Assembly (NCBI GenBank): GCA_012026785.1
Contig: VEOW01000120.1
Location: 1 to 49,117 of the forward strand
DNA from: Chloroflexota bacterium
GTDB lineage: Bacteria; Chloroflexota; Limnocylindria; Limnocylindrales; CSP1-4
Length of the DNA stretch: 49,117 nucleotides
Reading direction: 5' to 3'
Positions 1-49,117 of this stretch are shown here, one piece after another; within the stretch, counting starts at the first letter, position 1; the number at the start of each line of letters is the position of its first letter. The position numbers and the translations under genes are program-made. Under the pieces are notes generated by a model. The model was given only the letters and a program-made list of their open reading frames with translations. It ran no database searches and was not told the origin of the DNA.

Positions 1-1
1 C

Positions 2-1600
2 GTCCCCCTCCCGCCGGGGGGCACCGGAGCCGCCGCGCCCGAGCCGGCGGATGGGCGCCTCGCCGAGTTCCGACCCGAGTCTCGCGCCCTGCCGGCGTTC
101 TTCATGTGGACCCTCGGCTGCCAGATGAACCGCAGCGACTCCGAGGAGATGGCCGGACGTCTCCTTGCCGCCGGTTGCGCGGAGTCGCCGGCAATGGAGA
201 CGGCCGACCTGATCGTCATCAACACCTGCGCCATCCGCGAAGCGGCCGAGGCGAAGGTCGTCGGCCGCCAGGGGGCGCTGGCGAAGCTCAAGGCCGCGAA
301 CCCGTCGCTGCGGGTCGTGATGACCGGCTGCGCAGTCCGGGAGATGGACCGCGCACGCCTCGAGCGCCGCTTCCCCGCGGTCGACCTGTTCCTGCGGCCG
401 GACGAGGAGCCGGAGCTGGTCGACCGGATCGGGCTGGCCTCGGCCCAGGGACCGGTCGGCATCGTCGGCGCGACGACCGTCGTGAACCGCACGGTCGTCG
501 GGGGCGCCGATCGCCTGGCCGACACGCGCGCCGCGGCGGTCGCCGGGGGAGCGGTCCGGCGCTCGTCGGCGGGCTCGGCCTGGCTGCCGATCATCTACGG
601 CTGCGACAAGACCTGCACCTACTGCATCGTGCCGTTCAGCCGCGGTCCGGAGCGGAGCCGGCCATTCGACGAGATCGTCGAGGAGGCGCGGTCGCTGGCG
701 GGCCAGGGCTACCGCGAGGTCACCCTCCTCGGCCAGAACGTCAACTCCTACGGCCACGATCTCGAGCCCGAGCCCCGCTTCGCCCACGTTCGAACCGAGC
801 GCTGGGCCGGCCGGCGGCTGGATCTCGGCTCCCGGCCCGACCTGGCCGAGCTCATTCGAACGATCGACGGGCTTCGAACCGCCGACGGCTCGCCCGCCAT
901 CCCGAGGCTGCGCTTCATCACCTCGCATCCCTGGGATCTCTCGGACCGGTTGATCGAGGCGATGGCCGACTGCCCGACGGTCTGCGAGGCGCTCCACCTG
1001 CCGGTCCAGTCGGGCGACGACGCGGTCCTCCGTCGAATGGGCCGCCAGTACACGATCGAGCACTACCTCGAGCGGCTGGCGCGGATCCGCGAGGCCGTGC
1101 CGGACATTGCGATCAGCACCGACGTGATCGTCGGCTTCTGCGGCGAGACCGAGCCCCAGTTCGAATCGCCCCTTCGGCTGCTCGAGCGGGTCGCCTTCGA
1201 CCAGGTCTTCGCCGCGGCCTACTCGGAGCGGCCCGGGACGCCGGCAACGAGGTTGGCCGACGACGTGTCGGGCGACGTCAAGCGCCGCCGCCTGAACGGG
1301 CTCCTCGCGGTGCAGGAGCCGATCGGCCACGACCGAAACCGGGCCTGGCTCGGGCGCGAGGTCGAGGTCCTCGTCGACACGGTCGTCCCACCCCGCTCGC
1401 ACGACCATGACGATCCGGATGAGCCCGTCAGCCCGGCGCCGGCGGTTGTGGGGCAGGGGAGCGACCTCGTCAACCTGTCCGGCCGAACCCGCCAGAACAA
1501 GCTCGTCCACCTTCGCGGGCCCGCCGGTTGGCTCGGCCGGTTGGTCAGCGTCCGGATCGAGCATGCCGGCCCCTACGCACTTCGGGGGACCAGCCCATGA
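2..1600 (+). CDS. miaB: tRNA-2-methylthio-N6-dimethylallyladenosine synthase MiaB (5' end probably outside window)
   Basis: WTLGCQMNRSDSE N-terminus, radical-SAM YGCDKTCTYCIVPFSRGPERSR, TRAM-like C-terminus; frame is open upstream of Met104 to the window edge. Confidence 0.93.
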   Translation, partial: VPLPPGGTGAAAPEPADGRLAEFRPESRALPAFFMWTLGCQMNRSDSEEMAGRLLAAGCAESPAMETADLIVINTCAIREAAEAKVVGRQGALAKLKAANPSLRVVMTGCAVREMDRARLERRFPAVDLFLRPDEEPELVDRIGLASAQGPVGIVGATTVVNRTVVGGADRLADTRAAAVAGGAVRRSSAGSAWLPIIYGCDKTCTYCIVPFSRGPERSRPFDEIVEEARSLAGQGYREVTLLGQNVNSYGHDLEPEPRFAHVRTERWAGRRLDLGSRPDLAELIRTIDGLRTADGSPAIPRLRFITSHPWDLSDRLIEAMADCPTVCEALHLPVQSGDDAVLRRMGRQYTIEHYLERLARIREAVPDIAISTDVIVGFCGETEPQFESPLRLLERVAFDQVFAAAYSERPGTPATRLADDVSGDVKRRRLNGLLAVQEPIGHDRNRAWLGREVEVLVDTVVPPRSHDHDDPDEPVSPAPAVVGQGSDLVNLSGRTRQNKLVHLRGPAGWLGRLVSVRIEHAGPYALRGTSP

Positions 1601-1642
1601 CCGGGCACCAACGGCGCACGTCCTGATCGGGGGACCGATCGG

Positions 1643-4600
1643 GTGAGCCGATGGCTCGCGACCTGGCGCGTCAGCCTGCGCCGGACGCGCGCGGATTGGC
1701 CGATCGTGCTCGCGGCCTGGCTCGTCACGCTCCTCGCCGCCGTCCTGCTCGCCTCCGGTCCGATCTACGCCGACGCGGCGTCGGAGGCCGGCCTTCGTCG
1801 CTCGCTGTTGGACGCGCCGGCTGCGGATCGCAACATCCGCGTCGCGCTGTACGCCGCGACGTCCGAGGCGGAGGCGGCCAACGCGGCCGTCGCAGCCGAG
1901 CTGGCACCGATCGTCGCGCCGGCCAATGGAAGCCTCGTTGGCGAGTGGCGCGGCAGCCAGACCCTCGCGATGCCGGACGTCCCCGGAGTGGCACCTGGCG
2001 ACCAGGCCCTCGTCGGCGCCATCGATGACCCATCGGCCAACCTCAGCCTGGTGAGCGGCGGTTGGCCGCGCGAACGAGCCGACCCCGCAGGCCCCATCGA
2101 GGTCGTCATCGCGGACACCGTCGCGAGGGCCCTTCGACTGGAGGTCGGGGACGAGCTCGGCCTGGTGGCCCACCCGTCGAGCGATCCCGTCGAGGTTCCG
2201 ATCACGGTCGTCGGCATCGTCACGATGGAGCCCCCGGAGCGGTTCTGGTACGGCGACGAGCAGTTGCTCACGGGCGTCTACGACAACGGTCGCTACCGGT
2301 CGTTCGGGCCGTTCCTGATGACGCGGTCCGATCTCCTTCACGAAGCCGAGCTCTCCTCGGTTCAGCTCCGACTGGCGATCGCCCGGGACTACGCGGGCAT
2401 CAGCGCGGACGATGCAGCCCGGCTTCGAAACCGCCTGTCGGGCCTGGCCGAACGGCTGACGGCCATCGTCGGCGGGTCCGTCGGGGTCGCGACGGGCCTC
2501 GGGTCGCTGCTCGACCAGGCGGAGCGCTCGCTGCTCGTCAGCCGCACGGGCGTCCTGCTGCTCATGGCGCAGCTCGGGATCCTCGCCGCATACGCGGTCG
2601 TCCTGACGGCGACCCTGCTCGTGGAGCACCGGCGGGTTGAAACCGCGCTGCTGCGCTCACGGGGCGCGAGCGCCGGCAAGGTCGCCGGGATCACCCTGCT
2701 CGAGGGCCTCCTCGTCGCGGCGCCGTCGGTGGTCGTGGCGCCGTGGTTGGCCGTCGCGGCGCTGGAGCTGCTCAACGTGGCCGGGCCGCTGGCGGACAGC
2801 GGCCTCCAGATCCGGCCTCGGGTAACCGCCGAGAGCCACGTCGCGGCTGGGATCGCCGGGCTTCTCGCGGCCGTCCTGCTGGCGCTGCCGGCCGCCCTGG
2901 CCGCGCGCGCCTTCGCCGTGGAGCACGGCAGCCTGGCCCGCCAGCCGACTCGAACGATCTCCCAGCGGCTGGGCATCGACGTCGCCCTGCTCGCGATCAC
3001 CGGCATCGCCCTGTGGCAGCTGCGGCTGTACGGCGCGCCCCTGACCCGGACCGTGGAGGGCCAGCTGGGGCTCGATCCGTTGCTCGTCGCCGCGCCGGCC
3101 ATCGGCCTCCTCAGCGGCGGGGTCGTCGCCCTGCGACGCTTGCCGCTGCTGGCCGAAGGCCTCGAGCTGGCCGTGTCGCGGGGTCGCGGGCTCGTGGCGG
3201 CCATGGGCGCTCGACAGCTCGCGCGCCGGCCGCTGCGCTACACGCGCTCGGGGCTGCTGTTGATGCTGGCCGTTTCGATGGGCGTCTTCGCCCTGTCGTA
3301 TGGCTCGACCTGGTCGGGCTCGCAGCGGGACCAGGGCACCTACCAGGCCGGGGCCGACGTCCGGGTCGTGCCATCGACCTCACGGACCAGCCTGCCGACG
3401 TGGGCGCTCCCCGACGCGTATGCCCGACTCCCCGGCGTGGAGCAGGTCGTGGCGGTCGCGCGGCTGCCGAAGGGGATCTCCTTCGCGGCCGCGGGTGCCG
3501 CCGCCCTGCTGGCCCTCGACGCGCGGAGCGCGGCAGATGTGATCGCCTTCCGGCCCGACGGAGCGATCCAACCCCTGGCCGACCTGCTGGCGGGGCTCCA
3601 GGCCGGGCGCCCGGATTCGAGCCTCATGACCCTTCCGGACGGGGCTGCCTATCTCCGGGTGGCGCCGGACGTCGAGGCCGTCCGCGGCGATCCATTCGCC
3701 GACCCGGCTTTGGCAGAGGTGCCGATCGAGCCGGTTCCCTTGGGAGACATCCAGGTGCGCGCGAGCGGGCACGTGGTCGATGGCCGCGGCCTCGTGTACC
3801 GGGTCGAATCGGAGCTGCGCTCGGCGGCCGCGACCGACGGCGTCGTCGTCGCGCTGGTGCCGGTCGATCGGAACCGAATCGGGAGCGCGGCGGGTGGCAG
3901 CACCTCGCTCGTCGGCCCGGTCCGCCTCGCCGAGCTCGGTCTGGAGATCTGGCTGCCGCCCTCCACCTTCGGAACGCGGATCGGCATCGCCGAAGCCTGG
4001 GTCTCGCCGGATGCCGGCGGCCCGTGGATCCAGCTGGTCCTCGAGGACGCCGGTCCGTGGCAGGCCAGGATCGGGCGCGACCGCGGCGTGCTCGTCGATG
4101 TTCCAGTCGTTCAGACGTCGGGGACGACGGTGGAGCTCTCCGCGACCGGTCAAGCCGATTTCATGTACAGCTTCGACCCCAACCGACCGACCGGTCGGCT
4201 GAGCGTTCTCCCAGCCTCGATCCTGCCCCTGACCGAGTCGGTTCCGGCGCTCGTCAATCGGGCCTTCGCCGAGGCCATTGACGTTGCGGCAGGCGAGGCC
4301 ATCACGGGAACCGTCCAGGGCGCGCGCCGACGGTTCCGGATCGTGGATGTCGTTGAGCGCTTCCCGACGACCGATCCCCAGCTGCCGCTGCTGATCATCG
4401 ATGAGCCGACGCTCGGGCTCCTGCGCCTCCAGGGCACGGGCGCCGCGAAGCCCTTCTCGGAGCTGTGGCTGGGCACCCGTGCCGGCCAGGAGGAGGCCGT
4501 GGCAGCGGCGGCCCGTGGCGAGCCATTCGAAAGCCGCGACATCGTGAGCGCCGGGGCCCGCGTTCGAACGCTGAGCAACGATCCCGTCGCCATCGGCGTC

Positions 4601-5020
4601 ATCGGTGCACTGGCCCTCGGCAGCCTGGCCACCGGTTTGTTCGCCGTGGTCGGCCTGGTGGTGAGCACGGCGGTCTCGGCACGCCAGCGACGGGTCGAGT
4701 TCGCCCTGCTGCGAGCGCTGGGCCTGTCCGATCGGCAGCTGGCAGGCTCGCTGTGGCTGGAGAACCTCAGCGTCGTCATCGTCGGCCTCGCGGCCGGAAC
4801 CAGCCTCGGACTCCTGATCGCGTGGCTGGTGCTGCCATTCATCACGGTGACCCAGGGCGGGTCGCCGCCGGTCCCATCGGTCGAGATCTACACGCCGTGG
4901 ATCGAGATCATGGTCCTGAATCTCGTCACCGGGCTCGCGCTCGCGATCGCGGTCGTGGCCGCTGGACGGATGCTCCGCCGGCTGGGGATGGGGAGCGTCC
5001 TTCGGATGGGCGAGGACTGA
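1643..5020 (+). CDS. FtsX/MacB-type ABC transporter permease (large, 1125 aa)
   Basis: N-terminal TM followed by large extracellular domain, FtsX-like blocks (RRVETALLRSRGAS; RRVEFALLRALGLSDRQL), downstream ABC ATPases. Confidence 0.88.
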   Translation: MSRWLATWRVSLRRTRADWPIVLAAWLVTLLAAVLLASGPIYADAASEAGLRRSLLDAPAADRNIRVALYAATSEAEAANAAVAAELAPIVAPANGSLVGEWRGSQTLAMPDVPGVAPGDQALVGAIDDPSANLSLVSGGWPRERADPAGPIEVVIADTVARALRLEVGDELGLVAHPSSDPVEVPITVVGIVTMEPPERFWYGDEQLLTGVYDNGRYRSFGPFLMTRSDLLHEAELSSVQLRLAIARDYAGISADDAARLRNRLSGLAERLTAIVGGSVGVATGLGSLLDQAERSLLVSRTGVLLLMAQLGILAAYAVVLTATLLVEHRRVETALLRSRGASAGKVAGITLLEGLLVAAPSVVVAPWLAVAALELLNVAGPLADSGLQIRPRVTAESHVAAGIAGLLAAVLLALPAALAARAFAVEHGSLARQPTRTISQRLGIDVALLAITGIALWQLRLYGAPLTRTVEGQLGLDPLLVAAPAIGLLSGGVVALRRLPLLAEGLELAVSRGRGLVAAMGARQLARRPLRYTRSGLLLMLAVSMGVFALSYGSTWSGSQRDQGTYQAGADVRVVPSTSRTSLPTWALPDAYARLPGVEQVVAVARLPKGISFAAAGAAALLALDARSAADVIAFRPDGAIQPLADLLAGLQAGRPDSSLMTLPDGAAYLRVAPDVEAVRGDPFADPALAEVPIEPVPLGDIQVRASGHVVDGRGLVYRVESELRSAAATDGVVVALVPVDRNRIGSAAGGSTSLVGPVRLAELGLEIWLPPSTFGTRIGIAEAWVSPDAGGPWIQLVLEDAGPWQARIGRDRGVLVDVPVVQTSGTTVELSATGQADFMYSFDPNRPTGRLSVLPASILPLTESVPALVNRAFAEAIDVAAGEAITGTVQGARRRFRIVDVVERFPTTDPQLPLLIIDEPTLGLLRLQGTGAAKPFSELWLGTRAGQEEAVAAAARGEPFESRDIVSAGARVRTLSNDPVAIGVIGALALGSLATGLFAVVGLVVSTAVSARQRRVEFALLRALGLSDRQLAGSLWLENLSVVIVGLAAGTSLGLLIAWLVLPFITVTQGGSPPVPSVEIYTPWIEIMVLNLVTGLALAIAVVAAGRMLRRLGMGSVLRMGED

Positions 5021-5023
5021 TCG

Positions 5024-7816
5024 ATGAGCGCCCTCGGGGCCATGGGCCTCCTGTTGCGCCAGGTTCGCTCCGAGCACGGGATCATCGTCTTGACCGCCCT
5101 CGTCATCGCGGTCACGAGCTTCCTCCTCGCCGGCGCGCCGCGGGTCTTCAACCGGATGTCCGACGAGGCCCTGCAGCACGCTCTGCAGGCCGTCCCCGCC
5201 CCGCGACGAGATATCACCCTCGGCCAGAACGGCAGTATCGCGCCCGGGGGTGACGGCGGCCTGGCCAGCATCCGGTCCCGCGGGGCGAGATTCGAGTCCG
5301 ACTTCCCGGCCTCGCTCGGCGCCGTGATCTCCGAACGCCACACCCGGGTGTCGCTGAGCCGCTTCAGGGTCATCGAACCACCCAGCTACGACACCCGGAT
5401 CTCGCTCCGCTACCAGGACGGCCTGGTGGAGGCGACGACCCTGGCCGCGGGTCGCTGGCCGGTTGACCGCGGCATGGCGTTGCAGCCGCTCGAATACGCT
5501 GAGCAGCCCCCCGAGAGCCAGGAGCCCGCGATCATCGAGGTCGCCGTGTCGGTGGCCACGGCCGCCGAGATCGGGGTCGGGGTCGGCGATCGGCTGGCGA
5601 TCCAACTCGACAGCGCCGGGTTGGTGATTCGGGGAGGCTTCTACCGTATTGGCGAGGCAGCCGTCGAGGTGGTCGGGCTGTTCGAGCCGATCGACTCCGA
5701 GGCCGAGGATTGGTCGGGCGACAGCGACCTGCTGGCGGGCTCCGTCGGCGGCAGCGACTTCCACCCGATCGCGTTCGCGACCGCGTACGTCTCGGCGGAC
5801 CAGTACCGGAGCCTCTGGACGAGTCAGCTGCCGTTCCGCTACGAGTGGCGGTACCGCGTCGACCCCGAGATCCTCGACGGGTCCCAGGTTGACCAGCTGC
5901 AGCTCGACCTTCGAAGGATCGAGCGAACGCTGACGGCGAGCGTCGGCTCGGCCAACGCGGTCACGATCACCACCGGCCTGCCCAGGATCCTCGACCGGTA
6001 CGCGGGGGAGCGGGACCTCAGCGAGTCGGTGCTGTCGGTGGCGGCCATCGGGCCGTTCGGGCTGGCGGGCGGGGCGATCGCGATGCTCGCGATCCTGGCC
6101 GTCAGGCGCCGAACGTCCAGCCTCGGCCTGGCCCGGAGCCGGGGCGCGTCCGGGGCGATCGTGCTCGGCTCGCAACTGTGGCTCGGGGCCCTCGTCGCGG
6201 GCAGTGCCGCCATCGCGGGCCTGGTCCTGGCAACGACGGTCATCGGGGCGCGGGACAGCGGGCTCTCGCCGATCCTCGCGACGGCCGTCGGCTCGATCGC
6301 CGTCGCGCTGCTCGGCGTCGCGACGTGGAGCGTCACCCGGCGACCGCTCGCCGCCGTGGACCGCGAGGACGCGCCGGTGCTCCGAGTGTCGCCCCGTCGC
6401 CTGGTCTTCGAGGTGACCGTGGTGGGGATCGCCGTGGTCGCGACGCTGCTCCTGCAGCAGCGGGGACTGCTCATCGATGAGGCCACCGGCGTCATCCGCT
6501 TCGATCCGCTCCTCGCCTCGGTGCCGCTGCTCGGCGGCCTGGCCGCGGCCATCGTGGTCATCCGGCTGTACCCGCTGCCGGTTCGCGGGCTGGGATGGCT
6601 CGCCGCCCGCCGCCGCGACATCGTGCCGGTGCTGGGCCTCCGGCGGATCGGCCGGCAGCCGGCGGTCGCGAGCCTGACCGTGCTGGTGGTCATGCTGACC
6701 GTGGCGTTCGGGGCCTTTGCGGCGGTCGTGTCTTCAAGCCTCCGCCACGGGCAGGAGGTGGCGTCCTACCTCGAGGTGGGGGCCGACTACCGGCTGGAAC
6801 GCGTCGGGATCGGCGCCCTGGGCCCGTCATTCGACCCGTCCACGGTCGCGGGCGGCGAGGCGGTGGGGGCCGGCGTCGACGTCCCCGCGGCGCGCTTCTC
6901 GAGCACGCCCCGCCAGCGGGTACCGATCTTCCTCGGCGCGATCGATCCGGTGGGATACGACGCGGTGACGGATGGCACGGCGGCCGACCTTGACTGGCCT
7001 CGTGCGTTCCTCGCCCAGCCCGGCGGGGCCGCGGGGACGGCCGAACGGCCCATCCCCGCGATCCTCTCGGAGCGCGTGCCAACCGCGACCGCGGTCCTCG
7101 ACCCCGGGGCCACCTTCCGGGTGACGGTCGCCGGAGAGGAGCTGGTCCTCGTGGTCGTGGAACGCCGTGCGGGTTTCCCGGGAGTCGACTCACAGCGGCC
7201 GTTCGTCATCATCCCGCTGGACTGGCTGCGGGCCGCCACCGGGGAGCTGTGGCCGCCGTCGGTGCTGTGGCTGCGGGCGTCGCCGGATGCCGCCGCCGGG
7301 CTCGCCGAGGCCATCGCCGGCCAACCGGGCGGGATCCGGACCTTCTCGCGCTACGAGGTCCTGGCCGCCACGGCCGAGGCACCGTTCGGGCGGCTGGTCG
7401 TGCTCGGCTACTGGCTCGCGGTCGTGATCGCCGCGGCCTACATGGTGCTGACGGTGATGGGCGCGACGGTCCTGTCGGCCGAGCGCCGGACGCGGGATAT
7501 CGCCTACCTCCGGCCGATGGGCTTCTCGACCCGCCAGGCGCTCGGCCTGGCGTTTGCCGAGCATGCGCCGGCCCTCCTGCTGGCCCTCGTGCCGGGGATC
7601 GCGCTCGGGATCGCCGTCGCGATCCTCTGCCTCCCGGGTCTCGGGCTGGCGGCCTTCGTCGGCCCCGGCGCCGATGTGTCGCTGTTCGTCGAGGCGGCCG
7701 TCCTCGTTCTCCTCGGGGGTGCGATGGTCGTGGCGATGGCCCTCGCGGTCGTCGGCGGCACGTGGCTGTCGGGGCGGGTACGGCTGACCGATGCCCTTCG
7801 GTACGGCGAGAATTGA
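5024..7816 (+). CDS. FtsX-like ABC transporter permease (930 aa)
   Basis: FtsX blocks ([36 protein letters not shown]), multiple TM segments, 3 bp after previous CDS. Confidence 0.86.
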
Positions 7817-7820
7817 CGCC

Positions 7821-8822
7821 ATGGACGGGCCGATGACCCACGAGCGCGCCGAGTTCGTCGACCTGTCGCGCGCGACGGGCCACGTCACGCCGTCCACGAT
7901 GTCGGCCGGCGCCCTGATCGTGTGCGACAACCTCGTGAAGATCTACAAGGTCGCGGACCTCGAGGTGGTCGCCCTCCAGGGCCTCGACCTGGTCGTGGAG
8001 CCCGGCGAGTTCATCGCGCTCGTCGGCGCCTCCGGGAGCGGCAAGAGCACCCTGATGAACATCCTCGCCGGCCTCGACGTGCCGTCGGCCGGGCGGGCGG
8101 TGGTCGCGGGCCATGACCTCGGCCAGATGGGCCGCCGCGAGCGCACCGCCTACCGAAGGCACGTCATGGGCTTCGTCTGGCAGCAGACCGCTCGCAACCT
8201 GCTCGGCTATCTCACCGCCCGACAGAACGTCGAGCTGCCGATGCTGCTCGGCGGGATCGGTCGCCGGGAGCGCTCGCGACGAGCGGCCGAGCTGCTGGCC
8301 CGGGGCAGGCTCGAGGACCGCAGCGAGCACCGGCCCGACCGCCTCTCGGGCGGCGAGCAGCAGCGGGTCGCGATCGCGGTCGCCCTCGCCAACCGCCCGG
8401 CGGTGCTGTTCGCCGACGAGCCGACCGGCGAGCTGGACTCCACGACGGCCCGCGAGGTCTTCGACCTGCTGCGGACGGTGAACCACGAGCTGGGCGTGAC
8501 CATCGTCGTCGTGACCCATGACCCGCTCGTCAGCGAGCAGGTCAGCCGCACGATCGCCATCCGCGACGGGCGAACCAGCACCGAGACCCTGCGCCGCCGC
8601 GCCGCCGCCGAGGGCGGCGAGCACCACGTGATCAGCGAGGAGTTCGCGGTCCTCGACCGGGTCGGACGCCTCCAGCTGCCACGCGCCCACGTCGAGGCCC
8701 TCGGCCTCGAGCGGCGCGTCCGGCTCGCCCTGGAGCCGGATCACATCAGCGTGTGGCCGCATCACGACGGCGTCCCGGACGGCAGCGCTGGCTCCGATCG
8801 ACCCGGCGATCGAGACGCCTGA
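7821..8822 (+). CDS. ABC transporter ATP-binding protein (LolD/MacB type)
   Basis: Walker [10 protein letters not shown], signature [12 protein letters not shown], Walker [16 protein letters not shown] at 7821 preferred over the 7791 start. Confidence 0.9.
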
Positions 8823-9589
8823 TGCGCGAGCTGCAGTACGCCCCGCCCGGGCGCCGGCTCGGTGACGACCCGGCCCAGACGCCCGTCTTCGAGACCCGCG
8901 AGGTCAGTCGCGACTACGTCATGCCGGGCGGTGTCGTGCACGCCGTCCGCGACGTCTCGATCCGGGTCGGCCTGGGCCAGCTCGTTGCACTGCGGGGCCG
9001 TTCGGGCTCTGGCAAGACGACCCTGCTGTCGATGATCGGGGCCCTCGATCGGCCCACCCGTGGCAGCGTCTCGGTCGGCGGCATGATCGTGTCGGAGATG
9101 CCCGAATCCGAGCTGGTGGGCTTCCGCCGCCGGCATGTCGGGTTCATCTTCCAGGCGTTCGGGCTGATGCCGATCCTCTCGGCCGCCGAGAACGTCGAGG
9201 TGCCTCTCCGCCTCCTCGGCGTGGAGCCGCGGGAGCGGGACCAGCGCGTCCGCGAGCTGCTGGAGATGGTCGGCCTCGGCGCGCGTGCCCGGCACCGGCC
9301 GTACGAGCTATCGGGCGGTGAGCAACAGCGGGTCGCGATCGCCCGGGCCCTTGCCAACCGGCCGCCGCTGCTGCTGGCCGACGAGCCGACGGGCCAGCTC
9401 GACACGCAGACCGGGCGGAGCATCATGAAGCTGCTCCAGCACGTGATGCTGACCGAGGGCATGACGGTGATGGTCGCGACCCACGACCCGATGCTGCTCG
9501 ACCTGGCCGACCGGGTCATCGAATTGCGCGACGGCCGGGTCGTCGACGACCGCCGGCAGCTGGCCGACACCAACGGCGATTCCGCCTGA
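8822..9589 (+). CDS. ABC transporter ATP-binding protein (LolD/MacB type)
   Basis: Walker [34 protein letters not shown]; start overlaps upstream stop (TGATG). Confidence 0.9.
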   Translation: MRELQYAPPGRRLGDDPAQTPVFETREVSRDYVMPGGVVHAVRDVSIRVGLGQLVALRGRSGSGKTTLLSMIGALDRPTRGSVSVGGMIVSEMPESELVGFRRRHVGFIFQAFGLMPILSAAENVEVPLRLLGVEPRERDQRVRELLEMVGLGARARHRPYELSGGEQQRVAIARALANRPPLLLADEPTGQLDTQTGRSIMKLLQHVMLTEGMTVMVATHDPMLLDLADRVIELRDGRVVDDRRQLADTNGDSA

Positions 9590-9605
9590 CGGCGCCCGCC
9601 GGAAC

Positions 9606-10565
9606 GTGACGCCTGGCCGGGCTGATTCACCGCCGCTGCGCGTGATCGCGGGCGCCACCGCGACCGGTAAGACCGGGCTGTCACTCGAGGTCGCCCGGGC
9701 CCTTCGCGCCGAGGGGGTCGTGGCGGAGATCATCTCGGCCGACTCGCGGCAGGTGTACCGCGGGCTGGACGTCGGGACGGCCAAGGTGCCGCCCGAGGCC
9801 CGGGCCGAGATCCCGCACCACGGGCTGGACCTCGTCGAGCCTGACGAGCCGTTCTCGGTCGCCAATTTCGTGCGTCACGCCCGGGCAGCCCTCGCCGCGA
9901 TCGCCGGGCGGGCCGCCGCCGGCAGGGGCAAGGCCCTCGCGATCCTCGTCGGCGGCACGGGGCTGTATCTCCGCGCCGTGGCCCGCGGCCTTGACGTCGA
10001 ATCGCTGCCGGCCGACCCGGACGTCCGGGCCGGGATCGAAGCGACGATCGTCGGCGAGGGGCTCCACGTGGCCGTTGCCCGGTTGCGGTCACTCGCCCCG
10101 ACGCTGGCGTCCCGGATCGACCTCGCCAACCCGCGCCGGGTCGCCCGGGCCCTCGAGATCGCCGAGCTCCGGGGCGACGCCCCGCCACCGCCGCCCCTGG
10201 GCTACCCCGGACCGGTGGCCTGGATCGGCCTCCGCCTGCCGGCCGACGTCCACCGGCGCTGGATCGAACGGCGAGCCCGCGAACAGTTCGAAGCCGGGCT
10301 CGTCGACGAGGCGAGGATTCTCCGGGAGCGCTACGACCCGGCGCTGCCGGCCTTCTCGGCGATCGGCTACCGAGAGGCCTGGGCCGTCCTCGACGGCGAG
10401 CTGACGCTCGAGGCGGCGATCGCCCTCGCCGCCCGCCGCAACCTCCAGTTCGCCAAGCGCCAGGCGACGTGGTTCCGCTCGGAGCCGGACGTCGAATGGC
10501 TCGATGCCTCCTCGGGCGCACTGCCTCGGGCGCTGGTCGCTGGCCGCTCCCTGGTGACGGGCTGA
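9606..10565 (+). CDS. miaA: tRNA dimethylallyltransferase MiaA
   Basis: GATATGKTGLSLEVA, SADSRQVYRGLDVGTAK, LVGGTGLYLRA, FAKRQATWFR. Confidence 0.95.
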   Translation: MTPGRADSPPLRVIAGATATGKTGLSLEVARALRAEGVVAEIISADSRQVYRGLDVGTAKVPPEARAEIPHHGLDLVEPDEPFSVANFVRHARAALAAIAGRAAAGRGKALAILVGGTGLYLRAVARGLDVESLPADPDVRAGIEATIVGEGLHVAVARLRSLAPTLASRIDLANPRRVARALEIAELRGDAPPPPPLGYPGPVAWIGLRLPADVHRRWIERRAREQFEAGLVDEARILRERYDPALPAFSAIGYREAWAVLDGELTLEAAIALAARRNLQFAKRQATWFRSEPDVEWLDASSGALPRALVAGRSLVTG

Positions 10566-10600
10566 TTCGCGCGGCTGGCACCTCCGGCGTGGTGTCGCAA

Positions 10601-10646
10601 TTACCGAAACCTCCGGATGCGTGGTCATCCCTCGCGAACCTAGGCT
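10601..10646 (+). promoter_or_regulatory. Putative LuxR-type operator plus -10 (site 1) upstream of the secreted protein at 10713
   Basis: TTACCGAAACCTCCGGATG ... TAGGCT; same 40-nt offset between motif start and TAGGCT as at 14938-14983. Confidence 0.55.
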
Positions 10647-10712
10647 GCGTTCCTGCTCGGCGACCGACGGCACACGGCCTCGTCGACGCTCGAGCCCACG
10701 GGAGGGAGAGCC

Positions 10713-11117
10713 ATGCGGCGAGCGATTGCGTCACTGCTCGGGGCAGCGGCGCTGGTGACGATGACGGCCTTTCCGGCCCTGGCCGTCAAGCCAGACGGCC
10801 AGTGTCCAACGGCCGAGTCCGGCTTTGTGCTGGTCGACCAGGAGGGTTGGTGGAACGAGACCGTCGCGGGGTTTGCACTGGCAGGCATCCCGGTCTACGT
10901 CGGTGGCGATCCGAACGCCGGCTTCACCGTCGACTTCGACGCCTTCGCGGTCGGCTGGGGATTCGCCGACGGACAGGCCCTCTACGAGTACATCCTCGGA
11001 CCCCAGTGGGACCGGTTGAACATCAACGGCGACGCCTACCTCTGCCTGCGACACCCACCGGTCAACCCCTCCAACCCGGGCTACTTCTTCACGGGTATCG
11101 ACAACTCCGCCAACTGA
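10713..11117 (+). CDS. Small secreted protein of unknown function (134 aa)
   Basis: Signal peptide MRRAIASLLGAAALVTMTAFPALAV; ATG about 67 bp downstream of the TAGGCT box. Confidence 0.75.
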   Translation: MRRAIASLLGAAALVTMTAFPALAVKPDGQCPTAESGFVLVDQEGWWNETVAGFALAGIPVYVGGDPNAGFTVDFDAFAVGWGFADGQALYEYILGPQWDRLNINGDAYLCLRHPPVNPSNPGYFFTGIDNSAN

Positions 11118-11129
11118 CGCACAGATCCT

Positions 11130-11156
11130 GGGCGCGGCGGGTGGGCCGCCGCGCCC
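11130..11156 (+). terminator. Strong GC hairpin, possible terminator
   Basis: Perfect 11-bp stem GGGCGCGGCGG / CCGCCGCGCCC with 5-nt loop, 13 nt after the stop at 11117; no clear T-tract. Confidence 0.45.
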
Positions 11157-11210
11157 GGCGTCATTGATTTCCCAAGTGAAGGTGGGCGGCCCACGGCCAA
11201 TAATGCCCGG

Positions 11211-14183
11211 GTGACTGGCACCTCCACCGCGGGCCGGATGGTTGGCCGAGCGCTCGAGCTCGCCCAGGTCGAGGCAGCCCTCTGGCCCCCGGGTGCGAGT
11301 CGACCGGCAATCGTCGCAATCGCCGGCGAGGCGGGGATCGGCAAGTCCAGGCTCGCGAGCGAGGTCGCCGGTCGAGCGGCACGCCGCGGCGTTCACGTGT
11401 TGCATGGCGCCGGCATGGCGCTCGCGGGTGAAGCGCCACCCCTCGCTCCGCTGACAACTGCCCTGGCCGACGCACTCGGCCAGCTCGATGCCCGAGCTCG
11501 AGCGGAGTGGGCCGGTGGCTTGACCCACGAGCTGGGCGTTCTCCTGCCGCCCGCGGTGCTCGGTGGGGAGGCGGCGGAGTCAGGGCTGGGGCTCGACGAG
11601 GGCTTACGCCAGCAGCGGGTCTTCATCGCGTTGGTCGAGTTTCTGGCGCGTCGCGCCACCGGAAGCGCGCTGCTGCTCGTACTGGAGGATGCGCACGCGT
11701 TCGACCGCGCGACGGGCGACTTCCTGCGCTTCCTGGCGCGCGTCGGGGAGCCCTCGCTGGCCGTACTTCTGACCATCCGGACGGACGCGCTCGACAGGGC
11801 GGGCGACTCGCCGACGCGCCTTCTCGCCGAGCTCGCACCGAGCGGGGGCATCGCTCGAGTCGAGCTCGGAGGCTTGTCGGTGGGCGAGTTGGGCCGGCTC
11901 GTGTCCGACCTCGTCGGCCGTACGATCGATGACACAGCTGCCGCGAGCCTGCACCGGCGAACGGATGGCAATCCGTATTTCGCGCAGGAGCTGGCCCTCG
12001 CCGGCCTGTCGCCAGACGGGCCGATCCCGCCATCGCTCCAGGAGGTTCTGCTGGCACGCGTCGCCGCTCAGCCGAGGCCGGTGCAGGCTCTCCTTCGAAC
12101 CATGGCCGTGCTTGGCCGGGATGCCGACGAGCGGATCCTGGTGGAGGCGGCGGGCGTTCCGCAGCGGGACCTCGTGCGTGCCCTTCGGGCTGCAGTGGCG
12201 TCCCGGATCCTGAGCCCCGACGCGGCAGCCGGCCGGTATCGCTTCCGACATGGGCTGATGCGCGAAGTCATCCACGCTGACCTCTTGCCAACCGAGCGAC
12301 GCAGGATCCACGCCCGCGTGGCCGAGGTGCTTGTCGCTCGGCCGGGGCTACGTCCGGCAGCGGAGCAGGCGTCCATGCTCGCACATCACTGGCAGGCTGC
12401 GGGCGAGTGGGACCGGGCCCTCGAGCAGCGCCTCGCGGCAGCCGATCACGCCCTCGAGATCGGCGCCACGGCGGATGCGTACCGCCAGCTTCGGGAAGCC
12501 GTCTCGATCTGGGAGCGCACGTCGGCCGCGGCGCGGCGTCACCTCGCCGATCGGCGGGCCCTCCATCGCCGTCTCCTGGCGGCGGCACACGCGAGCGCCC
12601 ACTTTGTCGAGGCTATCGCGGCACTCGATGAGCTCGACCGACTCGGGACGGCGACGAGCCCGGCCGAGGAGATCGAGCTTCTCGGCTTTCGCTGCAATGC
12701 CGAGTGGGCGCTCGGCGACTACGACGCGGCCCTGGCCGCGGCCGAACGGGCTGTCGAGCGCGCGCCCGTCGACGACGGACGCCTCCAGGCAGTCGCACTT
12801 CGCCTCCTGGCCGGAACGCTCATGGGCGGGAATTGCAGTGTCGAGGCGCTGCCGATCGCCCGCGAAGGCCTGAGGCATGCGATCGCAAGCGGCGACCGCA
12901 GCGCCGAGCGGTACCTTCGGGGGGTGATCGCCTATGGCCTGCAGGCCATCGGGCGTGGCGACGATGCGGTCCGGGAATCGCGGCGGGCATACGGCATCAA
13001 GGTGCGCGGCGATCCGATCGACAGCTACGCCGGGCCGATCAACCACGCCTCGTTGATGGCCCTGTGTGGGCGGTACGATGAAGCGCTTCGGACAGCTTCC
13101 CGTTCCGCCGCCGAGATCGAGCGGGCCGGCCTCGTCGAGACCTACGGGGTGAGCCTCGACAACATCCAGCTGTACGTCCTGACCCGGATGGGCCGCCACG
13201 CCGAGGCCGAATCGGTCCTTGCCCGGGGCGCCAACCCGGGCACACAGATGTCAATCCTGCTCCAGGAGCGCGCCGCGCTCGAGGCCGTGCTTCGGATCCG
13301 CCAGGGCCGTCTTGCAGAGGCGGCCAGGCTGGTGTCGCGGCTCGATCTCGAGGTCATGTCAGGGGAACAGGACTGGATCGTTGGACTGGTTCGTTTGGCG
13401 GAGCTGGAGGTGCTCCTCCATCAAGGCGATGTCGCCTCGGCCGCGACCCTGGCCGCGCGGATCGACGGAACGCAGCACGCCAGCATCACGGCCTTCCGCT
13501 TGCGATTGCTCGCACTCGCCCAGCGGGCGGTCTCCGACGCGATGGCGGCGGCGCGCGGTCGCAGCCAGGGACTGGCCGCCGAGCGCACACGGCTGGCCCG
13601 CGTCGTGGAGACGAGCAACGCCTCCATCGAACAGCCAGTAGCCGAGTGGCGGGCGGCGATCCTCCAGGCGGAGGCCGAGGCGCGGCGAGGCCGACCCGAC
13701 GCCGCCGATCGCTGGCAGCTGGCGGTCGATGCGTGGACCCAGGCTGCCAACCCATTCGAGGCCGGCTACGGGTGGTGTCGGCTGGGCGAAGCGCTCCTCG
13801 CTCGGCACGACCGGGCCGGTGGAGCGGAAGCCCTCCGGACGGCCCGCGAAACGGCAGTTCGGATCGATGCCCCGCTGATCACCGGCATGGTCCAGCACAC
13901 CGCGGCACGGGGTGGTGTCGTCGAGCTGCTCGACGACGACCAGCCGCCGCCGTCAACCCTGTCGGTCCCTCGAGGCCAGGTGCAGCTTGGCGGGCTCTCG
14001 AGCCGCGAGCGCGAGGTTCTGGCGCTCGTGGCCGAAGGCCTCAGCAACCGGCAGATCTCGGAACGTCTCTTCATTACCGAGAAGACCGCCGCAACCCACG
14101 TCTCGAACATCCTCGGGAAGCTCGGGGCCACCTCCCGCGCCCAGGCCGCCGCGATCCTGGCCGCAAGCTCAAGGCACGACTGA
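11211..14183 (+). CDS. LuxR family transcriptional regulator with AAA/ATPase and TPR-like region (990 aa)
   Basis: Walker A AGEAGIGKSRLASE; C-terminal HTH LSSREREVLALVAEGLSNRQISERLFITEKTAATHVSNILGKLGATSRAQAAA. Confidence 0.9.
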   Translation: MTGTSTAGRMVGRALELAQVEAALWPPGASRPAIVAIAGEAGIGKSRLASEVAGRAARRGVHVLHGAGMALAGEAPPLAPLTTALADALGQLDARARAEWAGGLTHELGVLLPPAVLGGEAAESGLGLDEGLRQQRVFIALVEFLARRATGSALLLVLEDAHAFDRATGDFLRFLARVGEPSLAVLLTIRTDALDRAGDSPTRLLAELAPSGGIARVELGGLSVGELGRLVSDLVGRTIDDTAAASLHRRTDGNPYFAQELALAGLSPDGPIPPSLQEVLLARVAAQPRPVQALLRTMAVLGRDADERILVEAAGVPQRDLVRALRAAVASRILSPDAAAGRYRFRHGLMREVIHADLLPTERRRIHARVAEVLVARPGLRPAAEQASMLAHHWQAAGEWDRALEQRLAAADHALEIGATADAYRQLREAVSIWERTSAAARRHLADRRALHRRLLAAAHASAHFVEAIAALDELDRLGTATSPAEEIELLGFRCNAEWALGDYDAALAAAERAVERAPVDDGRLQAVALRLLAGTLMGGNCSVEALPIAREGLRHAIASGDRSAERYLRGVIAYGLQAIGRGDDAVRESRRAYGIKVRGDPIDSYAGPINHASLMALCGRYDEALRTASRSAAEIERAGLVETYGVSLDNIQLYVLTRMGRHAEAESVLARGANPGTQMSILLQERAALEAVLRIRQGRLAEAARLVSRLDLEVMSGEQDWIVGLVRLAELEVLLHQGDVASAATLAARIDGTQHASITAFRLRLLALAQRAVSDAMAAARGRSQGLAAERTRLARVVETSNASIEQPVAEWRAAILQAEAEARRGRPDAADRWQLAVDAWTQAANPFEAGYGWCRLGEALLARHDRAGGAEALRTARETAVRIDAPLITGMVQHTAARGGVVELLDDDQPPPSTLSVPRGQVQLGGLSSREREVLALVAEGLSNRQISERLFITEKTAATHVSNILGKLGATSRAQAAAILAASSRHD

Positions 14184-14189
14184 GGGATT

Positions 14190-14232
14190 CGGGAATTCTC
14201 CCGATGTCGAGCTGGTCGCCGACCCGTAGCGT
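14190..14232 (+). promoter_or_regulatory. Putative LuxR-type operator plus -10 (site 3)
   Basis: TCGGGAATTCTCCCGATG dyad and TAGCGT at 14227-14232. Confidence 0.5.
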
Positions 14233-14238
14233 CGCAGC

Positions 14239-14925
14239 GTGGCTCGGATCCAGGCCATCGAGTGGCGGCGGCGGCGTTCCAGGAGCGATGGACTCGGCTC
14301 CGGGAGCATCGAGGTGTCGAGGCTGCCGCTCGAGGACGGTCGCTCCGTCGAGTGTCGTTGGGAGGATGGAGCGCGGGCCGGCTCAGAACGCCTGGTCGTT
14401 CACGAAGGTTGCCTGACCTGGCGCTATCACTCGGAAGACGACGCGATCTATCGGTTGAGCCTGTGGGGTGAGCCGGCCGTCGCAGGTGCCGCCGCATACG
14501 TTCCCGTTGCGACCGCTGGCCCAGCGTTGCTGGCCGCCGGCGCGATCGTCGATGCGGCTGATCCTGGTGACGTCGTGCGCTTCGGACTGCTGCTGCCAAT
14601 GGCCCAATCCTGTGACTCGCAAGCGCCGCTCGGCAGACTGCGGTGCGATCGCTCCGACGGGGGCTCGGCCAGCGGCGAGATCGACTGGGCGGCACCCAGC
14701 GACGAGGGCTGGTGGCACGTCGGGGGCCACATTCGAGGGGCGCGGGGAATCGCCGGAGCCTTCCGGCTGCACCTCTTTCACCCGCGCTCCCCTCGACGTG
14801 GGCGACGCGCCGGGCGGGCGGAGCTTCGCCTCTACGGGGCGGATGCCGTGCCCGGACTCGACGCTCCGGCGCGTGTTGTCGCGGGCCGACTGTCGGGCTG
14901 GCTCGATGACGGATCGGGTAGATGA
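14239..14925 (+). CDS. Hypothetical protein (228 aa)
   Basis: Open frame between regulator and secreted protein; start is 6 nt after a TAGCGT -10. Confidence 0.65.
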   Translation: MARIQAIEWRRRRSRSDGLGSGSIEVSRLPLEDGRSVECRWEDGARAGSERLVVHEGCLTWRYHSEDDAIYRLSLWGEPAVAGAAAYVPVATAGPALLAAGAIVDAADPGDVVRFGLLLPMAQSCDSQAPLGRLRCDRSDGGSASGEIDWAAPSDEGWWHVGGHIRGARGIAGAFRLHLFHPRSPRRGRRAGRAELRLYGADAVPGLDAPARVVAGRLSGWLDDGSGR

Positions 14926-14937
14926 GGTCCGCGAGAT

Positions 14938-14983
14938 TTACCGAATTCTCCGGATGTGTTCCGGGTCGGGCCACCCATAGGCT
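14938..14983 (+). promoter_or_regulatory. Putative LuxR-type operator plus -10 (site 2) upstream of the secreted protein at 15048
   Basis: TTACCGAATTCTCCGGATG ... TAGGCT, near-identical to 10601-10646. Confidence 0.55.
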
Positions 14984-15047
14984 GGGAAGGTCAGCCGGGC
15001 GGCCGGTCCGGCCAGCCGGAAGCCGCCGTGGGGGAAGGAGCGAGTCC

Positions 15048-17579
15048 ATGGGCCGCCCGATCGCCAGCTCGCTGGTCGCGCTCGCGCTCACCGCATCGAT
15101 CGTCGCGATCGGCTCGCCACCGGCGGTGCGGGCCAGCGGACTGGTCTTCACGGTCAACACGACGAACGACCTCGACGACGGAGCGTGCGATGCGACCCAC
15201 TGTTCGCTGCGCGAGGCCATCAACGCCGCGAACGCGGCCACCGGCCCGGACGCGATCCACTTCCAGATCATCGAGGCAGGCCCACCCCACACCATCCGAC
15301 CGTACCCGCAACTCCCGACGGTCACCGGCCCGACGATCGTCGACGCCACGACGGACGCCGACTACGCCGGCAGCCCGGTCATCGAGCTCGACGGCAGCGC
15401 GGCCACCCTCCTGCACCCGGATGCCATCGGCCTCCGGCTCACCGGCGGCAACTCGGTCGTCAGGGGGCTCGTCATCAATCGATTCGGGACCCACGGGACG
15501 ATCTCGGGCTCGGCCGGCATCGTGCTCCACGGCGGTGGCAACAACGTCGTCGAGGGCAACTTCCTCGGAACCGATATCACCGGCCAGCTGGACCGCGGCA
15601 ACGGCCATTACGGCCTGGCCATCAGCCTCAGCTCCAACAATGTCATCGGCGGCACCACGCCGGGTCAGCGCAACGTCCTCTCGGGCAACCAGGATGATGG
15701 CGTTGGCATCTCCGGCCACGCCGGGGTCGCGACCGGCAATCGGATTATCGGCAACTACATCGGCCTCGCAGCTGACGGCGTCACGCCCCTGGGGAACTCG
15801 CGCGACGGCGTCACGATCGGGGACGCCACCCGTAACGTCGTCGGCGGCGTCAACCCCGGCGAGGGGAACGTCATCGGAGCCAACGGCTCCGCGGGCGTCC
15901 ACTTCACCGGGGCAGGCGCCCGCTGGAACGAGGTCAAGGGCAACCGCATCGGCACCGATGCCACCGGAATGCTGGCGCGTGGCAACTACCGCGGCGTCAT
16001 CTTCACGGCTGCGGCGTGGGAGAGCCTCGTGGGCGGCGAAGAGCCGGGCGCGGGAAACCTCATCGCCTACAACTGGGAAGCCGGCGTGCACGTCGTCAAG
16101 GACGTCCTCTACACCAGCATCCGGATCCGCATCCTGGGCAACTCGATCCACTCGAACGGGGTCGCGGGTCTGCCGGGGCTGGGCATCGAGCTCTCGCCTG
16201 GTGGCGTCAATCCCAACGACCTCGGCGACACGGATATCGGCGCCAATCGGAAGATGAACTTCCCGGTCCTGACGTCGGCAGTCCCCGGGGCTGCGCCGGT
16301 CGTCAGCGGCACCCTGAACAGCGAGGCCGCTGGCCGCTTCCGACTGGAGTTCTTCGGCAGCACCGGCTGTGACGGTGGCGGCAACGGGGAAGGCGAGCTG
16401 TTCCTCGGTGCCCTCGACGAGGTCCTGACGGACGCCGCCGGAAATGCGGCCTTCACATTCACCGGCACGGTGCCCCTGCCGGCCGGCTGGGCGGTGACGG
16501 CGACGTCGCCCGAGAAGGCGTTCGGACACACGTCCGAGTTTTCCGCCTGCATCGGAACCGGCACGCCGCCACCGCCGCCGGAGGAGGAGCCGAACCATGC
16601 GCCCGCTCTCGCGACGATCGGCGACCAGTGGGTGGTCGAGGGCAGCGCCCTGGCTTTCACGCTCGATGCCACGGACGAGGACGGCGACGCCGTGACCTAC
16701 GCGATGGTCGACGGTCACGCGACACCCGGGGGCGACGACGACATGTCGCTCGACCCGTTGACGGGCGAATTCTCCTGGACACCCGCCGACAACTACAGCC
16801 AGGAGGTGACGTTCATCGCGAGCGACGGCCAGGACGTCGACACCGAGACCATCACCATCAGCTCGCAAAACGTCGCGCCGTCCCTGGGCGTGGGCGGCGG
16901 AGCGTTCGTGACGAGCTACACCCTGGGCGGCATGATCGCGTCGGCGAGCCTCGCCTACAGCGACGTGGGATGGCACGATGACCATGCCCTGAGCTCGTTC
17001 ACCTGGACGGTCGACGAGGTCTCGATGACGGATCTCGCGGTCCTCGTCGACACAGGTGACACCGCAACGATCCCGCCGCTCGAGGCGGGCACCGCGACCA
17101 GCACACGGGCGATCGCACCCGGCTGCCACGCGATATCCCTGTCGGGGACGATCCGCGACGACGACGGCGGATCGTCACCGATCGAAAGCCTCGTCAGCGA
17201 CCTCCAGCTCGACGTCCCGACGTTCGAGTTCCTCGCGCCGATCAAGGACGGAGAGCGCAACATCGCCCGCTGGGGAACGGTCGTCCCGATCCGAGTCCGC
17301 GTCACCAGCAGCTGCCAGCCAGGCCTGGCCCTGACCGATCTTGGTCTCTACCTGACCTACGTCCGGGGCAGTGCCGGTGAGATCATCGAGGGCACCGAGA
17401 CCGTCACGAGCAGCGTCAGCAACGCCGACACGGACAACGTCATGCGGACGGTCGACAGTACCTACCTTTACAACCTTGCGACGCGTGGGCTCACGGCCAA
17501 CCAGGACTACACCGTGCGGGTGCGGGTCGGCTCGACAAGCGGACCAATTGTGCTGACGGCCGTCCTGCAGCCGCGATGA
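15048..17579 (+). CDS. Secreted right-handed beta-helix protein with CSLREAINAAN motif and cadherin/Ig-like C-terminal region
   Basis: Signal peptide MGRPIASSLVALALTASIVAIG; CDATHCSLREAINAAN; repeated N-x-IG-x-D beta-helix units; DEDGDAVTYAMVDG ... SLDPLTGEFSWTP. Confidence 0.85.
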   Translation: MGRPIASSLVALALTASIVAIGSPPAVRASGLVFTVNTTNDLDDGACDATHCSLREAINAANAATGPDAIHFQIIEAGPPHTIRPYPQLPTVTGPTIVDATTDADYAGSPVIELDGSAATLLHPDAIGLRLTGGNSVVRGLVINRFGTHGTISGSAGIVLHGGGNNVVEGNFLGTDITGQLDRGNGHYGLAISLSSNNVIGGTTPGQRNVLSGNQDDGVGISGHAGVATGNRIIGNYIGLAADGVTPLGNSRDGVTIGDATRNVVGGVNPGEGNVIGANGSAGVHFTGAGARWNEVKGNRIGTDATGMLARGNYRGVIFTAAAWESLVGGEEPGAGNLIAYNWEAGVHVVKDVLYTSIRIRILGNSIHSNGVAGLPGLGIELSPGGVNPNDLGDTDIGANRKMNFPVLTSAVPGAAPVVSGTLNSEAAGRFRLEFFGSTGCDGGGNGEGELFLGALDEVLTDAAGNAAFTFTGTVPLPAGWAVTATSPEKAFGHTSEFSACIGTGTPPPPPEEEPNHAPALATIGDQWVVEGSALAFTLDATDEDGDAVTYAMVDGHATPGGDDDMSLDPLTGEFSWTPADNYSQEVTFIASDGQDVDTETITISSQNVAPSLGVGGGAFVTSYTLGGMIASASLAYSDVGWHDDHALSSFTWTVDEVSMTDLAVLVDTGDTATIPPLEAGTATSTRAIAPGCHAISLSGTIRDDDGGSSPIESLVSDLQLDVPTFEFLAPIKDGERNIARWGTVVPIRVRVTSSCQPGLALTDLGLYLTYVRGSAGEIIEGTETVTSSVSNADTDNVMRTVDSTYLYNLATRGLTANQDYTVRVRVGSTSGPIVLTAVLQPR

Positions 17580-17588
17580 ACCGCGGAG

Positions 17589-18446
17589 TCAGCCAGGAGG
17601 CGGTGGAACTGCACCGGGGTCAGCCATGAAGGCCCGGAGCGCGGCGATGATCGGCCCCGCGTCGTAGAACGGCATGAAGTCGTCGCCCTCGAAGACGGCG
17701 ACCCGCGCTCCGGGAACGAGGGCCGCGACGTGGCGAGCCTCGCCGGGCCCATCGCCGCGGACGGTGATCAGGGTCGGCACCCGGACGCCCGGCAACAGCT
17801 CGTGCAGGTCGGCGAGATCCCAGGCCCGGTTGTAGGCGTCGGCCGTGGCGACGTCGGAGGTCCGGCGCATCCAGCGGGCGAAGAAGGCGATCGTCTCGGC
17901 ATCGCCCGCCCGGGACGGAGCGCCGCCGGCGACGAACGCCGCGGCGAACGGTTCGCTTCCCCAGCCCTCGGCGAGCTGGCGGGCATACGAGGCCGCCTCG
18001 TCGGGCGTGGGGGCCCACGGGTAGTCGGGCCCCGCCACCGATCGGGCGAAGGCGCCGTGCCAGGCCAGGCCCGCGACGCGGTCTGGATACCGGGCCGCGA
18101 AGGCCGCGTAGATCGCGCCGCCGATGACGGCCCCGAACAGGAATGGCCGATCGGCTCCGACGGCGTCAAGGAGCCGCAGGAGATCGGCGACGTCGGTATC
18201 CAGGTCCCCACGACTGCCGCTGGAGCGGCCCATACCCCGCCGGTCGTGGACGATCACCCGCGCCGAGGCCGCCAGGCCAAGCAGGAAGTCGGCGATCGGC
18301 CGATGCTCCCAGATCGTCTCGACGTCGCTCAACTGGCTGAAGGACCAGAGCACGTCCGGAGGGCCCTCACCAACGACCCGGTAGGCGAGCCGCGTGCCAT
18401 CGTCGGCGGTGGCATGGCGCGTTTCGCTCGGCCGGGGCTGGGTCAT
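17589..18446 (-). CDS. Alpha/beta hydrolase
   Basis: RVIVHDRRGMGRSSGSRGD, PFLFGAVIGGAIYAAFAARYPDRVAGLAWHG; start moved to 18446 because TATCGT lies 6 nt upstream. Confidence 0.85.
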   Translation of the reverse strand: MTQPRPSETRHATADDGTRLAYRVVGEGPPDVLWSFSQLSDVETIWEHRPIADFLLGLAASARVIVHDRRGMGRSSGSRGDLDTDVADLLRLLDAVGADRPFLFGAVIGGAIYAAFAARYPDRVAGLAWHGAFARSVAGPDYPWAPTPDEAASYARQLAEGWGSEPFAAAFVAGGAPSRAGDAETIAFFARWMRRTSDVATADAYNRAWDLADLHELLPGVRVPTLITVRGDGPGEARHVAALVPGARVAVFEGDDFMPFYDAGPIIAALRAFMADPGAVPPPPG

Positions 18447-18450
18447 CGCC

Positions 18451-19476
18451 TCACGATACGTCGGCATCGAGGGTGATGCCGTTGCCGTCCGGCAGCCGCG
18501 CCATCAGGCCCCAGCCGCCGAAACTCTCCGACACGGCCACGACGAGCTCGTTGTCGCCGGCCTCGAGCGGCAGGTAGACGCCGTGGAAGTAGCCGATCGA
18601 GCCGAGGAAGCGGTAGTCGCGCGAGCGATAGGTCTCGTCGCCCCGGAAGAGCTGCCGGCCGTTGAGGTAGACGACAGCCCGATCGCTGAAGCCGAGCTCG
18701 AGAAGCCGGGTACCGGCCTCGGGCGCCCGGAGCGATACGCGAACGAATACCGTGTCGTGGCCGTCCTCGAGCGGATGGAGCCGGGCGAAGTTGACGAGCC
18801 CGGACGGCTCGGCCTCGAGGAACGTCCAGCCTCCGGCCTTCGACGGCGGCGAGCCCTCGGCCACGGGCTCCGAGACCCACCAGCCGCGGATCGTGCCAGG
18901 TGCGGCCTCCGCCCGCGGCGGCGGGACCGGGCCGAGGACCGGCGTCGCCCGGTCGACCGCGAAGCGCGCCACGTGGACCTCGGGGCCGCCCGGCAGGATC
19001 CCGACGCCGCCGACCTCCGGTGGCACCAGGCTTTCGAACGCCAGCACCGGCGTCGTCATGTCGTCGATGAACGCCTCACCGCGGGTGCCTGCGAAACTGA
19101 CCCGGAGCGTGAACCAGCGGCCGATCGGCAGCTCGACCGGCGACCAGTAGCCCGGACCGTGATAGAGCTGCCAGGCCGAGACGCCGTGGAAGGCCGGCGT
19201 GTACTGAATCGAGTCGGGGTTGCCGCTCTGGTGGGGTCGGACGAAGAACATCTCGTAGGTCCCGTCCCGGAACCGCCAGGCGAGCCCCGGGAAGGAGCGC
19301 TCGGCCGTCGTCGCCAGGTCGAGCTCGAGCGTGCCGTCCCGGAGCTCGAGACCCGGCGCCGGGTAGATGAAGCGCTCGGGATTCGCGAACCGCAGGCACC
19401 GCCGGCCGAGATGCTCGGCCGGAACGACTTCGCCGCCCCGCCAGCCCCAGTCGCCTTCGAGCGAAACCTCCGTCAT
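18451..19476 (-). CDS. Concanavalin A-like lectin/glucanase-fold protein of unknown function
   Basis: MTEVSLEGDWGWRGGEVVPAEHLGRRCLRF ... LELDLATTAERSFPGLAWRF ... beta-sandwich-like; the longer 819-aa ORF runs antisense to hflX and is not used. Confidence 0.65.
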   Translation of the reverse strand: MTEVSLEGDWGWRGGEVVPAEHLGRRCLRFANPERFIYPAPGLELRDGTLELDLATTAERSFPGLAWRFRDGTYEMFFVRPHQSGNPDSIQYTPAFHGVSAWQLYHGPGYWSPVELPIGRWFTLRVSFAGTRGEAFIDDMTTPVLAFESLVPPEVGGVGILPGGPEVHVARFAVDRATPVLGPVPPPRAEAAPGTIRGWWVSEPVAEGSPPSKAGGWTFLEAEPSGLVNFARLHPLEDGHDTVFVRVSLRAPEAGTRLLELGFSDRAVVYLNGRQLFRGDETYRSRDYRFLGSIGYFHGVYLPLEAGDNELVVAVSESFGGWGLMARLPDGNGITLDADVS

Positions 19477-19545
19477 CGACACCCGCGGAGTGTGCCAGCC
19501 CGGAGCCGTCGGGGAGTGGCGCCCGTCCGCCGCTAGACTGCCCGC

Positions 19546-20907
19546 GTGACCACCGGGCAGCGAGGTCGTAGCGACCTCATCGAGCTCGAGCCGCCGGTCG
19601 AGAAGGCCTTCCTCGTGGCCGTCGACACGGGCGCCGAGGCGGGCTGGACGGCCGAGGATTCGCTCGCCGAGCTGGCGGCCCCGGCGGTCGACGCCAGGGC
19701 CGAGATCGTCGGCGCCGAGTGGCAGAACCGCCGCCACGTCGACCCGAACTGGTACGTCGGCAAGGGCAAGGCCGAGGAGCTGCTGCGGGCCAAGTCCGAG
19801 ACCGGCTTCGACCTGCTCGTCGCCGACGACGAGCTGTCGCCGGGCCAGCAGCGAGCCCTCGAGGAGCTGGTCAAGACCAAGGTCATCGACCGCAGCCGGC
19901 TGATCCTCGACATCTTCGCCCAGCACGCTCGAACCCACGAGGGCCGCCTCCAGGTCGAGCTCGCCCAGCTCGAGTACCAGCTGCCGCGCCTCACCCGCCT
20001 GTGGACCCACCTGTCTCGAACCCAGGGCGGGATCGGCTCCCGGGGACCGGGCGAGAGCCAGCTGGAGACCGACCGGCGGATCATCCGCGACCGGATCAAG
20101 AAGATGAAGGAGCGGGTCGAGGAGGTTCGGCGGGCGCGGGCCACGGCTGCTCGAGGCCGCGATCGACGGCTGATGCCGACCGTGGGCATCGTCGGCTACA
20201 CGAACTCGGGCAAGTCGACCCTGCTCAACTCGCTCGTCGGGAGCGACGTCGCGCTGGCCGAGGACAAGCTCTTCGCGACGCTCGACCCGACGTCGCGCCA
20301 AGTCCGCCTCGGCGACGGCCAGACTGCGATCGTGACCGACACGGTCGGCTTCATCCACAAGCTGCCGCACCAGCTGGTCGACGCGTTCCGGGCGACCCTC
20401 GAAGAGGTGAATCGCGCCGACGTGCTGCTCGAGGTCGTCGATGCCTCCGATCGCCACGCGCCCGAGCACCGGGCGACCGTGCAGCTGGTCCTCGACGAGC
20501 TTGGCGCGGGTTCCAAGCCCCGGCTCGTCGTCTACAACAAGGTCGATCTCGTGCACCCGGTGGCGGGGGAGGGGAGTGGCGCCGTCGCGCCGGCCGTTGC
20601 CGAGGCCGTGTACGTATCGGCGCTGACGGGGTTCGGCCTGGAGACGCTGCGGTTGCAGCTGTCGGCCCTGCTGGCGTCGCTGTGGGAGGACGTCGACCTG
20701 CACCTGCCGTACACCGCGGGGGAGCTGCTCGCGCGCGTGCGCGAGCGGGGAACGATCGACATCGACTACCGGGAGCGGGACGTCCGGGTCCGGGGGCGGG
20801 TCACGCCGGCCCTGGCCGGCGAGCTGCGGCGGGCGGCCGCGGCGTGGACCGCGGCCCTGCGGAACGGCTCGAACGGGGCGCCCGCCGCCGGCGAAGGCGC
20901 CGGCTAG
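19546..20907 (+). CDS. hflX: GTPase HflX
   Basis: WYVGKGKAEEL, TRTQGGIGSRGPGESQLETDRR, GYTNSGKSTLLN, ATLDPTSR, TDTVGFI, YNKVD. Confidence 0.95.
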   Translation: MTTGQRGRSDLIELEPPVEKAFLVAVDTGAEAGWTAEDSLAELAAPAVDARAEIVGAEWQNRRHVDPNWYVGKGKAEELLRAKSETGFDLLVADDELSPGQQRALEELVKTKVIDRSRLILDIFAQHARTHEGRLQVELAQLEYQLPRLTRLWTHLSRTQGGIGSRGPGESQLETDRRIIRDRIKKMKERVEEVRRARATAARGRDRRLMPTVGIVGYTNSGKSTLLNSLVGSDVALAEDKLFATLDPTSRQVRLGDGQTAIVTDTVGFIHKLPHQLVDAFRATLEEVNRADVLLEVVDASDRHAPEHRATVQLVLDELGAGSKPRLVVYNKVDLVHPVAGEGSGAVAPAVAEAVYVSALTGFGLETLRLQLSALLASLWEDVDLHLPYTAGELLARVRERGTIDIDYRERDVRVRGRVTPALAGELRRAAAAWTAALRNGSNGAPAAGEGAG

Positions 20908-20947
20908 CACGGGGTTCGGCTCCGTGCCGGGTACTTACGCACATTCC

Positions 20948-21216
20948 CGTGGATGAGCTGTGGATGGACGCACGAAATTCGGCCCTTGAACTTCGAAAGT
21001 CGTGGATAAGTCCCTTCCGCCCCGACGCCCCGGGCCCGTAATCTTCGTCTTGCCCAGAGGGGCCACGAAAACCTAGCGATCTCGACCGGTGCTTGCACCG
21101 GTCTCCATACCAGGAGCTTGCTTCAGGTGTGGTGGGGGTCGTCAAGGAGGCGGCGGTTCCTCTGGGCGTTTCGTTGTGCCCGGAACCCCCTATTCGGCGC
21201 GCCTCGTTTTCGTGAC
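20948..21216 (+). ncRNA. Candidate structured RNA/DNA element, copy 1 (strand tentative)
   Basis: Ordered motifs shared with 21619-21890: three YGTGGA boxes, TTGCCC(A/G)GAGGGGCC, two hairpins with CTTG/CTCG loops (21084-21103, 21109-21128), CAAGGAG..GGCGGTTCCT..GGGCGTTT. Confidence 0.55.
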
Positions 21217-21238
21217 TCGGCGCGCCTCGTTTCGTGAC
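21194..21238. repeat. 22/23-bp tandem direct repeat
   Basis: TCGGCGCGCCTCGTTTTCGTGAC followed by TCGGCGCGCCTCGTTTCGTGAC. Confidence 0.85.
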
Positions 21239-21618
21239 CTCGCGACCCACGGGCCGGCATTGGGCCCGGGATGACCAGCACGTGAGAATCGGGGAGCTCA
21301 TCGGGCCCGTTCGTGGTTGAGCCCGACGGCCCGGTCCGATGCGTTTCGTCTCCAATGTGCACTCCCGGCACGCTAGTCAACGAAACCCGCCGTCGAGCGG
21401 ACTGCAACGGTCCTGCGCCCCGGCTGATTCCGCCCTCCCCGAGGGTGGCTCGGGACAGGTCGGTCGGAGCTTGGGCCGCGGCCGGTCGCAGTTCGGAACG
21501 AACGTGCCTGGGGTGGGCATTGGTGAAGAACCGCGACCGCAGCGACGAGCTGCTCGAGGGTCCGGCGCCGCCAGCTAGCAGGTCACGCCAAGGCGTGCAC
21601 GGCCGCGGCGCGGCGGCC

Positions 21619-21890
21619 TGTGGACGCGCCGTGGATGGGACGGCCGACTTTCGATGCCGAAGTCCGAAACTCGTGGATAAGGGGGGTTCCCCCGGGTTGG
21701 CCACGGGGCTACATTCGGTCTTGCCCGGAGGGGCCCTGAGCAACCAGGAGCGACTCCCGCCGATGCTCGCATCGGCACCCGGTCCCAGTGCTTGCACTGG
21801 GTTCGGGGGATCGCCCCAAGGAGTTCGGCGGTTCCTTCGGGCGTTTTGTCATGCGCCGCGCGAGTCCCGGCGCGGCTCGTTCGATCGAGC
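21619..21890 (+). ncRNA. Candidate structured RNA/DNA element, copy 2 (strand tentative)
   Basis: Same motif order and near-identical spacing as copy 1; hairpins GCCGATG-CTCG-CATCGGC (21759-21776) and CCCAGTG-CTTG-CACTGGG (21784-21801). Confidence 0.55.
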
Positions 21891-21905
21891 TGGGAGGGCA
21901 GGGGG

Positions 21906-22763
21906 TTGACCGCCGAGGTCCGGCCCGAACGGCTCGGCGGCTGGTCGCGGATCCCGCTCTCGGCGCAGCTGCCGGCCATCGCACTCGTTGGCATCCTGGG
22001 CGTCGGTGCCGTCTACCGGCCAGCCGCCCCGGTCGCCTTCGTCGCCGTGCTGTTCCTGTACCTGGTCGTCCGGTGGCAGGGTCGGCGCTCGACGGTCCTC
22101 GCGGCCCTCCTGCCGGTGTCGGCGGTCCTCATGTGGCGCGGGCTGCCGGCCCCGTTGGCCGACCCGGCCGGGCTCGACTGTACGAATTTCCTCTCACCAC
22201 CGGCCGTGTGGCGGTTCATGGCCGCGGCGATCACGATCGTCGTGGTCGGGCTCCTGGTGGCGGACCGTCGTGCGACCCTCCGGGAGCTCGGGCTGCGGCT
22301 CGGCTCGCAACGCGTGGTCCTGGTGTCGCTGGTCGCGCTGGCGGTGGTGGCGCCGCTCGCGGTGTGGTTCGGGAACCTCGTCGGTGGGCTGTTCGGCGAG
22401 GTCTTCTTCGGATCGTTCGCGCTCGACTTCCGACCGGCGGCCCTGGCGCCGGCACTCCTGTTCGCGGCTTCGAACGCGGTCGCCGAGGAGGTGGCCTACC
22501 GGGGCGCGATGCGGGCCTGGCTGGCGCCGACGCTCGGGATCGTGGGCGCCAATCTCGCCCAGGCGATTCTCTTCGGCCTGTCCCACACCGGCGACGACTT
22601 CGTGGGCGCCTCGGCGGCCATCCCGCCGGCCGCGGCGATGGTCCTCGTGGCCTTCGTGGGCGGGGTCATCGTCCGTCGGACCGGCACGCTCCTGCCCGTC
22701 GTCGCGGTCCACCTGGCCGCTGACATCCCGCTCTACTACTACTTGGCCTGCCGCGCGGCCTGA
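21906..22763 (+). CDS. CPBP family intramembrane metalloprotease
   Basis: AEEVAYRGAMRAWL, AILFGLSHTGDD, multiple TM helices; TTG start with GGGAGGG upstream. Confidence 0.82.
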   Translation: MTAEVRPERLGGWSRIPLSAQLPAIALVGILGVGAVYRPAAPVAFVAVLFLYLVVRWQGRRSTVLAALLPVSAVLMWRGLPAPLADPAGLDCTNFLSPPAVWRFMAAAITIVVVGLLVADRRATLRELGLRLGSQRVVLVSLVALAVVAPLAVWFGNLVGGLFGEVFFGSFALDFRPAALAPALLFAASNAVAEEVAYRGAMRAWLAPTLGIVGANLAQAILFGLSHTGDDFVGASAAIPPAAAMVLVAFVGGVIVRRTGTLLPVVAVHLAADIPLYYYLACRAA

Positions 22764-22781
22764 GGCCGCCGGGCGAGATCG

Positions 22782-24161
22782 TCAGCGGACCGTCAGCCGC
22801 AGTTTCCCGAACTGCCCTCCGAAGCCGCCGACCTGGACCCAGTAGCGCGTGCCGGCGGCCGTCTTCCAGGTGACACGACTCTGATAGCTCCACGAGTCTT
22901 GTGGGTCGTCGACGCAGGCACCGCGGACCGGCACAAGCCGGCCGGTCCCGTTGCGGACATACACCGCCGCCACCGTGTCGAACAGGCTGCCCGCGGTGTC
23001 GACCGTCACCCTGGTGCCGTCGCCGTCGATGGCATACCAGACCGTGAACCCGACGTCGGCACCGCACCGGACTGGCCGCTCTGGGGCCGGTGAGGCGCCC
23101 TTCGTCCAGAGCGCGACGCGATCGCCGTCGGCGAGGAGACGCGCCCCTCGGGGCTTGTCGTTCGGGGGGACGTGCCCACCCGGCCGGGGACCGTTGGGCG
23201 AGGTCGCAATGACCTTCCCACGGACGTCGAAGCCGACGCACCCGCCGAGGTCGAAGCGCATGCCCCCGATGGCGAGGCTGCCCTCGAAGTCGAGCGCCTG
23301 ACCGCGGTACGCCTCGCGATAGTCGCGGACCCGCAGCGTCTCGTCGATCGGATCGCCCCGCCCGACGATCGCCATCTGGATCGACGCCGCGCCGGCTTCG
23401 CCGGAGTCGTAGTCGTAGGCGGCGAGCGCGGCATCGAGGCGGTCGCCTCGGAACGGGACCTGGCCGTAGGCGCCGAGCCATCGACCGTCGTGCGAATACG
23501 CCTCGACGTCGACGTAGGCCTCCCGGCGTTCGAGGGCGGTCCAGAGGTATGCCACGTCGCCGTCCGCGTTGACGAGCTCGCAGGCCAGCCCTCGGGACGT
23601 GAAGTTGTCGACGTAGGCGGTCGGATTCGTCACGAAGACGCGCTGGGTCCACGAATCGGCGAAGCAGCCATCGAGCGAGAATGCCGAGCCGGCCACCATG
23701 AGGGTGCCGGTGGGATCGAGGACCTGGTCGGTGCCCGAGTAGCGCTCCCAGAAGTTACCGTCCCGGTAGCGATCGTCGTACGCCATCGGCGCACCGACCG
23801 GGGACAGGATCGCCTCGAAGGCCGCCCAGCCAGCGGGGTCGCCGTTGCGCCGCACCAGCGGGATCCGGCCGGACAGGACGCTGCCGTCCCACTGCAGCTC
23901 GGGCGTCCGCTCCCAGTCGCGTGATCGGTTCGGGAATTGCGACAGGTCACCTCGCGTCCAGTACTCGAGCATCGCGTCGGCGCCGTCGGCTGACAGCGCG
24001 GCCTCGAAGTAGGCGACGGCCGGGCCGTTGGAAGCGTTGAGCGCATCGCACCAGATCGTGACACCCGCGCCACTGAGATGCGTCGCGCGTCCGGCCCAGG
24101 TCGTGCCCGGCAAGGTCAGGATCAGGAGCAGCGCTCCCAAGACCGCCGGGAGGCGCTTCAT
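22782..24161 (-). CDS. Secreted hypothetical protein
   Basis: Signal peptide MKRLPAVLGALLLILTLPGTTWA; RBS AGGAGG upstream; pre-peptidase-like C-terminus (YWVQVGGFGG). Confidence 0.75.
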   Translation of the reverse strand: MKRLPAVLGALLLILTLPGTTWAGRATHLSGAGVTIWCDALNASNGPAVAYFEAALSADGADAMLEYWTRGDLSQFPNRSRDWERTPELQWDGSVLSGRIPLVRRNGDPAGWAAFEAILSPVGAPMAYDDRYRDGNFWERYSGTDQVLDPTGTLMVAGSAFSLDGCFADSWTQRVFVTNPTAYVDNFTSRGLACELVNADGDVAYLWTALERREAYVDVEAYSHDGRWLGAYGQVPFRGDRLDAALAAYDYDSGEAGAASIQMAIVGRGDPIDETLRVRDYREAYRGQALDFEGSLAIGGMRFDLGGCVGFDVRGKVIATSPNGPRPGGHVPPNDKPRGARLLADGDRVALWTKGASPAPERPVRCGADVGFTVWYAIDGDGTRVTVDTAGSLFDTVAAVYVRNGTGRLVPVRGACVDDPQDSWSYQSRVTWKTAAGTRYWVQVGGFGGQFGKLRLTVR

Positions 24162-24608
24162 GGCATTCCTCCTCGCCCCGGGGACGCGGCCCCCAGTCCG
24201 GCGCGGAGCTAGCTGTTGGCACGCGCTGCAGCCCGTCTCGGACCGCCTGCGCCGCGTGCCCGTCGGTGTCGGTCTAGCACTCGCCCAGCTGTCGCCGATA
24301 GGCCCGAGTGTCACCCGGCGCGACGACTTGCGGCGCTACCCCAACCGTCGTCACCACCACGGCCTCTATCCGGTCGTGCCTTCCCCTCAGCGTCACCGTC
24401 CGGTGCCGGCAGGCCGTTGACGTGTCGCGTTGTTGGTCCGGTTGATCCGGACGGACAGTGACTCGAACCGATCAAGCGCGCGGCCGAGGTCGACGAGCAG
24501 CTGCTCCCGGTCCTCGGCCGGCGCATCCTGGTCCTCGTAGCGGAGCACGGCCGCGGCATCGCCCCGAGGGCCGGACCCGGTCCGCCGTGGGCCGGGGTAG
24601 GGGAGGCC

Positions 24609-25409
24609 TCACGACGACGCGTTCGTGACCACCACGACGTCGAACGGCTCCTGCTTGCCCTTGAGCGCCAGTCGCCGCCGCTCCAGGTCGTCGCCCAGCC
24701 CGGCGGCTCGAGCTGCCTCGGCGGACACCAGCACCTCGCCGGCACCCGCGGCCGCGGCCAGGCGAGCCGCGGTGTTGACCGTGTCGCCGAGCGAGGTCAG
24801 CTCGACATGGGGCGGCGTCCCGACGGCGCCGAACCACACGAGGCCGGTATGGACGCCCGCGCCGACGGGGACCCAGGGCGCCTCTGCCATCCCATGGCCG
24901 GTCATTCGAAGGACGGCCTGGGCAGCCTCGATCGCGCGGGCCACATGCCGGTCGCCGGCGAGGCCCGGGTAGAACATCGCCACGAGCTCGTCGCCGACGA
25001 ACTTGTCGATCGCGCCGTCATGCTCGAAGACGGCGCGGCTCGCGACCGCGTAGAACCGTTCCAGGAGGCGGTGGAAATCACCCGGCGACATCGTCTCGGC
25101 CAGGGCCGTCGAGCCACGGATGTCGGCGAACAGCATCGTGCCCTCGACTTCGGCACCGCCGTGGTGCCGGATGAGGTGGTTCTGGCAGCCGGTGCAGACG
25201 TTCGGATTGGCATCCGACGGCCGGCGGCCGATCAGGCGCATGACCCGGCCGCCGGCGCCCGAGAACGGCGCCGTGCAGAGGCGACAGCGCGGATCGCTCG
25301 GCAGGCGCGTGAACAGTCGTCGGGCGGCATGCGTCGCGTCGCCGCCTTGGGTCAGGTACTCGCGCCAGTACTCGTCGTCGAACGGCTTGCCGCCGGTCTC
25401 GGGCTCCAT
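24609..25409 (-). CDS. Class III adenylate/guanylate cyclase
   Basis: TMLFADIRGSTALAETMSP, FVGDELVAMFYPGLAGD, GVHTGLVWFGAVG, LGDTVNTAARLAAAAGAGEVLVS. Confidence 0.88.
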   Translation of the reverse strand: MEPETGGKPFDDEYWREYLTQGGDATHAARRLFTRLPSDPRCRLCTAPFSGAGGRVMRLIGRRPSDANPNVCTGCQNHLIRHHGGAEVEGTMLFADIRGSTALAETMSPGDFHRLLERFYAVASRAVFEHDGAIDKFVGDELVAMFYPGLAGDRHVARAIEAAQAVLRMTGHGMAEAPWVPVGAGVHTGLVWFGAVGTPPHVELTSLGDTVNTAARLAAAAGAGEVLVSAEAARAAGLGDDLERRRLALKGKQEPFDVVVVTNASS

Positions 25410-25469
25410 GCCCCCTCCGCAGCAGTCGCGTTCAGCGTACCTCGCGGTTGCCGCCTGGGCCGTAGCGGG

Positions 25470-25811
25470 CTACCGGCGGCCAAGGACGAGGTCGATGCCG
25501 TGGAGGATGAGCTCGAGCTTGGCGGGGGGCAGTCGGCCGACGACCTCGAGCCGGTCGCGATCGATCGTCACGAGCTGCGTCACGTTCGCGACCGACCGGC
25601 GGGGCAGGTGACTGTCCCGCTCGGATAGCTCGACGTTGCCGGGGCTCCTGGCCCATCTGCGGTTGCTCGTGAGGGCCACGCAGACGACCGTCTGGAGCGA
25701 CGAGCGATTGAACGGGTCGGCCTGGACGACGACGATCGGCCTCCGGAACCCCGGGCCGGAGCCGGCCGGATCGGGCAGCTCGGCCCAACAGACGTCGCCC
25801 TGCGCGATCAC
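25470..25811 (-). CDS. Type II toxin, PemK/MazF family
   Basis: GDVCWAELPDPAGSGPGFRRPIVVVQADPFN ... NVELSERDSHLPRRSVANVTQLVTIDRDRL. Confidence 0.9.
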   Translation of the reverse strand: MIAQGDVCWAELPDPAGSGPGFRRPIVVVQADPFNRSSLQTVVCVALTSNRRWARSPGNVELSERDSHLPRRSVANVTQLVTIDRDRLEVVGRLPPAKLELILHGIDLVLGRR

Positions 25812-26050
25812 AAGTCCGTTGATTCGAGAGTGGCCCGCGCGGTCGCCTCGAGGAAGGAATCGCGGCGGTCCCGCGGTCCAAGCGACCGGATCACTTCGTC
25901 CACCGCGTCGGTCACCTCGTCCTCCGAGTGCCGGGCGACGTATTCCCGGAGTGCGGCGGTGTAGACATCGCTGCGCGTGCGGCCCTGCCGACGGGCGAGG
26001 CGCTCAGCCTTGTCGAACACGTCATCGGGAACCGAGATCGCGGTCTTCAT
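25808..26050 (-). CDS. Ribbon-helix-helix antitoxin for the MazF-like toxin
   Basis: MKTAISVPDDVFDKAERLARRQGRTRSDVYTAALREYV; overlaps toxin start by 4 bp; TATACT 6 nt before ATG. Confidence 0.88.
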   Translation of the reverse strand: MKTAISVPDDVFDKAERLARRQGRTRSDVYTAALREYVARHSEDEVTDAVDEVIRSLGPRDRRDSFLEATARATLESTDL

Positions 26051-26197
26051 ACCGCGAGTATAACCGGCCCCGTCGCCCGGAGCGGGCACCTCATTGTCCT
26101 CGAGCGATCATCGCAGAGTCGCTCCAGCTTCGCCCGCCAGCCTCCCGAGCAGGCAGTGCATTGACTAAGTCGGACTAAGGCGATAGGATCGCCGGCG

Positions 26198-26437
26198 ATG
26201 GAGAGGCCAGTCAACATTCACGAGGCCAAGACCCACCTGTCGCGTCTCGTCGAGCGCGTCGAGGCGGGGGAGGAGATCACCCTCGCGCGGGCCGGCCGGC
26301 CGGTCGCCCGGCTCATCCCGTACCGCCCGCGTCGCGAGCCACGCAAGCTCGGAATGTGGAAAGGAAAGGTCTGGCTGGCCGACGACTGGGACTCGGCGGC
26401 CACGAACGCCGAGATCGGGAGGCTCTTTGACTCGTGA
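26198..26437 (+). CDS. Type II antitoxin, Phd/YefM family
   Basis: MERPVNIHEAKTHLSRLVERVEAGEEITLARAGRPVARLIPY. Confidence 0.93.
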   Translation: MERPVNIHEAKTHLSRLVERVEAGEEITLARAGRPVARLIPYRPRREPRKLGMWKGKVWLADDWDSAATNAEIGRLFDS

Positions 26438-26811
26438 TCGCGCTGTTGGACGCGCACGCGCTCATCTGGGCCTTGACGGACGACCGTCGCCTGGCCAAGG
26501 ACGCCCGGGCGGCCATCAAGGACCGCGCCATTGACGTTCTCGTCTCGGCGGCCACGGCCTGGGAGCTGTCGATCAAGCAGGCCAGCGGCAAGCTGAAGCT
26601 CGATGGGTCCCTGCTCGAGGACGTCGAGGCAGCCGGCTTCTCGTGGCTCCCGATCACGCCTGGCGACGCGGTCTCGGCCGCGGCCCTCCCGCCACATCAC
26701 CGCGATCCGTTCGATCGAATGCTCGTCGCCCAGGCCAAGCGCCTGGACGCGATCCTCATCACGCGCGATCGAGATCTGGCGGCCTACGGGGTCGAGCTCC
26801 TGCTCGCCTGA
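26434..26811 (+). CDS. PIN-domain toxin (VapC-like)
   Basis: IALLDAHALIWALTDDRRL ... WELSIKQASGKL ... HHRDPFDRMLVAQAKRLDAILITRD. Confidence 0.93.
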   Translation: MIALLDAHALIWALTDDRRLAKDARAAIKDRAIDVLVSAATAWELSIKQASGKLKLDGSLLEDVEAAGFSWLPITPGDAVSAAALPPHHRDPFDRMLVAQAKRLDAILITRDRDLAAYGVELLLA

Positions 26812-26909
26812 GTCGGCGACAGGGGAGTCGCCAAGAACCGATCGGTCTCGAGGTCCGCGTCGCCGTCGTAGTTCGGCCGCTCCTCGGACCAATGTTGTAG
26901 TATGCAACA

Positions 26910-27161
26910 ATGATCACCGTTCCTGAGGCTGCCCGTCGCGCCCGACGCAACCCCGAGACGATTCGTCGCTGGATCCGGGAGGGGAAGTTGCGCTCCACCA
27001 AGGTCGGCACCCAGCACACGATCGAGGAGCGCGACCTCGAGGCCATCCTCGATGCCGACGACGAGATGCTGCCGCTGCCGCCGGAGTGGCGGACGACCTC
27101 GTGGGGTGCCCCGATGCCGAACGTCGTCAGGCTGGTGCGCCGCTCGAGAGAGGCGCACTGA
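26910..27161 (+). CDS. MerR/excisionase-type HTH antitoxin
   Basis: MITVPEAARRARRNPETIRRWIREGKLRSTKVGTQHTIEERDLE; IR TGTTG-N7-CAACA overlaps the -10. Confidence 0.85.
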   Translation: MITVPEAARRARRNPETIRRWIREGKLRSTKVGTQHTIEERDLEAILDADDEMLPLPPEWRTTSWGAPMPNVVRLVRRSREAH

Positions 27162-27164
27162 AGC

Positions 27165-27602
27165 GTGCGCCTCGTCGTGGATGCGAGCGTGATCGTCGCG
27201 ATCTGCTACGCGGGCGGCGAACTCGGCCGTCTCCGAGGTCACGAGCTGCATGCCCCCGCACTCCTGCCGGCGGAAGTGACCTCGTCGATCCGCGAAGCGG
27301 TCTATCGGGGCGAAGTCCCACTGGCCCAGGCCGCCGGCGCCCTCGAGCGCCTGGCCGGCCTGTTGCTGACATACGACACCCCGGGAGCGCACGCCCTCGA
27401 TGCGTTCACGCTCGCCGAGCAGCTGGGCTGGGCCAAGACGTATGACGCGGAGTACGTCGTCCTCGCGCGAGCCCTGGACGCCCCGCTCGTGACGCTCGAC
27501 GGGCGTCTGCAGCGCGGTGCCGCGGGCGTGGCCCGAGTCATCGGGCCCGCCGCCACCGAAGCCGAGCCCCCGGTTGCCGCTGTCCTCGAGCGGCGTCGAT
27601 GA
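27165..27602 (+). CDS. PIN-domain toxin (VapC family)
   Basis: RLVVDASVIVAI ... LPAEVTSSIREAV ... YDAEYVVLARALDAPLVTLDGRL. Confidence 0.9.
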   Translation: MRLVVDASVIVAICYAGGELGRLRGHELHAPALLPAEVTSSIREAVYRGEVPLAQAAGALERLAGLLLTYDTPGAHALDAFTLAEQLGWAKTYDAEYVVLARALDAPLVTLDGRLQRGAAGVARVIGPAATEAEPPVAAVLERRR

Positions 27603-27775
27603 TCTCGCGTCGCGGACGGACGAGCTGTTGGAGGGTTACGGCGAGCGCTGATCGTCCTCGATCTCGGCTGCCGCGCCGAGCGCCTCGTCCTTGCGGCTGC
27701 CGCCAGCCGACGCTTGCCGAGCTGCGCACGTGATATGCTGTGGTGCACGATGACAACAGTGGGGGCACGGCGACG

Positions 27776-28036
27776 ATGAGCAGGACCAACCTGACCATAC
27801 AGCTCGAGAGCGACGTGATCCGTCGCGCCAAGGTCGTGGCCGCCAAACGCGGAACTTCGGTGAGCGCGCTCGTCGCGCAGGAACTCACCGAGCTCGCGGA
27901 CGAGGACGAGCGCTACGAGGATGCCCGGCGGAGGGCAATGCAGCTGATGGAGCACGCGACGCCCCACGGTGGCCGGACGTGGAGCCGTGACGAGCTGTAT
28001 GCCGAGCGCCTGGATCGGCATGGCAGCCGGCGATAG
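27776..28036 (+). CDS. Ribbon-helix-helix antitoxin (VapB-like)
   Basis: MSRTNLTIQLESDVIRRAKVVAAKRGTSVSALVAQELTEL. Confidence 0.82.
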   Translation: MSRTNLTIQLESDVIRRAKVVAAKRGTSVSALVAQELTELADEDERYEDARRRAMQLMEHATPHGGRTWSRDELYAERLDRHGSRR

Positions 28037-28535
28037 GACCTTCATCGACACCAACATCCTGCTGTACGCGCACGATGCGTCAGCGGCAGCCAAGCAGCCC
28101 GTTGCCCGTGCGGTCCTGGATCGCCTCTGGGCCGAGCGCGCCGGGACGCTCAGCACCCAGGTCCTCCAGGAGTTCTACTACGTGGCCACCCGAAAGCTGA
28201 GTCCGCCGGTCAGCCGAACAGAGGCGCGCCAGGTGATCGACACGTACTCGGCGTGGCCGACCGTGATACTGGATCCGGCGCTCATCCTGGCGGCCACACG
28301 CCTTGAGGAAGAGGAGCAGCTATCGTTCTGGGACGCCCTCATCGTCGAGGCGGCCCGGCTGTCAGGCGCGACGCGCCTACTGACCGAGGACATGCAGCAC
28401 GGGCGGGTCCTCGGTGGGGTTCAGATCGTGAACCCGTTCGCGCCCGAACCGCAGGCCGAGTCCGGCGCTGCTGCAGCTGGCGACGCCGGACGAGGCTCAG
28501 GACCCCGGGCGCGTTGTGCGCCCGAGGACGCATGA
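28020..28535 (+). CDS. PIN-domain toxin (VapC family)
   Basis: FIDTNILLYAHD ... LSTQVLQEFYYVATRK ... LSFWDALIVEAARLSGATRLLTEDMQHG. Confidence 0.92.
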   Translation: MAAGDRTFIDTNILLYAHDASAAAKQPVARAVLDRLWAERAGTLSTQVLQEFYYVATRKLSPPVSRTEARQVIDTYSAWPTVILDPALILAATRLEEEEQLSFWDALIVEAARLSGATRLLTEDMQHGRVLGGVQIVNPFAPEPQAESGAAAAGDAGRGSGPRARCAPEDA

Positions 28536-28590
28536 CCCCAACGGCACGGGTCGGCTTCCGTGCGAATTGAGGTACTTCCGATAATGGTAG

Positions 28591-29691
28591 TTATGTCCGC
28601 GCTGCGCGCAGTCGGTACGTTGCCGCTTCGATTCGAATGAACAGGCGCTTGAGCCAACCCGGAACTCTCCTCAAGAGGTCGACATTGCTTCGTAGCCGTT
28701 CGATGAGGGCGAGGACGGTAACTGCGAGGCCGATTGACAGCGTGGGAAGTACGAATGTAGGAAGTGATAAGCCGCTTCCGACGGCCGCGACGACGATGCC
28801 TGCCGTGACCAACGATGTCGCGATAGGCGCGAACCAACCGGGCCATCGCGGCTCAAGCCCGAATGCCAGAAATCCACGGAATGGCCTGGTTCCGTCGGGA
28901 GCGATTGCTTCGTCACGCCAGTGGTATATGAGCATCTTATCCGTTCGGCGAAGGTCAACGGCCCGGTCGAGGTAGGGCTCCCAGGTTGCACCCTCGAAGA
29001 GCCGTACGTAGCGAAGTGGTGGACTCGCTTGCGTATTCTCTAGCCACGACGGCAGGATTACCAAGGCGTTCAGCTTCGATATGGAGGCCGTACGCCGTTC
29101 GAGGTCTCGGAAAAGGGCGTCCTGTCCTGTGTAGCCGATTGCATCACGCGGTTCATTCACTCGCAGATCGATTAGTGCTGAGCGCCTTGAGCGTCCCCAG
29201 ACCCAAGTCCGGTCTCCCCGGCCGGGCCGAAAACGAATTCGGACGTACCCGGTCGTATTAGCCTGCAGCCGACTAGAAAGCCGGCACGTCCAGAGGGACA
29301 TCCGTGCTCGAGATAGCTCCTTGGCATCGGCTGCTTCCTTCTCGAATGCCTTGACGGCCGCAACAGGAAGCGTGGACCCATCGGCTAAGCGTAGCGTCGT
29401 TCCAACAGCGGTCACGGGCTCACCAAAGATCAACGAGCCGACGCGTTCGTTGGTAATTCGGGCGCTGATGTCCTCTGCGCTCGGCACGGCCGCGACGTCG
29501 CTCGTTTCCACATCGAATGGCAGAAGGACTTGGAACTTCGATATGGGGTGCGACTGTGCGACGAATTTGATGCCGACATCGAAATACAGTACGCGACGCA
29601 TGAACCCGCTCAGCGACCACAGATTCAGATGGCAGTTCTCAACAATGAAGTCGTCATCCTCGTCGCCATGGAGAACAGCAAATGAGCCCAT
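28591..29691 (-). CDS. Hypothetical protein with two C-terminal TM helices
   Basis: MGSFAVLHGDEDDDFIVENC start 4 bp after the upstream stop; hydrophobic segments APIATSLVTAGIVVAAVG and FVLPTLSIGLAVTVLALI. Confidence 0.7.
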   Translation of the reverse strand: MGSFAVLHGDEDDDFIVENCHLNLWSLSGFMRRVLYFDVGIKFVAQSHPISKFQVLLPFDVETSDVAAVPSAEDISARITNERVGSLIFGEPVTAVGTTLRLADGSTLPVAAVKAFEKEAADAKELSRARMSLWTCRLSSRLQANTTGYVRIRFRPGRGDRTWVWGRSRRSALIDLRVNEPRDAIGYTGQDALFRDLERRTASISKLNALVILPSWLENTQASPPLRYVRLFEGATWEPYLDRAVDLRRTDKMLIYHWRDEAIAPDGTRPFRGFLAFGLEPRWPGWFAPIATSLVTAGIVVAAVGSGLSLPTFVLPTLSIGLAVTVLALIERLRSNVDLLRRVPGWLKRLFIRIEAATYRLRAART

Positions 29692-29695
29692 AAAT

Positions 29696-30085
29696 TCAAC
29701 CCGCGTCGTACACGCGTGCATACGACACAGGTGGCCTCGCTAGCCCGTATGCTTGCACGGACTCAGCGTGCTGCCACCGGATCGGATTCATGGCCTCAAT
29801 CGCACTGGCTGTCGAAGCGCCCTCGAGGTAAGCCGCTTCCAAGTGATCAAGCGGCACACCTGCAATAACGTCTATCACTGCAGCCGCGGCGACACGCACC
29901 TCGCCGACCTTGAACTCCCCAGTAACAGCCGAGACTGGCGCGCTCTCATAGACCAAGACACGGTCGCCCGTGGCGAGGTTGACTCGACGCCGTCGATACT
30001 CATAGCGCTTGTCCCCGGCGTACAGGGCCCTCGCGAACCCTGGGTGTATCGAAAGTAGCCATGTCCGCTTGATCTCGCCACTCAT
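29696..30085 (-). CDS. ASCH/PUA-like domain protein
   Basis: WLLSIHPGFARALYAGDKRYEYRRRRVNLATGDRVLVYESAPVSAVTGEFKVGEV. Confidence 0.78.
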   Translation of the reverse strand: MSGEIKRTWLLSIHPGFARALYAGDKRYEYRRRRVNLATGDRVLVYESAPVSAVTGEFKVGEVRVAAAAVIDVIAGVPLDHLEAAYLEGASTASAIEAMNPIRWQHAESVQAYGLARPPVSYARVYDAG

Positions 30086-30548
30086 AGACGTCCTCGTGCT
30101 CTCCCATCCCATATTTGTGGATTGCCGTGCCGATATGCTTGAAGCCGTAGCTAGTCGCCAGGCTGACGATGCCGCCCTTACGTCCGCGCCGGTGTGTCAT
30201 GTAGCCCTGAGCCACTCCCCTGCTTCGCCAGTCACGGATGATCCAAGTGAGGAGTGCGGTCCCAATCCCTCGATTCCTGTACTCGGGTGAGACGTAGAGA
30301 GTTGCGAGCTTCTCACGGTCCGCTTTCGGCTTGTAAATGGCCGCTCCAACGATGTGTCCCTCTGCATCGACTGCGACAACAGTGCGCGCCTTGGGTTGGT
30401 CGCCCACGCCGAGTGTGCGCTTCAACCAAGCGTCGAATCCTGGGTACAGCACCGCGAAACCCTCAAGCAGTGCACTCGTCCCAGCCCAATCCGCTGGCTG
30501 CCACGAACGCAGCACTACGGGCATGCCGGTAGCGTCAGAAACGATCAT
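30000..30548 (-). CDS. GNAT family N-acetyltransferase
   Basis: KLATLYVSPEYRNRGIGTALLTWIIRDWRSRG. Confidence 0.88.
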   Translation of the reverse strand: MIVSDATGMPVVLRSWQPADWAGTSALLEGFAVLYPGFDAWLKRTLGVGDQPKARTVVAVDAEGHIVGAAIYKPKADREKLATLYVSPEYRNRGIGTALLTWIIRDWRSRGVAQGYMTHRRGRKGGIVSLATSYGFKHIGTAIHKYGMGEHEDVYEWRDQADMATFDTPRVREGPVRRGQAL

Positions 30549-32662
30549 TGGATTCGTCCTCGGCCACGTAAGTAGAGATCGGTGAACGTCGCGTCCGAGA
30601 TCTCACGGGGAGCTTGTGGCGCCCGCTTTACGATGCGCCGAACCAGAGTCGCCGGTACCGTCGAGGCGAATACCTCGGTTCCAACGAACCTGAGAGCCTG
30701 CGCCAGCCCAGCGCGCGCGGTTCCCGCGACCTGCTCCAGTCTCCACACACCTAGGTGACGATATCGATCGAAGAGCTCCTCGGGCGTTCCGACATGGATT
30801 TCCTCCAGCTGTGAGGCTGCGACAATACCCGGAGCCTCGATGGCCGCGGGACCAGTTCCGCTCATATACCAAAGAATTCGGGCAGGAGCGACGAGACGGA
30901 TGCCCACTGGGCTCCGATAGTAGACATGTTCGCGACTCAGGCCTAACCCTTCAGGCCTTCGGAACAACCCCGCCGGTCGTCCAAGCAACTCCACCGAGAA
31001 TTCCTGTCGAATGGGGATTAGGTAGTTCTTGATGCCTGTGCCAACCACCTTGGCCGGCCACCAATAGCGCTCCCATTCGGCGGCAGCCATGATCGTGAGC
31101 GTTGCGACCTGCGATGGTGCCACTGCGCGGCATTGTCGGGACGCCTCGACCGCCGCTGCCCCGATAGTCAAAGGCTGGCCGACCGCATCAATGACGAGAC
31201 CTACCAGGTGCGTCCCGTCGCGCGAATACCCATCCTCAAAGGCAGCTGATTGAATGTGGCGCGATGGGTATTGGTCCTCAATCCGAATGCATGCCGCGCC
31301 CGTGGCCAGCGCCGCTAGGCGCAGGGTCCTCATCAATTGGCGCGCCAGCGTCGGTGCAAGGGCAGTCTCGGCGACCCGGGCGAGGCCAACAAGCAAGCAA
31401 CCGCCTTCGGGCTTGTGGACGAGGCACGCCTGAATCGCACCGGCCGCGTCTCGTATAGCCACCCGATCGTATCCTTCGACAGTAAGGCGTCGGACCGATG
31501 AGAGGAACTGCGAGCGTCGTTCGCCCAAGCGGCCGTCGAAGAGGTCGCCGAGAATGTCTGCCTCGCCGCCGGCGAGCAGGTGCAACTCAAACGCGGTCGC
31601 CTCCAGCGAGGCCGGGCGATATGCCTCTATCCGCTCGAGTTCATCGAGTCGAACCAAGGTTTCCGCGGGCCTTAGGATCCTGAGCTGATGCTTCAAGGCG
31701 GCGTCCGCAAGGCAGTCGATAACTTCCTGATCCCGCGTTATGAAGACTTGAAGTCCAGCAGCGATGGCCTCGGCGACATAGCGAATGTCATGCTGTCCTC
31801 GCGGAGAGACAGCGAACGCGGGGTTTCTCTCAACTGCGATCTCTGAGAGTTCGGCGACCAGGATGGCAACGAGTTCGCGGTTGGGTCTGTACTCCGGCAG
31901 TCCGAGTGCGAAGAGGTTGGCGTCCCTGCGAATGTGGTCGGGTGTTCTGTCGATCTCGATATCCAGCTCTGGGGTGCGGACCAGATCGAGTTGATCGACC
32001 AGGTCGTCGTTAAGGAGCGCCTTAGATTCGGCTGCGTCTCGCCGATTGGCCTCTACTAGGTCTCGAATGATGTTCATGTCGACCGATGCACGCACCTCGA
32101 CAGGGCCCCGTCCTGAAAACAACGTTGGTTGACCATGGTCCCGCCACCAACTAACGAGAGTCGTGGCCTGTTGCCCTCGGCCACCCCGCTCTCCGCGCCG
32201 CTCGAATCCAAGGCTTGACCACATCCGTCCAAGTCCGTAGTCCAGTCGACACCACACACCAATACCTGCGCTAGTGGCGTGTAGTCTGGACAGATGCTCG
32301 ATCAGGAGCCGGGCGATCCCGCGATTACGAACGGATGGCGCCGTGACAAGTTGTGTCAACCTGATCGCATTCCCGCTAGATCGAAACAGCGCAAAGCCGC
32401 TCACCTGGCCATCTCGGTCACGTGCAAGCAACAGCCAACGGCGACGCGCGGCTTCGAAGTAGACGGCCCGGGGAAGGAGACCAACGGTGGCACGTGCAAG
32501 GTCACCAAGCGCCACAGCTTGATCGATCGCCGCTCGGTCCCCTGGATCCGCCACCACCAACTCGATGCCGAGATCATTCGGTGCACCCCTCGACTCAGGT
32601 ACGTCGCCAGTCGCGACGTTCGTGTCCCTTGTCGGTGCGAGTCGTGACGGGTTGGTTGTCAT
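30545..32662 (-). CDS. Multidomain GNAT - PIN - ASCH/PUA-like protein (705 aa)
   Basis: LTQLVTAPSVRNRGIARLLIEHLSRL (GNAT); VDMNIIRDLVE and GQHDIRYVAEAIAAGLQVFITRDQEVID (PIN); RLVAPARILWYMSGTGPAAIEAPGIVAAS (ASCH/EVE-like). Confidence 0.78.
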   Translation of the reverse strand: MTTNPSRLAPTRDTNVATGDVPESRGAPNDLGIELVVADPGDRAAIDQAVALGDLARATVGLLPRAVYFEAARRRWLLLARDRDGQVSGFALFRSSGNAIRLTQLVTAPSVRNRGIARLLIEHLSRLHATSAGIGVWCRLDYGLGRMWSSLGFERRGERGGRGQQATTLVSWWRDHGQPTLFSGRGPVEVRASVDMNIIRDLVEANRRDAAESKALLNDDLVDQLDLVRTPELDIEIDRTPDHIRRDANLFALGLPEYRPNRELVAILVAELSEIAVERNPAFAVSPRGQHDIRYVAEAIAAGLQVFITRDQEVIDCLADAALKHQLRILRPAETLVRLDELERIEAYRPASLEATAFELHLLAGGEADILGDLFDGRLGERRSQFLSSVRRLTVEGYDRVAIRDAAGAIQACLVHKPEGGCLLVGLARVAETALAPTLARQLMRTLRLAALATGAACIRIEDQYPSRHIQSAAFEDGYSRDGTHLVGLVIDAVGQPLTIGAAAVEASRQCRAVAPSQVATLTIMAAAEWERYWWPAKVVGTGIKNYLIPIRQEFSVELLGRPAGLFRRPEGLGLSREHVYYRSPVGIRLVAPARILWYMSGTGPAAIEAPGIVAASQLEEIHVGTPEELFDRYRHLGVWRLEQVAGTARAGLAQALRFVGTEVFASTVPATLVRRIVKRAPQAPREISDATFTDLYLRGRGRIQ

Positions 32663-32786
32663 TTCGATTCAGCGCAGATGGGCGCGCTGTCCCAGTCTTC
32701 ACCCGTAGGATCCAGCCCAGCGCGATGCTGCCAACCGCAACTGGATGCGCCGCCGGCGTGGGGCGTCTCCGTGCGCCGCCGCGCCC

Positions 32787-33380
32787 TCACGGCGCGATCA
32801 CCTTGAGCACCTCGTCGCCATAGTGGTTGATCACCTTGATGGTGATCCTGCCCGAGCGGGGGCGCGGGAAGGGGCGGGAGACGGTCGAGTTGATGGTCGC
32901 CCAAGCGTCGTCGGAGATGTCGGCGCGCAGGGGCGCGGCGGAGCTTGTCGTAGGGGTCATCGGAGCCGGTGAAGTAGGCGTGGCGGACGAAGAAGGCGTC
33001 GCCGTCGTAGTCGGTGTCGAGGAACCAGGCGGCGATGTCGTCGGTCGAGGAGGAGCGGACCTGGCCCGTGGTCGGGTCGTAGACGTCGAGGCCGCGGATC
33101 TCGACCTGGAGGTGCGGATCGGAGGCCGAGCCATTCGAGGGGACCTCTCGGACCTCGATGTCGGGCTCGCCGAAGACCATGAACAGGTTGCCGGTGCCGG
33201 TCTTCTTGAGCAGCTCGTCGCCCATCGCCAGGTCGGGGTTCATCCGGGCACGCACGATCGTCAGGCGCCCGAGGCTCGAGGCCTCCTCCACCACCAGGGG
33301 GTCGAACGCGAAGCCGCACACGACGAGCAGGTCGGCGATCTTGACGGCCTCCTTGGCGGCGTCGCGGACGAGCTCGGTCA
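32787..33380 (-). pseudogene. Truncated and frameshifted duplicate of type III DNA methyltransferase C-terminus
   Basis: TELVRDAAKEAVKIADLLVVCGFAFDPLV ... nearly identical to the C-terminus of the CDS at 36555; frame switches near 32940. Confidence 0.9.
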
Positions 33381-33587
33381 ACTCGGCAGGTCCAGGTTCT
33401 TGGCCGGCTTGCGCTCGAGTCGGGCGACGAGCATGTCGGGTCGACCAGCCTGACGAACGACTTCAAGACGCAGGTTCATCTCGGACCTGCCGCCATATCG
33501 GGCGACGACGCGCTGATAATCCGCTTCCGTGAACTCGACACGACCGCCGGCGCGGTCGAGCAGGATCGTGAGCGTGCTGTAGGCCAT
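33378..33587 (-). CDS. Small hypothetical protein (69 aa)
   Basis: MAYSTLTILLDRAGGRVEFTEADYQRVVARYGGRSEMNLRLEVVRQAGRPDMLVARLE; adjacent to XRE gene. Confidence 0.5.
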   Translation of the reverse strand: MAYSTLTILLDRAGGRVEFTEADYQRVVARYGGRSEMNLRLEVVRQAGRPDMLVARLERKPAKNLDLPS

Positions 33588-33888
33588 CGCCGTGCGATGG
33601 CGCTGGGTCCGAGCGGCATCGCCGGCGCCGTCAGCCACGCGCGGCTCTCGCCGACGTCAGAAGGGACTCGTCGCGGGAGACCGCTCGTGCGTGCGCGGTT
33701 TCGCACCGCTCGTCCGGAGTCTCGAGCAGCGCGAGACTCCCGTGCCGCCAGCCTGGCTCGAACACTTCCCTCCCCCGCCTCGCAGTACGACCTGGGGGGC
33801 CGTGCCCGACTATACGGCCAGACCCTGGGGCCTCGTCTATGGAGGAAAACCCTCCCCGGCATCGAGTCGCGCGCCGGAGCTCGCGGGT

Positions 33889-34173
33889 TCAGTCGCTGAC
33901 GAGCTCGAGCCTGACCCGACGATGCGACACGGCGGCGGCGTAGCGGTCGAGCGTCGAGTACCGGATGTCGCCCTTGGCCGACTCGATCTCCGCGACGACT
34001 GACTGGCCGACGCGCATGGCCTTGGCGACGGCGGCCTGCGTCAGCCCGTTGGCCTTCCGCTCCGCCACCAGCCGCTGGATGAGCCGCTGGCGCCGAATTT
34101 CGGCCTCCAGGAGTTCGGCGTATTCGGGGTTGGCTTCGATCCGGTGCTGGATCGACAGATCCAGGTCGTCCAT
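33889..34173 (-). CDS. XRE-family HTH protein, HigA-like orphan antitoxin
   Basis: RLVAERKANGLTQAAVAKAMRVGQSVVAEIESAKGDIRYSTLDRYAAAV. Confidence 0.9.
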   Translation of the reverse strand: MDDLDLSIQHRIEANPEYAELLEAEIRRQRLIQRLVAERKANGLTQAAVAKAMRVGQSVVAEIESAKGDIRYSTLDRYAAAVSHRRVRLELVSD

Positions 34174-34196
34174 GTGCGCCTCCGTCGTCGGTCACC

Positions 34197-34216
34197 ATAT
34201 CGGTCATGACCGATAT
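34197..34216. promoter_or_regulatory. 20-bp perfect palindrome, putative XRE operator
   Basis: ATATCGGTCATGACCGATAT, 24 bp upstream of the XRE start codon. Confidence 0.8.
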
Positions 34217-34551
34217 CGTCAAACTCACCTAGCTCCCCTGCTCCGCCAGTCATCGCGACGTTTTCGAGCCAGCTCGAGGTCTCGAAGCCCACCGATCGGA
34301 GGACGCGCGACGTCTCGTCGCCGAGCCACCGCGTCCGTTAGTCCTCCATGGCCTCTCGGCCGCCACGCAGTGTGAAAATGATCGCGGCGGTGGGTGGCAG
34401 AGGTCGGGTTACCTTGGTGCCATGAGTCCGTCGTTAGTCTGGTCCCGGCGACCTCGAGGCACCAACGCATTGTTGCTCCCGATCCAGGGAAGCACGCAGG
34501 CTAGAGTCTGAAGGTCGAGGTCGCCCGCCCGCCGCGCTGGAGAGGAGCGGT

Positions 34552-35067
34552 GTGGTCATGGACGTCGTCTACGAACGCTGTGCCGGGCTCGACATCCACC
34601 GCGACACCGTCGTCGCCTGCGCGATCACGCCCGAGGCCCGTGAGATCCGCACGTTCGGGACGATGACCGCCGAGCTGCTGGGTCTGGCCGACTGGCTGGT
34701 GGAGCACGGGGTGACGACCGTCGCGATGGAGTCGACCGGCGTCTACTGGAAGCCGATCTGGAACCTGCTCGAGGGCCACGACCTCGAGCTCCTGCTCGTC
34801 AATGCCCGCCACATGCGGGCCGTGCCGGGGCGTAAGACCGACGTCCATGACGCCGAGTGGATCGCCGACCTGCTGCGCCACGGCCTGCTGCGGCCGTCCT
34901 TCGTGCCCGACCGGGCCGGCCGGGAGCTGCGCGAGCTGGTCCGCTACCGCAAGAGTCTCGTCGGCGAGCGGAGCCGCGAGGCCGAGCGCCTGCACAAGGT
35001 CCTCGAGGGCGCCAATATCAAGCTCGGCGCGGTCGCGACCAACATCCTCGGCGCGTCGGGCCGGTAG
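34552..35067 (+). mobile_element. IS110-family transposase remnant (N-terminal DEDD domain only)
   Basis: YERCAGLDIHRDTVVACAI ... VAMESTGVYWKPIWNLLE ... NARHMRAVPGRKTDVHDAEWIADLLRHGLL; stop after NILGASGR, C-terminal domain missing. Confidence 0.93.
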
Positions 35068-35587
35068 GTCGCTGCGCGGACGCCACATAAGACCCTGACC
35101 GGCGCCTCGGCTGACAGGTTCGTGGCGGTCGTCATTCCGTCCTGCGCCTTAGCCGATCTGCTTGGGCTTCAAGGTGAGCTGTGGCCCGACGATAAGCATC
35201 GAGGAGTTCGGGGTCTGGCTCCAGGACACCGTCCAAGTCAGCCTCGGCGTTGCCGATTAGCGCCCGCAGCCGGAGCACGTTCTCGAGCTGCAATAGCAGG
35301 CGCGAAATGTGCTCAGGGTCCATGGAGGCCATTTCGGGCTCCCTACTACACCGGGATCCTCGCAGCTGCGCAGTTCTATGCAGCTGAGACTGCATATTCC
35401 CATGCTGTTCGATTTGGAACCAGCAGGTTGTCCACGAAGTTTCGAACGCTCACTCTCAGCCAGCTGGATTCTGTCCACAGTTCGTCCACACCGATGAGAA
35501 CGTATGTTCGCGTAAGTGCGGACGCCGATCGCCGCATCGGCGTGGATCAGCGCTTGTGGGAGACGTTGCTCGCGACTGGATGCGTAG

Positions 35588-35956
35588 CTAAAGCGGATCT
35601 GGAAGGGGCTCTCGAATCGAAGCCGCGACGTCCTGCGCCCACCTCTTCGCGTCGGTGAGGTCGCCTCCTGCGGGAACTGTGCCGCGATACCGCCAGTCGC
35701 AACTCAGCTTCTGGAGCTTCCGGTACCCCGCGGGCCCGGCCGCGCTGCTCGCCAGGTGGTACACCGCCGCCATGCGATCGGAATGCTCGCCATGGTGCTC
35801 GTTGTGATCAGCTAATCGCGCTTCTATCACTTGGACGAGTGCGTAGAAGATGAATGTTGGGACCCAGACGAGCCAGGAACCGCCAGCAGCCTCCAACTTG
35901 GCAGCGAGGCTGGCGTTCGTCTCCGCGGCCGTTCGGTGCGTGTGGCGCTCGGACAC
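35588..35956 (-). CDS. HEPN-like small protein (putative RNase/toxin)
   Basis: WVPTFIFYALVQVIEARLADHNEHHGEHSDRMAAVYHL ... YRKLQKLSCDWRYRGTVP; Rx6H-type motif. Confidence 0.5.
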   Translation of the reverse strand: MSERHTHRTAAETNASLAAKLEAAGGSWLVWVPTFIFYALVQVIEARLADHNEHHGEHSDRMAAVYHLASSAAGPAGYRKLQKLSCDWRYRGTVPAGGDLTDAKRWAQDVAASIREPLPDPL

Positions 35957-35961
35957 TCAGA

Positions 35962-36387
35962 CTAACGCACCGGGTGGACCTGAACGTAGCCGGCGTGGTC
36001 AATGTCGGTCGCCTCGACCACGTCGTAGTCAAACGCCTTCCCGCTCCGCTTTACCAACGGGAAGATACGATCCTCGATGTTGTCGATCGTGTCCGCCCAA
36101 CTTCCGCTTGCGGCAACGAGGAAGTGAACTCGGGGACCGGCGCTGCGGGCCCTGATCCACAGTATGTTCTGGATCCCGGAGACGGCAGCCACGAATGTCT
36201 CGACCGAGCGTTCGACGGCGAGCCCAACGTTGTCCCAGTTGGATGGTGCCTGCGGCTGCACAGAGGGCGACGACGGCTCTGGTGGGCCAGAGAACGCGCG
36301 CCGGACGCGATCAAGGAGCGATGGAGTGGTGCTAGGTGGATCGAGAGTCGGCAAGGCTGGTCGCGCCTCTAGCGTGGGCATTGGCAC
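35962..36387 (-). CDS. Hypothetical protein paired with HEPN-like gene
   Basis: ASGSWADTIDNIEDRIFPLVKRSGKAFDYDVVEA; 5 bp upstream of the HEPN-like CDS. Confidence 0.5.
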   Translation of the reverse strand: MPMPTLEARPALPTLDPPSTTPSLLDRVRRAFSGPPEPSSPSVQPQAPSNWDNVGLAVERSVETFVAAVSGIQNILWIRARSAGPRVHFLVAASGSWADTIDNIEDRIFPLVKRSGKAFDYDVVEATDIDHAGYVQVHPVR

Positions 36388-36554
36388 CCTCTCACCCCTC
36401 CCCTCTCCGTTGGAATCGACCCAACAGGGAGTTCCTTGCAGGCGAATAGTACTGACGTGTCAATGCGGGTGCTCAACTTAGGAGACGTCAAGGGTTGGAC
36501 TCACGTTTCTATGGGTGATCGACATGGCACAGCTCATAAAGCACAGGGATCCGC

Positions 36555-39197
36555 TCACCGCAGCACCATGACCTTCAGGACCTCATCGCCGTAGTGGTTG
36601 ATGACCTTGATGGCGATCTTGCCCGAGCGCGGGCGCGGGAAGGGGCGGGAGACGGTCGAGTTGACAGAGTCCCAGGCCTCGGGCGCGATGACGCCTTTGA
36701 TCGCACGCCGGAGCTTGTCGTAGGGATCCTCGGCGCCGGTGAAGTAGGCGTGGCGGACGAAGAAGGCGTCGCCGTCGTAGTCGGTGTCGAGGAACCAGGC
36801 GGCGATCGGGTTGTCGCCGCTGTCGAGCGCGGACGTCCGTAGCTCGCCGGTGGTCGGATCGTAAACGTCAAGGCCGCGGATCTCGACCTGGAGCATCGCC
36901 TCGTCGGCCGAGCCGTTCGAGGAGACCTCGCGGACATCGATGTCGGGCTCGCCGAAGACCATGAACAGGTTGCCGGTGCCGGTCTTCTTGAGCAGGTCCT
37001 CCCCCATCGCGAGGTCGGGGTTCATCCGGGCGCGCAGGATCGTCAGGCGCCCGAGGCTCGATGCCTCCTCCCCTACAAGCGGGTCGAACGCGAAGCCGCA
37101 CACAACGAGCAGGTCGGCGATCTTGACGGCCTCCTTGGCGGCGTCTCGGACCAGTTCGGGGCCGACGGTCCCAAACTCGGGGCCGATGGCGATCGCCGCC
37201 GTCCTGGCCTTGCCGCTCTCGGTGTACTCCCCTACCCCCTGGACGTAGACGCCCGGGTACGGGTCGAGCCGGCTGAATTCGAGCCGCTCGTTGCGCTTGG
37301 TGTTCTGGACGCCGGCACGGCGGAGGTTGTCGAGGATCGTCGTGACGAAGCGGCTGGCGTCGACCGACTCGACGGGCGCCGGGATCTCGGGCGACTCGTC
37401 CTCCGGCCCGGTTCGAAGGACACGGTGCGGCGACAGGCTCTCGACCGTGAACGGGCCCGACACGCGCACGACCTTGCGGTCCTCGTACGGGCGGTCGAAC
37501 AGGGTCTCGGTCTCGGCGTGGCGCGCGATGGCGGCGTCGATCTCCTCGCGCGTCATGCCCTCGCGGATGTCGGGGTTCTGGGCGATCGACTTCAGGGTCA
37601 CGTGCGGCACGCGCTCGTACACGAAGCCCCGACGGACATCGCCGGTCGTCGCCGGCATCGGGCTCGGCGGCGCCTGGCCGGTCAGCTCGGTTTCCTTGCG
37701 GACGCCGGCCTCCGAGTCGGCGAGCAGGTACCACGGGTACTTCGCGGCCATCAGCCTCGAGCGTGCGAGGGCGAGCGCGACGCGGCTCGTGTCGATCGTG
37801 ATCCAGCGCCTCCCCCACTGCTCGGCGACGTAGGCCGTCGTGCCAGAGCCGCACGTCGGGGCGAGCACAAGGTCGCCGGGATCTGTCGTCATCAGGAGAG
37901 CGCGCTCCATGATCTTGGTGTTTGTCTGGACGACATACACCTTTTCCATCGCGCTGCCTGACTGCGTGTCTTCCCAGACGTTGTTGTAGGGAAACGCGGG
38001 AAAGTCCTCGAGATAACGGATGTAGGACAGGCCGCCCCCGGTGGCGGCTACTCTTCCGGCCGCGATGAGGCGCTCCATCCCAGTTCGATTCGTCTTCCAC
38101 TCGCCCGACGTTGGCAGGTACTCCCGACCGTCGACGGCAACGGGGTAATTCCCGGTCCTGGCCTCTCGGATTCGGGGTGACGTGAGGATCTGGTAGCGGA
38201 GTACACGGCCGGCAATTGGGACGGAGCCGGACCTCTCACTCGGTGTCAGCCGCCGACGCCTCCCGTTGGGCTCTTCAACTGTGTCATACGCGTCCGACCC
38301 GGCAAGGCCGACGCCTTTCGGCCGGTAGATCGGCCGATACTTGGCCGCCCCGCGCTCTTTCGCGTACCACAGGACGTAATCAGCCGTTGGCGCAAGGAAT
38401 TCGCTGGTCGCCCCGGCTGTCTTTCTGAACGCGATCTGCGAAATGAAGTTGCTCGGGTGGAAGACCTCATCGAGGATCGAGCGGACCAGATGGACGTTCT
38501 CGTCGCCGATCTGGACGAATACCGATCCACTGGGCGTAAGGAGATCCCGTGCGACGTTGAACCTGTCGCGAAGGTAGCTCAGGTATGAATTGACGCCGAG
38601 CTCCCACGTGTCGCGGTAGGCGCGAACCTGCTCAGGCTGGCGGGTGAGATCTGTTAGCTTGCCATCCTTGACGTCGGTCCGGCGAGTCGAGACCTGCCAG
38701 TTCGAGCCGAACTTGATCCCGTACGGCGGGTCGACGTAGATCGTCTGGACCTGGCCCTTGAGGCCCTCCTTCTCGGCGAGGCTGGTCATGACCAGCAGGG
38801 AGTCGCCGAGGATCATCCGGTTCGACCATTTGCCGGCGTGGCGGTAGAAGTCGACCTTCTCGTCGAACGTCAGGTCCGTGTACGGCCCGAAGAAGCCGAG
38901 CTGCTCCTCGGTCCGGCGGCCCTCGCTCGTCGAGCGCAGGTCCTCGATCAGCGCGAGCGGGTCGATCGTCTCCTGGATGTAGATCGGGACCGCCGGCACC
39001 TCGAGGTCGCGGCCGTCCTGCTCGTCCTTGCCCTTCCAGACAAGCTGCGGGTCGAGGGTCGGGTCGCGCGGGTAGCGCAGGATGGTCGGCCTCTTCTCTT
39101 CGTCCCGGACGAACGACTCGAGCTCGGCGGTCGGGATGTTCGGGCGGCTCGCGCCATCGTGCCCGAGCGAGCGGACGGGCGTGATCTTGTCAGACAT
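36555..39197 (-). CDS. Type III restriction-modification DNA methyltransferase (Mod, beta-class N6-adenine)
   Basis: IYVDPPYGIKFGSNWQ (DPPY) followed by LAPTCGSGTTAYVAEQWGRRWITID. Confidence 0.92.
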   Translation of the reverse strand: MSDKITPVRSLGHDGASRPNIPTAELESFVRDEEKRPTILRYPRDPTLDPQLVWKGKDEQDGRDLEVPAVPIYIQETIDPLALIEDLRSTSEGRRTEEQLGFFGPYTDLTFDEKVDFYRHAGKWSNRMILGDSLLVMTSLAEKEGLKGQVQTIYVDPPYGIKFGSNWQVSTRRTDVKDGKLTDLTRQPEQVRAYRDTWELGVNSYLSYLRDRFNVARDLLTPSGSVFVQIGDENVHLVRSILDEVFHPSNFISQIAFRKTAGATSEFLAPTADYVLWYAKERGAAKYRPIYRPKGVGLAGSDAYDTVEEPNGRRRRLTPSERSGSVPIAGRVLRYQILTSPRIREARTGNYPVAVDGREYLPTSGEWKTNRTGMERLIAAGRVAATGGGLSYIRYLEDFPAFPYNNVWEDTQSGSAMEKVYVVQTNTKIMERALLMTTDPGDLVLAPTCGSGTTAYVAEQWGRRWITIDTSRVALALARSRLMAAKYPWYLLADSEAGVRKETELTGQAPPSPMPATTGDVRRGFVYERVPHVTLKSIAQNPDIREGMTREEIDAAIARHAETETLFDRPYEDRKVVRVSGPFTVESLSPHRVLRTGPEDESPEIPAPVESVDASRFVTTILDNLRRAGVQNTKRNERLEFSRLDPYPGVYVQGVGEYTESGKARTAAIAIGPEFGTVGPELVRDAAKEAVKIADLLVVCGFAFDPLVGEEASSLGRLTILRARMNPDLAMGEDLLKKTGTGNLFMVFGEPDIDVREVSSNGSADEAMLQVEIRGLDVYDPTTGELRTSALDSGDNPIAAWFLDTDYDGDAFFVRHAYFTGAEDPYDKLRRAIKGVIAPEAWDSVNSTVSRPFPRPRSGKIAIKVINHYGDEVLKVMVLR

Positions 39198-39428
39198 GAC
39201 TGATTCCGGGCTCGATGGTTGAATGTTGACCTGCGATCCGAACCAGGCGCGTAGGCAGGTCCGGCATGACAATCGGCGGCGTCGGGCGCTGTGCTGGTCG
39301 TGCGGCCCCCGATTCGCCTAGAAAGCGTCGAAGCAGGCTGATCATGCCCTTCCTCCGGCTGGCGAGTAAGCCGCAGTGAACCGCCGAACCGGACAATCCT
39401 CGCCCGCCGACCATGTCGCGAGGTCGGC

Positions 39429-39662
39429 GTGCCCACCCTGCTGCGGATCGGCCCTCACCGGTTCCATTTCCACTCGCGGGAGCACGATCCGCCGCATGTC
39501 CATGTTTCGTCGCCCGGCAAGGAGGCGGTCTTCAATCTCGACCCGGTCGTCGAAGAGGGCAGCACGGGCTACACTCGGCGCGATCTTCGGCGGATCGAGA
39601 CGGTCGTCAGGGCGCATGGCGAGGAGTTCCTGAGGCGTTGGCATGAGTACTTCGGTCCATAG
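39429..39662 (+). CDS. DUF4160 domain protein
   Basis: MPTLLRIGPHRFHFHSREHDPPHVHVSSPGKEAVFNLDPV. Confidence 0.85.
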   Translation: MPTLLRIGPHRFHFHSREHDPPHVHVSSPGKEAVFNLDPVVEEGSTGYTRRDLRRIETVVRAHGEEFLRRWHEYFGP

Positions 39663-39948
39663 CCTCCCAGAGACCTGGCCGCGCGCGGCCGAGGTCCGGA
39701 TCGTCCCCGGTTCCGTGTGGGTTCGACTCGTCGACGGTCGCGAGTTGACGGTGCCGTTCCAGTGGTTCGGGTTTCTGTCGGATGCAACCGACGCCCAACG
39801 GTGCGACATGGTGCTCGAGGGAGACGGGGCGGCAATCTACTGGCCGGCGCTCGACGACAGCGTGTCGGTCCCATCGCTCCTGGGGCTGCCCGAGGACCCG
39901 TCCTTTGGTCTGCCCGTTCGGTGGCTTCAGGCGAAGCGATCGAAGTAG
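39643..39948 (+). CDS. DUF2442 domain protein
   Basis: GSVWVRLVDGRELTVPFQWFGFLSDATDAQR ... IYWPALDDSVSVPSLLGLPEDPS. Confidence 0.85.
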   Translation: MSTSVHSLPETWPRAAEVRIVPGSVWVRLVDGRELTVPFQWFGFLSDATDAQRCDMVLEGDGAAIYWPALDDSVSVPSLLGLPEDPSFGLPVRWLQAKRSK

Positions 39949-39953
39949 TCGCT

Positions 39954-41280
39954 TCATCGTCCAGCCACCACGGGCCCGAGGTAGCGCGACCGGATCAGGT
40001 CGGCCGCGTTCTCCATGTGGGTGACCTCGAGGAAGGCCCCGCGGCCGAGGCCGCCCCAGTTGTTGACGGCCGGGATCCAGAGATCGTTCGCCGCGGCGAC
40101 CTTGGCCTGCTTCTCCTTCTTGGCCTCGCCGGAGACCTCCAAAAGCAGCGTCAGGAGGTCGTCGTCGCCGGTCGAGTGACGGTCGCGGATTTGAATGAGG
40201 AAGTCGGGGACGTAGTTGGCGGCGCGGCCCTCGTAGCTGTACGGGATCTTCAGGTTCAGGCCCTGGTTCTTGACGTAGCTGACGACCTCGGGCATGTCCT
40301 CCAGCTTTGCGGCGAGCTCGGTCTCCCAGCCGGAGTCCTGGGCGACGCGGTTCACGTGGCTCTTGGTCGTGTCGTAGGTCGTCTTCGTCGTTTCGAAGTA
40401 GACGTCGTCGGTCGAGCCGATCGAGTCGTAGGCGCGGAGGGTCGGGACGAGGCGGCGCTCGCCCTTTGTGGCGTTCGTGATCGCGCGGTGGATCTTCTCC
40501 GCCGCGGCGTGGCTCCACTCGGCCAGGAGCAGCATCTGCGGGAAGGCGCCGTCGCCGAGGTACGGCTCGACGCACTCGTCGATCCAGCGGCGGCTGATCG
40601 TGACGAGCTGCGGGAACAGCCAGGGCTTCGCCTGGCCCTCGGGGTCGCGGAAGTAATTGTCGAGCGTCCGCTTGGCGATCGCGAAGGCGACGGTGTTGAG
40701 GCGGTGTTCACGGAGCGGCAGGTCGAGCAGCTTCATCTCGCCGACGATCGGGTCGAGCTCGGTCTTCGTCGGGACGTCGCGGGTCGAAAGCTCCAGGATC
40801 GAGCGCTCGTCGAAGGTCGCCTCGATGCGCTCCTTGGGCATCTCGAAGCGATAGCCGACGACCCGCGGGAACTCGATCCGAAGGTTCGAACGCTCGGGCA
40901 GCGATCGAACGACGAGCACCGGCTTGCGCGCCCGAACCTTGCCCTTGCCGGTCGTGGCCAGGAAGGTGAACGGGACGCCGAGGACCTCGGCGTATTCCGG
41001 TTCGAATAGCCCGTCGGGGTTGGTGTCGTAGCTCGCCCGCCGCAGGGCCCGTCCGACGACCTGCTCGCACAGCAGCTGCGTCCCGAACGCCCGAATGCCG
41101 AGGATGTGGGTGACCGTGTTGGCGTCCCAGCCCTCGGTCAGCATCGAGACCGACACCACGCAGCGAATGTCCGCGCCGAGCCGGCCGGGCTTGCCGACGG
41201 TATTCAGGACCTCGCGCAGGATGTCCTCGTCGGTGAGGTCCTCCGCGCTCCGGCCCGGGAAGCGGGCGACGTACTCGCTG
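39954..41280 (-). pseudogene. Type III restriction endonuclease (Res), 5'-truncated
   Basis: VSVSMLTEGWDANTVTHILGIRAFGTQLLCEQVVGRALRR (helicase motifs V/VI) and nuclease-like C-terminus; DEAD/Walker A half absent. Confidence 0.88.
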
Positions 41281-41287
41281 GGATCTC

Positions 41288-41419
41288 GAGTCCGCGACGG
41301 CCATCTCGGCCGAGCATTACGCCTTCTGCCTGGACAACATCGACCAGGGCGCCGGCTCGATCCGCGACTACGCGCCGCAGCTCGTCAACGAGGGTCTCTG
41401 GCCGTTCTGGTGGGATTAG
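41288..41419 (+). pseudogene. 3' fragment of a DUF4253-type gene
   Basis: Reading 41288-41419: ESATAISAEHYAFCLDNIDQGAGSIRDYAPQLVNEGLWPFWWD*; no start, ORF tracker missed it. Confidence 0.75.
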
Positions 41420-41523
41420 CCCCTTCTGCGCGACGTCGTCGTCGTACTCGGTGACGTTCGGCCCTTGCCACCTGGTCCTGGCAGCCGCACGCTGGATGGT
41501 CGGCGCATCTAACGAATGGATCG

Positions 41524-42093
41524 ATGATCGGCCGAACGGGTGGTGCCCTGCTTCTTCTCGGCGGTGCTGCCGCCGCCATTGTCGGGGTCGCCCAGCAGGG
41601 TGCCTGGAGCCTGGGCGGCCTGACTCCCGAGTTGCTCGTGTTGGCGCTCGTCGGGGCCGGCGCGCTCCTCATCGCGCTTGCCGGCCGGACGCCGTTCGAA
41701 CGCTGCGTGGCGCGGGTGGCGCTGGGGCGCACCGGGATTGGTGCGCTCGGGCTCGTGGGCGCTGGGGTCCGAGCCGCCAGCGTCTACCTGGGCTCCGATT
41801 CGCTCGGCGTCGTGCTCTTGCTGGGCGGGTTCCTGGGCCTCGTCTTTGGCCTGGTCCTCGCTGTGGTCGCACTCGTGCCCCGGCCGGACAGCCAGCGCTG
41901 GATCGGGATCTCGCTCCTCGTCGGCTTGCTCGCCGTGATCCCGGGCACGGCGCTGATCGACGCTCGCCTCTCGATCGTCGGATTCGGATTCATCCTGTTC
42001 GGGCTGGCGCTGGTCGGCCTGATAGCCCTCGGCGGCGGCCCTATACACGCACGGCGGACACGATCACCTGAGTCACCGGGGCCGATTCGCTAG
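41524..42093 (+). CDS. Hypothetical polytopic membrane protein
   Basis: Several hydrophobic segments (ALLLLGGAAAAIVGVA; LGVVLLLGGFLGLVFGLVLAVVAL). Confidence 0.6.
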   Translation: MIGRTGGALLLLGGAAAAIVGVAQQGAWSLGGLTPELLVLALVGAGALLIALAGRTPFERCVARVALGRTGIGALGLVGAGVRAASVYLGSDSLGVVLLLGGFLGLVFGLVLAVVALVPRPDSQRWIGISLLVGLLAVIPGTALIDARLSIVGFGFILFGLALVGLIALGGGPIHARRTRSPESPGPIR

Positions 42094-43445
42094 GTGTTGT
42101 AGTCCTGGATCCGCCGACCGTGGCTTCGGTCGAGGAGGGCCGGCATCCGCTCCCCCATCTCTGCGACAACGGCGGCCACGTCGATCGTCAGCAGCTCGCG
42201 GTCGCGCATGAGGACGCGGCCGTCGACGATCGTCGTTCGGACGTCCGACGAGTGGGCGCTGTGGACGAGGGTTGCCGCGACGTCGTGGACCGGCTGGGTG
42301 TGCGGGCCGGCCAGGTCGACCAGGATGATGTCGGCACGCCGGCCGGGGGCGAGGCTGCCGATCGTCTCGCCGAGGCCCACGGCGCGGGCGCTCTGCAGCG
42401 TCGCGTGGTGCAGGGCCTGGCGGGAGGTGAGCCAGCGGGGGTCGCGGGTGGTCGACTTCTGGATGAGGGCCGTGAGGGCCATCGACTCCCAGACGTCGAG
42501 GGAGTTGTTCGAGGCCGCGCCATCCGTGGCCAGGCCGACGTCGATGCCGATCTCGCGCAGGGCCCGGACGGGCGTGGTCGTCGGCCAGCCGAACTTCAGG
42601 TAGCCGCGCGGGGCGGTGGCCACGGCGACGCGACCCTTCGCGCTCGCGAGGACGGGCAGGTCGCGGTCGAGGATGCCCGTGCCGTGCGCGATCAGGACGT
42701 CGCTGTCGAGGATCCCGGTCTGCTGCAAGACCTCGATCGGGGTCACGCCGTGGCGTTCGAGGCTGACCTCGGCCTGGTCGCGGTTCTCCGAGGCGTGGAT
42801 GTGGATCGGGAGTTGGTGCTCGCGCGCGAGTTCGGCGGTGGCGGCGAGGTCGGCGCCGTCGACGGTGTACGGCGCGTGCGGGGCGAGGGCGGTGGTGATT
42901 CGGCCGCCCGACTTCCCGCGATGGTCCAGCGCGAACTGGAGGGACTTCTCGCGGCCCGCCGGGCCTTGGGACGAGAAGAAGGCCTCGCCGAGGTGAGCCC
43001 TAATGCCCGCCTCCGCGACGACGGCGGCGACGGCGTCCATCGAGAAGTAGTGATCGGCGAAGGTCGTCACGCCGCCGCGGATCATCTCGGCGCACGCGAG
43101 TCGGGCGCCGAGCTCCACGTCCTCCTCGGTGAGGTTCGACTCGATCGGCCAGACGTAGTCGTTGAACCACTCGTCGGTCTGGACGTCCTCGGCGACGCCG
43201 CGCAGCGTGACCATGGGGGCGTGGGTGTGGCAGTTGATGAGGCCCGGCATCGCCACCTGGCCGCGGGCGTCGATGTGGTCGGCGGCTTCGATGCCCGGGC
43301 CGCCGGTCGGTCCGCCGGTGACCGATTCGATGACCCCGTCTCGAACGACGATGGTCGCGTCTTCCTCGAACGTGATCCTCTCCTGGTCGTCGTGCACCAG
43401 GGCGATGCAGCCGGTGATGACGAGATCGGCGGGAGAGTCGCTCAT
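42090..43445 (-). CDS. Amidohydrolase, 5-methylthioadenosine/S-adenosylhomocysteine deaminase-like
   Basis: MPGLINCHTHAPMVTLRGVAEDVQTDEWFNDYVWPIE, ALAPHAPYTVDGAD, IHIHASENRDQ, VGLATDGAASNNSLDVWE. Confidence 0.93.
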   Translation of the reverse strand: MSDSPADLVITGCIALVHDDQERITFEEDATIVVRDGVIESVTGGPTGGPGIEAADHIDARGQVAMPGLINCHTHAPMVTLRGVAEDVQTDEWFNDYVWPIESNLTEEDVELGARLACAEMIRGGVTTFADHYFSMDAVAAVVAEAGIRAHLGEAFFSSQGPAGREKSLQFALDHRGKSGGRITTALAPHAPYTVDGADLAATAELAREHQLPIHIHASENRDQAEVSLERHGVTPIEVLQQTGILDSDVLIAHGTGILDRDLPVLASAKGRVAVATAPRGYLKFGWPTTTPVRALREIGIDVGLATDGAASNNSLDVWESMALTALIQKSTTRDPRWLTSRQALHHATLQSARAVGLGETIGSLAPGRRADIILVDLAGPHTQPVHDVAATLVHSAHSSDVRTTIVDGRVLMRDRELLTIDVAAVVAEMGERMPALLDRSHGRRIQDYNT

Positions 43446-43857
43446 GGCGCCACCCTACGACGCCACCGGCGAGCCGTCACGAGTTCGCCGCGGGTACGAC
43501 CGCGTGACCAGCCCTGATGTGTGCGTGTGACGCCAGTGGGACGGCGCCCATCGTCAAGGGCGGGCCGCGGCCGTCGCGGTGGGTGGCCGGCGGAATTCTG
43601 CTTGAAGCGAGCACCCAACCGGAATCTGGTGGATTGCGTGGAGCCGTACCTGGTTCGGCGTGCTTGCCTTCGTCCTTCAAGCAGAAAGGTGCGACGTTCT
43701 CGAGTCAGATTGCCCTTCGTGTCTCGGCCAAATCGCCAGACAAGGGTCGAGGCGTGTGCTTCAAGGAGAATCGTGACTGGGAACGGGTGCAGGTCCGCCC
43801 GCCGCAGTGCGGATTGCAGGGCGGCGAGAGCACGGCACAGCGAGGTCGGGCCCGCGG

Positions 43858-44283
43858 TCAGGCCTGAGGGCGGAGGCGAACCATCGGGATGATGCGGCCG
43901 GCCTGTTCCGGATAGGCGGCAAAGCGCGGCAGGACGGCGACGTGGGCGCCCCAGAGCCGATCGCGATCCGCTCCCTCGGCGACCGTCGCCGTCCCGGTGA
44001 ACGTTTGGCCATCGGCCTCGAACCGCACCGTGGGGTTGGCCTGGAGGTTCGCGAACCAACTCGGGTTCGAAGGCCGGCCGCCGGCGGTCCCGGCGACCAC
44101 GTAGTCCTCACCGTCTCTCGTCACCGACAGGACGGCCCGACGGGGCAGGCCCGTCCGCGCCCCGGTCGTGTACAGCACGAGGAGGGCCTCGCCGGCCAGC
44201 GGCCCGCTGCTCGCGCGGCCGCCGTTGGCTCGTAGATCGGCGATCAGGTTGTCTTCCCAGCTATTGGCGGTGGCATCGGACAT
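43858..44283 (-). CDS. Deazaflavin-dependent (DDN-type) nitroreductase family protein
   Basis: VLYTTGARTGLPRRAVLSVTRDGEDYVVAGTAGGRPSNPSWFANLQANPTVRFE. Confidence 0.9.
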   Translation of the reverse strand: MSDATANSWEDNLIADLRANGGRASSGPLAGEALLVLYTTGARTGLPRRAVLSVTRDGEDYVVAGTAGGRPSNPSWFANLQANPTVRFEADGQTFTGTATVAEGADRDRLWGAHVAVLPRFAAYPEQAGRIIPMVRLRPQA

Positions 44284-44370
44284 CGTCTTCCCCACTCGTG
44301 ACTCGGCGTCCGACCGGGGCCCCGCGGTGCCTGGGCGTCCTGGGTCGGCCTGGGCGTCCGGCTGCAGGTT

Positions 44371-44384
44371 GTTGCTCGAGCAAC
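44371..44384. promoter_or_regulatory. 14-bp perfect palindrome overlapping a -10-like TATAGT
   Basis: GTTGCTCGAGCAAC; minus-strand TATAGT at 44388-44383, 88 bp upstream of the DDN-type gene. Confidence 0.5.
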
Positions 44385-44646
44385 TATAGCGCAGGCGCGC
44401 CGGGTCGCCTCCGGGCCCCCCGTACGACTCCGGCCCGCCCGTACGCCTCCGGAGAGACGCGTTTCTGTCTAATGCCCACCCTGCGGACACTCGTCACGCC
44501 GGATCCCGCTTCACGGCCGCGGCGGAGCTGAATTCCTTCCGCGGCACGTTCACGGCGGGATAAAGTCCGCGCGGTTTCGCCGGGCGGCCGTCGACATCGC
44601 GGACGAATGCCCTTGTGATGGGCGGATGACAAAACCGCCGGCCGGA

Positions 44647-44702
44647 ACGGCGCGTGCGGGACGGCGCGTGCGGGACGGCGCGTGCGGGACGGCGCGTGCG
44701 GA
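44647..44702. repeat. 14-bp tandem repeat, 4 units
   Basis: ACGGCGCGTGCGGG x3 plus ACGGCGCGTGCGGA. Confidence 0.9.
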
Positions 44703-44708
44703 ACCCTG

Positions 44709-46229
44709 TCAGCGCACCACGACGGCTGCCGGGGCGTACCGATCGACCAGGGCGATCGCGCCGTACCCGTTCCGCCATGACTCGGGCGTGATGACGACCG
44801 ACGAACCATCGCGAGCCAGGATTGCGCGCTCGTAGTCGTCACGGATGACGGCCACACAGTCGGTCCAGGTGATGCTGGCGTACCTTCCGGCCGGCGTGTC
44901 GACGGTGAGGCCCTGCGCGCCGACGAACAGCTTCGGCGTCCGGCGACGATCGATCTTGGTGCCCTTGGCGGGGACGAACTCGAAGGTCTGACCCTGGCCG
45001 AGCGGCCCTGGTGGCGGTTGCGGGTAGGGCTTGAATGCCCGATTCGGCGGGATGGCATTCGCCGGGAGCAGCAGGAGCATCGTCTCGCGGGCCGCGCGAA
45101 ACGCGGCCGCCACCTGGTCTGGCTGGAGGCGCCACATCTCGTCGACCCGGGTCGCGACCGACGTCGGCTCGATCCCCATGAGCGTGTCCTGCACGCGCCG
45201 ATCGAGTCGAGCCGGATAGGCCATCGGGTCGCTGGCGTCTCGCAGGAAGGTCTCGCAGTAGTCGGCGATCTCGTCCTCCGACGGACCGCGTGCAGCCACG
45301 TCGTCGATGGTTTCGAGCATCGCGCGCTGGACATCCGCCACCTTCTCGGGCAGACAGCTCGCGAAGACGAATGCGACGGCCCGGTCCTTTTCGACCGGCC
45401 GGTACTCGGCAGAGATCGCGTAACCGAGACCGCGTTCGACGCGCAGCGCCCGCTTCAGGTGTTGCTCGATCGTCCTGAGGGCGACCTGGACCGCCAGGCT
45501 GGGCTCGACGTCGAATGACGCACCAACCCCACCGACCTCGTCGAGCAGCATCGTCGGGCCCTCGTACCCGGGGATCGTTTCGATCGTCGGCAGCGGCGTG
45601 GCCGGTCCGGGCTCCAGCGCGATGTACAGATCGTCCGGCAGCTGGCCGAGGATCCAGATCGCGGCATTCCCGGCGACGAAGTGGCGTGCGATCCACTCCC
45701 TGAGCACCTCCGGGTCGAGGTGCCGAAGGAACAACTCGGGGAGCTCGACCTTGCCGAGGCCCTGGTAGCCGACCCGCAGGAAGTTCAGCCGTCCTTCGAT
45801 CGAGGTGGCGTTCGAACGGACGGCGGCCTCGGAGCGAAGGACATTCGCCTCCTCGTGGATTCGGGACAGACGGGGCCGAGCGATCTGGTCGCACACGTCG
45901 CGCAGGAAGCGGCTCGCATCTCCCGGCGAGGCTCGGATCGTGAAGGTGACTCGGAACGGCTCGGTCGACCCGTTCGAGTGATCGAGCGCCTGATCGATCG
46001 CCGTCAGGATCAGGTGCTCGGCGAGGTGGGTCATCCCGCTCTGGATGACGGGCTCGTGCGCCCGGCCCACGCCGAACGCGAGCGTCAGGATGGTCGCTCC
46101 TGCGGCCGGCATGTGGAACAGCGGGATGCCATCGAGCTCGTAGTGGTCGATCTCCGGGATCGACGCTGCCATCTCCCGGAGCGCGGGTAGCGCGAGCCGG
46201 CCGATCTCCGGCCGGGCGAGCGGTTCCAC
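44709..46229 (-). CDS. M16-like (insulinase fold) zinc peptidase
   Basis: HLAEH (HxxEH) inverted zinc motif; RVERGLGYAISAEYRP; downstream HEEANVLRSEAAVR; GTG at 46229 chosen because TACACT lies 6 nt upstream. Confidence 0.75.
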   Translation of the reverse strand: MEPLARPEIGRLALPALREMAASIPEIDHYELDGIPLFHMPAAGATILTLAFGVGRAHEPVIQSGMTHLAEHLILTAIDQALDHSNGSTEPFRVTFTIRASPGDASRFLRDVCDQIARPRLSRIHEEANVLRSEAAVRSNATSIEGRLNFLRVGYQGLGKVELPELFLRHLDPEVLREWIARHFVAGNAAIWILGQLPDDLYIALEPGPATPLPTIETIPGYEGPTMLLDEVGGVGASFDVEPSLAVQVALRTIEQHLKRALRVERGLGYAISAEYRPVEKDRAVAFVFASCLPEKVADVQRAMLETIDDVAARGPSEDEIADYCETFLRDASDPMAYPARLDRRVQDTLMGIEPTSVATRVDEMWRLQPDQVAAAFRAARETMLLLLPANAIPPNRAFKPYPQPPPGPLGQGQTFEFVPAKGTKIDRRRTPKLFVGAQGLTVDTPAGRYASITWTDCVAVIRDDYERAILARDGSSVVITPESWRNGYGAIALVDRYAPAAVVVR

Positions 46230-46624
46230 GTCGCGAGTGTACGGCCGGCGAACGCAGGCTCGTCCGCTCATCCCGGACCCCTTGCCGACGCCACAGGGCT
46301 GCTCGAGGGCGCCGAAACCCCCTGCCTGATCCGACCTTGACATCGCCGCTGCTCAGGTGCTGGTCATTCCCTGGGTATGGAGGCCTTAACGACGCCGATT
46401 CGACCTGCCCGCTCCTGATTTCACACCCGAGCACGCATGGCGCGTGCGGAAGGCCGCTGGGTATGAGGCGGTTGCCCCTCCCTTATGCCGCCACAGTCGC
46501 GAATATGACCACCTGCTGAGCATCGAGGGGACTACCGCGCGATGTATCGCGTACGGTCAGCGGCGCCACCTCCCGATGCTCCAAGTCGCGCTACCGTTCC
46601 GGCATCTGCAGAAGGAGCGCGTCC

Positions 46625-46993
46625 ATGAACTTCAACAGCCTGCTCATCGGTTCGGAGGATCCGGCTCGGCTCGTGGCCTTCTACCGGAAGCTGCTCGGCG
46701 AGCCGACCTACAGCGACGAGAGCTACAGCACCTGGACGGTCGGGACGGGCTCGATCTCGATCGGGCCGCACAGCGAAGTCAAGGGCCGCAACCCCAGCCC
46801 CGGGCGGCTGATCTGGAACATCGAGACGACCGACGTCAAGGGCGAGGCGGCGCGCTTCAAGGCCGCCGGCGCGACGGTCGTCGCCGAGCCGTACTCGTTC
46901 GAGGGCTTCCCCGACTCGTGGATCGCGACGTTCGAAGATCCCGACGGCAACTACTTCCAGCTCATGACGCCGATGGAGCCGCCTGCGGGGTGA
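46625..46993 (+). CDS. VOC/glyoxalase family protein
   Basis: LIGSEDPARLVAFYRKLLGEPTY ... FEDPDGNYFQLMTPM; RBS GAAGGAG. Confidence 0.9.
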   Translation: MNFNSLLIGSEDPARLVAFYRKLLGEPTYSDESYSTWTVGTGSISIGPHSEVKGRNPSPGRLIWNIETTDVKGEAARFKAAGATVVAEPYSFEGFPDSWIATFEDPDGNYFQLMTPMEPPAG

Positions 46994-47045
46994 TCCGGTC
47001 CCGGTAACCCCGGCTCTAGTCGGTCAACGGCTCTAGGCTGCATCC

Positions 47046-48365
47046 ATGGCCGAGCCTGTGACGACCCGTGGCGCGTTGCATCCGCTGTCGCTGCGGTTCC
47101 TTGACGACGCCCTCGAACGGCGCTACCAGCGGCAGGCCGGCGCCGAGAGCCTGAACGGCTACCTCATGATCTCGATCGCGTCGGCCGTGATCTGGGCGCC
47201 GGCGGCGTTCTTGCTGCCGCAGTCGACGAGCCTGGCGCCGGAGCTCGCCATCCCGGCCGGGCTGGCCATGTCCGCCCTCAGCGTGGCCATCGCGCTGCTG
47301 GCCCGCTGGACGACGACGCTCGACCGCCAGCACCTGCTCGCGGCTCTGCTGACCTCCGCAAATGGCGTGGTGATCCTGGCGCTCGCGACCATCGGTGGGG
47401 CGCTGCCCGGCTACGGCGTGGCCGCGGCGACGCTTCTCTTCGCCTGGGGTTTCGTGTCTCGAACCCGGTTCATCTTCGCCGCCCTGCGCACGGCCGTCAT
47501 CGGGCTCGCCTTCGGCGTGGCCGTGGCGACGTACAGCGGTCCCGCGAACCTCGTGCTGGACGTCCTGCTGTTCGCGGCCGGCGCTGTGGGCGTGCTCCTC
47601 GCCCTCCACATCCTCGAACGCAACCGTCGCCGGGTGTTCTTCCAGGACCTGGTGATCCGGGAGCAGACCGAGCAGCTCGCGGTCGAGCATCAGAAGTCCG
47701 AGGCGCTCATCCACAACATCCTGCCCGAGTCGATCGCCGAGCGGCTGCTGAGCGGCGAGCGAACGATCGCGGTCGACTATCCGTCGGTGACCGTGCTCTT
47801 CGGTGACATCGTCGGCTTCACGCCCCTCGCAGCCCAGCTCCGGGCGCGCGACGTCATCGACGTGCTGGGGAGGCTGTTCCTCTCGTTCGACCAGCTCGCC
47901 TCGGAACACGATGTCGTCAAGATCAAAACCATTGGCGACGCCTACATGGCCGTGGGCGGACTCACGCCCGACGACGATGACCACGCGCCGGCGGTCGTTC
48001 GCCTGGGCCTGGCGATGATCGAGGAGGCGGCCCGGCACGAGGCTCTCGGGCAGCCGCTCCAGCTCCGCGTCGGGGTCCACTCGGGGCCGGCTGTCGGTGG
48101 CGTGATCGGGAGCCAACGCCTCGCGTTCGACCTGTGGGGCGACACGGTCAACGTCGCCAGCCGACTCCAGGAGCTCGGGCCGCCTGGCCGGGTGCACATC
48201 GGCGAGGGCACGATGCTCCTCATCCGCGACCAGTTCGCCTGTGAGCCGCTCGGGGCGCACGAGCTGCGCGGCCATTCGAACATGCAGACCTTCGCTGTCG
48301 TGGGGCCGATCGCCCATTCAGTGCTTCCCGCGAGCGTCTCGCCGATTCCGGTCGGGGGCGACTGA
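47046..48365 (+). CDS. Membrane-bound class III adenylate/guanylate cyclase
   Basis: N-terminal TM helices; TVLFGDIVGFTPLAAQLRA, KTIGDAYMAVGGL, LRVGVHSGPAVGGVIG, FDLWGDTVNVASRLQ. Confidence 0.95.
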   Translation: MAEPVTTRGALHPLSLRFLDDALERRYQRQAGAESLNGYLMISIASAVIWAPAAFLLPQSTSLAPELAIPAGLAMSALSVAIALLARWTTTLDRQHLLAALLTSANGVVILALATIGGALPGYGVAAATLLFAWGFVSRTRFIFAALRTAVIGLAFGVAVATYSGPANLVLDVLLFAAGAVGVLLALHILERNRRRVFFQDLVIREQTEQLAVEHQKSEALIHNILPESIAERLLSGERTIAVDYPSVTVLFGDIVGFTPLAAQLRARDVIDVLGRLFLSFDQLASEHDVVKIKTIGDAYMAVGGLTPDDDDHAPAVVRLGLAMIEEAARHEALGQPLQLRVGVHSGPAVGGVIGSQRLAFDLWGDTVNVASRLQELGPPGRVHIGEGTMLLIRDQFACEPLGAHELRGHSNMQTFAVVGPIAHSVLPASVSPIPVGGD

Positions 48366-48422
48366 TCGGAGGCGCGGCCGCCGAGGAAGAGGGATGCCGG
48401 TGTCCAGCTCGCTGGCATCTGG

Positions 48423-48440
48423 TGATACCGGGCGGTATCA
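48423..48440. promoter_or_regulatory. Operator-like dyad upstream of Doc module
   Basis: TGATACCG-gg-CGGTATCA; overlaps -10 TATCAT 6 nt before the ATG. Confidence 0.6.
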
Positions 48441-48447
48441 TCTGGCC

Positions 48448-48648
48448 ATGCCGATGACCCTGCGCCTGACGCCGGAGGAGACAGAAGCGCTGCGCCTGGT
48501 TGCCCGTCGGGAGCGGCGGTCGATGCAGGCTGTCGCCCGCGAGGCGATCGCGGTCTACGTCTCGAACCGATCTCGCCGCCGGGGCGAGCTTCTCGCCCGG
48601 ATCGTTGCCGAGGACGCTGAGTTGCTGCGACGCCTCGGCAGCATGTGA
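48448..48648 (+). CDS. RHH-type antitoxin for Doc
   Basis: MPMTLRLTPEETEALRLVARRERRSMQAVAREAIAVYV. Confidence 0.85.
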   Translation: MPMTLRLTPEETEALRLVARRERRSMQAVAREAIAVYVSNRSRRRGELLARIVAEDAELLRRLGSM

Positions 48649-49025
48649 CGGAATACCTCGACCTCGACGACCTCCTCATCGCCGCCGAGGCTGCCCTGGG
48701 ACGACCCCCCGAGATCCGCGACCTCGGCCTCCTGGAGGCCGCGGCGACCCGGCCGCGGGCGACGGCCTTCGGCGAGGAGGCGTATGGCGATCTCGACCGG
48801 AAGGCGGCAGCGCTCCTGCATTCGATCGTGACCAGCCATCCGTTGGTCGACGGCAACAAGCGCCTCGGCTGGGTTGCATTGCGGCTGTTCTACGCGATGA
48901 ACGAGGCGGACCTGCGCGCCAAGGAGGAGGCCGCGTTCGAGCTCGTGGTCGCGGTTGCCGATGGGCAGCTGCGCGACGTTGCCGACATTGCCGAGCGCCT
49001 CGGCGCGTGGCGCTCCACCTCCTAG
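48645..49025 (+). CDS. Type II toxin Doc (Fic/Doc death-on-curing)
   Basis: HPLVDGNKRLGWVALRLF Fic motif; overlaps antitoxin. Confidence 0.93.
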   Translation: MTEYLDLDDLLIAAEAALGRPPEIRDLGLLEAAATRPRATAFGEEAYGDLDRKAAALLHSIVTSHPLVDGNKRLGWVALRLFYAMNEADLRAKEEAAFELVVAVADGQLRDVADIAERLGAWRSTS

Positions 49026-49038
49026 CGCTGAGCTCGTG

Positions 49039-49117
49039 TCACCACAAGACGCGGCCGCCACCGGCCTGCTTGGCGAAGGCATGGAGCCGCTCGTCCTTCG
49101 TGAGGAACGGCATCCGC
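49039..49117 (-). CDS. C-terminal end of a possible PIN-domain toxin (truncated by window)
   Basis: Reverse-strand reading RMPFLTKDERLHAFAKQAGGGRVLW*. Confidence 0.4.
   Translation of the reverse strand, partial: RMPFLTKDERLHAFAKQAGGGRVLW

Follow-up and report, generated by a model that had tools for sequence, protein, structure and literature searches.

What is encoded in the gap between hflX and the CPBP protease gene that follows it in a Chloroflexota bacterium of the order Limnocylindrales? The gap lies in a contig of 49,117 nucleotides (VEOW01000120.1, assembly GCA_012026785.1), and this whole stretch is referred to here as the window. The hflX gene (19546-20907, plus strand) carries three HflX-type Pfam domains and is the conserved upstream neighbour at this home of the family described below. 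The CPBP/Rce1-like protease ORF (21792-22763, plus strand) probably has its true start more 3', and this neighbour is not conserved. An initial annotation claimed that the gap holds no credible protein, which was confirmed by an ORF and domain check, and placed in it two copies of one element. CGTGGATAAG occurs at 21001 and 21672, with TTGCCC(A/G)GAGGGGCC at +49 from each, and the motif order claimed for both copies, including the hairpins, CAAGGAG, and GGCGGTTCCT/GGGCGTTT, was recovered at every offset given. A 16-nt direct repeat, TCGGCGCGCCTCGTTT, is also present in two exact copies 3' of copy 1 (21194-21232), and a third copy, 81% alike, is found at 21867 after copy 2.

The element had been described as about 260 nt long. 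It is real, but the RNA accounts for only about 120-125 nt of it, and the remainder is a predicted promoter. In both copies, base pairing between the opening motif, GCCCRGAGGGGCC, and the final one, GGTTCCTYYGGGC, closes the RNA into a single unit of that length, in which folding of both copies places a further irregular stem bearing two CUYG hairpins. The closing 13-bp terminal stem of each copy had been missed. The structured RNA of copy 1 spans 21050-21172 on the plus strand, both ends being predicted. Fold and alignment support its terminal stem, with the 5' arm GCCCAGAGGGGCC at 21052-21064, as well as hairpin A (21084-21103) and hairpin B (21105-21132), both with CUUG loops. The 3' arm GGTTCCTCTGGGC at 21155-21167 is followed by GTTTCGTTGT, a possible weak terminator. 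Copy 2 spans 21721-21847 on the same strand, again with predicted ends. Its terminal stem is formed by GCCCGGAGGGGCC at 21723-21735 and GGTTCCTTCGGGC at 21830-21842, the latter followed by GTTTTGTCAT, and encloses hairpin A with a CUCG loop (21759-21776) and hairpin B with a CUUG loop (21784-21801), all supported by fold and alignment. The sense strands fold with z scores of -5.6 (copy 1) and -6.5 (copy 2) relative to dinucleotide shuffles, none of 200 shuffles being as good, whereas the antisense strands are less stable (-3.8 and -4.0). The terminators of the family RNAs are weak; the sole terminator-like match of the scan covers the 3' end of copy 2, and shuffled sequences yield as many.

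Each copy is preceded by a predicted promoter with DnaA-box-like sites at matching distances, a feature that had been overlooked. The plan comprises GTGGATG or GTGGACG at -101 and -90, CGTGGATAAG at -49, GTGGATAA at -48, the -35 and -10 elements, and the RNA start. The -35-like TTCC is separated by 17-18 bp from TAATCT or TACATT, and the RNA is predicted to start about six bases later. In copy 1, two weak plus-strand sites (20949-20966; GTGGATG at 20949 and 20960) are followed by the main site CGTGGATAAG (complement CTTATCCACG) at 21001-21010, 4 bp 5' of the -35 region, and by a predicted promoter at 21015-21044, with a weak -35 TTCCGC (21015-21020), an 18-bp spacer, and the -10 TAATCT (21039-21044). 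The corresponding features of copy 2, on the same strand, are the weak sites at 21620-21637 (GTGGACG at 21620, GTGGATG at 21631), the main site at 21672-21681, and a predicted promoter at 21687-21715, with a weak -35 TTCCCC (21687-21692), a 17-bp spacer, and the -10 TACATT (21710-21715). A generic scan for sigma-70 promoters gave no match at the window copies. The promoter consensus of the family is TTGACC - 17/18 - TANNNT, and the -35 element is poor in the hflX copies of the window's own genus. Only six occurrences of SGTGGATAAS were found in the 3.77-Mb genome to which the window belongs: two at the window promoters, one just after dnaA, one elsewhere, and two in inverted orientation, separated by 33 bp, 5' of a metallophosphoesterase gene. 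Inverted box pairs with this spacing were seen upstream of a metallophosphoesterase gene in genome G000 (L242 2677-2719), and upstream of rsmG and a metallophosphoesterase gene in genome G059 (G059:C7:415256-415296, L365).

The initial annotation regarded the two copies as a duplicated pair. There are indeed two, but they are not merely a local pair; they are members of a class-wide family, whose other genomic homes and clade-wide spread had escaped it. A DNA search of 61 relatives revealed many diverged copies, and the pattern of promoter box plus RNA start was found at dozens of sites in 32 of these genomes, with none in the reversed control. The same pattern was detected in 108 stretches of named GTDB genomes, nearly all Chloroflexota and several labelled Candidatus Limnocylindrales, and a matching 3' end is present in 124 of 133 distinct pattern matches. 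Matches in Desulfobacter, Kaiserbacteria, Halothiobacillaceae, Chlamydiae, and a delta-proteobacterium have no such 3' end and look like chance. In one stretch labelled Acidimicrobiia (L119), two box sites are separated by 670 bp, a spacing very close to that in the window; the label is probably an error and the source a Chloroflexota relative. Across the class Candidatus Limnocylindria, a covariance model of the moaA-type (R1) gave matches in 126 of 177 genomes, representing 38 of 46 genera. The distant families f3 and f4 are among them, f4 genomes often having three copies each, and the genome of the window has two additional copies, on contigs C96 (moaA-type) and C225 (third type); such copy counts depend on incomplete metagenome assemblies. 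A further model (R3), built from 84 non-hflX copies, matches 42 of 400 Chloroflexota genomes, all within Limnocylindria, to which the family is restricted as far as searched. On the window, R3 ranks the two copies first, with E-values of 1.7e-7 for copy 1 and 3e-6 for copy 2 (next match 0.59), and model R2 gives 3e-34 and 1.9e-29, all E-values of these home-made models being rough. Since R3 was built without the window copies and yet places both first, they are tied to the family.

The interior types of the family share both ends, and total length ranges from about 75 to about 280 nt. Lengths step by one or two bases, which disfavours a coding function. The hflX-type (about 77-162 nt) includes the window copies and has CUUG or GCAA hairpins; the interchange of CUUG, CUCG, and GCAA tetraloops fits structural hairpins better than pairing seeds. 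An 86-nt type also has hflX upstream, and a type of about 260-280 nt is located 3' of hflX or, in the streamlined family f2, 3' of moaA. Complex conserved interiors were observed in two such long members (L098 4116-4382 and L017 1240-1525). The moaA-type measures about 77-94 nt, more where extra hairpins are present, and is preceded by moaA and usually followed by a PNP_UDP_1 gene. Its apical motif, GAUNRCAUCAA, marks the moaA and third-locus subgroup and is nearly invariant there; it is absent from the hflX-type copies, including those of the window, which have the CUUG or GCAA hairpins in its place. Conserved homes of the family include the region downstream of hflX, the region downstream of moaA, and a third locus, and the f4 copies have upp, ECF transporter, or FAD monooxygenase genes as neighbours. 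The distant f2 members of the 280-nt type align poorly except at their ends, and the hflX-type and the 280-nt type are linked to the moaA-type mainly by the promoter, the ends, and model matches on the ends. At most moaA-type loci, a strongly conserved hairpin-like leader, GACGTGACCGGCATCCCGGTGTCGGTAC, stands between the RNA and the PNP_UDP_1 gene (L090, about 4200-4240). It shows paired changes (GACCGGC/GTCGGTA versus GATCGGC/GTCGATA), matched no Rfam family, and is possibly an undescribed cis-regulatory element of the MTA-phosphorylase-like gene.

Compensatory change under RNA-level selection had been claimed from the two copies alone, and the larger alignments bear this out, with homologues carrying covarying pairs well beyond the window locus. 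In the hflX-type alignment, 95.4% of cells are paired, both sides change in 11 of 30 pairs, and covariation reaches 0.332; shuffled alignments give 0.162 and slid ones no more than 0.098. In the 84-member alignment, the corresponding values are 95.0%, 11 of 18 pairs, and 0.277 against 0.135 shuffled and at most 0.079 slid, figures that are somewhat favourable because this alignment was fitted to its own model. Its outer stem changes on both sides in 6 of 8 pairs. The covariation controls consist of shuffles and slides, and the shuffle counts ignore the relatedness of the sequences. The closing stem contains tandem, near-invariant G-U pairs, which identify the plus strand as the sense strand; folding and model matches of the window copies are also better on this strand. 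No credible Rfam match was found for the family copies at the gathering score or at E<=10 or 5, the few hits being low scores far under the family thresholds, and no report on non-coding RNA in Limnocylindrales was found in the open-access literature. The RNA family is previously uncatalogued, which agrees with the earlier proposal that the copies represent an undescribed family, either as duplicated non-coding RNA or as an element standing on its own.

Because the box had formed part of the initial search pattern, the test was repeated on matches obtained with the RNA model only. GTGGANAA lies within 90 bp upstream in 39 of 42 third-locus and f4 matches, whereas about 0.2 are expected from shuffled sequence, and its positions in those 39 are nearly always -80/-79 or -49/-48. 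The base that varies is the third of the DnaA box (TTNTCCAC), presumably its least constrained position. Across 14 f4 genomes, a genome-wide search for two boxes about 31 bp apart returned 32 places, the reversed control yielding none. Most of these tandem GTGGANAA pairs (27 of 32) sit 39-41 bp upstream of a family RNA, and four of the other five precede septum/division genes of the DivIC/FtsB type, of which two have a Pfam match, one is a clear relative, and one, truncated, is a likely member. The pairs stand directly 5' of these genes at L385 2088-2126, L386 2006-2044, L387 2165-2203, and L388 (minus strand). Contig C7 of G059 (629 kb) has box clusters at three places only, namely next to dnaA, at the RNA, and at the promoter of rsmG, and single GTGGANAA sites show no overall enrichment there (29 versus 28 in the reversed control). 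Site density is 7-fold after dnaA, on small counts. In several genomes few exact sites are found near dnaA, exact boxes precede one of five f3 copies, and the eight genomes of the window's own genus lack the exact tandem pair, their boxes having a different spacing or deviating at the third base or further on. Of 25 genomes searched for DnaA itself, 23 gave a match.

A stand-alone RNA family is almost certain. Separate transcription units, a common promoter plan, and a conserved RNA fold are evident at the level of sequence, and control of the promoters by DnaA is probable. The best reading as a whole, which is likely, is a clade-specific family of stand-alone, trans-acting structured small RNAs under DnaA control. 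DnaA would bind the box-like sites upstream of the RNA promoters, and would activate rather than block them, as suggested by the main site just upstream of the -35 hexamer and by the paired sites of distant members, which are 31 bp, or about three helical turns, apart. Given these sites, synthesis of the RNA probably follows the cell cycle; it would accompany replication initiation and, in one family or more, expression of a division gene of the DivIC/FtsB type. Neighbours change while the RNA and the boxes stay, which points to action in trans. Such action by protein binding is put forward tentatively; the contact would be made through the closing stem with its tandem G-U pairs or, in the moaA and third-locus copies, through GAUNRCAUCAA, both being better candidates than the tetraloops. 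It is conceivable, although somewhat doubtful, that the whole class runs a dedicated DnaA regulon whose main products are several paralogous structured small RNAs, made alongside a DivIC/FtsB-type division gene, coupling initiation to division or growth via RNA.

Other explanations have to be weighed against this reading. The same RNA family could have promoters in which GTGGANAA is read by a regulator other than DnaA, with no tie to replication. Recognition by DnaA is deduced from the sequence of the boxes, and exact sites are few beside dnaA in several genomes; but the sites match DnaA boxes including the free third base, adjoin dnaA, and mark a division gene, so this alternative is unlikely. 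The DNA itself might be the selected unit, serving like datA or DARS to titrate or reactivate DnaA, with incidental hairpins, given the clustering of DnaA-box-like sites at fixed spacing. The pairs show compensatory changes, however, including G-U pairs that are sensible only in RNA, a fixed -35/-10 lies between boxes and RNA, and like box pairs stand 5' of protein genes too, which makes such a role very improbable. A miniature transposable element ending in the inverted repeats GCCCRRAGG/CCTYYGGGC would account for the inverted ends and the several copies per genome. This origin is extremely improbable: the copies keep their synteny from genus to genus, they are old and diverged, with no near-identical ones, their stems covary behind a fixed promoter, and a scan for viral contigs returned none.

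Two further possibilities concern the role of the RNA. A divergent functional counterpart of 6S RNA, predicted to bind RNA polymerase holoenzyme, would be in keeping with a stand-alone, multi-copy family, several 6S paralogues per genome being known elsewhere, with the rod-like fold of the moaA-type, and with the lack of matches to RF00013 in 41 relatives at E<=10. The scanned copies gave no Rfam 6S match either, an absence that is weak evidence against it; the folds do not have the long rod and large central bubble, forms of 75-90 nt are far shorter than 6S, and the conserved apical motif and two-hairpin branch are foreign to it. A 6S role is accordingly quite unlikely. A cis-acting leader or attenuator of the downstream gene is suggested by the moaA-type copies, which usually have a PNP_UDP_1 gene downstream in the same orientation (both moaA and PNP at 27 of 42). 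The hflX-type copies, in contrast, precede CPBP, PALP, methyltransferase, or nothing recognisable, and the downstream gene of the distant families is often on the opposite strand. A riboswitch or cis-leader requires a consistent same-strand downstream gene, which the family does not have, and this candidate was rejected as highly improbable.

The family RNA under putative DnaA control offers a way into the study of cell-cycle control in a group with almost no cultured members, and raises the testable question of whether DnaA uses RNA regulators as outputs of replication initiation. Class-wide conserved structured RNA families are uncommon, and small RNAs with promoters marked by DnaA boxes are, as far as we know, rare. 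With the covariance models, the family can be annotated in genomic and metagenomic sequences that currently carry no annotation at these loci.

Several known systems resemble the family in part. A link to HEARO/omega-RNA had been suggested, and these are likewise structured intergenic RNAs, but no Rfam match was obtained and the neighbours are not IscB or TnpB genes. Y RNAs share the closing stem, short conserved sequence, and variable interior; they are partners of Ro60/TROVE, however, and this protein was found in none of the 61 genomes (one control genome was positive), so a Y RNA was rejected. 6S RNA (RF00013) is also stand-alone and structured and can exceed one copy, but differs in fold, length, and conserved motif, with no Rfam match to the family. 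The non-coding RNA CcnA of Caulobacter crescentus is likewise linked to the chromosome cycle. It is encoded at the origin, by a gene that contains three weak DnaA boxes and is presumably activated by CtrA (PMC8959179). Compared by description, both are non-coding RNAs with DnaA-box-like sites, but the family RNA has several dispersed copies with DnaA-box-like promoters. In DnaA-regulated promoters such as those of dnaA and nrdAB in E. coli, DnaA boxes are located upstream of the promoter. The arrangement described here is similar, but most of its box pairs belong to small RNA genes.

Follow-up and report, generated by a model that had tools for sequence, protein, structure and literature searches.

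What is the function of four overlapping genes in a Chloroflexota bacterium, which encode acetyltransferase (GNAT), PIN, EVE and ASCH domains and a membrane protein? We addressed this question in the whole stretch of 49,117 nucleotides of contig VEOW01000120.1 (hereafter, the window). A first-pass annotation had placed four overlapping or abutting open reading frames on the minus strand, and all four agree with it in their coordinates. As shown in Table 1, the frames are closely packed: genes 1 and 2 overlap by 4 bp (ATGA), genes 2 and 3 overlap by 86 bp, and genes 3 and 4 are spaced by 4 bp. Upstream ATG codons provide alternative starts for gene 3 (ATG at 30112, 138 aa) and gene 4 (376 aa). 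Scanning the operon for promoters and terminators gave no signal above chance. The GC content over the four genes is 59-61%, as compared with 69%, and GC3 also falls there. Because this four-gene patch is low in GC, the operon was probably acquired by horizontal transfer.

Table 1 Features of the operon and its surroundings in the window.
Feature	Position	Strand	Description
Gene 1	30545..32662	(-)	ORF, 705 aa; GNAT-PIN-(degenerate GNAT)-EVE fusion
N-terminal GNAT of gene 1, aa ~34-160	32183..32563	(-)	Acetyl-CoA loop RNRGIA; Pfam Acetyltransf_7
PIN of gene 1, aa ~188-345	31628..32101	(-)	Acidic D195, E236, D292, D311; profile alignment and AF2 model
Middle GNAT-like domain of gene 1, aa ~358-480	31223..31591	(-)	Acetyl-CoA loop lost; aligns with GNAT of PIN-GNAT-EVE
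EVE of gene 1, aa ~540-702	30557..31045	(-)	Aligns with EVE of PIN-GNAT-EVE; not resolved in AF2 model
Gene 2	30000..30548	(-)	ORF, 182 aa; stand-alone GNAT; motif RNRGIG; Pfam E 8e-11
Gene 3	29696..30085	(-)	ORF, 129 aa; ASCH protein, PDC-M11B type, ZmASCH-like
Gene 4	28591..29691	(-)	ORF, 366 aa; soluble domain and C-terminal membrane helices
Mod C-terminus remnant (type III), frameshifted	32659..33381	(-)	Abuts gene 1; PADLOC MTase_III E 2e-37
Type III R-M methyltransferase Mod	36555..39272	(-)	PADLOC MTase_III E 4.5e-274

Gene 1 had been described as a fusion of GNAT, PIN and "ASCH/EVE-like" parts. All three parts were borne out, and profile-profile alignment specifies the C-terminus as EVE. 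In this alignment, residues 188-700 match PIN-GNAT-EVE proteins over their entire length (HHalign, 99.2%, E 3e-19), and an additional acetyltransferase sits N-terminal to this part. Residues 79-154 of this additional domain match Pfam Acetyltransf_7 (E 1.7e-6), and its best Foldseek matches are GNATs; the tandem-GNAT structure 2wpw also appears among the gene 1 matches. Pfam gives no PIN match in the gene 1 protein from the window, and relatives match Pfam PIN weakly (E about 1e-3). The four conserved acidic residues of the PIN domain are all present. The AF2 model of gene 1, which was built from an alignment of 4 sequences, is poor overall (pLDDT 55); the PIN domain and parts of both GNATs are usable. 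In this model, PIN is the best-modelled segment, with pLDDT 82-91 across its second half, and the middle domain has the strand-strand-strand-helix order of a GNAT. The EVE part could not be resolved in the model. Relatives of the same length occur in Plantactinospora, Nostoc, Calothrix, Prevotella and a phage contig. Two cyanobacterial relatives have lost three of the four PIN acidic residues; therefore, cutting is not always required.

The annotation had also noticed that GNAT and ASCH folds recur as separate proteins. This is the case: gene 2 is a clear Pfam GNAT (Table 1), and the ASCH match of gene 3 sits exactly at the Pfam cut-off. Gene 3 also matches PADLOC PDC-M11B (E 1.8e-17). From these folds, an acetyl-editing system was suggested, in which the GNATs add acetyl groups and the ASCH protein removes them by YqfB-like hydrolysis of N4-acetylcytidine. 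In YqfB, Thr24 is the nucleophile of a Thr-Lys-Glu catalytic triad, and its Ala mutant is inactive (PMC6972931). Gene 3 shares the ASCH superfamily with YqfB and has a Lys and an Arg where YqfB has Lys21 and Arg26. However, Thr24 falls on Glu29 of gene 3, and Glu occupies this position in every relative examined (motif GxKxxExR). Moreover, the similarity between YqfB and gene 3 is insignificant (HHalign, 2%), whereas the gene 3 family profile matches ZmASCH (5GUQ/5GUS), the closest solved structure, with E 8e-30. Because the nucleophile Thr is replaced by Glu, the YqfB-type deacetylase reading was rejected for gene 3, which is, as judged from its sequence, a ZmASCH-type ASCH protein. Acetyl-editing by a YqfB-type ASCH protein is not supported by this comparison, and we regard it as very improbable.

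ZmASCH from Zymomonas mobilis is reported to bind nucleic acids and to weakly cleave single-stranded RNA; it did not cut DNA and is a nuclease without a clear metal site (PMC5615036). Gene 3 belongs to the same fold family and keeps Arg32, Tyr47, Tyr90 and Ser128, whereas Trp15, Arg50, Lys53 and Gln127 are replaced. Among the RNA-cleft residues, Tyr47 and Ser128 are kept and Lys53 is replaced by Ser; the Lys53 position varies in other relatives. PMC7641849 cites an older proposal by Iyer et al. 2013, namely that the GNATs acetylate or otherwise acyl-modify a DNA base and that EVE and ASCH read the mark, thereby sparing the host's own DNA or recognising modified phage DNA. R-M genes are often nearby, including Mod in the window, and HTH-ASCH fusions in relatives (L056 and L057) suggest DNA binding there. 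However, DNA marking leaves the membrane protein unexplained, and the RNA preference of ZmASCH is contrary to it. The PIN fold is an RNase in most characterised members, which also argues against DNA marking. We consider that this proposal is unlikely to apply here. Because the PIN acidic residues are complete and the closest relative of gene 3 with a solved structure, ZmASCH, binds nucleic acids and cleaves single-stranded RNA, an RNA target is favoured.

For the remaining genes, the question is whether they belong to the same unit. None of nine gene 4 members matches any Pfam, NCBIfam or PADLOC family, and comparison of the gene 4 family with PDB sequences gave no match below E 0.6. Hydropathy predicts membrane helices at residues 287-305 and 312-330. 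When gene 4 from the window was the sole query, no relatives were found in plasmids, viral contigs and 200 genomes; a same-phylum neighbour (L017) alone bridged it to its family, for which the leave-one-out profile gave E 1e-18. The combined alignment was too divergent for the viral-contig scan, and an AF2 model of gene 4 from 3 sequences (pLDDT 39.5) was discarded. By these comparisons, gene 4 founds a new family with a soluble domain and a predicted C-terminal membrane part.

We then rely on a survey of 33 loci, comprising 11 with gene 4 and 22 EVE/ASCH loci without it. The ASCH gene is present at all 33 loci and adjoins the EVE fusion at every locus with both ends in view; it comes after gene 1 in each of the gene 1 relatives, which is more than chance would give. 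The gene 4 family, which spans several phyla, has an adjacent ASCH gene at 11 of 11 loci and an EVE fusion at ten; at the eleventh locus, the contig ends there. Among the loci found in the profile searches, gene 4 was never seen apart from EVE/ASCH genes. The gene 2 type occurs at seven of the 11 gene 4 loci versus none of the 22 others (Fisher p 8e-5). Its leave-one-out profile recovers gene 2 with E 8e-13 and 44.6 bits (unrelated GNATs, at most 20 bits), and gene 2 also matches the GNAT part of PDC-M11A in PADLOC. Strict exclusivity of the gene 2 type to gene 4 loci holds in the survey; it was rejected because a reverse search found exceptions. Partial gene 2 relatives without the other operon genes are present in Variovorax, beside Wadjet genes, and in Rhizobium leguminosarum. 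Because gene 4 stands beside the ASCH gene at all 11 loci and gene 2 tracks gene 4, the four genes form one recurring unit, and the same gene set, for which a neighbourhood survey had been suggested, is indeed found elsewhere. In E. coli, a single type of GNAT-EVE and ASCH pair is by itself carried by 275 of the 5,426 genomes that are complete.

The surroundings are of the accessory, defence-related type that had been proposed. PemK- and VapC-type toxin genes lie at 25.5-28.5 kb, the Mod remnant shares 86% DNA identity with the end of the Mod gene, and Res near the operon is truncated. Relatives are neighboured by an Eco29kI R-M pair, a type III Mod-like gene (L017) or SIR2 and AAA genes, and they also occur on plasmids and in phage contigs. 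The frameshifted Mod copy ahead of gene 1 and the truncated Res could mean that the operon is an acquired relic without function in its present host; the copy in a related MAG (L004) carries many frameshifts. However, all four frames are open here, and the PIN and GNAT motifs are intact. When the L004 record is aligned over 18 kb (98.8% identity), 98 gaps appear, a pattern suggestive of assembly error and not of decay; as these gaps are scattered throughout the record, decay of the operon was rejected as their explanation. A relic is therefore improbable in our judgement.

The adjoining toxin modules, the two-gene core with its overlapping frames, and the fact that GNAT (acting on charged tRNA) and PIN (acting on RNA) are common toxin folds are all consistent with a toxin-antitoxin unit. 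A passage of PMC7641849 proposes such a reading. In other words, gene 1 and/or gene 2 would be toxins silenced by the ASCH protein, and the operon would serve mainly addiction or stress. However, the operon lacks an HTH/RHH antitoxin of the TacT kind: the ORF and Pfam scan found no DNA-binding antitoxin gene inside it, and the nearest HTH gene (33889-34173) is 1.2 kb upstream of gene 1. Furthermore, the core greatly exceeds the usual toxin-antitoxin pair in size, and gene 4 and the ATPase of related operons are not components of such pairs. A mainly addictive role thus seems to us a minor possibility.

The most likely function is an RNA-targeting abortive defence triggered by infection. What follows about the ligand, the target, phage as the trigger and the parts played by genes 2 and 4 is our inference. 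The EVE domain of gene 1 and the ASCH protein of gene 3 are PUA-like readers and would bind a particular nucleic acid that is modified or changed by infection, with RNA the likeliest candidate. This binding would bring the fused acetyltransferase and PIN nuclease of gene 1 onto the nucleic acid. The RNA, probably tRNA, would then be acetylated and/or cut, and translation and phage growth would stop. Genes 4 and 2 would form a membrane-bound accessory arm, with gene 2 as a modifying enzyme; this arm may anchor or release the complex, or may act as a second effector. We hold this reading of an acquired (PIN)-GNAT-EVE/ASCH operon tentatively, at slightly below an even chance. Points against it are the PIN residues lost in the two cyanobacterial relatives, the replaced Lys53 in gene 3, the weak nuclease activity of ZmASCH, the missing AAA_17 ATPase and the poor AF2 model of gene 1. 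Because gene 2 preferentially pairs with gene 4, the operon might instead be a membrane-linked immune system with a new layout: EVE and ASCH would sense modified nucleic acid, and the GNATs would relay the signal by acetylating the gene 4 protein. Gene 4 would then break the membrane or shut down the cell, and PIN would act as an additional effector. We think that this variant is quite unlikely.

Genes 2 and 4 define a fuller unit, which is testable as one system; tests of two genes could fail, and the lack of these companions may be the reason. These companions recur in distant bacteria and are absent from the class description in the relevant sections of PMC7641849. Gene 4 is also a marker for variants missed by current defence-finding models. 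The (PIN)-GNAT-EVE/ASCH class itself is widespread, and the four-domain fusion in gene 1 is unusual.

By domain and profile comparison, the operon belongs to the (PIN)-GNAT-EVE + ASCH class of conflict systems (PDC-M11); the first-pass annotation had not linked the core of EVE fusion and ASCH gene to this published prediction. In PADLOC, the phage-defence candidate PDC-M11 consists of A (PIN-GNAT-EVE) and B (ASCH). Gene 3 matches M11B, whereas gene 1 from the window matches no PDC-M11A model at E 1 and gene 4 is not covered; several gene 1 relatives match the PIN and EVE parts of PDC-M11A. Therefore, current tools would miss this variant. Gene 2 resembles the TacT/AtaT-type GNAT toxins in its fold and acetyl-CoA loop, but it has no adjacent RHH/HTH antitoxin and is part of a multi-gene unit. 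The class was predicted by Bell et al. 2020, who state in their description that none of the modules had been tested (PMC7641849). An AAA_17 ATPase is frequent in the class but not obligatory: it occurs in many relatives, and its family profile has no match in the 49-kb window. The (PIN)-GNAT-EVE + ASCH (+AAA_17) operons described in those sections resemble the present one in that EVE lies behind GNAT and PIN, ASCH is directly downstream, and the settings are mobile and defence-linked. Those descriptions mention neither a stand-alone GNAT partner nor a membrane component. In contrast, the operon described here is without the AAA_17 ATPase, and it possesses an extra N-terminal GNAT and a degenerate inner GNAT in gene 1, a separate GNAT gene and the membrane gene 4.

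Checking of the ORFs of the window confirmed the four minus-strand genes of the first-pass annotation at the same positions. Genes 1 and 2 overlap by 4 bp, genes 2 and 3 overlap by 86 bp, and a gap of 4 bp separates genes 3 and 4. The GC content of the four genes is 59-61%, as compared with 69% for the window, and their GC3 is about 0.64-0.67, as compared with about 0.9 in most of the host genes around. Because this drop in GC and GC3 matches the extent of the operon, the operon was probably acquired.

Table. Positions of features in the window and in related records
Feature	Record	Position	Remark
Gene 1, fusion protein	window	30545-32662 (-)	705 aa
Gene 2, stand-alone GNAT	window	30000-30548 (-)	
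Gene 3, ASCH protein	window	29696-30085 (-)	
Gene 4, membrane protein	window	28591-29691 (-)	
Type III Mod C-terminus remnant	window	32659-33381	frameshifted; upstream, abuts gene 1
Type III Mod gene	window	36555-39272	upstream of gene 1
Res gene	window	39954-41159	looks truncated at start
PemK/MazF-type and PIN (VapC-type) toxin genes, likely antitoxins	window	25470-28535	downstream of operon
Protein akin to gene 1 N-terminal GNAT	L007	1423-2214	stand-alone; possibly phage-borne
Two GNAT-EVE modules in tandem	L057	3279-9081	Rhizobium anhuiense plasmid
GNAT-EVE and ASCH pair	L060	5989-7417	E. coli
Partial gene 2-family relative	L079	5983-6357	away from EVE/ASCH
Partial gene 2-family relative	L080	5884-6366	away from EVE/ASCH

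In gene 1, Pfam recognised only the N-terminal GNAT, and no PADLOC model matched. Its full-length relatives are about 680-710 aa long and share 23-41% identity; they come from Plantactinospora (one genome has two copies), from plasmids of Nostoc and Calothrix, from Prevotella, from a phage contig and from another genome of the window's phylum. Several of them match Pfam PIN weakly and also match the PIN and EVE parts of PDC-M11A, the PIN-GNAT-EVE protein of a PADLOC phage-defence candidate. A profile of eight of these proteins aligned gene 1 from residue 188 to its end with PIN-GNAT-EVE (profile-profile, 99.2%, E 3e-19). Another alignment, less strong, matched its N-terminal GNAT to the inner GNAT. 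Therefore, the architecture is GNAT, PIN, GNAT-like and EVE. The inner GNAT has lost the acetyl-CoA loop; the added N-terminal GNAT carries RNRGIA. The AlphaFold2 model (pLDDT 55) is of limited use; it is good in the PIN segment and in a middle domain with GNAT-like strand order, and its Foldseek matches were GNATs, one a tandem GNAT. The extra domain may have come from a protein such as that of L007 (E 5e-20 to the N-terminal GNAT). All four PIN acidic residues are retained in the window protein; three of the four are lost in the cyanobacterial relatives (L013, L014), which are still full length.

Gene 3 matches PDC-M11B, the ASCH type found with (PIN)-GNAT-EVE fusions, and its family profile matched the Zymomonas mobilis ASCH (ZmASCH) crystal structures (E 8e-30). 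ZmASCH binds nucleic acid and weakly cleaves ssRNA, with contributions from Tyr47, Lys53 and Ser128 (PMC5615036). Gene 3 shares Tyr47 and Ser128; in contrast, Lys53 is replaced by Ser. Acetyl-editing, proposed in the first-pass annotation, lost its support because gene 3 has Glu in place of Thr24, the essential nucleophile of the N4-acetylcytidine amidohydrolase YqfB (PMC6972931). This reading is very improbable.

Searches of Pfam, NCBIfam, PADLOC and PHROGs gave no match for gene 4. In L017, a locus from the same phylum, PIN-GNAT-EVE and ASCH are accompanied by a related gene of 319 aa. This gene was the bridge to the wider family: through it, seven loci on plasmids came to light (Rhizobium, Paenibacillus, Methylobacterium, Paracoccus, Nitrosophilus and Pseudomonas), and further scans added two viral contigs. 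A hydrophobic helix lies at the C-terminus of every member, and some have two helices. We then surveyed 33 loci with profiles of six gene types. ASCH adjoins the EVE fusion throughout (the L073 contig stops short of the expected fusion gene). The gene set recurs: gene 4 is present at 11 loci, always in an EVE/ASCH setting, and a gene 2-related GNAT at 7 of these 11 (window, L054, L055, L058, L059, L073 and L076) versus none of the 22 without gene 4 (Fisher p 8e-5; the loci lack full independence from one another and in part supplied the seeds of the profiles). With the window omitted from the profiles, its gene 4 still scored E 1e-18; its gene 2 scored E 8e-13, clearly better than unrelated GNATs. 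In the window's phylum, 2 of 399 genomes carry gene 4, both with the other genes. Because only 6 of 22 GNAT-EVE plasmid records have it, gene 4 is an accessory arm rather than a core part. Of the two partial relatives of the gene 2 family (L079 and L080), one, in Variovorax, adjoins Wadjet genes.

The accessory defence setting suggested earlier was also found. Upstream of gene 1 are the Mod remnant, an HTH gene, an IS110-type transposase fragment and the Mod gene, in this order, and then the Res gene. The remnant is a second copy of the Mod gene end (593 bp, 86% DNA identity). Downstream, about four toxin modules lie within 3 kb. Neighbours of relatives include Eco29kI R-M, McrBC-like, SIR2/AAA and phage genes. 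In L057, GNAT-EVE, ASCH and gene 4 are followed by HTH-ASCH, PIN-GNAT-EVE and an AAA_17 ATPase. Near-identical copies of the L060 pair occur in 275 of 5,426 complete E. coli genomes, in each case on the chromosome, and IS1 interrupts one copy among the matches listed. L004, a MAG titled Acidimicrobiia, is 98.8% identical to the window over 18 kb. Doubt therefore attaches either to its label or to its binning, and the numerous frameshifts in it resemble errors of assembly.

For this operon, the analysis showed the composition and the order of domains, the intact state of the PIN residues, and its recurrence, mobility and setting. As to mechanism, EVE and ASCH may be readers that detect modified nucleic acid, GNAT and PIN would act on RNA, and gene 4 with gene 2 could supply a membrane arm. 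We tentatively favour RNA-targeting abortive defence. DNA marking and a plain toxin-antitoxin role are each unlikely, and that the operon is a relic is improbable.

Building on Iyer et al. 2013, the class of (PIN)-GNAT-EVE with ASCH, often with AAA_17, was described by Bell et al. 2020 (PMC7641849), who state that no module of this class had been characterised at that time. The passages of the 2020 paper on these operons, and word searches of open papers, gave no mention of a GNAT-PIN-GNAT-EVE layout, a separate GNAT or gene 4; within this scope, these are the new elements as compared with the published class. In contrast, the core of the operon is already a published prediction.
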